37,586 bases of DNA from Acidiferrobacterales bacterium (GTDB lineage Bacteria > Pseudomonadota > Gammaproteobacteria > Acidiferrobacterales > Sulfurifustaceae), in the NCBI GenBank assembly GCA_919902925.1, contig CAKKRZ010000052.1:1-37586 (forward strand). Direction: 5' to 3'. The translations under genes were made by a program, and so were the position numbers. Below are positions 1-37,586 of this stretch, piece after piece (positions within the stretch are counted from its first letter, which is position 1; the number at the start of each line of letters is the position of its first letter). A model generated the notes under the pieces. That model was not told the origin of the DNA, ran no database searches, and saw only the letters and a list, made by a program, of their open reading frames with translations.

Positions 1-425
1 ATCCGGTGGTGGGCGCACAGGCCAACAACGAACGCCGCCGCCGGCAGGCGGAAACCATTGCCACCATCGTCAAGGCACGCACACGCCCGGACAGCGCCTA
101 TATTCTCACCGGCGACATGAACGATCCGCCCGAATCGGAATTCATTGCGGCGTTTGCCGCCAGCGCCGAACTGAAGCTGGTGAATGCCCTGACCAACCCG
201 GCCGAAACCCGCCCGCCGAAGACCGACGATCCCATGCCGGCCTCGGCGGCCTGGACCCACCGCTTCAAGCCAGCCGGCCAGCCGGCCAACTACGAACTGT
301 TCGATCACCTCTGGCTGTCCCCCGCACTCGCCGGCAAACAGACCGGCGCCTGGATCGACCGACGCACCGTGCACGGCGGCGACGGCTCCGATCACGACCC
401 GGCGTGGATAAAGCTCAATCTGTAA
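1..425 (+). CDS. Endonuclease/exonuclease/phosphatase family protein, 5'-truncated
   Basis: The frame is open from the first base, so only the C-terminal part of the gene (about 140 residues) lies in the window. The segment carries two hallmarks of the endonuclease/exonuclease/phosphatase fold (DNase I, exonuclease III, sphingomyelinase-like): a GDMND block around residue 36 of the visible part, supplying the catalytic Asp and Asn, and a terminal GSDHDP motif with the catalytic Asp-His pair. It ends in TAA nine residues after the SDH motif, which is normal for the family. The substrate (nucleic acid, phosphoinositide or another phosphodiester) cannot be told from this piece. The GTG at base 6 is internal, not a start. 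Confidence 0.85.
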   Translation, partial: PVVGAQANNERRRRQAETIATIVKARTRPDSAYILTGDMNDPPESEFIAAFAASAELKLVNALTNPAETRPPKTDDPMPASAAWTHRFKPAGQPANYELFDHLWLSPALAGKQTGAWIDRRTVHGGDGSDHDPAWIKLNL

Positions 426-532
426 GCTGGAAATTGCAGCTTCAGCCACTCTAGGTTGCCGGGGGTGTACTCGGCCCGTAGTATCTGGCCAGTGGATTGA
501 TTCAGAACAGTGTCCCGTTTTATCAGGGCCGA

Positions 533-582
533 AAACGCCACTTTAAAAAACGGCGTTTTGAGACGTCTAATCCTAGTTAGGC
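533..582. repeat. AT-rich hairpin followed by a GTTAGGC core-like heptamer
   Basis: The stem AAAACGCC/GGCGTTTT encloses a 12-base A+T-rich loop at about 533-560. The heptamer GTTAGGC follows at 576-582, twelve bases before the next ATG. GTTAGGC is the R' core of integron attC sites, but no matching RYYYAAC partner is seen at the expected distance, so this is not called an attC. No T-run follows the stem, so a terminator is also unproven. The rest of 426-594 holds nothing I can recognise. Confidence 0.35.
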
Positions 583-594
583 CAGAACCAAGAA

Positions 595-825
595 ATGCCA
601 ATCGACAAGATAGTATTTACCGTCTCTTATGCACCCGTTATCGTGGGTTCGGGAGGCATGATCGCGTTTGCTTGCAAGTTCCCTCACGTAACCGGAATTT
701 GGGAACTAAAACATACTAAAAAAAGATTTCTCTGGTTGAATGGCTACCAAGTCTGGGTGTACTCCTGGCTTGCTATTCTGCTTGGTACGATTGGCCAGAT
801 AGTGGCCACATGGTGCCAAACATAA
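595..825 (+). CDS. Small membrane protein, unknown function
   Basis: A 76-residue protein with two predicted membrane segments: residues about 9-27 (hydrophobic, small residues) and about 50-72 (Trp/Leu/Ile-rich, ending GTIGQIVATW). A short basic linker (KHTKKR) lies between them, suggesting a helical hairpin in the inner membrane. I do not recognise a named family. The sequence is visibly richer in A+T than the flanking genes, suggesting recent acquisition. There is no strong ribosome-binding site before the ATG, and a GTTAGGC heptamer sits 12 bases upstream. The next gene's longest reading would overlap this stop, but its better start lies downstream. It could still be a chance ORF, although the membrane-protein composition argues for a real one. 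Confidence 0.5.
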   Translation: MPIDKIVFTVSYAPVIVGSGGMIAFACKFPHVTGIWELKHTKKRFLWLNGYQVWVYSWLAILLGTIGQIVATWCQT

Positions 826-848
826 CTGGTCTTAGTCGGAGCACGGTA

Positions 849-1223
849 ATGGCGGGAGAGAGGATAACTCGGATATTAAAGGCGAAGAGTGGTCTCTCGA
901 CCGAAGAAATTGCTCAGATGACTGACAGAGAAGCCTGGGCATGGCTGTATGCACACTTCCCTCCGAAGACGAAGCGACATAAGAAGAATCTTGCGGAGAT
1001 ATGCTTCACTGGCTTTTCTACGAGCGAACGCGCGGTGTTGGAACAGGAGGCACAAGAAGCGCATCTTAATGTTGTTAAGTCCGTGACGAAGCAGTTGCGA
1101 TATCTCGTTGCAGGACCGAACGCTGGACCAACGAAGCGCCAGAAGGCGTCTGAACAGGAAGTCGTGGTTCTGAGCTTGGATCAATTTCGTACAATGCTGG
1201 AAACTGGCGAGCTTCCAACTTGA
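849..1223 (+). CDS. Stand-alone BRCT-domain protein
   Basis: A 124-residue protein. Residues 1-45 are a charged, mostly helical region I do not recognise. Residues about 48-118 read as a BRCT domain of the NAD-dependent DNA ligase/replication factor C type: ICFTGF (first strand), SVTKQLRYLVAGPNAGPT (strand and phosphate-pocket loop), a KRQKA helix, then VVVLSLDQFRTML (last strand and helix). BRCT domains bind phosphopeptides or DNA ends and in bacteria are normally a C-terminal module of LigA, so a free one is unusual. The ATG at 849 is preferred over an in-frame ATG at 810 because GGAG lies at 838-841 with a 7-base spacer and the longer form would overlap the previous gene. Partner and function are unknown; composition suggests transfer. 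Confidence 0.7.
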   Translation: MAGERITRILKAKSGLSTEEIAQMTDREAWAWLYAHFPPKTKRHKKNLAEICFTGFSTSERAVLEQEAQEAHLNVVKSVTKQLRYLVAGPNAGPTKRQKASEQEVVVLSLDQFRTMLETGELPT

Positions 1224-1225
1224 CG

Positions 1226-1290
1226 CATGAGGGGGTTACGACGCATGACGGGGTGCACGCATGACGTGACGGGGTCAGGTCACAGATATT
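1226..1290. repeat. Short GACGCATGA direct repeats ending in a GGGGTCAGGTCAC motif
   Basis: Three imperfect copies of an ACGCATGA(C/G) unit follow the BRCT gene stop, ending in GTGACGGGGTCAGGTCACAG. GGGGTCAGGT-type words often mark REP sequences associated with RAYT (IS200-like) transposases. No transposase is present here, so this is at most a remnant. It marks the right edge of the AT-rich patch. Confidence 0.35.
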
Positions 1291-1347
1291 GGCTAATATT
1301 CGTGATCAATGTGATCTGATCATTATCTATAAAAACGAGGGGGCCAT

Positions 1348-2070
1348 ATGATCAATAAATTCGGCGAAGCGTTTTCATTATTGTGGGACCACATCTGGCT
1401 GTTCACGGCCATCGTGCTTACCGTCGCGCTTCCGGGAAACGTGATTATCAAACTCATCACGCTGTCTGCCGGGGAAGCCAATTTCATGGCCACCCTGTAT
1501 GCCAGCATATGGATTGAAGTAATCTTCGCGCCGCTATACATCGGCGCGCTAATCTACGCACTGGCCCGGATAAAATCCGGCAAGACCGTTACCTACAGGG
1601 AGGCCATGACGGTTGGCGTGAGAAAATGGTTCGCGCTTTTTGCTGCCCGGTTCATCGCCAGCATTTTTATTGGTCTGGGATTCCTCCTACTGGTTGTCCC
1701 CGGAATCATGTTGGCTCTGCGCTATGCGCTTCTCGATCCCGCTGTCATTCTGGAGGATAAGGGCATCTCCGAGTCGCGCGCTCGCAGCACGGCACTGACC
1801 GCCGGCCGCCGGTGGGAGATTTTTGGCATGGCCCTGCTATTCTTTCTGGGTTTGGTTCTTGTTTCCTTCCTTTTCTATTTCCCGTTCGGGGTTATCGAAG
1901 CGCTTGAGATATCCGCCAATCTGGCTCCGGTAGAAATTATCTTGGACTGTTTGATATCCGTCGTTACCGTGATTATCCAGATTGTCCTTTTTCTGTATTA
2001 CTGGGAGGCCGTACACAAGGAAAAGGGCACCAATATCTCGGCACAGGGCGAACAACAGGTGCCGGCGTAG
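1348..2070 (+). CDS. Multi-pass inner-membrane protein, YciC/DUF975-like
   Basis: A 240-residue protein with about six hydrophobic segments. The signature stretch LLLVVPGIMLALRYALLDPAVILEDKG, at roughly residues 112-139 (shortened here to its recognisable parts VPGIMLALRY and DPAVILE), followed by a Ser/Arg-rich A-x-S-R-A-R-S-T-ALTAGRRW helix, is typical of the membrane domain found in UPF0259/YciC, DUF975 and the membrane part of some glycerophosphodiesterases. No catalytic domain is attached. Its role is unknown; relatives are proposed to influence membrane homeostasis. A strong Shine-Dalgarno (GAGGGGG) lies five bases before the ATG. The small membrane gene at 2109 follows after 38 bases and is probably co-transcribed. 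Confidence 0.75.
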   Translation: MINKFGEAFSLLWDHIWLFTAIVLTVALPGNVIIKLITLSAGEANFMATLYASIWIEVIFAPLYIGALIYALARIKSGKTVTYREAMTVGVRKWFALFAARFIASIFIGLGFLLLVVPGIMLALRYALLDPAVILEDKGISESRARSTALTAGRRWEIFGMALLFFLGLVLVSFLFYFPFGVIEALEISANLAPVEIILDCLISVVTVIIQIVLFLYYWEAVHKEKGTNISAQGEQQVPA

Positions 2071-2108
2071 GCAGGCACGATGTTAATCAGACAGGAGTAA
2101 TTTAACCG

Positions 2109-2417
2109 ATGGTCAAACAACAATCCGCGCGCGCATTACTGTGGTTTTCGGTCATCCTGCTGGTGGTCGGGGCGGCCATTACCGATCCGGCCGCCGGCGT
2201 TGCCCTCATCGCGCTGGCCGGGCTCGGCACGCTCGGCACCATCGCCCTCGGTGACAAGCGTCTCAAGCTGGTCGGGCTGCTGGCGCTGGCGGTGTCGGTT
2301 GGCATGGCCGTGGCCTACTGGCCCGCGGCCAAGAAGCACATGGCGAAATACCAGGAACGGGCGAAGAAGGCGGCCATGAAGAACAACACACCGGCTAACC
2401 TGCCGGAGAAACGTTAG
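2109..2417 (+). CDS. Small inner-membrane protein, unknown function
   Basis: A 102-residue protein: two or three hydrophobic helices (about residues 9-28, 30-46, 52-72) followed by a strongly basic cytoplasmic tail rich in Lys and Ala. An AGGAG ribosome-binding site lies at about 2094-2098, ten bases upstream of the ATG. No family recognised. It follows the YciC-like gene closely on the same strand, so the two probably form a transcription unit. The next gene is convergent. Confidence 0.65.
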   Translation: MVKQQSARALLWFSVILLVVGAAITDPAAGVALIALAGLGTLGTIALGDKRLKLVGLLALAVSVGMAVAYWPAAKKHMAKYQERAKKAAMKNNTPANLPEKR

Positions 2418-2491
2418 CGAAACATTGCCGGCATAACTCCAGAGAGAGTGGGGCCAAAGAACACCAGGACAGGAAAGAAAGCCCGTCGACG

Positions 2492-3145
2492 TCAGGTGGG
2501 CATGATTTCCCGGAAGCTGGAGATGGCGCGGAAATCGCCGACGTCCTTTTCCGGCATCCGGGTATCGGGCTTGCGCACGGCCAGCAGATGGCCGACGCCA
2601 TAATCGCGCGCGGCGCGCAGCACCGGCAGTGAATCGTCGACCAGCAGCGTGCGCGTCTTGTCGAATGGATGGAGCGCCTCCAGCTTGCGCCAGAAGCCGG
2701 CATGTTCCTTGGGCACGCGCAGGTCGTGCGAGCAGACCACGTGATCGAAATGGTTGCCGAGCGCAGTGCGCCGGAATTTGATCTCGATCGCCTTGCCGTG
2801 CGCGTTGGTGACCAGCAGCACGCGTTTCTTCAGGGCGCGCACGGCGTGCAGGAAATCGAGCACGTAGGGATGGACCTGGATCAGGTGGTTCACTTCTTCC
2901 TTGAGCTGCGGGATATCGAGCCCGAGTTCGCGGCTCCAGTAATCCACGCAATACCAGTCGAGCGTGCCTTCCATCTTTTTGTAACGGGCGTACAGCTCGG
3001 CGCGCGCGTCTTCGGTCGAGAGACCCTTCTGCTCAGCGTAGCGTCGCGGCACGTGTTCCAGCCAGAAATGGTTGTCGTAATGCAGGTCGAGCAGCGTGCC
3101 GTCCATGTCCAGCAACAGCGTGTCGAGAGTGGACCAGTCGATCAT
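2492..3145 (-). CDS. yrfG: GMP/IMP nucleotidase-like HAD hydrolase (YrfG type)
   Basis: A 217-residue HAD-superfamily phosphatase. Motif I is LLLDMDGTLLDL (residues about 10-21, nucleophile Asp and acid/base Asp). Motif II is LLVTNA (Thr), motif III the Lys in RVPKEHAGF, and motif IV LLVDDS (paired Asp for Mg). The cap begins with HYDNHFWLEHVPRRYA, the stretch that distinguishes YrfG from other HADs. YrfG of E. coli is about 222 residues and dephosphorylates GMP and IMP, so length and motifs agree. It would act in the cytoplasm in purine nucleotide turnover. It stands alone on the minus strand, divergent from the rhodanese remnant at 3209. Confidence 0.85.
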   Translation of the reverse strand: MIDWSTLDTLLLDMDGTLLDLHYDNHFWLEHVPRRYAEQKGLSTEDARAELYARYKKMEGTLDWYCVDYWSRELGLDIPQLKEEVNHLIQVHPYVLDFLHAVRALKKRVLLVTNAHGKAIEIKFRRTALGNHFDHVVCSHDLRVPKEHAGFWRKLEALHPFDKTRTLLVDDSLPVLRAARDYGVGHLLAVRKPDTRMPEKDVGDFRAISSFREIMPT

Positions 3146-3208
3146 GGGTTGGGTCGTGGCGGGTGAATCCGGGTAGCGATACTATACCCAATCTATTGGA
3201 GGTGCCTC

Positions 3209-3571
3209 GTGATCCCCGGTTCCCGTAAAACCACAGTGATTTTTCTGCTTTGGATGTTCCTGTCGCTGCCGGCCGCCGCCGCGCCGGTGCTGGTGGATGG
3301 CGACTGGCTGTCCGCGCGCCTGACCGATCCCAATATTGTCATCGTCGACATGAGCAGCGACGACACCCAGTATCTGCGTTTTCATCTGCCCGGTGCCGTG
3401 CGTTTGCCCTACGAGGCCATCGTCAAGCTAAAGCGGCTGATTCCGCCCGGATGTGTGACGCCCGAGTGCATCCAGCGTGCACCGGCCTACAACGTGCGGC
3501 TTTACGCGAACTCGATGAACGAATACGGCCTCCAGGCCGATGCGCCGCTGAAACTCGGCCCATCGCCCTGA
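3209..3571 (+). pseudogene. Truncated exported rhodanese-like protein
   Basis: A 120-residue reading frame with a GTG start, preceded by GGAGGT. Residues 1-24 are a signal peptide (hydrophobic core, ending AAAAP). Residues about 28-72 match the first half of a rhodanese domain: VDGDWLSARL, VIVDMSSDD, YLRFHLPGAVRLPY. The expected second half, with the CxxGxR active-site loop, is missing. After residue 74 the sequence loses all rhodanese resemblance and ends 46 residues later. I checked the other two forward frames over this stretch and saw no continuation, so a simple single frameshift does not explain it; a deletion or fusion to unrelated DNA does. Sulfurtransferase activity is not expected. 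It may still be translated. Confidence 0.6.
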
Positions 3572-3616
3572 CGGGCCACGGCGTTATACTGAACCGGTTA
3601 TTTCAAGGAGGTTCAC

Positions 3617-4414
3617 ATGAATCCCTGCGAACTGATGGACGCGGTGCGGCATATCGCCTTTGGCGCCGGGCGCAAGATTCTGGATGTCTACGAGCAGGGA
3701 TTTACGGTCACCGACAAGGAAGACCGCAGCCCGCTGACCGAGGCCGATCGCCTGTCCAATGAGTTCATCGTGCATGAGCTGGAGAATCTCACGCCGGATA
3801 TTCCGGTGCTGTCAGAAGAGTCAGCCCCGGCCGCGCCGGAGACACGCCGCGGTTGGTCGCAATTCTGGCTGGTCGACCCGCTCGATGGCACCAAGGAATT
3901 CATTTCGCGCAATGGCGAGTTCACCGTCAACATCGCGCTCATCGATGGTGACCGGCCGGTGCTGGGCGTGGTGTACGTGCCGATGGTGGGTGTGTGTTAT
4001 TCCGCCTGCCGCGGCGGTGGCGCCTTCAAGCAGAAATCCGAATGCCGGCCGGACCCGATTCGCGCGCGCGCCTTCGCCGGCGGCAAGCCGATCGTGATGG
4101 CGAGCCGCTCGCACGCCGGACCGGAAACAGCGGCGTTTCTCGCCAGCCTCGGTGCACACGACACGGTCACGATGGGGTCGAGCCTGAAGGCCTGTCTGGT
4201 GGCGGAAGGCACGGCGGATCTTTATCCGCGACTCGGCCCCACCATGGAGTGGGATACCGCTGCCGCCCAGTGCGTGGTGGAAGAGGCCGGCGGACGCGTG
4301 CTCGATGCCCAGGGCCGACCGCTCACCTATAACAAGCCGACCCTGCGCAATCCGTGGTTCATCGTCTGCGGTGCGGGCAATACCGACTGGGTCCGGCATT
4401 TGCCCGGATCCTAA
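3617..4414 (+). CDS. cysQ: 3'(2'),5'-bisphosphate nucleotidase CysQ
   Basis: A 265-residue member of the inositol-monophosphatase superfamily. The metal-binding signatures are all present: VLSEES (about 64-69, Glu), WLVDPLDGTKEF (about 84-95, the DPxDGT motif with lithium-sensitive metal sites) and MEWDTAAAQCVVEEAGG (about 212-228). CysQ removes the 3'-phosphate from PAP and PAPS, relieving inhibition of sulfate assimilation, and in E. coli associates with the inner face of the membrane. Length is normal (E. coli about 246). A perfect AAGGAGG Shine-Dalgarno lies at 3605-3611, six bases before the ATG. No sulfate-assimilation genes adjoin it here. Confidence 0.92.
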   Translation: MNPCELMDAVRHIAFGAGRKILDVYEQGFTVTDKEDRSPLTEADRLSNEFIVHELENLTPDIPVLSEESAPAAPETRRGWSQFWLVDPLDGTKEFISRNGEFTVNIALIDGDRPVLGVVYVPMVGVCYSACRGGGAFKQKSECRPDPIRARAFAGGKPIVMASRSHAGPETAAFLASLGAHDTVTMGSSLKACLVAEGTADLYPRLGPTMEWDTAAAQCVVEEAGGRVLDAQGRPLTYNKPTLRNPWFIVCGAGNTDWVRHLPGS

Positions 4415-4554
4415 AGGAAGTTCTGATTTAGAGCCCTGAGAAAATATGAATTCTTGTCGCAGAGTGAGGGCTGAAATACATGATCCAGGAACAAAAAACC
4501 GACTCTATTGAAATTCGCGCGGGCACAGTCTACCCGGCCGGGCGCTGAAAAGAG

Positions 4555-4697
4555 TTTTCCCCCTCCCTTGACGGGAGGGGGCGAGGGGGAGGGTGAGCGT
4601 AAAGCGAATCACAACCGCCGGAGTGGTCGTTGTCTTTACAACGTCCTCTTCAGCACCACCCCCTCCCCAACCCTCCCCCTCAAGGGGGAGGGGTAAG
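4555..4697. repeat. Pair of inverted GC-rich hairpin repeats (BIME-like)
   Basis: Two related hairpin units lie in opposite orientation. Unit A at 4561-4579 is CCCTCCC-TTGAC-GGGAGGG followed by a G-rich tail to 4597. Unit B at 4671-4692 is CCCTCCCCC-TCAA-GGGGGAGGG preceded by a C-rich arm from about 4656. Each is close to the reverse complement of the other, so the whole 143 bases could also fold as one long stem. Such elements recur across many proteobacterial genomes as intergenic repeats. They occupy most of the 371-base gap between cysQ and the kinase; the remaining bases hold nothing recognisable. Confidence 0.7.
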
Positions 4698-4785
4698 TTC
4701 ATTGCCGCCCGTCAGGCGCTGCTGGGCAGCCACTCGTTTTTCAAGAGAGGCAAAAAACCCCAGTGGCCTGCTAAGGTACTGGCAG

Positions 4786-6252
4786 ATGGAAGCGGCCAAC
4801 ATGGATGACCCCCACCAGGCACTGTATCTCTCGCTCGATCAGGGCGGCCACGCCAGCCGCGCGTTGGTGTTCGACCGCATGGGTCAGTTGCAGGCAAAGG
4901 CCGTGGTCGAGACAGCCGAACAGCGCATCCCTCCGGACCGCGTGGAACAGGACGGGGATGCACTGGTCCGGTCGCTCGAACGGGCAGCGGAAGAGGCCAT
5001 CGTCTCGCTGGGTGGTCGGGCCGCCAATGTCGCCGCCGCCGGTCTCGCCACCCAGCGTTCCAGCATCATTTGCTGGGATCGTGAAACCGGCGCGCCGCTG
5101 TCGCCGGTGCTGAGTTGGCAGGACCGGCGCGCGCACGGCTGGCTGCAACAATTCGCTCCCGAGGCGGAAAAAATCCGTGAGCGCACCGGACTGGTGCTGT
5201 CCGCGCACTACGGCGCGTCCAAACTGCGCTGGTGTCTCGATCACCTGCCGGCGGCGGCGTCGGCGCGCGACGCCGGGCGCCTGGCGATGGGACCACTGGC
5301 GAGCTTTCTGCTGTTCCGGCTGTTGCGTGAGCGGCCACTGCTGATCGATCCCTCGAATGCCGGGCGCACGCTGCTGTGGAACCTCGATCGCGGTGACTGG
5401 GACGACGAGCTTATAAAGTTATTCGGAATACCACGCGCTGCGCTGCCGGCCTGCGTCCCGACACGCCACGATTACGGCACGCTCACGGTCCATGGCCGGG
5501 AAATTCCGCTCACGGTGCTGAACGGCGACCAGTCGGCGGCGCTGTTCGCCCTTGGCCGGCCGCATGCCAATACCGCCTACGTGAATCTCGGCACCGGCGC
5601 CTTTGTGCTGCATGCGTTGGGTGAGTTACCGGCGCCGCGGCCTCGACTGTTGTGCTCGGTCGCCTGGCGGGACGCCGCAGAGTCCGTGTACGTCATCGAA
5701 GGCACCGTCAACGGCGCCGGCAGCGCGCTGGAGTGGGCGGCGCAGAAGCTGGGCGTGAAAGACACCGAAAAGGAACTGGCCGGCTGGTGGAAAACGGAAA
5801 CCTCGCCGCCGCTGTTTCTGAATGGCGTCTCCGGTCTCGGCTCGCCGTTCTGGGTGCCGGATTTCGAATCGCGCTGGATTGGGGATGGCTCGCCGCCCGC
5901 CAAAGTCGTCGCCGTGGCCGAATCGATCCTGTTTCTCATCCAGCGCAACCTGGAGGAAATGAAAAAATCGTTCACACAGTTCGAACAGATCTTCGTCAGC
6001 GGCGGGCTGTCCACGAATGACGTGCTGTGCGAAAAACTGGCGAATCTCTCCGCTCTTCCGGTGTACCGGCCGGTGGAGCACGAAGCCACGGCGCGTGGGT
6101 TGGCGTGGCTCGTGGGAGGATGCCCCGCCGACTGGCCGGAACAGGAATTCGGCCGCTGGTTCCGGCCGTCACCTGATGAGGGATTGCGCGAACGATATGA
6201 GCGATGGGGGAAGGAAATGAATGCGGGGCTCGGGCGCGGCATAGTGGGTTGA
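4786..6252 (+). CDS. FGGY-family carbohydrate kinase, glycerol-kinase-like
   Basis: About 488 residues, the normal length for FGGY kinases (actin-like ATPase fold, two domains). N-terminal YLSLDQGGHASRALVF matches the DQGT-SR phosphate-binding turn of glycerol kinase. GDQSAALFALG (about residue 247) carries the catalytic Asp in the GDQQAALFG context specific to glycerol kinase, where xylulokinases have GDN. NLGTGAFVL, GVSGLGSPFWVPD and the FGGY-2 signature VSGGLSTNDVLCEKLA follow in order. It is clearly divergent from E. coli GlpK, so the substrate is uncertain, but glycerol is plausible given the GlpD-like and phosphodiesterase genes at 13.9-15.9 kb. Start may be ATG 4786 or 4801; the frame is open further upstream through the repeats, but those residues are low-complexity and unlikely to be coding. 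Confidence 0.85.
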   Translation: MEAANMDDPHQALYLSLDQGGHASRALVFDRMGQLQAKAVVETAEQRIPPDRVEQDGDALVRSLERAAEEAIVSLGGRAANVAAAGLATQRSSIICWDRETGAPLSPVLSWQDRRAHGWLQQFAPEAEKIRERTGLVLSAHYGASKLRWCLDHLPAAASARDAGRLAMGPLASFLLFRLLRERPLLIDPSNAGRTLLWNLDRGDWDDELIKLFGIPRAALPACVPTRHDYGTLTVHGREIPLTVLNGDQSAALFALGRPHANTAYVNLGTGAFVLHALGELPAPRPRLLCSVAWRDAAESVYVIEGTVNGAGSALEWAAQKLGVKDTEKELAGWWKTETSPPLFLNGVSGLGSPFWVPDFESRWIGDGSPPAKVVAVAESILFLIQRNLEEMKKSFTQFEQIFVSGGLSTNDVLCEKLANLSALPVYRPVEHEATARGLAWLVGGCPADWPEQEFGRWFRPSPDEGLRERYERWGKEMNAGLGRGIVG

Positions 6253-6370
6253 ACGTCATAATAAACCGACGCAGGCACTCAGTTGCCGTCTGTATTTGCA
6301 GGGTGCTGTTATAAATAAATCTCAGCAAAAACAATAACCAAAGGCATCATGTCGAAAGATTTCAACGGGA

Positions 6371-6430
6371 TTAGGCCGCACGCTGTGTTATCCGGTAAAT
6401 TACAGCACGCTGTCTAATACACTGTTGGGC
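6371..6430 (+). other. Left boundary of cassette array: R' core and repeats (degenerate attC or attI-like)
   Basis: GTTGGGC at 6424-6430 is a perfect recombination core, identical to the R' of the attC at 6779-6836, and lies immediately before the first cassette ORF. Upstream are two copies of GCACGCTGT (about 6378 and 6405) and weakly complementary arms (GATTAG against CTAAT). No perfect RYYYAAC partner is found. It could be a decayed attC of a lost upstream cassette or an attI-like simple site with direct integrase-binding repeats. No integrase gene is in the window. Confidence 0.55.
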
Positions 6431-6433
6431 GTC

Positions 6434-6775
6434 ATGAATAACGAACGATCTCAACAAACTGTTTGTTCCGAGTACGGCTCGGAGTTCGTGCCACCAGATG
6501 CGGAATCTAAGGTGGGTATCGCCCTTGCCAGCTTGAGCAAGACACCACTAAATGCTTTGCGTCATCCTCCGCAAGGAAACACATGCGGTTGGTATATTTG
6601 GGGTGGTGAGGTTTTGCCCCATGAACCAGAGTTTTTTCAGCCGCTTCATGTCCATCACCTGGCGGAACATTGTCCAGGCATATTGCCTTACTTGGGTCTG
6701 GCCCCAGGTTGGCGCGTACTGATTGCACCTGGCCAAATAGAGGTTTGGCATGATCCTGAGCTTCTTGAAATTTAA
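6434..6775 (+). CDS. Cassette 1 ORF: Imm33-like candidate immunity protein
   Basis: A 113-residue soluble protein carried as a gene cassette. The C-terminal part is the recognisable piece: CGWYIWGGE (about 55-63), then FFQPLHVHHLAEHCP, ILPYLGLAPGWRVLIAPG and a terminal VWHDPELLE. To my recollection this pattern occurs in proteins annotated as immunity protein Imm33-like, which protect against toxins in contact-dependent systems; that assignment is from memory and only moderate. The ATG at 6434 is chosen over TTG 6425, which lies inside the recombination core. No toxin partner is adjacent. The stop codon is three bases from the attC R'' core, the normal tight packing of a cassette. Transcription would have to come from outside. 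Confidence 0.65.
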   Translation: MNNERSQQTVCSEYGSEFVPPDAESKVGIALASLSKTPLNALRHPPQGNTCGWYIWGGEVLPHEPEFFQPLHVHHLAEHCPGILPYLGLAPGWRVLIAPGQIEVWHDPELLEI

Positions 6776-6778
6776 CAC

Positions 6779-6836
6779 GCCCAACAACCGGTTCCACGCG
6801 ACCGGCTACGCCGGCGCGTGAACCGGAACGTTGGGC
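6779..6836 (+). other. attC site 1 (59-base element)
   Basis: A 58-base site. R'' GCCCAAC (6779-6785) and R' GTTGGGC (6830-6836) are perfectly complementary. The inner arms CCGGTTCCACGCG (6788-6800) and CGCGTGAACCGG (6815-6826) pair except for one unpaired G, the extrahelical base that integron integrases need for strand choice. Together these are diagnostic of a functional-looking attC in a folded bottom strand. Confidence 0.93.
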
Positions 6837-6849
6837 GTCATAGGCACAC

Positions 6850-7761
6850 ATGAGTACCACTCCAATCACTCAGGATCAGTGGACTATCCATGCGCTAAAC
6901 ATCCATGGCGTCTTCTTTGAGCGTCGGTGTGCCGTCGCCGTTGCCGAAACGGTCGGGTGGAAGGTGCTCACCACCAATTATCCGGTCGAGTATCCACCGC
7001 CAAACGGGTCCTTGCGCGGCAAAGAAAGCAGCCTAGACATTTGGGCACGCAAGGAAGCGGACGCGAACTTCGTATTCGACGCATTGATCGAGTGTAAAAA
7101 GGCAAACCCAGATTTTGTAAATTGGGTGTTCTTTCCGCGCCAAGATTCCACGCCTTCTTCAAAATTCAGCTTTGCGCACGCAACGAATACGCCTAACCCA
7201 AGCGGCTCTGGCCCATGGACTTCTGAACTTCAAATCAGGCACGGTGCTACGCCCCTCGACTTGGCAAGCGACGCGCGCGAGGTTCGTGGTGATTACGTCA
7301 AGCATCAAGGTGGCAACAAGACCAAGACCTCGAACGCAGCGATTCAGGAGGCCGCGTACCAAGTTGCATTGGCTTGCCGAGCAATCGTGTCCGAGGAGTC
7401 TTCACTCCTAAGCAAGGCACGCAAATCCCCAGATCACCCTGCACCACCATGGGTGGCAAAAGCATACATCCCAATTATCGTCACCACTGCACAGCTGCTT
7501 CGCGTGGACTTCTCGCAGGAGAGCACTGATCTCGCTTCTGGAGAAATCGCGCTCACTGATGCTACGCTAACACCGGTTCAAAGCATCGTGTATGAATACG
7601 CACTTCCAAAACACTTGCAGTACTCCCCAGCAAAGCCGCTAGAAGTCCTCAAGACGGGGGATACAGACACATTCAGCCGATTGCACATTATTGTCGTGAG
7701 TGCTGGGCAACTTTCTTCTTTCTTGCGTGAGCATTTCTCTGATCAAAAGGAAGACATCTGA
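6850..7761 (+). CDS. Cassette 2 ORF: PD-(D/E)XK nuclease-like protein
   Basis: A 303-residue protein filling the second cassette; the ATG is 14 bases after the attC core and the stop is seven bases before the next R''. Near the N-terminus, Asp63 (in SSLDIWARK) is followed after 17 residues by Glu81-Cys-Lys83 (in ALIECKKANPDF). This D-x(n)-E-x-K arrangement in a predicted beta-strand context is the core of PD-(D/E)XK restriction-endonuclease-like folds. Later strands (IPIIVTTAQLLRVDF, RLHIIVVSAGQLSSFL) fit an alpha/beta nuclease or DNA-binding scaffold. I do not recognise a named family. It might be a solitary restriction-type defence nuclease, but no methylase is present and the role is inference. 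Base composition is lower in G+C than the neighbours. Confidence 0.75.
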   Translation: MSTTPITQDQWTIHALNIHGVFFERRCAVAVAETVGWKVLTTNYPVEYPPPNGSLRGKESSLDIWARKEADANFVFDALIECKKANPDFVNWVFFPRQDSTPSSKFSFAHATNTPNPSGSGPWTSELQIRHGATPLDLASDAREVRGDYVKHQGGNKTKTSNAAIQEAAYQVALACRAIVSEESSLLSKARKSPDHPAPPWVAKAYIPIIVTTAQLLRVDFSQESTDLASGEIALTDATLTPVQSIVYEYALPKHLQYSPAKPLEVLKTGDTDTFSRLHIIVVSAGQLSSFLREHFSDQKEDI

Positions 7762-7768
7762 GAATGAC

Positions 7769-7831
7769 GCCCAACCCGCGCTTCGAGCCGGACGCGCAAA
7801 AACGGCGCGCCGCTCAAGCTTGTCGTTAGGC
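7769..7831 (+). other. attC site 2
   Basis: A 63-base site. R'' GCCCAAC (7769-7775) and R' GTTAGGC (7825-7831) are complementary apart from one G/C-to-A change. The inner arms GCTTCGAGC and GCTCAAGC pair with one unpaired C, again the expected extrahelical base. A GC-rich terminal stem (GCGCGC type) closes the loop. It ends the array; ordinary chromosomal sequence with a normally spaced gene follows. Confidence 0.92.
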
Positions 7832-7921
7832 TGTCGTGACTGAACCGGCCACGTCGGTGGCACGACGAACAAGCGGCTTCTGCACAATTGCTGTACGATC
7901 AACCAACAAGGAGATCAGGTC

Positions 7922-8284
7922 ATGAAATATGGAATTCGTACCCTGTCGATATTGTCCGCCATTCTGGCCGTCGGTATTTACTTTTCACCGGCGCAGGCCA
8001 AGGAGGACGTTAAACAAACGGTGAAGGATACATGCAGCTCGGCCGGCGGCAGTTATTCGTCCGGCAGCAATTATGCCCGCTGCGAGTATTCGAACGGCGA
8101 TTCCTATACCTGTAATACCGACGCCAACCAGTGCGAGAGCTGCACGAAGGGCAAATGCACGGTGTCTATCAAACGACCTGGTTTTGGCAAGGCACCGACC
8201 GGTCCAGCCCAGAATGCACCCCCGGGCAAGGTAAACACCAAACAGCCGGGCCCGACCGCGCCAGCTAACGCGAACAAGAAGTAG
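7922..8284 (+). CDS. Secreted Cys-rich protein, unknown function
   Basis: A 120-residue protein with a clear signal peptide (residues 1-26, ending SPAQA-K). The mature part has six cysteines in a compact region (about 38-82; pattern DTCSSAGG, ARCEYS, YTCNTDANQCESCTKGKC), suggesting a disulfide-stabilised periplasmic or secreted domain, followed by a Pro/Gly/Lys-rich low-complexity tail. A strong AAGGAG site lies 8-10 bases upstream of the ATG. No family recognised. It lies just beyond the cassette array and, with its own ribosome site and no attC behind it, belongs to the chromosome rather than to a cassette. Confidence 0.75.
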   Translation: MKYGIRTLSILSAILAVGIYFSPAQAKEDVKQTVKDTCSSAGGSYSSGSNYARCEYSNGDSYTCNTDANQCESCTKGKCTVSIKRPGFGKAPTGPAQNAPPGKVNTKQPGPTAPANANKK

Positions 8285-8336
8285 CGGCTCCGGCTTGCCG
8301 AGACGGGCGACAAACCCGTCCTGCGGTACTTCATAT

Positions 8337-8412
8337 CTATGGTGGGCGTGGAGATTTTCCCGCGAATCTTCAAACAGTTTTTCTCCGCGTCTTGGCGTCT
8401 CTGCGTTGAGCA
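8337..8412. repeat. Possible dispersed repeat with CGTCTTGGCGTCTCTGCG
   Basis: The intergenic stretch between convergent genes contains TTTTTCTCCGCGTCTTGGCG and related words. It resembles the CTTCGCGTCTTTGCGGC arm of the inverted repeat at 21469-21626, a kind of sequence common in proteobacterial spacers. Only one arm is visible here. Confidence 0.35.
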
Positions 8413-8428
8413 ATCATACAAACCGTAA

Positions 8429-9250
8429 CTACCTCAGCTCAAACGTCAGCGACGCCCACAGGCTTTCCCATTCCTCGCGCGCGAAGCGCGGTGCGGGGGC
8501 GAGGTGTACGGCGCTCACCAGCCACAACCCGGGATTTTTGAGTGGCAGCAGGGCGCGTCCGTCCTGATCAGTGCGCGCGGTGATGCGCGTCACCGGGTTG
8601 GTGCGCTGGAAGGCGATTACCAGCGCGCCGGACAGCGGTTTGCCCTTGTGCAGCAGGCGTACGGGGAAGTTGCCGCGGTGGCCGCCGGACGCCGGATTGC
8701 GTTCGGCAATCAGTTCCAGCGGCAGACCGACGACGCGATCCGCCTCCGCCGACGGACCGACGGTGATCAGGCTCTTGGCGTTGCGCGAGTAACGCTCGCG
8801 GATAATCTTGCGATTCACCAGCCGTTCGTATTCCGGTAGCGACCGTACTCGCTCCAATCCTTCCTTGTCGAGGTAACGCTCGAACTCCGCGCGCGTGTCG
8901 AAATTCACGGTGGCGAGGTTGCTGTGGAACACCACCACGTGCAGGCCGGGTTGGTTGGGGGTGAAGCTGCCGGCCGGATCGTCGCCGGCTGTGCCCGCGA
9001 CGGCCTGTTCGCCGCCGGGGCCTATGACGGAATAACGATCGAACAGCGCGGGCAGAAAGATCTGCGATTCGCCGCGAAAATCCTGGCCGACGTACAGGCG
9101 TAACGGAACTTTCCTTCCTGCGGCCGGCCGAAAGTCAGCCGGTTCAATCCAGTACTCGTGCGCTCCGGCCGGGACAGCGGCGAGCGCGGTCAGCAAGAAG
9201 AGTGCGGGCAGGATGAATCGGGTAGACTGGCGCGCGGATTTGATCGTCAT
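8429..9250 (-). CDS. DUF4198-family exported protein
   Basis: About 273 residues. Signal peptide at residues 1-31 (hydrophobic run FILPALFLLTALAAVPAGA, then HEYWIEP). The mature start HEYWIEPADF and the closing segment GKPLSGALVIAFQRTN...TDQDGRALLPLKNPGLWLVSAVHL are typical of DUF4198 (CbiK/NikM-like periplasmic protein with an Ig-like fold, often linked to nickel or cobalt uptake). Start chosen at ATG 9250 because it immediately precedes the signal peptide; the frame extends upstream through repeat DNA that is not convincingly coding. It is divergent from a HupE/UreJ-type membrane protein at 9464, another protein associated with nickel/cobalt handling, so a shared role in metal uptake is inferred. 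Confidence 0.8.
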   Translation of the reverse strand: MTIKSARQSTRFILPALFLLTALAAVPAGAHEYWIEPADFRPAAGRKVPLRLYVGQDFRGESQIFLPALFDRYSVIGPGGEQAVAGTAGDDPAGSFTPNQPGLHVVVFHSNLATVNFDTRAEFERYLDKEGLERVRSLPEYERLVNRKIIRERYSRNAKSLITVGPSAEADRVVGLPLELIAERNPASGGHRGNFPVRLLHKGKPLSGALVIAFQRTNPVTRITARTDQDGRALLPLKNPGLWLVSAVHLAPAPRFAREEWESLWASLTFELR

Positions 9251-9283
9251 GGGTTGACGCGCATCAAGAGCCTCTGAGCCTGA

Positions 9284-9396
9284 TGTCATTTCGACCGAAG
9301 GGAGAAATCTGATAACAAGGCAGCCAAGTGTAACCATGTTGTTACGAGATTTCTCCAGGCTCCCTCGCTCCGCTCGGGACAGGGGTCGAAATGACA
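9284..9396. repeat. Imperfect inverted repeat (TGTCATTTCGACC / GGTCGAAATGACA arms)
   Basis: Outer arms TGTCATTTCGACC (9284-9296) and GGTCGAAATGACA (9384-9396) are perfectly complementary. A second pair, GGAGAAATCT (9301-9310) and AGATTTCTCC (9347-9356), and an inner GTAAC/GTTAC pair lie nested inside. The whole 113 bases folds as a long interrupted hairpin, a MITE- or REP-like dispersed element, sitting in the divergent gap between the DUF4198 and HupE genes. It has no ORF of its own. Confidence 0.75.
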
Positions 9397-9463
9397 GTTT
9401 ATAACTTAACCAGAGTTTTCTTGGCAAAATTAAGCTGACTCAAAACTGAACCAGGGATATCGT

Positions 9464-10591
9464 ATGTCGTTTCGTCGCATTCTCGCCGGCCTGCTGGCCG
9501 GCGCCGCTCTGGTGTGTGTCTCCATCGCCCACGCCCACGAAATCCGTCCGGCGGTCGCCACTGTCTCATTCACGCCCACCCATGTCCGGCTGGAGATCAG
9601 TCTCAATCTGGAAGCGGCCATGGCCGGCATTGCCCCGGCGCACCGCGATACCGACGAATCACCAAACGCGCAGACTTATAATGAACTGCGCGCGCTCGCG
9701 CCCGAGGCGCTGCGGGCGCGTTTCCGGACATTTGAATCCCGGTATCTGGAAGCGGTAAAAACCGAATTCGATGGCCGTCCGTTCGCGTTGCGCGTGGTTT
9801 CGTTCGAGGTGCCTCCGGTCGGCGATCTCAAGAGCGCACGCATCGCCCGTCTTGTCCTGAGCGGTGAGATACCGGCCGGCGCCAAAGAGTTCCGCATCGC
9901 CTACGATGCCGCCCTCGGCACGGCGGTGGTGCGGTTTCCGGGACAGGGCGATGCCCATGTGGCGGTCTGGCTCAAGGACGGGCGGAAGAGCGAGGCCTAT
10001 GTCCTTGGCCGGGGATTGCACGAACCTACGCGCGCCGAGGTGGTTGGCCAATACCTGGTCCACGGATTCACCCACATTGTGCCGCTCGGGGTGGATCACA
10101 TCCTGTTCGTGCTCGGGTTGTTCCTGCTGAGCCTGAAATGGCGGCCGTTGCTGATTCAGGTCACGGCCTTCACGGTGGCGCATACCATCACGCTCGGGCT
10201 CGCGGTGTACGGCATCGTGAAATTGTCGCCGTCCATTGTCGAACCGCTGATCGCCGCCTCGATTGTCTACGTCGCGGTGGAAAATATCCTCACCCCGCGC
10301 CTGCACGTGTGGCGGCCGTTCGTGGTGTTCGCCTTTGGCCTGTTGCACGGTCTCGGCTTCGCCGGGGTGTTGGAGGAGGTCGGGTTGCCGCCTTCCGATC
10401 TGGTCACGGCGCTGCTGTCGTTCAACGTCGGCGTCGAGCTTGGCCAGCTGGCGGTGATCACCATCGCCTATCTCGCCATCGGTCACTGGTTCAAGGACCG
10501 GCCGTGGTACCGCCGGCGCGTGATCATTCCGGCCTCGGCGCTGATCGCGGCCGTCGGCCTTTACTGGACCATCGAGCGCGTCGTCGGCTGA
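9464..10591 (+). CDS. HupE/UreJ-type membrane protein
   Basis: A 375-residue protein: signal peptide (1-24, ending AHAHE), an exported N-terminal domain of about 170 residues, then six or seven membrane helices from about residue 190. The first helix region carries VHGFTHIVPLGVDHILFVL, with the HGxxHI...GxDHxLF histidine/aspartate signature of the HupE/UreJ_2 family. A later GLLHGLGFAGVLEEVGLP block repeats the His-containing theme. Smaller HupE/UreJ proteins are nickel/cobalt permeases. The large exported N-terminal domain is characteristic of the UreJ_2 branch, whose substrate is less certain. Divergent neighbour DUF4198 supports metal transport. Confidence 0.85.
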   Translation: MSFRRILAGLLAGAALVCVSIAHAHEIRPAVATVSFTPTHVRLEISLNLEAAMAGIAPAHRDTDESPNAQTYNELRALAPEALRARFRTFESRYLEAVKTEFDGRPFALRVVSFEVPPVGDLKSARIARLVLSGEIPAGAKEFRIAYDAALGTAVVRFPGQGDAHVAVWLKDGRKSEAYVLGRGLHEPTRAEVVGQYLVHGFTHIVPLGVDHILFVLGLFLLSLKWRPLLIQVTAFTVAHTITLGLAVYGIVKLSPSIVEPLIAASIVYVAVENILTPRLHVWRPFVVFAFGLLHGLGFAGVLEEVGLPPSDLVTALLSFNVGVELGQLAVITIAYLAIGHWFKDRPWYRRRVIIPASALIAAVGLYWTIERVVG

Positions 10592-10655
10592 CGGATATAT
10601 CCTGCCGGCATTTGACCGACGACCTGTATTTTCAGGGGCGCGGGCTGTTGCGGAC

Positions 10656-11336
10656 TCAGGGGTTTTTGCTGGGCGAAGTGACCGGGGCGGGTTTGGCTTC
10701 CTCAATGGTAAGTCCGGCTGGAAGCTCGAACATGCTCCGGTCGATCCGCGGGTGACGCTCGTAACGCTCGTAAGCGATGGTGTACGACTGCTGCTGCGGG
10801 TTTTCCACGCGCAAGCGCAGCGGTCGGTCGCCGGATTGAACGAGAAGTACCAGCTTGTATCCGTCGAGGTTCAGGCTCCACTTCTTTGCCGCGGGCTGCC
10901 CCGGCACGCTGACTGTGACTGCCCCGTGACGGCGAAAAAAGTCCACTTCATTTCCAAATTCCAGCTCCTTCAGGCGTCCCGGCGCCAGCGGCGGGAGGAT
11001 CGGCATGTGAACGTCAATACTTGGCCCGGGATCGACAACGTGTTTCGCGCGGCTAGTGCGGCGGTCGATGATCCAGCTGTCGGGCGCGCGGGTGATGAAG
11101 AGCAGGTGCAGCCCCGTCGCGGGATTGTAGGCCTCCTCCAGGCGGAGGAGCCGCAGGCCCACGCGCCACAAGGCTTTGGGTTGGGCGCCGAAATGGGATG
11201 GCGGTACGTCCGGATATTCCATGCGGAAGACGATGTGGAGCATCTCCTCCGGTCGGGTGACGGCGTGTGTGGGGATTGCCAGCAGCAGGCAGAAGGCGAG
11301 GATTAATCGGCGCAGCGTCGGCAGGCGTCCGTTCAT
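10656..11336 (-). CDS. Exported protein, unknown function (operon with GST and Tag)
   Basis: About 226 residues with an N-terminal signal peptide (RRLILAFCLLLAIPTHA). The mature part resembles an outer-membrane-lipoprotein-sorting fold by strand pattern (LLFITRAPDSWIIDRRT, ELEFGNEVDFF, LNLDGYKLVLLV, LRVENPQQQSYTIAYERYERH), but without a lipobox or a family I can name. Start ATG 11336 overlaps the stop of the upstream GST gene by four bases (ATGA), indicating translational coupling; the longer reading upstream lacks a signal peptide and is rejected. Last gene of the four-gene minus-strand unit from 13422. Confidence 0.7.
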   Translation of the reverse strand: MNGRLPTLRRLILAFCLLLAIPTHAVTRPEEMLHIVFRMEYPDVPPSHFGAQPKALWRVGLRLLRLEEAYNPATGLHLLFITRAPDSWIIDRRTSRAKHVVDPGPSIDVHMPILPPLAPGRLKELEFGNEVDFFRRHGAVTVSVPGQPAAKKWSLNLDGYKLVLLVQSGDRPLRLRVENPQQQSYTIAYERYERHPRIDRSMFELPAGLTIEEAKPAPVTSPSKNP

Positions 11337-12031
11337 CTGAAATATCGAGCTTTCATGCGCTCGGCATAGGCGACCAGGTTGCCGTGGCCCCTGGCCGCGC
11401 GGGTGAGCGGCGAGTCGATCGGTGTCCACAACAGGTTGGCGATGAAGGCATAGGCGCTGGCGTCGACCGAGCTTGGTTGGCCGCCCAGAAAGAAATCGTT
11501 CGTGCCAAGCTGTTCTGAAAGGGCCTTGAGATCGGCGCTGCCGAGGGCATAGACCTCCTCGCGACTATGCCGGCCGATACCCTGCGCATGCGCCTGGCGG
11601 ACACAGGCGCGCCGGGCGGCGCGCATCACCAGGCGCCGGATAATGCGCGGCAGCGCACCGAAATAGGTCAGCCCGGTGATGGCCCAGTTTTCATCCACTA
11701 GCCAGCGGTCGTAGAGCACGCTCCAGTAAAGACTTTCTTCCAGCGTTCGCCGGATCAGGTGTGCCGTGGTGCGCTGGCGGGCGTCGAGCTTGCTGTCGAG
11801 CGGGTCACCATGAACAGCCTTGAGGTGATCAATAATCAAACCGGAATCGGCGATAGCCTTGCCGTTGTCGAGGATGTAGGGCAGCTTGCCTTTGGGAGCC
11901 TTGGCCGGATTAAGGACGTAGCGGCTCTCGTACGGCAGGCCGGCCATGCGCAGATAGGTTTCCACCTTCATGCAGAACGGGCTGCCATTGGGCAGGCCCC
12001 AGACGGGCGGGAATTGATAGAGGGTGATCAT
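11333..12031 (-). CDS. Glutathione S-transferase family protein
   Basis: A 232-residue cytosolic protein. Residues 1-75 are the thioredoxin-like GST N-terminal domain: ITLYQFPPVWGLPNGSPFCMKVETYLRM, a cis-Pro in GKLPYI and the ADSGLIIDHL (E/D-S-xxI) glutathione-contacting turn. Residues about 85-230 are the helical C-terminal domain with LGGQPSSVDASAYAFIANL, the conserved GxxxSxxD N-capping box. The overall layout (N-terminal WGLPNGSPFC, C-terminal metaxin-like) suggests the Tom37/metaxin-type GST branch rather than classical detoxifying enzymes. Substrate unknown. Six bases after tag and overlapping the next gene. Confidence 0.85.
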   Translation of the reverse strand: MITLYQFPPVWGLPNGSPFCMKVETYLRMAGLPYESRYVLNPAKAPKGKLPYILDNGKAIADSGLIIDHLKAVHGDPLDSKLDARQRTTAHLIRRTLEESLYWSVLYDRWLVDENWAITGLTYFGALPRIIRRLVMRAARRACVRQAHAQGIGRHSREEVYALGSADLKALSEQLGTNDFFLGGQPSSVDASAYAFIANLLWTPIDSPLTRAARGHGNLVAYAERMKARYFR

Positions 12032-12037
12032 TATTAT

Positions 12038-12883
12038 TTATTTTCTCCGGTGACGGGCGTTGATTTCACGATATCGATAACAGTGGACCAGGTGATCGTT
12101 GACCATGCCGGTGGCCTGCATGTGTGCGTAGATGATGGTCGAGCCGACGAAGCGGAAGCCGCGGCGTTTGAGGTCGGCGCTCAGCGCGCCGGATTCCTTT
12201 GTCGATGCGGGCAATTGTTTTAGCGACGTCCAGCGGTTCACGATCGGCCGGCCGCCCACGAAACGCCAGATGTACCGGTCAAAGCTGCCGAATTCCTTCT
12301 GCACCGCCAGAAAGGCGCGCGCGTTGGTCACGGTGGACTCGATCTTGAGACGGTTGCGCACGATGCCGGGGTTGGCGAGCAGGGCGCGGATTTTTCGTTT
12401 GTCGAAACGGGCGACCTTGCGCGGGTCGAACCCGGCGAAGGCCTCGCGGTAATTCTCGCGCTTCTTCAGGATCGTGAGCCAGGATAGTCCCGCCTGCGCG
12501 CCTTCGAGCGTGAGAAATTCGAAATGCTTGCGGTCATTGTGCACCGGCACGCCCCATTCCTCGTCGTGGTAGCGCTGCATCAGCGCGTTGCCGGTCGGCC
12601 ACTCGCAGCGCGGGCGATTGGCGTCGGCCACCGCCGTCTTCAGTTGCACCTTCACGCGCGCCGGCAGGCGGTCCCAGCGCGTATCGCGCAACATGGCCTC
12701 GATGGCATAGACCAGGTTCAGGCTGACGCGATAGCCATGACCCTTGAGCAGGCGATAGGCGTTGATGGCGCCAATCGCCTCCAGGTCGCGACGCGAACGC
12801 ACGCCGATGGCGGTAAGCCAGCGCTCCGTGACCGGGCCGAGGTTGGGCAAGCGCGCGATCCCGGCGCGCACATCATCCTTCAA
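12038..12883 (-). CDS. tag: TfoX C-terminal domain fused to DNA-3-methyladenine glycosylase I
   Basis: A 281-residue two-domain protein. Residues about 5-80 match the TfoX C-terminal domain (RLPNLGPVTERWLTAIGV, LEAIGAINAYRLLK, SLNLVYAIEAML), a helix-hairpin-helix-like module. Residues about 90-272 are Tag, which excises 3-methyladenine. Zinc ligands are Cys93, His106, His264 and Cys268, with spacings (13 and 4) identical to E. coli Tag Cys4/His17/His175/Cys179. LEGAQAGLSW carries the base-recognition Glu. Tag is normally about 187 residues and starts near the zinc Cys, so the extra 90 residues are a true fusion, not a wrong start: the ATG overlaps the upstream stop by four bases. The N-terminal module may add DNA-binding surface (inference). 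Confidence 0.9.
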   Translation of the reverse strand: MKDDVRAGIARLPNLGPVTERWLTAIGVRSRRDLEAIGAINAYRLLKGHGYRVSLNLVYAIEAMLRDTRWDRLPARVKVQLKTAVADANRPRCEWPTGNALMQRYHDEEWGVPVHNDRKHFEFLTLEGAQAGLSWLTILKKRENYREAFAGFDPRKVARFDKRKIRALLANPGIVRNRLKIESTVTNARAFLAVQKEFGSFDRYIWRFVGGRPIVNRWTSLKQLPASTKESGALSADLKRRGFRFVGSTIIYAHMQATGMVNDHLVHCYRYREINARHRRK

Positions 12884-13422
12884 GGTTTTGTTTTCCAGTC
12901 GAGCGGCTTGTCGGTCATGGGGCTTTGCGGAGTCGACGGACGCGGGATCACGCGTCCGTCGGGCATACGGATAAGGCTGGGGTCATCGGGGCGCGATTCG
13001 CTGTGCACCGCCGGCCCCAGGCGCGTGACCGGCAGGGCCGGGCGTACGATGCCGGTCGGCAGGCACAGGACCTCGATGGCGACGGGATCGCGCACGCGCC
13101 GCACCCGGCAGTAGGCCGGCGGGCGTTCACGTGCGCTGCGCGTCCAGCCGCGCTCGCGGATGTAGTGTTCGAGGCGTTCGAGCGGATCGCGGCCCGTGGC
13201 CCGGCCACCCGTGAGGGTGACACGGCAACCGGCGGGTGCTTTCGGGTCGCGCGGGTCCATGGATTCAGCGCGAGTATCGACCTTCGCGCCTTCCAGCAGT
13301 GCGCGGGCATGATCGGCGATGTCGGCGCAGATGGCGGCCGGACCGTCCGCGGCGCGTGCACCTGGCACGGCCAGCAGCCCAGTCACCAACGCCAGCCGCG
13401 CACCCCATCGCCGGATTGTCAT
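12880..13422 (-). CDS. Exported protein, unknown function
   Basis: A 180-residue protein with signal peptide (1-24, ending PGARA-A). The mature region has a cysteine-containing N-terminal half (AAICADIADHAR, GCRVTLTGG, PPAYCRVRRV, EVLCLP) and a Pro-rich tail. No family recognised. It is the first gene of the minus-strand unit leading to tag, the GST and another exported protein; its stop overlaps the tag start by four bases. What an exported protein shares with a DNA glycosylase is unclear; co-transcription may be incidental. Confidence 0.7.
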   Translation of the reverse strand: MTIRRWGARLALVTGLLAVPGARAADGPAAICADIADHARALLEGAKVDTRAESMDPRDPKAPAGCRVTLTGGRATGRDPLERLEHYIRERGWTRSARERPPAYCRVRRVRDPVAIEVLCLPTGIVRPALPVTRLGPAVHSESRPDDPSLIRMPDGRVIPRPSTPQSPMTDKPLDWKTKP

Positions 13423-13438
13423 GGGCGGATCAATCCCT

Positions 13439-13804
13439 TTACGCCTTGGTGCCCGGGAACAGCGTGTGCTGGCTGTTCAGTCCGTGGCCGTTGGTGCGGC
13501 GACTACCCTGGCGGCGTTCCGGAGCTTCCCAGGGAATCTGCTTCAGTCGCCGGTCCTTGCGGACACGGTCAAGACTCATGCGCACCACCATCGGCCGTCC
13601 GCGCAGCACCATGCGGTTGAGTTCCTGAATCGCGCGCTGTGCATTTTCGTCCGGCACCAGGTAGACATGGCCATAGCCGAGCGGCTTGTCGTGGATCGTG
13701 TCGCGCATGATCAGCGCGTTGATCACGGTGCCGTAAGTCGAGAAGGTGGTGCGCAGATCATCCGACGTTACGGTGGGGGCGAGGTGTCCGACAAAAATGT
13801 TCAT
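13439..13804 (-). CDS. RRM-type RNA-binding protein
   Basis: A 121-residue protein with one RNA recognition motif at residues 1-78. RNP2 is MNIFVGHLA. RNP1 is YGHVYLVP, with Tyr and Val in place of the more usual Phe aromatic pair. The beta-alpha-beta pattern DLRTTFSTYGTVINALIM lies between them. A basic linker and Gly/Arg-containing tail follow. Such single-RRM proteins are widespread in cyanobacteria and proteobacteria and bind RNA, sometimes in cold response. ATG 13804 is used because RNP2 starts there and GGGAGG lies just upstream. RNP1 departs from K/R-G-F/Y-G/A-F/Y, so RNA affinity may be altered. Confidence 0.85.
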   Translation of the reverse strand: MNIFVGHLAPTVTSDDLRTTFSTYGTVINALIMRDTIHDKPLGYGHVYLVPDENAQRAIQELNRMVLRGRPMVVRMSLDRVRKDRRLKQIPWEAPERRQGSRRTNGHGLNSQHTLFPGTKA

Positions 13805-13943
13805 GACTTCCCTCCTGGTTGGCCACAAGGCTGACCATTCTGGTCATCTACATCCTTCCCGGCAAGTGGCGGGAGGGAGGGACCGACAAACGGGATGATG
13901 TTGGCGAACTAACCGATTGATGGACCGGGAATTCAGCAGGTGT

Positions 13944-15110
13944 TCATGGAGGCAGGGGGATGGCGGCGGTGTCGGGCAACGGCTCATTCAGATCAAGCAC
14001 CGGCGCCAGCCGGTCCAGGACGCGCCGGGCGGTCAGCCGGTAACCAGTCAGTTTGCCGCCGTAGATACTGACCAGCCGCGCCACGCGATCGTGATCGGTG
14101 CGTATTACCGTGTCGCGCGGCCGGTGGAAGACGTGGCGATCTCCAACCGGCAGCACGCGCAGGCCGGCAAAACTTGCCAACACCTTGGCTTGCCGTGCGG
14201 GGAAGTAATGGCGGAAAACGCCGAGCAGATAGTCGATCTCTTCCGGCAGCGGGCGCACGTCGGATGGATCGCCGCGGTAGGGTGTCTCGGTGGTGCCCAC
14301 CAGCGTGGCCCCCTGCCAGGGCAATGCGAACACCGCGCGGCCGTCGCGCGCGGCTTCGAGATAGTAGCCGCCCCGGGTCAGCTCGCCTTCCAGCACAATG
14401 TGCGTGCCCTGCACCAGCTCGACCGGCTCGGGCGGATGGGCGTGCTGAATGGCCGCCAGCACCTCGTTGGCCCACGGGCCCGCGGCGTTGACCAGCGCGC
14501 GCGTCTGGCAGACGTGATCGCGGCGCTCATCGCGATAGCGCACGACGTATCCGATCTCGGTGCGCGTGGCGCCGTCGAACCTGGCCGGGAAACGCAACTC
14601 GGCGCCATAGCGCGTGGCGGAATCCAGCACGGCGCGCGTGAGCGCCGCGTCGTCGGTCTGCGCATCGTGGTACTGGAATACCGTTTGCAGGTCTTCGGTG
14701 TTCAAACGGTCAAGGTCATTGAATTGCCGGCGCGCCAGCCGGCGAAAGCGGCTGTGTTCACGACCGCCGGCCAGCAGCGCGTACAGCGAAAGCCCCGCCG
14801 CGATCCACGCCTGGCGGCGGCGGTTGCCGCGGTAGATGGGAATGTGGATGGGAATACGTTTGACCAACCCCGGCGCGATGCGCAGCAGTCGTTCGCGCTC
14901 CAGCAGCGATTCGCGTACCAGCCGGAACTGGCCGGATTCCAGATAGCGCAGCCCGCCATGGATCAGTTTGCTGGAGCGGCTGGAGGTGCCGCTGGCCGGG
15001 GCCGTGCGTTCCAGCACCAGCACCCGCCGCCCGGCGGCGGCCACCGCTTGCGCCACGCCGGCACCGTGGATGCCGGCGCCGATCACGACCACATCGTGAT
15101 CCATTTTCAT
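13944..15110 (-). CDS. FAD-dependent glycerol-3-phosphate dehydrogenase-like protein, short form
   Basis: A 388-residue flavoprotein. VVVIGAGIHGAGVAQAVAAAG (quoted in part: VVIGAGIHGAGVA) is the dinucleotide fold at residues 6-18. SSRSSKLIHGGLRYLE is the GlpD/GlpA signature after the first helix, and GTHIVLEGE and LVSIYGGKLTGYR near the C-terminus also match GlpD. GlpD is about 500 residues; this protein ends after the FAD/substrate core and lacks the C-terminal helical domain. It may oxidise glycerol-3-phosphate to dihydroxyacetone phosphate at the membrane, passing electrons to quinone, but the truncation makes a related substrate possible. It overlaps the GDPD gene by four bases, which supports glycerophosphodiester use. 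Confidence 0.85.
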   Translation of the reverse strand: MKMDHDVVVIGAGIHGAGVAQAVAAAGRRVLVLERTAPASGTSSRSSKLIHGGLRYLESGQFRLVRESLLERERLLRIAPGLVKRIPIHIPIYRGNRRRQAWIAAGLSLYALLAGGREHSRFRRLARRQFNDLDRLNTEDLQTVFQYHDAQTDDAALTRAVLDSATRYGAELRFPARFDGATRTEIGYVVRYRDERRDHVCQTRALVNAAGPWANEVLAAIQHAHPPEPVELVQGTHIVLEGELTRGGYYLEAARDGRAVFALPWQGATLVGTTETPYRGDPSDVRPLPEEIDYLLGVFRHYFPARQAKVLASFAGLRVLPVGDRHVFHRPRDTVIRTDHDRVARLVSIYGGKLTGYRLTARRVLDRLAPVLDLNEPLPDTAAIPLPP

Positions 15111-15853
15111 GGCGTCGCGGTTTTGTGCTCGAGTTCGTGCTTCAGTTCACCGAAATGAAATGTTTCGATCAGTTCGACGCCGCGCGCCGAGAGCCGCCGT
15201 GCCGTGGCCGCTGACTGGACCTCGAAGATGGCCAGCTGCGCACCTTCGAATTTGAGTTTGCCGAAGCGCGGCAAGCCGTCAACGTCGCAAAACAGGTAGC
15301 GCGGCGCGAGTTCGCGTAGCCCCGGGCGGCGCCGGTCGCGCCAGCGGTCGATGACCGCACCGACGATTGGCCAGCCCTGTGCTTGTGCCGCCCGCAGGGC
15401 GGTGAGCGAGTAGGAGATCGGCACGCACTGGCGACGCACCGGTTTGAGTTCATGCAGGATGCGGGCGACGGTCTTGGCGACACCGAAACGCGACAGGGCG
15501 ATGCGTTTGATCTCGATGAAGAAGATGATGGAGGGATGCCGGGCGATCAGTTCGACCAGCTCGGCCAGCGTCGGGAACGGTTCGGCGGCGAACTTGTAAC
15601 CGAAGCGGTCGAAGTCGCTTGGGTGCAACTGGCGCAGTTCGTCGAGGGCGCTTTCATGCACGGCGCCGTCGACCCCGCACAGTCGCTTGAGCGTGTGATC
15701 GTGAAACAGTACCGGCACTTCATCGCGGCTGAGCTGGATATCCACCTCGACGTAGCGCCCCCCCGCCTCGATCGCCCCACGCACGGCGCTCAGGGTGTTT
15801 TCCGGGTAGAGCAGGGTATAGCCGCGGTGGGCGACCAGTTCCGGCGGATTCAT
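15107..15853 (-). CDS. Glycerophosphodiester phosphodiesterase, cytosolic type
   Basis: A 248-residue TIM-barrel enzyme without a signal peptide, so UgpQ-like rather than periplasmic GlpQ. Motifs in order: VAHRGYTLLYPENTLSA (catalytic His and PENT), YVEVDIQLSRDEVPVLFHD (metal-binding Glu, Asp and the second catalytic His) and IIFFIEIKR (Glu, Lys). It hydrolyses deacylated phospholipids to glycerol-3-phosphate plus an alcohol. The GlpD-like gene downstream overlaps its stop by four bases, so the pair likely converts glycerophosphodiesters to dihydroxyacetone phosphate. Confidence 0.9.
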   Translation of the reverse strand: MNPPELVAHRGYTLLYPENTLSAVRGAIEAGGRYVEVDIQLSRDEVPVLFHDHTLKRLCGVDGAVHESALDELRQLHPSDFDRFGYKFAAEPFPTLAELVELIARHPSIIFFIEIKRIALSRFGVAKTVARILHELKPVRRQCVPISYSLTALRAAQAQGWPIVGAVIDRWRDRRRPGLRELAPRYLFCDVDGLPRFGKLKFEGAQLAIFEVQSAATARRLSARGVELIETFHFGELKHELEHKTATP

Positions 15854-15902
15854 GCTGGAAACTGTAGCATTTTCCGCAGCGGCCGATGGATCATTCGGGC
15901 CG

Positions 15903-16262
15903 CTATCCGCCGGCGAAAAGCCTTTCCCGGAACATGAAGAACACCGCGCCCAGCAGGCACAGCGCGGCCCACAGGTAGTCTAGTTTGAGCGGTTCTTTCA
16001 GGTAGAACAGCGCGAACGGCACGAATACGCTGAGGGTGATGACTTCCTGCAGGATCTTGAGCTGGCCGATGCTCATGATCTGATAACCGATGCGGTTGGC
16101 CGGCACCTGGAACAGGTATTCGAGCAGTGCCACGCCCCAGCTCACCAGCGCCGCGATCACCCACGGCTTGTCGTTCAGTTCCTTGAGGTGCGCGTACCAG
16201 GCGAAGGTCATGAACACGTTGCTGCACACGAGCAGCACGACCGTGGTCAGCGCCGGGTGCAT
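15903..16262 (-). CDS. DUF486 / small DMT-type membrane protein
   Basis: A 119-residue protein with four hydrophobic helices (about 5-23, 33-50, 68-87, 95-112). MTFAWYAHLK near the N-terminus, FQVPANRIGY in the middle and ILQEVITLSVFVPFALFYL match the DUF486 family, a single-repeat relative of the drug/metabolite transporter superfamily. Function is unknown. Single gene; it may be co-transcribed with the exported protein at 16305. Confidence 0.88.
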   Translation of the reverse strand: MHPALTTVVLLVCSNVFMTFAWYAHLKELNDKPWVIAALVSWGVALLEYLFQVPANRIGYQIMSIGQLKILQEVITLSVFVPFALFYLKEPLKLDYLWAALCLLGAVFFMFRERLFAGG

Positions 16263-16304
16263 GGTATGGCGGTCTGGCGACGGAAAAGGATGCGGACCGG
16301 CTGA

Positions 16305-16691
16305 CTACCAGATGTAATGTTCGGGAATCGCTCCGCTGTGCCGGCGATGGCGGGTGACCACGCCGTTGCCGTCGGTTAGCAGCATCTCGCCGTTCTCGAA
16401 GCTCACCTTGCCGGCGTTGCTGATGGGCACGTCGTTGACCGTGAAGGTGGCCGACATGACACCGTTTTTCACCGTCCAGGTGCCGTGCATGGCGCGCAGG
16501 TCGCCGACCTCGCCCTTTTTCAGGAACAGCTTCACCTTGCCGTCGCCGGTGAACGAAATCAGATTGACGCTCGGCTTGTACTCCATCCACAGGCCGACCA
16601 GCTCTTTGCTCAGTTGGTTGTCGTCGGCCGCGACCGGCGCGGCGGCGATGAAAAAGGCGATCAGGAAAATGGGGAGTCGCAGGAATTTCAT
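16305..16691 (-). CDS. Exported protein, lipocalin-like strand pattern, unknown function
   Basis: A 128-residue protein with signal peptide (1-22, hydrophobic FLIAFFIAAAPVAA). The mature part opens with LVGLWMEYKPSVNLISFTGDGKVKLFLKKG and continues HGTWTVKNGVMSATFTVNDVPISN. The pattern G-x-W at the first strand with alternating short strands is typical of small lipocalin-like or META-like domains, but I cannot assign a family. A GAGGGCC ribosome site precedes the ATG. It would be periplasmic. Confidence 0.75.
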   Translation of the reverse strand: MKFLRLPIFLIAFFIAAAPVAADDNQLSKELVGLWMEYKPSVNLISFTGDGKVKLFLKKGEVGDLRAMHGTWTVKNGVMSATFTVNDVPISNAGKVSFENGEMLLTDGNGVVTRHRRHSGAIPEHYIW

Positions 16692-16772
16692 GGATGGCCC
16701 TCGTGATTAAGCGATAGTTGTCGGGATCAGCTATTTCGGCGTGTCAGCAGGCGCCTGACCTTGCAGGGAAAA

Positions 16773-16848
16773 TGGTGGCCGGGGGCAGAATCGAACTGCC
16801 GACACTGCGATTTTCAATCGCATGCTCTACCAACTGAGCTACCCAGCC
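16773..16848 (-). tRNA. tRNA-Phe (GAA)
   Basis: Minus-strand cloverleaf of 76 bases including encoded CCA. The acceptor stem GGCTGGG pairs with CCCGGCC (one G-U). The D arm begins GCTCAG. The anticodon stem TGCGA/TCGCA encloses the loop TTGAAAA, giving anticodon GAA. The T arm contains TTCGATT. Confidence 0.97.
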
Positions 16849-16943
16849 AGGGGAGGCGCATTATAAGGAAAGCCGGGGAATAGTAAAAACGCCCCGGCCG
16901 GCCGGGCCGGAAACCGCTTCGCCGATAGGATCGAAGCCACAAC

Positions 16944-16990
16944 CTGTGCATCCCTGCACAGTGGCCCTCGACCCCATCCTGGGGTCGAGG
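16944..16990. repeat. Two tandem perfect hairpins
   Basis: Hairpin 1 at 16944-16961 is CTGTGCA-TCCC-TGCACAG. Hairpin 2 at 16966-16990 has an 11-bp perfect stem CCTCGACCCCA/TGGGGTCGAGG with a three-base loop. They lie between tRNA-Phe and yggX, with no T-run to make them simple terminators. The core of hairpin 1 recurs in reverse complement at 17088-17107. Confidence 0.75.
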
Positions 16991-17087
16991 CTAGGGCCGG
17001 CGCGCCGAAACGGAAGCCCTGCTTCGCTCGTCCTGTCATTAAATCAGGCGTGCTTGCGGCTTCGGCGACAGGAAGTCGGCGAGGGCC

Positions 17088-17107
17088 GCGGTGCAGGGAT
17101 GCACCGC
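17088..17107 (-). terminator. Hairpin after yggX, possible terminator or REP-like partner
   Basis: The stem GCGGTGCA/TGCACCGC with loop GGGA lies eight bases beyond the yggX stop on the minus strand. Position suits transcription termination or 3'-end protection of the asmA-mutY-yggX message, but there is no T-tract. The TGCA-TCCC-TGCA core matches the hairpin at 16944-16961 in inverse orientation, so a dispersed repeat pair is equally likely. Confidence 0.45.
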
Positions 17108-17114
17108 TTGCGGC

Positions 17115-17384
17115 TTATTTCTGGGCGACAAAGCCTTCGGGCGGCTTGGTACCGCTGCCGAAGAAGAACTTTTCCATCTCTTCCTGAATCAGCTTGCGGG
17201 CCTTGGGGTCGAGCGGGTTCAGGCGATATTCGTTCATGAGCATGGTCTGGTGGTTCATCCACAGCTGCCAGGCTTCTTTCGAGACGCTCTCGAAGACGCG
17301 TTTGCCGAGTTCGCCGGGCCAGGTCGGGAAATCGAGTCCCTCCGCTTCTTTGCCGAGCTTCACACACTTCACCATGCGGGCCAT
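17115..17384 (-). CDS. yggX: Fe(2+)-trafficking / oxidative damage protection protein YggX
   Basis: An 89-residue protein, the normal size of Ygg[30 protein letters not shown] (recognisable as [16 protein letters not shown]) carries the single conserved Cys, and [25 protein letters not shown] is the family's central helix and loop. YggX protects Fe-S clusters from oxidation and helps repair them. It starts two bases after the mutY stop; mutY encodes an Fe-S enzyme, and the pair is conserved across gammaproteobacteria. Confidence 0.96.
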
Positions 17385-17386
17385 TA

Positions 17387-18430
17387 CTATTTCTCCAGCT
17401 GTTCGAGCAATTTTTTAACCGGTGCGGCGAGTCCGAGCTTCACCGGGCGCACGGGGTTATACCAGACTGTTTCGCCGTGCTCCATGGCGACGGCGCATGC
17501 CCCTGTCACGCGTGCGGGTATCGGCGTGATGTCCAAACGGAAGTGGCTGAAGGCATGGCGCAGCACCGGCCACGGTTTGTGCGTGCGGATGTCGAGCCCG
17601 AAGGTATCCCGGCACCACGCGCGCGCATCGGCGCCGGCGGATTCCGGCAGGCTCCACAATCCGCCCCAGACGCCGCTCGGCGGCCGGCGCACCAGCAGCA
17701 CGCGGCCGCGTGCGTCGCGCAGGATCAGCATGTTGACGCGTCGCGTCGGATTGGCGCGGCGCGCGGCCGCGACCGGATAGTCCTCGACACGGCCAAGGCG
17801 ATGCGCGGCGCAGCCGCGCGCCAGCGGACAGCGGGCGCAGTCGGGCCGGCGCCGGCAGACGGTGGCGCCCAGGTCCATGATGGCTTGCGTGTAGTGGGCG
17901 ACTCGTTGGCGGGGCGTGTGGTGCCCGGCGAGTTGCCAGAGTTTTTCGGCGGCGGTAGCCGGCGGTGTATCGAGCGCGTGATAGCGCGCGAGCACGCGTT
18001 TGACGTTGCCGTCGAGGATGGCGTGGCGTTGCCCGAAGGCGAAGGCCAGAATCGCGCCGGCGGTCGAGCGGCCGATGCCGGGCAGGGCCGAGACCGCTTC
18101 CAGGGTGCGCGGAAAACGCCCGCCGTGCTCGTGCACGATGACCTTGGCCGCGGCGTGCAGATTGCGCGCCCGCGCGTAGTAGCCGAGCCCGGTCCAGTGG
18201 TGCAGCACGGAATCGATCCTGGCGCGCGCCAGCGAACGCACATCCGGGAAGCGTTTCAGGAAACGCTCATAGTAGGGAATGACCGTCGCCACCTGGGTCT
18301 GCTGAAGCATGATCTCCGAGACCCAGACCCGGTAGGGATCGCGGGATTTCTGCCATGGCAAATCGTGGCGGCCGTGGCGGTCGTACCAGGCCAGCAGCCG
18401 CCGGGCAATGCGATCGGGCCGGCTCGGCAC
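17387..18430 (-). CDS. mutY: A/G-specific adenine DNA glycosylase MutY
   Basis: A 347-residue protein. The N-terminal HhH-GPD domain has [11 protein letters not shown] (catalytic Glu and base-flipping QQTQ), [14 protein letters not shown] (helix-hairpin-helix) and [13 protein letters not shown] (catalytic Asp). The Fe-S loop follows at about residues 192-209. The C-terminal NUDIX-like domain, with [19 protein letters not shown], recognises 8-oxoguanine. It removes adenine mispaired with 8-oxoG. Oddity: the cluster motif reads C-x5-C-x2-C-x5-C ([18 protein letters not shown]), one residue shorter in the first gap than the usual C-x6-C. I re-translated the bases and this is real in the given sequence. 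Located 11 bases after asmA and 2 before yggX. Confidence 0.96.
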
Positions 18431-18441
18431 GATGGCCCCGA

Positions 18442-20130
18442 TCAGCGCTTCTTGCGCAGAATGTTGCGCAGCTTGTCCTCGGTCTTTTGCTTGACCTGCT
18501 GCTTTGCCTGCGCGCCGAGATCGACACCGAACTTCAGTTTGGCGAAGCCGCCGGTGACGGACAGCGGCAGGGTGGCGCCCTTGCGGTCTTCGCCTTCGGC
18601 GATGGTGACCTGCAGGCGGAAATCGAGTTTTTCCTGCACCATGTCGATGCTGCCCTTGCCGGTGGCGCGCACCTGGGCACCGTCCAGTTTGAAATCGTCG
18701 TTGTGGGCGACGCCGTCCTTCACGCGCAGGGTCGCGTGCAGGGTCTTGAAGGCGGTGTTGTCATCGGCTGCCGGGGCGACCTCGACGGACTTGCCGGTCA
18801 GCTTGGCGCCCAGCTTGCGGGCGTCCTGAATGATCTTGGCCAGGTTGACGCCCTCGATGCGGCCGTCGCGCGAATCGACCGTGATGGTGCCGGTGAGCGT
18901 ACGCTTGAGTGCATTTACGCTCCCGCCCTGCGCGGTGAGATTGACGGCAACGCCGGCCTCGCCGGTGAATTTTCCGAACAAGCCCATGTCCTTGAGCAGC
19001 TGGCCGAGCTGAACCTTGTCGAGCTTCTCGTCCATGCGCAGCGTCGGCAGCGCGCCGCGCGCGTCGAGGCTGGTCTGCCCCTGATACTGACCGCCGTAGA
19101 GCGCGGCCTTGTTCGGCCCGAACTGGATCAGGCCGCCGACCGCCGATACCTTGGTGTCGAGGTCGCTGACGCGCAGACCGAAGGCCTTGAGGTTGCCGAC
19201 GCGCAGACCGGCCTTCAGGTTCAGGCTGCGCAGCAGGCCGAGCGGCAGGGCCACATCGCCACCGGCGTTGGCACCGGAGCCGGCCGCCGGCGCGTCCTTG
19301 GCCGGGGTGCGATAACGATCGAGATCGAAACGGTCGACCTTCAGTTCTGCGCGCATGACCGGATGGGCGAAATTGCGGATTTCGAGGGTGCCGGTGAACC
19401 GGCTTTCACCGAACAGCAGATCGAGACCGGACAGCTTCAGGGCATCGGACTCGGCAGTGACCTGTGCCGCCAGTTTCACCGGGATCGGCGCGGCCTTGTC
19501 GCGCACGAGTGTCAGCGCCAGGTTGAGGTTGAAGGGCTTGCCGGCCTCGAAGCGGCCGGTGGCGAGCGAAAGGTCGCGTACCGAAACGCGCTCGCCGGTG
19601 CCCTGATCGTGCCAGAGGAGATTGATCTGCTTCAGATCGAGACGGCCGATCGTGAGTTCGGTAAGCGGTTGCTTCGCCGTGGCCGGCACGGCGGTCGATG
19701 TGACGGCCGGCTTGGCGGGTTTGTCGCCACCGGCCAGGTCTTCCCAGTTGGTCTTGCCGGCTTTGTTGCGGGCGAGGTTGAGCGTGACGTCGCGCACATG
19801 AACCGTATCGACGGCGATGCGACCGCTCAACAGCGGCAGCAGCCGCACGCTCACCCCGGCGGTGCCGATCTTCGCCATCGGTTCCGGGCCGAAGCCGGGT
19901 GCGTTCGACAGCGACACGCCGCCGGCCTCCACGCCGAGGCGCGGAAAAAAGGACCAGCCGATCTTGCCGTCGATGCGCAGATCGCGTCCGGTCTTGGCCT
20001 TGACCGCCTTGATGATCTCGCCCTTGTATTGGTTGGGATCGACAAACAGAACCAGGACAACGGCGGTGATGACCAGCAGGCCGATCAGCGAGCCGAACAG
20101 GATACCGATCCACTTGAGTACTTTTTTCAC
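18442..20130 (-). CDS. AsmA family protein
   Basis: A 562-residue protein with an N-terminal signal anchor (KWIGILFGSLIGLLVITAVVLVLFV, recognisable as GSLIGLLVITAVVLVLF) followed directly by DPNQYKGEIIKAVKAKTGRDLRIDG, the opening of the AsmA domain. The C-terminal third, with LKLSGLDLLFGESRFTG and the repeated LDARGALPTLR-type beta strands, fits the long repeated-beta-groove fold of AsmA/TamB-like proteins, which lie in the periplasm and take part in lipid or outer-membrane homeostasis. E. coli AsmA is about 617 residues. First gene of the asmA-mutY-yggX unit. Confidence 0.92.
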   Translation of the reverse strand: MKKVLKWIGILFGSLIGLLVITAVVLVLFVDPNQYKGEIIKAVKAKTGRDLRIDGKIGWSFFPRLGVEAGGVSLSNAPGFGPEPMAKIGTAGVSVRLLPLLSGRIAVDTVHVRDVTLNLARNKAGKTNWEDLAGGDKPAKPAVTSTAVPATAKQPLTELTIGRLDLKQINLLWHDQGTGERVSVRDLSLATGRFEAGKPFNLNLALTLVRDKAAPIPVKLAAQVTAESDALKLSGLDLLFGESRFTGTLEIRNFAHPVMRAELKVDRFDLDRYRTPAKDAPAAGSGANAGGDVALPLGLLRSLNLKAGLRVGNLKAFGLRVSDLDTKVSAVGGLIQFGPNKAALYGGQYQGQTSLDARGALPTLRMDEKLDKVQLGQLLKDMGLFGKFTGEAGVAVNLTAQGGSVNALKRTLTGTITVDSRDGRIEGVNLAKIIQDARKLGAKLTGKSVEVAPAADDNTAFKTLHATLRVKDGVAHNDDFKLDGAQVRATGKGSIDMVQEKLDFRLQVTIAEGEDRKGATLPLSVTGGFAKLKFGVDLGAQAKQQVKQKTEDKLRNILRKKR

Positions 20131-20161
20131 GGGATGTCCTTGGGTGAATAAGGGGTGAATA

Positions 20162-20235
20162 TGGAGCGGGTGATGGGAATCGAACCCACGTTAGCAGCTT
20201 GGGAAGCTGCAGTTCTACCATTGAACTACACCCGC
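20162..20235 (-). tRNA. tRNA-Gly (CCC)
   Basis: Minus-strand cloverleaf of 74 bases including encoded CCA. The acceptor GCGGGTG pairs with CACCCGC. The D arm GTTC...GAAC and anticodon stem GCAGC/GCTGC flank the loop TTCCCAA, giving anticodon CCC. The layout matches E. coli glyU. It sits between asmA and thiS. Confidence 0.96.
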
Positions 20236-20342
20236 ATCTGTGCAGACCGCCTGCCTTGGCATTACAATGAGCCGTCACATTGTAAATAGGTTTCCGGCCG
20301 GCTGGGAAGACAATTCCGGCGCCGACGTACCCACCGCGGTCC

Positions 20343-20543
20343 ATGCACATCGTTCTGAACGGCAAAGAGACAGATCTTGGCGATCCGGCCACCGTCGCCG
20401 GCCTTCTGCAGGGGCTGGGGCTGGCCGGGCATCGCGTGGCGGTCGAGGTCAATGGCGAGATCGTGCCGCGCAGCCGACACGCCGAGCACGCACTCACGGA
20501 CAATGATCGGGTGGAAGTGGTGCGCGCGATCGGCGGCGGGTAG
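20343..20543 (+). CDS. thiS: Sulfur carrier protein ThiS
   Basis: A 66-residue ubiquitin-fold protein beginning MHIVLNGKE and ending AIGGG; the terminal Gly-Gly is the site of adenylation and thiocarboxylation. VAVEVNGEIVPRS is the family's central signature. It carries sulfur for thiazole synthesis in thiamine biosynthesis. thiG follows 105 bases downstream on the same strand, the usual order. I see no THI-box (TPP riboswitch) in the 107 bases before it. Confidence 0.95.
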   Translation: MHIVLNGKETDLGDPATVAGLLQGLGLAGHRVAVEVNGEIVPRSRHAEHALTDNDRVEVVRAIGGG

Positions 20544-20648
20544 CGGTATGAGCCGCGGTGCGGGGTCCCCGCGCGGGGATGTGATCGGCGTTACCGCGGC
20601 TGTCGACAACGAGCGTATTGATCTTGCAATGAGTGACGGAGACAGATT

Positions 20649-21461
20649 ATGGCGGCATCGGCATCAACCCTGAAGGACCCGATCCACGATCCGCTGGTGA
20701 TTGCGGGCAAGGCCTATCGTTCGCGCCTGCTGGTCGGTACCGGCAAGTACAAGGACCTGGATGAAACCCGTCGGGCGGTCGAGGCGAGCGGCGCCGAGAT
20801 CGTCACCGTCGCTATTCGCCGCACCAACCTTGGGCAGAATCCGAACGAGCCGAACCTGCTCGACGTGCTGCCAGCATCGAAATATACCTATCTCCCCAAC
20901 ACCGCCGGTTGTTACAGCACCGACGACGCCGTGCGCACCTGCCGGCTGGCGCGCGAGCTGTTGGACGGTCACGACCTCGTCAAGCTCGAAGTGCTCGGTG
21001 ACCCGAAGACTCTCTACCCGGATATCCCGCAGACCCTGGCGGCCGCCGAGATCCTTATTAAGGATGGTTTCAAGGTGATGGTGTATACCAACGACGACCC
21101 GATCGTGGCCCGTCGCCTGGAGGAAATGGGTTGCGTGGCGGTGATGCCGCTGGCGGCGCCGATCGGCTCGGGCCTTGGCATCCGCAATCCCTACAATATC
21201 CGTTTCATCGTCGAGGCCGCGAAGGTGCCGATCCTGGTCGACGCCGGCGTCGGCACCGCCTCGGACGCGGCGGTTGCCATGGAGCTGGGCTGCGACGGCG
21301 TGCTCATGAACACCGCCATCGCCGCGGCGCAGAACCCGGTGCTGATGGCCTCGGCCATGAAGAAAGCCATCGAGGCCGGACGCGAGGCGTACCTGGCCGG
21401 CCGCATGCCGCGCCAGCAATACGGTTCGCCGTCCTCGCCGCTCGGCGGAACTTTTTTCTAA
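20649..21461 (+). CDS. thiG: Thiazole synthase ThiG
   Basis: A 270-residue TIM-barrel enzyme. [34 protein letters not shown] is the ThiG opening (shown by [10 protein letters not shown] and [10 protein letters not shown]). [13 protein letters not shown] carries the Schiff-base Lys region. [13 protein letters not shown] and [21 protein letters not shown] bind phosphate, and the C-terminus is SPLGGTFF, as in family members. It condenses deoxyxylulose 5-phosphate, dehydroglycine and ThiS-thiocarboxylate to the thiazole phosphate. ATG follows a GAGTGACGGAGA region 8-12 bases upstream. Confidence 0.96.
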
Positions 21462-21468
21462 TATTTTT

Positions 21469-21626
21469 TGCCGCAAAGACGGCCGCTCTCGCGCATCCTA
21501 CGCTTCGCGGCATTTGTATATCCTATACATCACAGAGCACGCAAAGAAAAAGCGGAGCGGCGCTGCGCGCCGTAAATCGTAACTGCCCAATTTTTCTTTC
21601 TTTGCGCTCTTCGCGTCTTTGCGGCA
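21469..21626. repeat. Nested inverted repeat (TGCCGCAAAGACG / CGTCTTTGCGGCA)
   Basis: Perfect 13-base outer arms TGCCGCAAAGACG (21469-21481) and CGTCTTTGCGGCA (21614-21626) frame 158 bases. Inner arms GCAAAGAAA (21541-21549) and TTTCTTTGC (21596-21604) and a small TGTATA/TATACA hairpin lie inside. It has no ORF and separates thiG from trmB. It resembles a small non-autonomous element or dispersed repeat; the right arm ends 11 bases before the trmB start codon and may influence its expression. Confidence 0.75.
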
Positions 21627-21637
21627 GGAACTCATAT

Positions 21638-22330
21638 ATGCCTTTATCTCCAAAGCCGCATCGGCCGATCCGCAGTTTCGTGCGCCGTGAAGGGCGCATG
21701 ACTGTCGCGCAGCGGCGCGCCCTTGAATCCCTCTGGCCGAGCTTCGGGATTGAGAGTGGCGATACGCCGTTGGACCTGGCGGCGCTGTTCGGCCGGCGCG
21801 CACCGGTGACGCTCGAAATCGGCTTCGGCAACGGCGAGTCGCTGGCGACGATGGCGGCAGCGCACCCCGAGGCCGATTACCTGGGCATTGAAGTCCATCG
21901 CCCCGGCGTCGGACATCTGCTCGGCCTTCTGGCTGCGCGTGAACTCCGCAACGTCCGGGTGATGGTGGACGACGCCCGCGAGGTGCTGACGCAGCGGATT
22001 GCGGATGCATCGCTCGACGCGTTGCATCTGTTTTTCCCCGACCCGTGGCCGAAAAAACGCCATCACAAACGCCGGCTGGTGCAGCCCGAATTCGCCGCGC
22101 TGGTCAGGAGCAAGCTTAAACCCGGCGGCGTCTGGCACCTGGCCACCGACTGGGAGGAGTACGCGCGGCACATGCGCGCGGTGCTGGAGGTGACGGAAGG
22201 TTTTGAGAATTCGGCCGGGGCCGGTTGTTTTGCCCCCGACCCGGGTGAACGTCCGCGCACGAAATTCGAGGAGCGCGGCCGCCGGCTGGGCCACGGGGTC
22301 TGGGATTTGCGCTACCGGCGGATCGCCTGA
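21638..22330 (+). CDS. trmB: tRNA (guanine-N7-)-methyltransferase TrmB
   Basis: A 230-residue SAM-dependent methyltransferase that makes m7G46 in tRNA. LEIGFGNGESLATMAAAHP is motif I (SAM binding), ADYLGIEVHRPGV follows, and LFFPDPWPKKRHHKRRLVQPEF is the TrmB-specific catalytic signature. The C-terminal TKFEERGRRLGH is the substrate-binding TxFExRGxxxGH motif. ATG 21638 is chosen because RSFVRREGRMT, the usual N-terminal stretch, follows at residue 12; the frame runs further upstream only through the repeat. Confidence 0.95.
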   Translation: MPLSPKPHRPIRSFVRREGRMTVAQRRALESLWPSFGIESGDTPLDLAALFGRRAPVTLEIGFGNGESLATMAAAHPEADYLGIEVHRPGVGHLLGLLAARELRNVRVMVDDAREVLTQRIADASLDALHLFFPDPWPKKRHHKRRLVQPEFAALVRSKLKPGGVWHLATDWEEYARHMRAVLEVTEGFENSAGAGCFAPDPGERPRTKFEERGRRLGHGVWDLRYRRIA

Positions 22331-22334
22331 ACCA

Positions 22335-22619
22335 TCAGCTGTCGGTGGCGCGGCCGGCCAGTGCCCGTTTCTGCACCGGCGTCATCAGCTTGACGGCGCA
22401 TTCGCGGATCAGGGCATGGGAACGGCTGCCGCAGGGTTCGCGGTAGCGCAACACCACCGGGCGGCGCGAGCGGGTGTAACGCGAGGCCAGGCCTTCGTTG
22501 TGCTGCTGTACGCGTCGATCGAGATCGTTGGTGATGCCGGTGTACAGGGAACCGTCGCGGCACTCGACCATGTAGACGAACCAGGTGTCTGGCTTTTCGG
22601 GCCCGAATGATGACGACAT
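22335..22619 (-). CDS. GIY-YIG nuclease superfamily protein (YhbQ/UPF0213-like)
   Basis: A 94-residue protein, essentially one GIY-YIG domain. FVYMVECRDGSLYTGITND gives the paired motif (VYM in place of GIY, YTG in place of YIG), then DRRVQQHNEGLASRYTRSRRPV with the catalytic Arg and His, and a conserved Glu in IRECAVK. Stand-alone proteins of this type are structure-specific or uncharacterised nucleases. Seventeen bases after the SirB1-like gene and convergent with trmB. Confidence 0.9.
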   Translation of the reverse strand: MSSSFGPEKPDTWFVYMVECRDGSLYTGITNDLDRRVQQHNEGLASRYTRSRRPVVLRYREPCGSRSHALIRECAVKLMTPVQKRALAGRATDS

Positions 22620-22636
22620 GAGTGTTTCCCGGCGTG

Positions 22637-23476
22637 TCAGTGATAGCGGGCGAGCTGGCGCTCGACCTCAATCAGCCTGGTACGTACCGGGACCACGTCG
22701 ATGGTGGCATTGGCGCGTTCGAGGTAACGGCGATAGTCATCGCGCGCGGCCCGGTAACACTCCAGCCGTTCGTGCAGCTCGCCGCGTTCGCGCAGCTCCT
22801 CGATCTGATCCGGGGCGATCTGCAGGATGCGGTGCAGCGCGGTCAGCGCCTTGTCGTGGCGCTGGCGGCGCAGATATATGCCTTTCAGGTTGCGCAGCAT
22901 GCGCACCAGGATATCGCGCTTGTCGGTCGCCTCCAGCAGTTCGTTCAGCGACAGTCCGCCGATCATCTCGTTACCGCTGGCCTCTTCCAGTCGCTCAACC
23001 AGGTCTTCTTCGGTCAGCGGCGTGCCGCCGCTGAAGGGGTCGAGCACCACGTCGCCTTCCTCGGTGGAAAACTTCACCAGGAAGTGGCCGGGGAAGGACA
23101 CGCCTTCGAGCTCCAGCCCGAGCCGGCTGGCGATGTCCATGTAGAGAATCGACAACGTGATGGGGATGCCGAGCTTGCGATCGAGCACGTCGTTGAGAAA
23201 GCTGTTGCGCGGGTCGTAGTAGTCGTCGACGTTGCCGGCGAAGCCGAGTTCGTCGAACAGAATCTGGTTCATGGTCACCAGCGTGTCTTCGATGTTGGCG
23301 CCCTCCGGCAGGCGCACGCGCACGCGCGTCGCCAGCTCGTCGAGGCGCGCCAGGTAGGCGTCGACATCGAGCCCCGGGTATTCGTCCTTGGCGAGCAGCA
23401 GCGCGGCCTCGGCCAGGCTCAAGTCCTGGTCGGCGACCAGCATTTGCTGCAGGCGCTCCGTGATTTGCGTGTCCAT
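22637..23476 (-). CDS. SirB1-like transglutaminase-fold / TPR protein
   Basis: About 279 residues. Residues about 40-160 form the transglutaminase-like domain of the SirB1 family: LFDELGFAGNVDDYYDPRNSFLNDVLDRKLGIPITLSILYMDIASRLGL (recognised by NSFLNDVLDRK and GIPITLSILY), VSFPGHFLVKF and DVVLDPFSGG. The catalytic Cys of true transglutaminases is absent, as usual for SirB1. The C-terminal 90 residues contain two TPR-like helical repeats (RQRHDKALTALHRILQIAP, CYRAARDDYRRYLE). Function unknown. ATG 23476 fits family N-termini; the upstream in-frame extension is Arg-rich and unlikely. Confidence 0.85.
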   Translation of the reverse strand: MDTQITERLQQMLVADQDLSLAEAALLLAKDEYPGLDVDAYLARLDELATRVRVRLPEGANIEDTLVTMNQILFDELGFAGNVDDYYDPRNSFLNDVLDRKLGIPITLSILYMDIASRLGLELEGVSFPGHFLVKFSTEEGDVVLDPFSGGTPLTEEDLVERLEEASGNEMIGGLSLNELLEATDKRDILVRMLRNLKGIYLRRQRHDKALTALHRILQIAPDQIEELRERGELHERLECYRAARDDYRRYLERANATIDVVPVRTRLIEVERQLARYH

Positions 23477-23572
23477 GGGAGCTTTAAGGATAGCAAACGC
23501 CCGGCGCGGCGCCGGATGGCGGTTTAACAGGGATTTCAGCCGGTTGCGCGACCACCGCCGGGCGGCGGCCAA

Positions 23573-23818
23573 TTACGGACGGGCGGCGATGAAGGCGATC
23601 TCGTCCTGGTTGCCGATCGGGGTATCGGGCGAGGCGAACTGGCGGTTGACCGTGATGTGCAGGGCGCTGTCGGTGAACGTGGTCTGCCACTGCCCGCCGC
23701 GAGCGCGCTGCCAGGCGACCAGGTCGCGAACGGTGGTGACGCCGACGGGCAGATCGATGGTTTCGCCGCCGGTGCCGAGTTTGTCGACGAGGTTGGCGAA
23801 GTAGAAAAGTTTGGCCAT
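23573..23818 (-). CDS. MoaD/ThiS-family small protein lacking the C-terminal Gly-Gly
   Basis: An 81-residue ubiquitin-fold protein: MAKLFYFANLVDKLG, IDLPVGVTTVRDLVAWQRARG, and HITVNRQFASPDTPIGNQDEIAF (central words VNRQFASPDTP and DEIAF). This matches the MoaD pattern of the molybdopterin synthase small subunit. The family ends FxPPVxGG; here the chain ends FIAARP, so the Gly-Gly required for thiocarboxylate formation is missing. It may be non-functional as a sulfur carrier, or use another chemistry. ATG 23818 starts the ubiquitin fold. No other moa gene is in the window. Confidence 0.8.
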   Translation of the reverse strand: MAKLFYFANLVDKLGTGGETIDLPVGVTTVRDLVAWQRARGGQWQTTFTDSALHITVNRQFASPDTPIGNQDEIAFIAARP

Positions 23819-23874
23819 GGTGTGTCCGGAAGAAAGCGCAGTGTAGCGCGTCTGCCCGGAACAATCGCGCCGCA

Positions 23875-26295
23875 TCAATGACGGATCGCGCGCGCCAGGT
23901 AAAGCCAGGACTCAATAACACTATCCGGATTAAGGGATAGGCTGTCGATGCCCTGCTCCAGCAGCCACAGGGCCAGGTCGGGATGGTCGGACGGTCCCTG
24001 GCCGCAGATGCCGATGTATTTTTTCCGGCGCCGGCAGGCCTCGATGGCGCGCGCCAGCAGCGCCTTGACCGCCTCGTTGCGCTCGTCGAACTGACCGGCC
24101 ACCAGCGCCGAGTCGCGATCGATGCCGAGCGTCAGTTGGGTGAGATCGTTCGAGCCGATCGAGAAACCGTCGACATATTCGAGAAAGGCATCGGCCAGCA
24201 GCGCGTTCGAGGGAATCTCGCACATCATAATCACGCGCAGACCGTGTTGGCCGCGTGCCAGTCCGAGTCGCCCCAGTTCTTCGACCACGGCCCGGCATTC
24301 GCCGACGGTACGCACGAACGGGATCATGACCTCGACGTTGGTCAGGCCCATGTCTTCGCGCACGCGGCGGATGGCGCGGCATTCGAGTGCGAAACATTCG
24401 CGGAACTCGTCGGCCAGGTAGCGCGCCGCGCCGCGAAAGCCGAGCATGGGGTTTTCTTCCTTCGGTTCGTAGCGCGCCCCGCCGAGCAGGTTGGCGTATT
24501 CGTTCGACTTGAAGTCGGAGAAGCGCACGATCACCGGTTTCGGATAAAAGGCGGCGGCCAGGGTGGCGACGCCCTCGGCCAGCTTGCCGACGTAGAAATT
24601 CACCGGGTCGCCATAGCCGTGCAGACGCGGCCGGATATCGGCTTGCAGCGTCGCCGGCAGACGGTCGAACTCCAGCAGCGCGCGCGGGTGCACGCCGATC
24701 TCGCGGGCAATGACGAACTCGATGCGCGCCAGGCCGATACCGTCGTTGGGCAACGCCTGGAAATCGAAGGCGCGCTCGGGATTGCCGACGTTCATCATCA
24801 TCTTCACCGGCAGCGGCGGCATGGCGCCGGTGTCGACGGTCTCGACGGTGAAGTCGAGCCGGCCGCGGTAGACGTGGCCGGTCTCGCCCTCGGCGCAGGA
24901 GACGGTCACCGGCGCGCCGTCGGCGATGGCGCGGGTGGCGTCGCCGCAGCCGACAATGGCGGGGATGCCGAGTTCGCGGGCGACGATGGCGGCGTGGCAG
25001 GTGCGCCCGCCGCGGTTGGTGACGATGGCGGCCGAGCGCTTCATCACCGGTTCCCAGTCCGGGTCGGTCATGTCCGTGACCAGCACGTCGCCGGGCTGCA
25101 CGCTGGCGAGCGCATCGACACCGGCGACCACGCGCGCCGGACCGGCGCCGATGCGCGAACCGATGGCGCGGCCAGTGATAATGACTTCACCGGGTTTGGT
25201 CAGCCGGTAGCGTTCAAGACGGTTGGCGCTGGCGCGGCTGCGAACCGTCTCCGGCCGCGCCTGCAGGATGTACAGCTTTTCGTCGACACCGTCTTTTCCC
25301 CATTCGATGTCCATCGGCCGGCCATAGTGCGCTTCGATGGCCAAGCCCATGCGCGCCAGTTCCAGCACCTCGTCGTCGCTGAGACAGAATCGTTGGCGTT
25401 CCGTGTCGGTGACATCCAGCGTGAGCGTGCGTTCGTTGCCTTCACCGAAGCCGCTACCGGGCCTTCCCTGGCCCGCGGCCCTCGCTTCGGTCCGATCGGC
25501 GTAGACCATTTTGATCTGCTTGCTGCCCAATTGCCGGCGCACGATCGGCCGGTGGCCCTGTGCCAGCGTTGGTTTGTGCACGACGAATTCGTCCGGGTCG
25601 ACCGCGCCCTGCACGACCGTCTCGCCCAGTCCCCAGGCGGCGTTGATCAGCACCACGTCGCGGAAACCGGATTCGGTGTCGAGCGTGAACATCACACCGC
25701 TGACGCCGACGTCGGCGCGCACCATGCGTTGCACGCCGGCCGATAGCGCCACGCGCGCGTGCTCGAAACCGTGGTGCGTGCGATAGGCGATGGCGCGGTC
25801 GGTGTAGAGCGAGGCGAACACGATCCGCACCGCTGCGAGCAGCCCATCGATGCCACGCACGTTGAGCAGCGTCTCCTGCTGGCCGGCGAACGAGGCCTCG
25901 GGCAGGTCCTCGGCGGTGGCCGAGGAGCGCACGGCGAACGACAGGTCTTTCGTCTGGCCATCGTCGAGGCGCGCATAGGCCGCGCGCAGTTCATCCGCCA
26001 GCGCCGACGGCAGCGGCGTGTCCAGTATCCAGCGGCGAATCTCGGCGCCAGCCGCGGCCAGCGCGCGCACGTCGCTCACGTCCAGTGGGGCCAGCCGGCT
26101 GGCAATGCGCGCGGCCAGCCCACCCTGCGCCAAGTGCTCGCGAAAGGCCTCGGCGGTGGTGGCAAACCCGCCCGGCACGTGCACATTAGCGGCGCGCAGG
26201 TGCCGGATCATCTCGCCGAGCGAGGCATTCTTGCCGCCAACGCGGGCGACGTCGGCCAGGCCGAGGTTCTCGAACGGCAGGATCCTGGCGCTCAT
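23875..26295 (-). CDS. ppsA: Phosphoenolpyruvate synthase (pyruvate, water dikinase)
   Basis: An 806-residue three-domain enzyme. The N-terminal ATP-grasp domain has [40 protein letters not shown] (as [14 protein letters not shown]) and ILQARPETV. The phosphohistidine domain has [18 protein letters not shown] with the catalytic His. The C-terminal PEP/pyruvate barrel has [34 protein letters not shown] and GICGQGPSD with the catalytic Cys region. It makes PEP from pyruvate and ATP for gluconeogenesis. E. coli PpsA is 792 residues. ATG 26295 precedes the conserved start by four residues. Divergent from its regulator ppsR, with 30 bases between starts. Confidence 0.96.
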
Positions 26296-26325
26296 GACCG
26301 GGCGGCCGTCTGGCATAATGGTTCG

Positions 26326-27141
26326 ATGGCACGCCACCTGTATCTGGTCTCGGACGGTACCGGCGTCACGGTTGGCACGCTCGGCAATGCGCTGTTCTCG
26401 CAGTTTCCGTCACAGGATACGCATCGCGAGACACGGCGCTTCGTGGACACGGCGGACAAGGTGCGCGCCCTGGCCGCGGAGATCGGGACCGCCGCCGCCG
26501 CCGGCGAACGACCGATCGTGCTGGCCAGCCTGGTCGACCCGGCGCTGCGCGCCGTGCTGGCGGCTGCGCCGTGCCTGTTTCTGGATGTCACGGGAACGTT
26601 CATCGATGCGCTCGAGCGTGAGTTCGGTCAGCCGGCGACACGGCATGTCGGTCGCGCGCACGGCGTCAGTGATGATATCCAGTATACCCGGCGCATGGAG
26701 GCCGTGAATTTCAGCCTGGTGGCCGACGACGGCCTGAGCCCCAAACAATACGACCGCGCCGACGTGATCCTGACCGGGGTCTCGCGTTCGGGCAAGACGC
26801 CGACCTGCCTGTATCTGGCCATGCAGCACGGCCTGTTCTGCGCCAACGACCCGCTGACCGATGACGACCTGATCGGAACCGGCCTGCCGGCACGGCTGGC
26901 GAAACACCGCGACAAGCTGGTCGGGCTGACGCTCGCGCCGGCGCGCCTGCACCATATACGGCGCGAACGACGGGCGGAAGGCGATTACAGCCGGCTGGAG
27001 CGCTGCGAACAGGAAGTGCAGGCGGCGGAGGTTCTGTTCCGGCGCGAGGGCATCCCGGTCATCGACGTCACGAGCCTGTCGGTCGAGGAAATCGCCGCCA
27101 CCATCCTGAGCCGGAAACGGCTGATGGGGGTTTCCGCCTGA
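26326..27141 (+). CDS. ppsR: PEP synthase regulatory protein (bifunctional kinase/phosphorylase)
   Basis: A 271-residue protein (DUF299 family; E. coli YdiA/PpsR is 277). [22 protein letters not shown] opens the family fold, [25 protein letters not shown] is the central signature, and [15 protein letters not shown] is the P-loop near residue 152. It inactivates PpsA by ADP-dependent phosphorylation of a threonine beside the catalytic His and reactivates it by Pi-dependent dephosphorylation. It faces ppsA head to head, so both promoters must lie within or across the 30-base gap. Confidence 0.96.
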
Positions 27142-27149
27142 GATAGTAT

Positions 27150-28058
27150 CTAGTAACCGGCGGCCTTCAGGAAGGTAACGGTTACATCGACCGCGTCGTC
27201 GGTGTAGAAGCCGCGAAACGAATGATTGGCGCCGTCGATCACACTTATCTGCACGCGCTTGCCGTTGACGAGCGGCGCTACCTTTTTATCGAGGTCGACG
27301 ACCACGTCGTCCTTGCTGGCAACCACCACGAGCGTCGGCTTCTTGAGCTTGGGGATCAGGTACGGGGTATCGAGGCGCGGGTCGGGCCCGTAGTATGAGA
27401 CGAAACTGTCAGCCGTTGCCGCGGTGTCGTTGCATGTCAACAGACCGATGTGTTCGAGAACCGCATCGCCTTTGCCGTCCTTGATCAGTTTTTGCGCCTT
27501 TTCCAGCACCGGCGCCAGCGGTTTCTGGTAACGCTTCTGGTAGGTAGTGGCATCGGTATTCTCGCCGATCGCCGGGGCCAGCAATACCACGGCTTTTACC
27601 AGCGCGTTATCCCGTTCCGCCGCATAGAGCGCCGTCTGCGCGCCGCCGCGCGAATGGCCGAGCAGGGCCACGCGCTGGGCGCCCTGTTTTTTCAGCCAGT
27701 CCATCCAGGTGCTGATCTCATCCGCGGCGTCGGTGTAGCGGTGGCGATGCGTGATCTTGCAGTCGTACATGCCGTGACGGTTGCTGAGCCCGAGACTGAG
27801 ATTGATGGCCAGCGTGCTGTAACCACGCTCCTTGAACAATTTCTGGAGAGAGGCGATGACTTCCATGCGCTGGTGCGCGAGGGCGCCGTGGGTAATGAGG
27901 ATCGCGCCGTCAGAGATTTTCTTGCCGGTGGCGAGTTCGAGGTTGGCGTTTAGCGTCAGCCCCTTGTGGGTCAGGGTCACTTCCTCCGCCTGGACCGCGG
28001 CGGCAGAGACAGCGAGCGTGATAGCGCACAGGTAACAGGCCAAGGTACGGGTTTGCAT
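27150..28058 (-). CDS. Exported alpha/beta hydrolase
   Basis: A 302-residue protein with signal peptide (1-24, ending VQA-E). It has a dienelactone-hydrolase-like alpha/beta fold: oxyanion region ILITHGALAH, nucleophile Ser in LLGHSRGGAQ (about 141), acid Asp in VVVASKDDVVVD and base His in IDGANHSF near the C-terminus. A periplasmic esterase or lipase-like role is likely; the substrate is unknown. It ends nine bases from the convergent ppsR stop. Confidence 0.85.
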   Translation of the reverse strand: MQTRTLACYLCAITLAVSAAAVQAEEVTLTHKGLTLNANLELATGKKISDGAILITHGALAHQRMEVIASLQKLFKERGYSTLAINLSLGLSNRHGMYDCKITHRHRYTDAADEISTWMDWLKKQGAQRVALLGHSRGGAQTALYAAERDNALVKAVVLLAPAIGENTDATTYQKRYQKPLAPVLEKAQKLIKDGKGDAVLEHIGLLTCNDTAATADSFVSYYGPDPRLDTPYLIPKLKKPTLVVVASKDDVVVDLDKKVAPLVNGKRVQISVIDGANHSFRGFYTDDAVDVTVTFLKAAGY

Positions 28059-28179
28059 GGGCTTCCTCGCGGGAGGTGAGGTGACCGACTGTTGGGAGTA
28101 ACGAGATTCAGTCTAGCCCGGTTTGGGTGGGCAGGTCGAGAACCGCCAGACGGCGTCTGACATCTATTTAGCCCATAGC

Positions 28180-28413
28180 GGCTAACGAGACTGTAGAAAA
28201 CCCCTTTACTCAGGATCCAACTCACCAGAATCGCCACAGCGCAATGAAACTGTCGTCGTGTCGACAGATTTCAACGATGACCGCGAATGCCTGCTGGGCA
28301 GGCTCAGGCGCGTTCCATTCTGTGCTCCTATTTCGATCATGGACATGATCGCTGCCTATCGATTGGGCAAAAGTGTGCTCGTCAAGGGGTTTCCTACAGT
28401 CTCAACGTTTGCC
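28180..28413. mobile_element. MITE-like element with about 30-base imperfect terminal inverted repeats
   Basis: The left end at 28180-28209 begins GGCTAACGAGACTGTAGAAA. The right end at 28381-28413 is its imperfect reverse complement (in the same sense GGCAAACGTTGAGACTGTAG, then GAAACCCCTTGAC). They share GAGACTGTAG(A/G)AAACCCCTT. The 234-base body has no credible transposase; the + frame crossing it and running to 28581 is not protein-like. The ends resemble those of larger insertion sequences whose tips read AGACTGTnGAAAA, so this may be an internally deleted IS. I see no clear target duplication. It fills most of the 435-base gap between the hydrolase and methyltransferase genes. Confidence 0.7.
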
Positions 28414-28493
28414 ATAACCTGTAGTGAAAAGCAGTGCGACGAGGAACGAGAAGCGCCGTTTTTCACTGTCCGTGTTGATGGATTTGCTGCTTG

Positions 28494-29432
28494 TCACCGA
28501 CCGCTCACCCTCTTTAGTCGCGATATTATTCTCTTATATAGCTGCCTAAGTCCGTCTTGGATTGTCGCGTCTGGGACGTAAGAGAGACTATGTTCCGGCC
28601 ATATTTCCTGAAGGGTATTTACGGAAGGGGATGTCGCGATTTCACAGAATCTGTCTTTGATCGCTACAAAAGTACAGCGGTTTCGGTGCTCAAGTCCAGG
28701 TTTGCCAAAATTCAAATGTGCCGGAATAAAACATTCGTAAACCGAGGAAAAACCTGCTTTGTTGAGAATGTTGACTAAAGATGGTCTGGTGAACCAGAAG
28801 CTTGTCGGGTTGTCTGCCGAGGCCCAGGGCGTCTTTGCTTTCTCTTCAGGCGTCGCGCTATCAGAATACTCGCGAAATATACTGCCCCAGTATTCGTCGC
28901 CGCCGTACACAATCCGTTCGATAGGCTGAAGCGCCACATGAGTGTCTATCACGATTATGCGGTTCGCGACGTCATACATGCGATTGATTAGGTTTATGGC
29001 ATCGGTGGCCGGGAGGTGATACAGGATACCGCTACATACAATGGCATCAAATTTGCCATACGACTCGACAGATATGTTTCTCACATCATCCTGACGGAAG
29101 TCCAAGTTATGCAACCCAAGAGCCTCCTTACAAAAGATGGCTTTCTTAATGTTGGTTTCTCTAATTTCAACGCCTATTGTGTTAGCTCCATGCTTTGCGA
29201 ACTCGATAGAAAAGATCCCGTCCAAACATCCCAAGTCAAGGACGCTGCACTCAGAAAGTGGCTTCTCGGATAGGTCGCTTACAACTTGGACGATGCGCTT
29301 AAGTCTTGTATGGGATATTTGACAATTTCCTCTCGTCCAGATGTCGAAAGGCAGGGGAATGTCAAAAGTCCATTCGCCGTACTCGTGCTTCATTTTATCA
29401 AGTGCGCGTTGAAGTTCTTCCCTGCTCTGCAT
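28494..29432 (-). CDS. Class I SAM-dependent methyltransferase (AT-rich, transferred)
   Basis: A 312-residue protein. SVLDLGCLDGIFSIEFAKHGANTIGVE (seen in LDLGCLDGIFSIEFA) is motif I with the SAM-binding GxG variant G-C-L-D-G. DFRQDDVRNIS is motif II/III and AIVCSGILYHLPATDAI is motif IV. The C-terminal RLYKRIISRLKRVSGR-like basic tail resembles methyltransferases in polysaccharide or small-molecule clusters. Substrate unknown. Codon use and composition are clearly more A+T-rich than the flanking genes. Together with the adjacent MITE-like element, this marks a laterally acquired insert. No partner genes accompany it. The 29433-29617 spacer is also AT-rich and otherwise empty. Confidence 0.82.
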   Translation of the reverse strand: MQSREELQRALDKMKHEYGEWTFDIPLPFDIWTRGNCQISHTRLKRIVQVVSDLSEKPLSECSVLDLGCLDGIFSIEFAKHGANTIGVEIRETNIKKAIFCKEALGLHNLDFRQDDVRNISVESYGKFDAIVCSGILYHLPATDAINLINRMYDVANRIIVIDTHVALQPIERIVYGGDEYWGSIFREYSDSATPEEKAKTPWASADNPTSFWFTRPSLVNILNKAGFSSVYECFIPAHLNFGKPGLEHRNRCTFVAIKDRFCEIATSPSVNTLQEIWPEHSLSYVPDATIQDGLRQLYKRIISRLKRVSGR

Positions 29433-29617
29433 AGTTTTATTTCTCTTTTTGATGTGGCCGAATGTTTGGCGACTTCATGTATCGGCGTTTGCTACGCCTA
29501 ACGGGAGTCCATGTTGTGTATTAAACAGAATTCGTATCTACAAGGTAACTGGCGCAAATCTGTCTATTCCAGTTTACATAATTAGGCAGGGAACCGTGAG
29601 AAGGCAGAGTTTTCCAA

Positions 29618-30556
29618 TCAGGGTTTAACGCAGTCAAGATCGTTGGCGAAGGAAATCGTCCCGGTGTAGTGCTCGCGGATTTTGGCGCCCAGGGCTTCTT
29701 CCCGTCCGAGCGAGTCCGGTGTGCGCCGGGATAGTATGAGCTGCCGGGCGCCGCTGCGCCGGGCCAGATCGGCCAGCACCATCGTTTCCGTGCCGTCGGC
29801 CGAGACCAGCAACGGCAACACGAGAATGTCGGCCCCCTTGGCCAGTTGCAGCAACGGCTCGCGCTGTCCGCGCAGGTCGCCGGCGATGACGATGTGTTTG
29901 CCGCCGGCCTCCAGCCGCCAGGCGAGTGCCGGCGCTTCGCGCTGATCGACGATGACCGCTACGGTGTTTAGCCGGTCGTTGCGGAAGGCCGGCAGGAGCG
30001 GATCGTTGTTTGGTTTTCCCTGCAGGGTCTCGGGCAGTTTGGCTGGGCGCGGGCGGACGTCGTGCGGTTCGAGGCGATAGGTGTCGCGCGCCAGCGGACT
30101 CAGTACACGGCCAAGGTAGCGGTAGACGCCGCGCGCGGCGTCGAACTGTTCGCGCACGAAGGCGACGGTGGACAGCGCGAAGCGATTGCCCGGCGGCCCG
30201 TAGACTGGCAGCGGGCGATCGCGCTTTTCCGTGAGCGAGGAGGCGATCAGCGCCGGCAGGTCGCTGCTGCGGTCGGCGTACAGGCGGGTGAAGAGAATGA
30301 CGTCGAGGTCGGCGACACTGGCGCCGGCCTCGCCGAAACGCAGGGCCGCGCCACCCCCGAGGTCGATGAGCGCGCGCGGTTTGCCGTCGAGCCAGAGCAG
30401 ATAACCGGAGCCGGCACGGCGCGCGGCCAGTTCTTCGCCGCCGCTGCCCAGCACTTGCAACTGCACGCCCGGTCCTTCGCAGGCGGCGTGCGTGCCCATC
30501 GGTGCCAGCGCGACGGCGGCCAGCAGGCCGAGGCGGCGGATCAGGCGGGCATCCAT
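29618..30556 (-). CDS. Exported metallo-beta-lactamase-fold protein with degenerate metal site
   Basis: A 312-residue protein with signal peptide (1-24, ending THA-A). The fold is that of periplasmic MBL hydrolases related to RNase Z: VQLQVLGSGG, SGYLLWLDGKPRALIDLGGG and LDVILFTRLYADRSSDLPALI. In active relatives the last block reads T-H-x-H-x-D-H-SSDLPAL; here residues 90-96 are T-R-L-Y-A-D-R, so all three His are replaced and only Asp95 remains. Later ligand positions (IAGDLRG) also lack His. Metal-dependent hydrolysis is not expected; a binding or structural role is possible. Its start overlaps the end of rof by 16 bases. Confidence 0.85.
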   Translation of the reverse strand: MDARLIRRLGLLAAVALAPMGTHAACEGPGVQLQVLGSGGEELAARRAGSGYLLWLDGKPRALIDLGGGAALRFGEAGASVADLDVILFTRLYADRSSDLPALIASSLTEKRDRPLPVYGPPGNRFALSTVAFVREQFDAARGVYRYLGRVLSPLARDTYRLEPHDVRPRPAKLPETLQGKPNNDPLLPAFRNDRLNTVAVIVDQREAPALAWRLEAGGKHIVIAGDLRGQREPLLQLAKGADILVLPLLVSADGTETMVLADLARRSGARQLILSRRTPDSLGREEALGAKIREHYTGTISFANDLDCVKP

Positions 30557-30795
30557 GAACGGATGTGGTCGAGACGGATGCGGCGCGGTTCGCCTGATTC
30601 GAGATGGCAGATGAGAAACTCCTCGTGGTTCGCGGTTTGCAGGTCAGTGGGGAGCACGGCCTGATTATAAGTCACGTTGTTCTCGGTCCAGCTGAGATGC
30701 AGTTTCCGCCGTTGCATGATGGCGAGTTCGTATTCCGAATGCAGGTCACAGGCAATCGGTCGGTAGTCGGTGGTGGATTTTGTCAGCTCGCTCAT
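30541..30795 (-). CDS. rof: Rho-binding antiterminator (Rof family)
   Basis: An 84-residue Sm-like beta-barrel protein. YRPIACDLHSEYELAIMQRRKLHLSW opens it in the same order as E. coli Rof (YxPIxCDxxxxLELAxxxxxxLxL); LQTANHEEFLICH and EPRRIRLDHIRSW complete it. Rof binds Rho and inhibits termination. ATG 30795 matches family N-termini; the longer frame upstream is rejected because it runs through the lexA promoter region. It overlaps the MBL-fold gene and is divergent from lexA. Confidence 0.88.
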   Translation of the reverse strand: MSELTKSTTDYRPIACDLHSEYELAIMQRRKLHLSWTENNVTYNQAVLPTDLQTANHEEFLICHLESGEPRRIRLDHIRSWMPA

Positions 30796-30877
30796 GACTG
30801 CCTCGTGACGACAGATGCCCATTCTAGCGCTGGCCCCCGGGGATTTTCCGGGAAATTCCCATGGTGGCGAAAGCGGC

Positions 30878-30906
30878 TTGCCGGGGACCCGGACCGGCCG
30901 TATGCT
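30878..30906 (+). promoter_or_regulatory. Sigma70-type promoter of lexA-dinB
   Basis: -35 TTGCCG at 30878-30883, a 17-base spacer, -10 TATGCT at 30901-30906. This is a good sigma70 match with ideal spacing, pointing toward lexA. Expected start of transcription is about 30913, inside the direct-repeat operator that begins at 30911. Confidence 0.75.
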
Positions 30907-30910
30907 GTGA

Positions 30911-30925
30911 GAACATTTGGAGAAC
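30911..30925 (+). promoter_or_regulatory. Candidate LexA operator GAAC-N7-GAAC
   Basis: The sequence GAACATTTGGAGAAC is a perfect direct repeat of GAAC with a seven-base spacer. It starts four bases after the -10 box and overlaps the predicted transcription start, ideal for repression. GTTC/GAAC-N7-repeat is the established LexA box of alphaproteobacteria, not the CTGT-N8-ACAG box of most gammaproteobacteria. The flanking bases extend the repeat to GAGAACATT twice. Confidence 0.7.
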
Positions 30926-30937
30926 ATTACTTAAGGC

Positions 30938-31049
30938 AGGACGAGCGAACGTAGTGAGCAGGGCTTTGCATCCTAATGACGAGACGAATGAGCGCAAGCG
31001 AATAGGGCTTTGCATCTTATGACAGGACGAACGAAGTAGGGCTTCTAAT
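30938..31049 (+). repeat. About 2.5 tandem units in the lexA leader
   Basis: Three degenerate units share an ACGA(G/A)(C/A)GAA(C/T) start and an AGGGCTTTGCATC(C/T)TAATGAC core. Cores lie at 30960-30980, 31004-31023 and (broken) 31038-31049, so the spacing is 44 then 34 bases. The lexA start codon TTG lies at the edge of the last, decayed unit. The region is transcribed if the promoter at 30878 is used. Confidence 0.7.
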
Positions 31050-31655
31050 TTGCAGACCGACCGCCACCGCGAGGTTTACGATTTTCTGGGCGCCTACATC
31101 GCGCGCCACGGCCACGCGCCCAAGCTGCGCGAGATCGCCGATCACCTCGGCATCCGTTCGCGCGGCGTGGTGCACCGCTATCTCAGCGCGCTGCGCGACG
31201 AGGGGCTGATCGCCGTCGAGCCGTTCGTGTCGCGGGGAGTTCGTCTCCGGGGTCGCGGGCGCGCCGCGGCGAAGACGGCCACGCTGCCGCTACTCGGCCG
31301 CATCGCCGCCGGTCAGCCGATCGAGGCCATCCCCGGCGAGGACGAGATCGACCTGTCGGAATTTTTTGTTAACGCCAACCGCTTCGTGCTGCGCGTGCAG
31401 GGCGACTCCATGATCGAAGACGGCATCCTCGATGGCGACATGGTGGTGGTGGAGAAGCGCGACACCGCCGACAACGGCGAGATCGTGGTGGCGCTGATCG
31501 ACGGGCAGGAGGCGACGCTGAAACGGTTGCAGAAAAACCGTGACGACTCGGTCACGCTCAAGCCGGCCAACGCGCGACTGTCGCCGCTGCGACTGTCGGC
31601 GGCGCGGGTGCGGATTCAGGGCGTGGTCGTCGGGCAGTTTCGTTCGTATCGGTGA
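31050..31655 (+). CDS. lexA: LexA repressor
   Basis: A 201-residue protein. The N-terminal winged helix-turn-helix is REIADHLGIRSRGVVHRYLSALRDEGLI (key words LREIADHLGI and GVVHRYLSAL). Cleavage site Ala-Gly is in LGRIAAGQP (about 85-93). Catalytic Ser lies in VQGDSMIEDGI (about 119) and Lys in EATLKRLQK (about 156). Standard SOS repressor: it self-cleaves when RecA filaments form. The recognition helix, with G-x-HR-x-x-AL, is closer to alphaproteobacterial LexA (SKSGIHRLITAL) than to E. coli (RSPNAAEEHLKAL), consistent with the GAAC-N7-GAAC operator upstream. TTG is the only possible start between the upstream in-frame stop (31020-31022) and the domain; AGGG lies eight bases before it. Followed after six bases by dinB. 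Confidence 0.95.
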   Translation: MQTDRHREVYDFLGAYIARHGHAPKLREIADHLGIRSRGVVHRYLSALRDEGLIAVEPFVSRGVRLRGRGRAAAKTATLPLLGRIAAGQPIEAIPGEDEIDLSEFFVNANRFVLRVQGDSMIEDGILDGDMVVVEKRDTADNGEIVVALIDGQEATLKRLQKNRDDSVTLKPANARLSPLRLSAARVRIQGVVVGQFRSYR

Positions 31656-31661
31656 TCGGTC

Positions 31662-32924
31662 GTGAGCGAGGAACAAACCTGCTACTGGCCGCGCGCCATC
31701 CTGCACATCGACATGAACGCGTTCTTTGCCTCGGTCGAGCAGCGCGATTTTCCTGAATTGCGCGGTCGGCCGATCGGCGTGACCAACGGCGAGGTCGGCA
31801 GCACGCTCATCACCTGTTCGTACGAGGCGCGCGCCCACGGCGTCAAGACCGGCATGCGCCTGCCGGAGGCGCGTTCACTGTGTCCCAAGATCATCCAGCG
31901 TCCGGCGCGACCGAAGGTTTACGCGCAGGTGTCGACGCGCATCATGCACGCGCTGGCCGAGCTCAGCCCCGACATCGAGGTATTCAGCGTCGACGAGGCC
32001 TTCGTCGACGTTACCCATTGCCAACGCCTGCACGGCAGCCCCGAGCACATGGCGGCGATGGCGCGCGACATCATCCACCGGGCCTCCGACGGCCTGCCGT
32101 GCTCGATCGGCGTGGCCGGCACGCGCTTGACCGCCAAGATCGCTTCCGACATGCAGAAGCCGAACGGCATCGTGATCATCCCGCCGTGGGAGGCGCGCGA
32201 GCGCCTGCGCGATGTGCCCATGGAAAAGCTGTGCGGCATCGGCCCGCGCGTGGCCGAGTATCTGCGCCTGTACGGCGCGCGCACCTGCGGCGACGTGGCG
32301 GCGCTGCCGCTCACCATCCTCGAACGCCGTTTCGGCGTGACCGGCAAGCGCCTGTGGCTGGCCAGCCAGGGGCTCGATTCCGACCCGGTGATCAATGACG
32401 TCGCGCCGCCGCAAAGCGTCGGCCACGGCAAGGTGGTGCCGCCACGCACCACCAGCCGGCGGGTGATCGAGACCTACCTGCGTCACATGTGCGAGAAGGT
32501 GGCGACGCGTCTGCGCCGTTATGGTTTCCAGGCCGGGCGGCTGTTCATCGGCCTGCGCTACGCCGAGTCCGGCGAGGGCGCGGCCGCCGAATACGAAATT
32601 GCCTACGGCGCACCGAACGGAAAAAAGTTTTTTGAACTGGCCCGTGCCCTGATGAAGGCACAGTGGCACGGTCAGGCGGTGACGCAGGTGCAGGTCACCG
32701 CCACCCGCCTGAAAAGCACCAGCGGGCAGATGGAGCTGTTCGCGCCGGCGGACGCGCGCCAGCTTAACCGCTTTGCCGCGGTCGACGGCGTCAATGAAAA
32801 ATACGGTGAGTTCACGGTCGCACCGGCGACGCTGCTGGAGCGCTCCTCCATGCCGAACGTCATCGCCCCGGCCTGGCGCCCGGACGGCCATCGCCAGCAT
32901 ATCCCGGACAGCGATAAATCCTGA
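31662..32924 (+). CDS. dinB: Y-family DNA polymerase (DinB/Pol IV type)
   Basis: A 420-residue translesion polymerase. ILHIDMNAFFASVEQRD carries the first catalytic Asp (17) and steric gate Phe. SVDEAFVDVT holds Asp111 and Glu112, so the active site is intact and this is not an ImuB-type pseudo-polymerase. MEKLCGIGPRVAEYLRLYGART is the helix-hairpin-helix thumb. The little-finger domain follows, and QMELF at about 366 is a sliding-clamp-binding motif. GTG start 31662 is six bases after lexA, forming a LexA-controlled error-prone repair operon. Length is longer than E. coli Pol IV (351) because of a C-terminal tail. Confidence 0.94.
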   Translation: MSEEQTCYWPRAILHIDMNAFFASVEQRDFPELRGRPIGVTNGEVGSTLITCSYEARAHGVKTGMRLPEARSLCPKIIQRPARPKVYAQVSTRIMHALAELSPDIEVFSVDEAFVDVTHCQRLHGSPEHMAAMARDIIHRASDGLPCSIGVAGTRLTAKIASDMQKPNGIVIIPPWEARERLRDVPMEKLCGIGPRVAEYLRLYGARTCGDVAALPLTILERRFGVTGKRLWLASQGLDSDPVINDVAPPQSVGHGKVVPPRTTSRRVIETYLRHMCEKVATRLRRYGFQAGRLFIGLRYAESGEGAAAEYEIAYGAPNGKKFFELARALMKAQWHGQAVTQVQVTATRLKSTSGQMELFAPADARQLNRFAAVDGVNEKYGEFTVAPATLLERSSMPNVIAPAWRPDGHRQHIPDSDKS

Positions 32925-32934
32925 GCAGTCGTGG

Positions 32935-35634
32935 TCAGCGGTTGGCGGCGGTGCCCGCTTCCAGTGCGCGCAGTTTCTCGCGCACCTGGGCCGCGCCCTT
33001 GGCCGGCGGCTTCAGAGAAAGATATTTGCGGTAGGCGACGCGTGCCTCGGCCGGCTGATTGAGCGCGATGTAAACGTCGCCGAGGTTGAGGTAGGCGACC
33101 GTGCGCCGGGGTTCAATCACCAGCGTCTTTTGCAGCCACTGCAGAGCTTCCGCATGGCGTTCGAGCTTGTACAGCACGAAGCCGGCGTTGTTGGTCGCCT
33201 GCGGATTGGCGGGATCGAGCCGGGCGGCAGTCAGGAAGGCATTCAGGGCCTCGGTATATTTCTGTTCCTTGTAGAGCAACAGACCCTGGTTGATGTGGTG
33301 GCGGGCCGCTTCGACGGGGTCATTGCTCGGGCCAGAGGGAGCGGGGACGTTCTGCGGCTGGGTGCGCAGGGCCTGCACGGCCGCCAGTTCCTGTTCGAGT
33401 CGCTGATTGCGGTGGCGTTTGGTTTCGATCTCCTGGCGCAGCGTTTCGATGCGCTTGGTCAGTTGCAGCGCCTGGTTGTCGAGTTGCGCCGACTGGCTGC
33501 TAAGGTCTTCCGTTTCGTGACGGAGCTCGAAGACGAATTCACCGCCCTGGCTGCCGGGCATGTTGCCGAAGGCCGGTGTTTGCAGCGACAACGAGGACAC
33601 GACCGGAGCAGTGTAGGCCGCCAGCTCCGAGGCGGTGATGATGCCATCGCCGTTCAGGTCGCCCTTGCCGTCGAGTCCCTGCAATAGCGTCCAGGTGAAC
33701 ACCGAATGGCCGTTGGGTCCGCTGTCGGCGACCTGTTGGTCGGCGCCGCCGGCGGTGAACATCTGCCGCGCCGGCCGGCGCACAATTTCGCGCAGGTATT
33801 CGCGCGAGCCGCCGCTGGCGCCGCTGCGGGTCAGGGCCAGACCGCTGTAGCAGGAGTCCATGACGAACAACAAGTGCTTGGCGGGGATGGCCTCGGCGAT
33901 GTCATTGAAGTTGGTCATCGAGATCGACTGGCCGAAATAGTTATCCTGCCGGACATCGACCGGGATGATATAGCCCAGCTCGCGCCCCGACGACAGCTTG
34001 CGCGTGGCGCCGTGGCCGGCGTAGAAAACGAACACCCGATCGTCGCGATTGACGAGATCGGCGTTGGCGAGCTTGTCGGCGAGCAACGCCAGGATCGCGC
34101 CGCGCGTCGCCTGCTCGTTGTAGAGGGTGAAAATGTTCTCCGGTTTGAACCGGTACTTGGTGATCAACATCTCGCGCACTGCCTTGGCATCGTTGACGGC
34201 GTAGCGCAGTTTCGGCCAGTGTTGATACTGGTCGATGCCGATTATTACGGCCCAACTGTCGCGATAGAGCGTCGAGGGCGCCGGCTCAACGACCGGCGCC
34301 GGGCCGCCGGCCACGGCAAAGGATTTGCCGTTCCAGGTGGCGAAGCGGTAACCCTCGGCCTTGAGTTTTTCGAGCAACAGCGGCAGGGCGCGTACTGTCT
34401 GGGCGTGGATGTCGTGAAACAGGATGATGCCGCGTTTCTCCGCGGCTACCAGTCCGAGCACGCGATTGGTGATGGACAACGGGACCGGATCGGCCCAGTC
34501 GAGCGAATCGATGTTCCACATCACGCTGCGCAATTTGTTGTCCCGGATCTGGCCGAGCACGGTTTCGTTGCGGGCCCCGTAGGGCGGGCGGAACAGCTCT
34601 GGTTCGGTATTCGTGATCAACTTAAGCAGACGGTTGGTGGTGGTAACCTCGCCGGTGAGCTTGTCGTTCTCCAGCTTCGGCATGACCAGGTGGGAATAGC
34701 TGTGATTCGCCAGCAGGTGACCGCTCTTGAGCAGGCGCCGGTTCAGCGTCGCCGGCTGGTGATACAGGACGACTTCCTTGTTGTGTATCTTGCCAAGATT
34801 GCGGCCCACCTGGAAAAAGACAGCGGGCACCTTGTGCTTGTCGAGGATCTCGAGAATTTTCTCCGTGTGCCGCCCGTGCGGGCCGTCGTCGAAGGTCAGG
34901 ACGATGGTCTTGGGCGGCAGTTCACGACCGTTGATCTCGGGCAGGGTCGCTGCGGCCGAGCCGCGGGCCGACGGCAGCAGCCGGTTGTCGGGATCGACTT
35001 CTTCCAGGATGCGTTCGCGGGTGTAGAGCGTCTTCAGGTAGCGTTGGTAGTCGTCCCAGGCCTCGCGTTGCAGCGCCATGCCGCGGGTGGCGAGCTGGCC
35101 GAAAATCTTCTCCACCTCTTTTTCATATCGCGCCTGAATCGTTTCCAGTGCCCGGCGATCATCGTCGATGCGCCCGGCGATCCGGACGATCTCGGGCGGC
35201 GGTTGGCGCAGGCTGGCCAGAGCCTCGGCGAGTTCGTCGAGCAACTCGCGGAAGGCTAGTTTGTCGGCGTCGCGAAGTTCCGGGTTGCGCTCCAGCCAGT
35301 CCAGGAATCGGTCTACGCTGGCGGGTGCCCGGCCGGCGCGCGCGGCTTGGCGGACATCGGCCACCAGCAGCTCGCGCAGTTTTTCCAGGCGATCGATGTT
35401 GCGGTGATACAGGATCTTGCCGACCACCGCGGCCCGTTCCTGCTCCGCCACCTCGCCGTCGGCCAGCAACACAATGATCTGGCGATAGGCGGCGAGGATG
35501 TCACGCGACTGGCTTTCGACGGCCGGATCGCCGGGTCGGACGGGAACATGGCCGCGCGTGTTGCCCAGACCCCAGGCGGAGACGGACCACGCCAGCAGCA
35601 CGCAGAACAGTGGCAACAGGCGCGGACGCATCAT
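32935..35634 (-). CDS. Exported polysaccharide deacetylase - caspase-like peptidase - TPR fusion
   Basis: An 899-residue protein. Order: signal peptide (1-22); helical region with coiled-coil character (40-215); NodB deacetylase domain (about 240-435) with TFDDGP (247-252), HSYSH (311-315), RPPYG (349-353) and LFHDIH (405-410), i.e. the catalytic Asp, two metal His, Arg/Pro motif and final His; linker; peptidase C14 caspase-like domain (about 458-705) with VFYAGHG (His541) and FVMDSCYSG (Cys595), the complete catalytic dyad, plus an EF-hand-like DLNGDGIITASEL (659-671); coiled coil (710-757); three TPR-like repeats (about 775-870). NodB domains remove N- or O-acetyl groups from peptidoglycan or other glycans; caspase homologues cut after Arg/Lys or Asp. 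Location is periplasmic or cell-surface. Start is one of two adjacent ATGs. The fusion is unusual; function unknown. Confidence 0.93.
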   Translation of the reverse strand: MMRPRLLPLFCVLLAWSVSAWGLGNTRGHVPVRPGDPAVESQSRDILAAYRQIIVLLADGEVAEQERAAVVGKILYHRNIDRLEKLRELLVADVRQAARAGRAPASVDRFLDWLERNPELRDADKLAFRELLDELAEALASLRQPPPEIVRIAGRIDDDRRALETIQARYEKEVEKIFGQLATRGMALQREAWDDYQRYLKTLYTRERILEEVDPDNRLLPSARGSAAATLPEINGRELPPKTIVLTFDDGPHGRHTEKILEILDKHKVPAVFFQVGRNLGKIHNKEVVLYHQPATLNRRLLKSGHLLANHSYSHLVMPKLENDKLTGEVTTTNRLLKLITNTEPELFRPPYGARNETVLGQIRDNKLRSVMWNIDSLDWADPVPLSITNRVLGLVAAEKRGIILFHDIHAQTVRALPLLLEKLKAEGYRFATWNGKSFAVAGGPAPVVEPAPSTLYRDSWAVIIGIDQYQHWPKLRYAVNDAKAVREMLITKYRFKPENIFTLYNEQATRGAILALLADKLANADLVNRDDRVFVFYAGHGATRKLSSGRELGYIIPVDVRQDNYFGQSISMTNFNDIAEAIPAKHLLFVMDSCYSGLALTRSGASGGSREYLREIVRRPARQMFTAGGADQQVADSGPNGHSVFTWTLLQGLDGKGDLNGDGIITASELAAYTAPVVSSLSLQTPAFGNMPGSQGGEFVFELRHETEDLSSQSAQLDNQALQLTKRIETLRQEIETKRHRNQRLEQELAAVQALRTQPQNVPAPSGPSNDPVEAARHHINQGLLLYKEQKYTEALNAFLTAARLDPANPQATNNAGFVLYKLERHAEALQWLQKTLVIEPRRTVAYLNLGDVYIALNQPAEARVAYRKYLSLKPPAKGAAQVREKLRALEAGTAANR

Positions 35635-35705
35635 TCGCTCAGGTTTGCCATGACGAGATTGTCAGGTTAGGGCCGACGGGCGACCCATGTAGGTCGCTGA
35701 CCGGT

Positions 35706-35781
35706 CGGGCACACATGTTTCAACTATAACCCAGTGATGCACAATGTGCCCGCCGGGTCAGCACGGGGGTCGACGCCCCCG
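35706..35781. promoter_or_regulatory. Inverted repeat and GC hairpin in divergent intergenic region
   Basis: CGGGCACA (35706-35713) and TGTGCCCG (35745-35752) form an 8-base inverted repeat with a 31-base gap, spanning the likely promoter area between the deacetylase-caspase gene and the barrel gene. A compact hairpin CGGGGG-TCGACG-CCCCCG follows at 35764-35781, in the probable leader of the + gene. No protein binder can be named; the arrangement may be a regulator site pair or chance. Confidence 0.35.
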
Positions 35782-35813
35782 GCCTTACCCCCAAACGACA
35801 GGGAGAATCAAGA

Positions 35814-36473
35814 ATGAACAGGACAGGTTCCATGCTGTTGTGGTCGTTGGTTATCGTCTGTCTGACCGGCGGGTTGCCGGCCCAGGCGGACATCGGCATC
35901 AATCCGCGAGCGAGCACACTCGGTTACGGCGCCCAGCTTACCTGGGGCATCAATGACAGCGTCAGTGTCGGCGTCGAGGCGAACCGGTTCGACAAGCGCA
36001 TCAATGACACGTACGGCGGGATCAACTACCGCTACGAGATCGACAGCTCCTCGTTCGCCGTTCTGGGGCATTGGTATCCGGCGGGTCGCGGCGGGGTCTT
36101 CCGGCTGACGGCGGGCCTGTACCGCAATGACAGCCAGGTGAGCGGGACTGCCGGCCTCATTTCGGGATCCTCTTACACTATCGGCAACACGAGTTACACG
36201 GCCGCGAATATTGGCAGCCTGACCGGTACGGCGACTTTCGACAAGAACGCGCCATACCTGGGTATCGGCTGGGGCGGCCGGCCGGGCGAGCGTTTTGGAT
36301 TTACCTTCGATCTCGGCGCCATGTACGTCGGCGCTCCGAAGGTGGGCCTGAGCACCACCGGCGGCGTGGTGTCTGCCGCCGATCTCGAAACCGAGCGTCA
36401 GCAGGTCGAGAACGATTTCCGTAACGTGAAGTGGTTCCCGCTCATCGCGCTCGGGGTCTACGTGCGGTTCTAG
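35814..36473 (+). CDS. Outer-membrane beta-barrel-like protein
   Basis: A 219-residue protein with signal peptide (1-25, ending AQA-D). The mature chain alternates short amphipathic strands and turns (LGYGAQLTWGIND, VSVGVEANRFDK, FAVLGHWYPAGRG, VFRLTAGLYRND, PYLGIGWGGRPG, FGFTFDLGAMYVG) and ends VYVRF. The terminal aromatic Phe preceded by alternating hydrophobics is the BAM-recognition signature of outer-membrane barrels; about eight strands fit the length. It resembles OmpW/OmpA-type small barrels without a family I can name. A GGGAGAA ribosome site precedes the ATG. Divergent from the deacetylase-caspase gene, so the two may share regulation. Confidence 0.8.
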   Translation: MNRTGSMLLWSLVIVCLTGGLPAQADIGINPRASTLGYGAQLTWGINDSVSVGVEANRFDKRINDTYGGINYRYEIDSSSFAVLGHWYPAGRGGVFRLTAGLYRNDSQVSGTAGLISGSSYTIGNTSYTAANIGSLTGTATFDKNAPYLGIGWGGRPGERFGFTFDLGAMYVGAPKVGLSTTGGVVSAADLETERQQVENDFRNVKWFPLIALGVYVRF

Positions 36474-36570
36474 TTGGCGCGGACAGCCGGGTCGCTGGCC
36501 ACGGGCGATGGTGTGGATGGGTGTTGCCTGACATTGTCCGGCGGGTGCGATCCTGTCAGGCTGTCGTTCC

Positions 36571-37464
36571 ATGCCAATGGACAATCTGCGCCGCGGCGCT
36601 ATCTATATGGTCATCTCCGCCCTGCTGTTTGCCGGCATGGGCGCGCTGGTGAAACTGGTTTCCGCCTCCCTGCCGAATGAGATGGTGGTGTTCTTCCGCA
36701 GCGCCATGGGGCTGGTGGTGCTGCTGCCGTGGTTGTGGCACGGAGGGTTAGCCGGTATTCGCACCACCGCGCTGACTCAGCATCTCGCGCGCAGCGCCGC
36801 CGGACTCGGGGCGATGTATTGCTTCTTTTATGCTCTCGCCCATCTGTCGCTGGCCGAAGCGACGCTGCTGAATTATTCGACGCCGTTGTTTGTCCCCTTT
36901 ATCGCCGCCTGGTGGCTGGGCGAGCGCGTCCCGGCGGGACTCCGGCCGGTGTTGCTCATGGGCATGCTGGGTGTCGTGCTGATCCTCAAACCGGGGCTGG
37001 CGTTGTTCACGCCGGCGGCGCTGGTGGGGTTAGCCTCCGGCGTCCTGGCCGCGTTTGCCATGACCGGCATCCGCCGGCTGTCGAAGACCGAGCCGGTGAC
37101 ACGCATCGTTTTCTATTTCACCGTCTTCAGCACGCTGGTGTCGGCCGTCCCTTTGATCTGGCGCTGGCAGACGCCCGAGCCGGAATTGTGGGGCGCATTG
37201 ATCGCCATCGGAATTCTGGCAACGCTGGCGCAACTGTTCCTGACCCGCGCCTATCGTTCCGCACCCGCCGCCCAAGTCGGGCCATTCACGTACCTCACCG
37301 TGGTGTTTGCCGCGAGTGTCGGCTGGATGTTCTGGGATGAAGTGCCGGATGGGCTGTCGCTGCTGGGTGCGCTGCTGGTGGTGGCCGGCGGGGTCTTTAC
37401 CATCCGTCGGGCCGGACGTTACGCCCCGACCACCGACGTGCCCGCCCCAAAACCGGCTCCGTAG
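36571..37464 (+). CDS. DMT-superfamily (EamA) transporter
   Basis: A 297-residue inner-membrane protein with ten hydrophobic helices in two EamA repeats (about 8-140 and 150-285). First-repeat signatures are LLFAGMGALVKLVS, FFRSAMGLVVLLPW and LSLAEATLLNYSTPLFVPFIAAWWLGERV; second-repeat signatures are AFAMTGIRRLSKTEP, LATLAQLFLTRAYRSAPAAQVGPFTYL (read as LFLTRAYRSAPAAQVGPF) and FWDEVPDGLSLLGALLVVAGG. It probably exports a small metabolite such as an amino acid or purine; the substrate cannot be told. Starts ATG 36571 or 36577. Confidence 0.9.
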   Translation: MPMDNLRRGAIYMVISALLFAGMGALVKLVSASLPNEMVVFFRSAMGLVVLLPWLWHGGLAGIRTTALTQHLARSAAGLGAMYCFFYALAHLSLAEATLLNYSTPLFVPFIAAWWLGERVPAGLRPVLLMGMLGVVLILKPGLALFTPAALVGLASGVLAAFAMTGIRRLSKTEPVTRIVFYFTVFSTLVSAVPLIWRWQTPEPELWGALIAIGILATLAQLFLTRAYRSAPAAQVGPFTYLTVVFAASVGWMFWDEVPDGLSLLGALLVVAGGVFTIRRAGRYAPTTDVPAPKPAP

Positions 37465-37507
37465 CTTTCCGGTGGCCGCAGGTGGCGGATTCCTCAAAAT
37501 AGGCTAA

Positions 37508-37537
37508 TTGAAAGTAGTACCCCGGCGGGCGTATCTT
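37508..37537 (+). promoter_or_regulatory. Candidate sigma70 promoter
   Basis: TTGAAA at 37508-37513, an 18-base spacer, and TATCTT at 37532-37537, about 38 bases before the next start codon. A reasonable but unproven match. Confidence 0.5.
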
Positions 37538-37575
37538 GAACCGTCAACGAATTCCAAGAACCACAGGAGGTCAGC

Positions 37576-37586
37576 ATGTACAGCCT
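37576..37586 (+). CDS. Start of a gene cut by the window end
   Basis: ATG at 37576 opens a frame (Met-Tyr-Ser) that runs off the window. AGGAGG at 37566-37571 is an ideal Shine-Dalgarno four bases upstream, and a candidate promoter precedes it. The product cannot be identified from three residues. Confidence 0.6.

Follow-up and report, generated by a model that had tools for sequence, protein, structure and literature searches.

A two-cassette integron array at a repeated attI-like site in an Acidiferrobacterales draft genome

Cassette arrays away from an integrase gene

Cassette arrays without an adjacent integron integrase gene (intI), known as CALINs, are usually interpreted as products of integron decay or of stray insertion, while a single site beside intI is what attI usually denotes. 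In a sedentary chromosomal integron, attI, cassettes and IntI occur in one genome and a single array lies beside intI. The present case shares these components, but here one intI is found together with many attI-headed arrays. The locus described here also resembles CALINs as defined with IntegronFinder 2.0 (PMC9024848) in having two attC sites, one open reading frame (ORF) per cassette and no adjacent intI, but differs from them by a repeated attI-like site at its head. As IntegronFinder detects no attI outside class 1, such a head would go unseen.

Scattered CALINs with an intI elsewhere in the genome occur in Xanthomonas and Vibrio and are ascribed to attG insertion or decay (PMC12444791, PMC12690207). 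The Xanthomonas CALINs away from ilvD likewise form scattered arrays at conserved positions with intI elsewhere, but the available portion of that report gives no attI copies at those loci (PMC12444791). Insertions at attG (Loot et al. 2024), as excerpted in later work, also place cassettes outside the main integron by IntI acting in trans, whereas the genomic target is variable there and a conserved attI-like site here. Additional attI copies, functional with IntI, have been described in the delta-attI cassettes of mobile integrons (PMC12901181); those lie inside cassettes, whereas the copies found here are heads of chromosomal arrays. Within a partial coverage of the literature, no report of many attI copies in one genome was found.

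The window, meaning the whole stretch of DNA analysed (37,586 nucleotides), makes up all of contig C52 in a draft genome of 2.23 Mb that is 87.6% complete. Sequence comparisons point, with a probability of roughly 0.7, to a two-cassette array that was inserted at an attI-like site without intI and represents one of several scattered platforms. If attI-headed scattered arrays are indeed served in trans by one integrase, a large number of CALINs may be active platforms, a question that is testable in a cultured type strain with one IntI and a complete genome, Sulfuricaulis limicola HA5.

Two cassettes and their attC sites

The limits of an integron cassette are the TT of one core and the G of the core that follows. 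Two cassettes with such core-to-core boundaries follow each other in the window:

6424-6430, + strand: first core GTTGGGC at the junction of the attI-like site and cassette 1, 7/7 complementary to the R'' of attC1
6425-6830, + strand: gene cassette 1, 406 bp
6434-6775, + strand: cassette 1 gene, Imm33-like (PF24719), ATG at 6434, Pfam E 2.8e-37
6779-6836, + strand: attC1, R'' GCCCAAC, R' GTTGGGC; R2 48.2 bits, E 1.2e-9
6831-7825, + strand: gene cassette 2, 995 bp
6850-7761, + strand: cassette 2 gene, 303 aa, an orphan without known family
7769-7831, + strand: attC2, R'' GCCCAAC, R' GTTAGGC; R1 81.7 bits, R2 65.4 bits, E 6.5e-14

The attC sites were scored with two covariance models built for this analysis, so that the scores are not those of IntegronFinder's model. 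R1 was trained on three attC sites from IntI-linked arrays of other genomes (relatives) and R2 on 51 IntI-linked attC matches, class 1 integron plasmids included, and the window was excluded from both. With R1, attC2 was the top match in the 227 kb searched. With R2, the third-best place in the window reached 14.0 bits, as against the 65.4 and 48.2 bits of attC2 and attC1. The sequence-only reading had placed two attC sites with complementary R''/R' cores at these positions and had regarded poor covariance scores as an argument against them; both are scored high by the independent models.

Folding gave a less uniform picture. In the bottom-strand fold of both sites the L'' and L' arms pair, as had been proposed, but instead of one unpaired base each, attC1 has two (the extrahelical T and G) and attC2, which folds into an architecture like that of attC1, has three. 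Compared with shuffled sequences, the folding of attC1 stands out (z -7.4), while attC2 is not better than shuffles (z -1.0). The call of attC2 rests instead on the covariance models and on a near-identical twin that belongs to the IntI-linked array of another genome, a relative (G017:C46:65-127).

The pairing of R'' and R' (RYYYAAC/GTTRRRY) is complete in attC1 (7/7) and lacks one position in attC2 (6/7), whereas both R'' boxes pair at all seven positions with the 5' core of their own cassette; TTGGGC starts both cassettes and matches exactly the R'' box of each. The apparent mismatch in the last R', GTTAGGC, is to be expected, since the TTAGGC half of this box (7826-7831) is part of the insertion site rather than of the cassette. 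Joined without the array, the flanks read CTAATACACTG|TTAGGCTGTCG. The ORFs end 3 and 7 bases before R'', with stops at 6775 and 7761, and the further GTTGGGC core that opens the array is present, both as the sequence-only reading had it. The two genes do form a real array of integron cassettes.

The cassette 1 protein matches PF24719 with 127.2 bits at a cut-off of 27; no match was found in the genome-contig collection, but relatives do exist in plasmid records. For the 303-aa protein, no match was obtained in Pfam, PADLOC, PHROGs or PDB sequences and no homologue in plasmids, phages, viral contigs, genome contigs or 398 + 369 genomes, and its single-sequence predicted structure reached a pLDDT of 33. 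A D...ECKK motif, read by eye, suggests a candidate PD-(D/E)XK nuclease. Both genes would represent accessory cargo. The G+C content is 53-54% in the cassettes and 62% in the window. That the cassettes came from different sources, as had been suggested from their unlike attC sites, is compatible with the finding that attC2 matches the attC of a relative and that attC1 belongs to a different sequence type.

The attI-like head and the integrase of the genome

Upstream of the first cassette lies an element that had been missed in the sequence-only reading:

6236-6424, + strand: attI-like element, type C, with the simple core GTCTAAT-ACACT-G|TT at its 3' end; the last base, 6424, is the core G

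The type-C site forms the head of the array, carries an inverted L box and ends at the core G|TT. Copies were found at six or seven other loci of the genome, of which at least four also head cassette arrays. Full copies lie on C88 (84% identical) and C75 (81%), partial copies of 76-83 bp on C184, C62 and C197, and a weak copy on C45; a 29-bp match at C110:28992 is located at the far end of the contig that carries intI, 28 kb from the gene. Similarity among the copies stops at the core G every time. attC sites follow the copies on C52, C88, C75, C184, C62 and C45, whereas none was detected within 3 kb downstream of the copy on C197, and the copy on C110 is cut off by the contig end. The copies on C52 and C88 are interior to their contigs, but several of the other clusters are located at the ends of contigs and may be fragments of a single array, so that their separateness is less certain. 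Because its attI-like head is repeated in this way, the array is probably one of several attI-headed platforms and not a stranded remnant.

Type C was seen in only two genera. None of its copies was located immediately adjacent to an intI; the IntI contig yielded just the 29-bp core match. On its left side, the element overlaps with a repeat motif of 23-26 bp that occurs at several unrelated places. In the window, this motif (GGCGCGGCATAGKGGGTTGAACGTCA, 26 bp, 6233-6258) is also the 3' end of a kinase ORF; it recurs on C88, C182, C172 and C75 and twice on C68, in most cases terminating a longer GC-rich repeat. In a search for a possible Pc promoter, no sigma-70 consensus was found in 6150-7950. 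A possible further site was detected near the start of the window:

541-583, + strand: diverged candidate for a second attI-like site, of type A; core G at 576; identity to the G014:C26 attI 81% over 43 bp

This site scored 13.4 bits with a type-A HMM, a score not found in 2.26 Mb of shuffled sequence. It is followed by ORFs at 595-825 and 810-1223 (BRCT-like) and by no detectable attC.

The absence of intI from the window was borne out, as C52 contains no TIGR02249 match. A profile search of the genome, however, revealed a full-length IntI of 330 aa at C110:209-1150 (498 bits), with both HTLRHS and the catalytic tyrosine region present. The earlier assignment as an integrase-less CALIN therefore stands for the two attC sites and the missing adjacent intI, but it holds for the locus only; the complete-integron arrangement of intI beside attI and array is not found there, and intI lies on C110. 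That contig starts ~170 bp upstream of IntI, just past the integrase's own attI core (GTCTACTTTTAG|TT), which differs from the type-C attI. No integrase cognate to type C was seen in this assembly with its 87.6% completeness. Just after the attI of IntI, C110:1-60 holds an inverted repeat (GTTCGCAGG...CCTGCGAAC), and the contig ends there. The best plasmid match to this IntI (63%) is located on the cyanobacterial Kovacikia minuta plasmid pB, where a DNA methyltransferase gene adjoins the integrase.

Relatives, cassette exchange and the origin of the array

Within the family, complete genomes are available for Sulfurifustis variabilis (G003; 3,958,814 bp) and S. limicola HA5 (G005; 2,864,672 bp) (PMC5024460). 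A search with R2 placed attC at many positions across the family genomes. In Sulfuricaulis, arrays beside intI as well as scattered arrays lacking it are headed by two further attI types, A and B, and both types are homologous to intI-adjacent attI: type A is the site beside intI in G005, type B that in G013. S. limicola has a single IntI above the cut-off, at 434-435 kb with a type-A attI, and at least four attI-headed arrays without intI, headed by type A at 1981 and 2181 kb and by type B at 816 and 2233 kb. Of all the type-A copies located, two had no attC detected downstream. Another relative, G011, is 99% complete, has no IntI above the cut-off and carries 23 attC matches, with attI-headed arrays of types A and B.

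Across 20 first cassettes, R'' agrees with the 5' core of the same cassette at 132 of 140 positions, and perfectly (7/7) in 15 of the 20; random re-pairing of cores and R'' gave a mean of 105.4, and none of 100,000 shuffles reached 132. Among all 42 cassettes, the better fit of R'' is to its own 5' core in 32 and to the following R' in 2. Such pairing is the signature of circular cassettes that were inserted at the cores in question. In these related sulfur-oxidising bacteria, common platforms with unlike cassettes were found at G005 1981 kb and G018:C297, where the left flank is 84% identical over 1209 bp up to the core, at G005 816 kb and G011:C30, and at G005 2233 kb and G011:C13. Furthermore, G011:C6, G013:C7 and G018:C37 have attI (-52 to +3) and the right flank in common, and the DNA in between is unlike (~846, ~823 and ~616 bp, respectively). 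In S. limicola, the intI array (435,424-436,450) and an array without intI 1.54 Mb away share two stretches, of 405 and 628 bp, with 100% identity. These stretches are two cassettes, core to core, and on either side the identity stops at the core, which suggests that IntI acted in trans.

For bacteria of this family, relatives of Sulfuricaulis and Sulfurifustis, a 'distributed integron' with one integrase and many attI-headed platforms without intI, among which cassettes are moved in trans and turned over at many loci, would seem the better supported description, though it is less certain than the reading of the locus itself. IntI expressed at one locus would act in trans on the scattered attI sites, excise cassettes via the folded bottom strand of attC and insert them at G|TT cores; the array would thus have arisen by integron-type site-specific recombination at the attI-like site. 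With insertion at G|TT cores, cassette 1 would be the most recent arrival.

An ordinary CALIN formed by decay would imply that every attI-headed array was once a complete integron that lost its intI. Similarity to the intI-linked attI of G005 indeed extends over ~148-150 bp, near the intI start, in G011:C6 and G014:C26, as expected after such a loss, so that some scattered sites may stem from it, and G011 is without an IntI above the cut-off yet contains many attC. However, tblastn found no intI remnant beside any scattered site, one attI type occurs in several copies per genome, and the cassettes shared with the intI array of S. limicola speak for recent exchange; decay of all these arrays is considered unlikely. 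Less likely still is that a remote IntI inserted the cassettes at chance genomic attG sites. This process is known in other bacteria (Loot et al. 2024, as cited in PMC12444791 and PMC12690207), and the joined flanks yield a plausible core G|TTAGGC, but genomic attG is variable, whereas here the upstream 60-190 bp resemble intI-linked attI and are conserved across loci and across species.

No mobile element behind the spread of attI was identified, and the left ends of the copies, fairly sharp in type B and overlapping the repeat motif in type C, could fit a MITE- or REP-like repeat in which a good IntI target is present by chance. Nearly all copies head cassette arrays, though, types A and B serve as attI at intI, and conservation peaks in the 52-83 bp that immediately precede the core, which leaves the repeat as the least probable of the explanations considered. 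Insertion of the two cassettes at one of several attI-like platforms is thus preferred.

On its right side, the array is followed by a 120-aa gene (7922-8284) that was not found in 59 relatives. The nearest homologous locus, in G011, consists of the kinase, a cupin-like gene (read by eye) and a DUF4198 gene, and offers no alignable intergenic DNA for an empty site at the DNA level. Conservation of the same ORFs at this place without attC had been named as evidence against an array, but the G011 locus has neither the cassette ORFs nor attC. The platform is absent there and would therefore have been either gained in the lineage of the window or lost in G011.

Follow-up and report, generated by a model that had tools for sequence, protein, structure and literature searches.

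A single gene on the minus strand of the window (the whole stretch of DNA analysed, 37,586 nucleotides) encodes a protein of 899 amino acids and 100.6 kDa, from an ORF that runs exactly from 32935 to 35634, starts with ATG and has no internal stops. From the N- to the C-terminus, the protein comprises a signal sequence, a helical region, a PgdA-like NodB (CE4) domain, a C14 caspase domain that carries a single calcium-type loop, a coiled coil, and TPRs (Table 1). An earlier reading of the sequence alone (the sequence-only reading) had described the same uninterrupted frame, leaving out its strand, and had placed the motifs TFDDGP, HSYSH, and RPPYG and the residues His541 and Cys595 where we find them; the domains that it named are recovered by Pfam as PF01522, PF00656, and TPR families. 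On one flank of the gene, convergent with it, the plus strand at 31050-32924 carries lexA and, a few bases behind it, a gene for a Y-family DNA polymerase; the opposite flank encodes an EamA transporter and a barrel protein weakly similar to CarO. Just upstream of lexA, at 30935-31045, lie imperfect direct repeats (AGGGCTTTGCATC with flanks), the core of which occurs twice in the whole genome, both times there.

Table 1. Features of the gene and its product, with the observations on which each assignment is based.
Feature	Position in the window	Strand	Basis
Whole gene, NodB–caspase–TPR protein (Xanthomonas-type metacaspase), 899 aa	32935..35634	-	ORF and translation; 29 same-architecture relatives
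Residues 1-24, predicted export signal, lipobox Cys absent	35563..35634	-	Sequence MMRPRLLPLFCVLLAWSVSAWGLG; N-termini of relatives
Residues 45-230, conserved helical region	34945..35502	-	Mean 35% identity to relatives; helical low-confidence model; similar region in L054 and L055
Residues 238-435, NodB/CE4 deacetylase, all five motifs	34330..34923	-	PF01522; invariant residues; model compared with SpPgdA
Residues 458-655, C14 caspase with the dyad H541/C595 and D593	33670..34263	-	PF00656; invariant dyad; structural match of the model to plant metacaspase 4 (Z 23.8)
Residues 656-705, C-terminal part of caspase fold, calcium-type loop DLNGDG (659-664)	33520..33669	-	Mean 73% identity; invariant residues
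Residues 706-778, coiled-coil helix and variable linker	33301..33519	-	Predicted helix 707-757; 19.5% mean identity
Residues 779-880, TPR repeats	32995..33300	-	PF07719, PF00515, PF13414; model resembles TPR structures

The hydrophobic N-terminus, as read from the sequence, agrees with the signal peptide proposed in the sequence-only reading, and it lacks the lipobox cysteine; in most relatives a lipobox follows the hydrophobic stretch, and some have a plain membrane anchor. The helical region that comes next matched no Pfam family and is common to the window protein and to caspase-less NodB paralogues. Within the NodB domain, PF01522 matches residues 238-369 (E 5.9e-29, 101 bits, cut-off 23.1), with TFDDGP at 247-252, HSYSH at 311-315, and RPPYG at 349-353. 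Conservation was assessed in an alignment of 30 sequences, the window protein and 29 relatives, with acidobacterial members lying outside this sample. D249, D250, H311, H315, R349, D376, D379, W380, and H407 are invariant, as is every NodB motif residue expected for metal binding or catalysis (30 of 30), and the NodB motifs of the sequence-only reading are all among them. Such CE4 motifs denote metal-dependent deacetylation, and the CE4 fold is common to chitin, xylan, and EPS deacetylases. Here, all five catalytic motifs and the fold are present: the NodB model, obtained by folding the N- and C-terminal halves of the protein separately with the window sequence and the related loci as the only input, is confident and matches Streptococcus pneumoniae PgdA (SpPgdA, 2c1g) with an rmsd of 1.5 A over 193 columns at 36% identity. 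PgdA-type structures are among the best matches of the domain, and the NCBIfam PgdA models match it with scores under their cut-offs. Because its predicted fold is closest to PgdA-type peptidoglycan deacetylases, the envelope location and wall-glycan processing that had been suggested for the protein appear plausible. All CE4 motifs are shared with these peptidoglycan GlcNAc deacetylases, but the window protein has a different N-terminal region and, in addition, a fused protease and TPRs.

The caspase domain matches PF00656 at residues 461-658 (E 8.3e-18, 65.3 bits, cut-off 21.4), spanning profile positions 3-195 of 233, and the model shows a full caspase fold to about residue 705. The motifs YAGHGA and DSCYSG contain His541 and Cys595, respectively; this full dyad, recognized already in the sequence-only reading, is invariant in all 30 sequences together with the S1-type aspartate D593. 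At the catalytic cysteine the window protein reads DSC(YSG), in contrast to DAC in all 29 other aligned members. The C-terminal half was modeled with a mean pLDDT of 85 and matches metacaspases and MALT1; against Arabidopsis metacaspase 4, Z is 23.8 and the rmsd 2.5 over 216 residues. The structure prediction thus contains the caspase fold whose absence would have spoken against the earlier proposal. Metacaspases and orthocaspases, including yeast Mca1, Arabidopsis metacaspases 4 and 9, and MaOC1, share with the window protein this fold, the His-Cys dyad, and an Asp two residues before the Cys, whereas the window protein is apparently exported, fused to a deacetylase, and equipped with a calcium-type loop in the C-terminal portion of this fold. 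In metacaspases, the Asp that precedes the catalytic Cys by two residues confers specificity for a basic P1 residue. Orthocaspases cut behind residues with a positive charge (PMC6426788).

What is the nature of the loop that had been called EF-hand-like? The loop DLNGDGIITASEL (659-671) is indeed present and nearly invariant in relatives, with D659, N661, D663, T667, and E670 unchanged throughout the alignment of 30, and the region around it (656-705) is the most conserved stretch of the protein. However, because no EF-hand Pfam family reached E 0.001 in the window protein, the term is reduced to a single DxNxDG loop. Since more distant C14 proteins carry such a calcium-type loop variably (present in L017 and L023, absent from L016 and L018), it is optional in bacterial C14 domains as a whole, whereas the family described here has it invariantly. 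Downstream, the proposed coiled coil corresponds in the model to one continuous long helix (residues 707-757), and the TPRs are supported both by several Pfam families at residues 780-876 (best E 1.8e-14, several models well above their cut-offs) and by the match of the model to TPR structures.

The architecture is sparsely distributed. A whole-genome search retrieved two same-architecture relatives besides the window among 369 sampled genomes of the class; in the family that is home to both (f19), 14 of 119 genomes have the architecture, with one match that stops at query residue 733, and a further family (f113) contributed 15 same-architecture matches and two NodB-only matches among 151 genomes. 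Within its own order, of which 57 genomes were searched, no protein other than the window protein matched at E 1e-30 or better. The helical region and NodB part, searched in 59 near genomes, returned single NodB-domain matches only, and a scan of genome contigs with the window protein as single query likewise returned single-domain relatives only. Identity between the window protein and any one of 21 aligned relatives is 42-47%, and the motifs, invariant across 30 proteins at about this distance, are therefore not a product of chance. Mean identity to the window protein falls from 73% in the loop region to 58% in the caspase, 51% in the NodB, 42% in the TPR, and 35% in the helical region, and to 20-28% in the linkers. 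In six pairs of closer relatives, dN/dS was 0.02-0.23 for the caspase, 0.04-0.28 for the NodB domain, and 0.17-0.49 for the coil. Both enzyme domains are under purifying selection, as residue conservation and dN/dS together indicate. A decayed or chimeric fusion was rejected because many independent genomes carry the identical architecture; with the Pfam matches, invariant residues, structure models, and dN/dS values, the earlier view that both enzymatic domains are intact is upheld, and the fusion is neither decayed nor fortuitous. Domain trees place both halves in the same broad groups, with the window protein and the relative from genome G594 on long branches.

This combination of NodB, C14, and TPR domains was named Xanthomonas-type metacaspase by Asplund-Samuelsson et al. 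in 2012, who described members in Xanthomonas, Xylella, Stenotrophomonas, and two Acidobacteria, with the dyad in all 17, a size of 97-100 kDa in Xanthomonas, and, in three gammaproteobacterial genera, an operon with the tRNA modification GTPase gene (mnmE/trmE) and yidC (PMC3501461). The window protein almost certainly belongs to this family: it has PF01522, C14, and one to three TPRs in this order in one chain, the conserved dyad in the form of H541 and C595, and full-length homology to proteins encoded beside mnmE and yidC (47-48% over residues 45-894 for L014, L015, and others), and its Pfam order and mass match the published ones. The window gene does not adjoin mnmE and yidC, a context that is not part of the protein definition. 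Relatives from f19 do sit between yidC-like and mnmE-like ORFs, and since this fits the published description they are probably Xanthomonadaceae. Thus, the window protein shares the domain order, the intact His-Cys dyad, and the size of about 100 kDa with the Xanthomonas-type metacaspases, but it has neither a lipobox nor the yidC/mnmE context and is 42-47% identical to the relatives sampled. The architecture has been known since 2012, and the window contains a new, rather divergent member. The sequence-only reading was accurate in seeing an intact, conserved, and probably exported fusion, but it overlooked this published architecture, and its proposed barrel partner did not hold.

Two f113 genomes encode proteins made of the helical region and NodB without caspase or TPR, L054 (519 aa; L054:1411-2970, minus strand) and L055 (448 aa; L055:1540-2886, minus strand). 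They resemble the window protein in their N-terminal helical region and NodB domain, with 46-49% identity in NodB, but have no caspase, calcium-type loop, or TPR. Their existence suggests that a deacetylase module was there first and that a caspase–TPR module was joined to it; proteins of the L054/L055 type may possibly represent the ancestral module of the fusion. In a genome of another class, the NodB and caspase–TPR parts occur in two ORFs (L038:1222-2547 and L039:54-1148, both on the minus strand) with a disrupted caspase start, owing either to breakage of the copy or to an error in sequencing. A mobile-element origin was dismissed, as plasmids and phages yielded single-domain matches only and no full-length relative. 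When viral sequences were scanned with the caspase alignment of the family, or with the caspase of the window protein by itself, there was no match. Two predicted viral contigs (L105 and L106) encode caspase-domain proteins 43% identical to the window caspase, with no NodB or TPR in the same frame.

Do the neighboring genes inform on function? For the divergent gene at 35814, which encodes the barrel protein, the sequence-only reading had suggested a possible partnership, which we discarded: near 18 homologs, the only window ORFs with matches were the gene itself and ORFs overlapping it, and no window neighbor has a relative there. In f113, hardly any neighbor is shared among relatives, and the mnmE/yidC context is absent there too. 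As none of these neighbors recurs near relatives, the window protein apparently functions without a constant partner among the genes around it. Regulation by the SOS response through lexA next door was likewise set aside, since CTGT-N8-ACAG, the sole motif scanned, has no match with one mismatch or fewer in the vicinity of the gene or of lexA, and its matches in the window are fewer than expected by chance. A promoter scan of 32800-36700 found none.

Based on these sequence comparisons and models, we propose the following mechanism, which we consider possible though a little short of probable: an envelope peptidoglycan deacetylase is coupled to a calcium-gated, Arg/Lys-specific orthocaspase, forming a stress-triggered switch of wall deacetylation. 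The protein would be exported to the envelope, where the helical region and NodB domain would act on an N-acetylated glycan, most likely peptidoglycan. The caspase part would cut after Arg or Lys, since D593, the invariant Asp at the second position ahead of Cys595, is the counterpart of the metacaspase S1 Asp. Upon envelope damage, for instance, calcium may bind the DxNxDG loop and turn the protease on, and the TPRs and coiled coil may serve in substrate recruitment or oligomerization. In the simplest form of coupling, the protein would cleave itself in the variable linkers (436-457 and 706-778) or at Arg603, which is invariant; the deacetylase would thereby be set free or inactivated, and wall deacetylation be switched under stress. 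Processing fits the published active species of 55 kDa as opposed to the predicted form of about 100 kDa, for which autoprocessing was proposed in 2012 (PMC3501461), but the activity in question is assayed on DEVD substrates, for which the predicted specificity does not account.

An executioner role in cell death, in which starvation or ROS stress would free the caspase part for protein degradation and the deacetylase would assist in loosening the wall, is unlikely in our estimation, even though it has the literature on its side. In X. campestris pv. glycines, a homolog has been tied to programmed cell death, and its product cross-reacts with caspase and PARP antibodies (PMC3501461), and caspase-3-like (DEVDase) activity increases in dying Xanthomonas (PMC4006831). 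This link is correlative, however, relying on antibody cross-reaction and DEVD substrates, and we found no gene knock-out in the literature searched. Furthermore, nearly all relatives examined have an N-terminal lipobox or membrane anchor, so cytoplasmic targets should be out of reach, and D593 predicts a basic P1 residue rather than Asp. The reported DEVDase would not fit the predicted Arg/Lys protease and may have another enzyme as its source. By analogy with other bacterial defense proteins that contain caspases, the protein might guard the envelope by sensing phage, predators, or contact attack and responding through its caspase as effector, but this seems highly improbable. The match of the caspase region to the PADLOC model PDLC02987 'caspase' (E 8.8e-16) is a generic one, and the patchy distribution, with a lone member in the order, has to be set against the predicted export of the protein, the lack of defense genes among the eight neighboring proteins scanned, and the fixed housekeeping site between yidC and mnmE in one family.

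It is also conceivable that the substrate is not the wall. Many CE4 enzymes target exported polysaccharides, and EPS export machines often contain TPRs; the NodB domain might then deacetylate an exported polymer like PgaB or IcaB, and the protease trim surface proteins, in the control of exopolysaccharide or biofilm. We regard this as distinctly unlikely, given that the PgaB model matched residues 235-292 only, with 26 bits against a cut-off of 322, in contrast to the PgdA-type structures, and that no polysaccharide synthesis or export genes recur beside the gene, its neighbors being unconserved in one family and yidC/mnmE in the other. Finally, the two enzymes could act independently of each other, merely tethered in one lipoprotein or periplasmic scaffold for separate wall and protein housekeeping. 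The caspase-less paralogs imply that the deacetylase can work alone, and the linkers between the domains are variable, but 30 proteins from several families preserve the order of the fusion, with the caspase part most constrained, which suggests a joint task and makes simple tethering quite improbable.

The specific form of the switch that we propose, in which a calcium-gated periplasmic caspase would control its own wall deacetylase by self-cleavage and so translate envelope damage into peptidoglycan modification instead of acting as a death protease, is doubtful as it stands. If true, it would constitute a one-protein switch from envelope damage to peptidoglycan modification that works outside the cytoplasm. 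The question bears on the physiological role of bacterial caspase homologs, since the Xanthomonas-type metacaspase family is one of those on which claims of programmed cell death in Xanthomonas rest. To this family the window contributes a member that is the only one found in its order and that has no lipobox, in contrast to most relatives. The predicted export, probable basic specificity, invariant calcium-type loop, and intact wall-type deacetylase point to a task in the envelope, as opposed to a cytoplasmic, caspase-3-like role in death.
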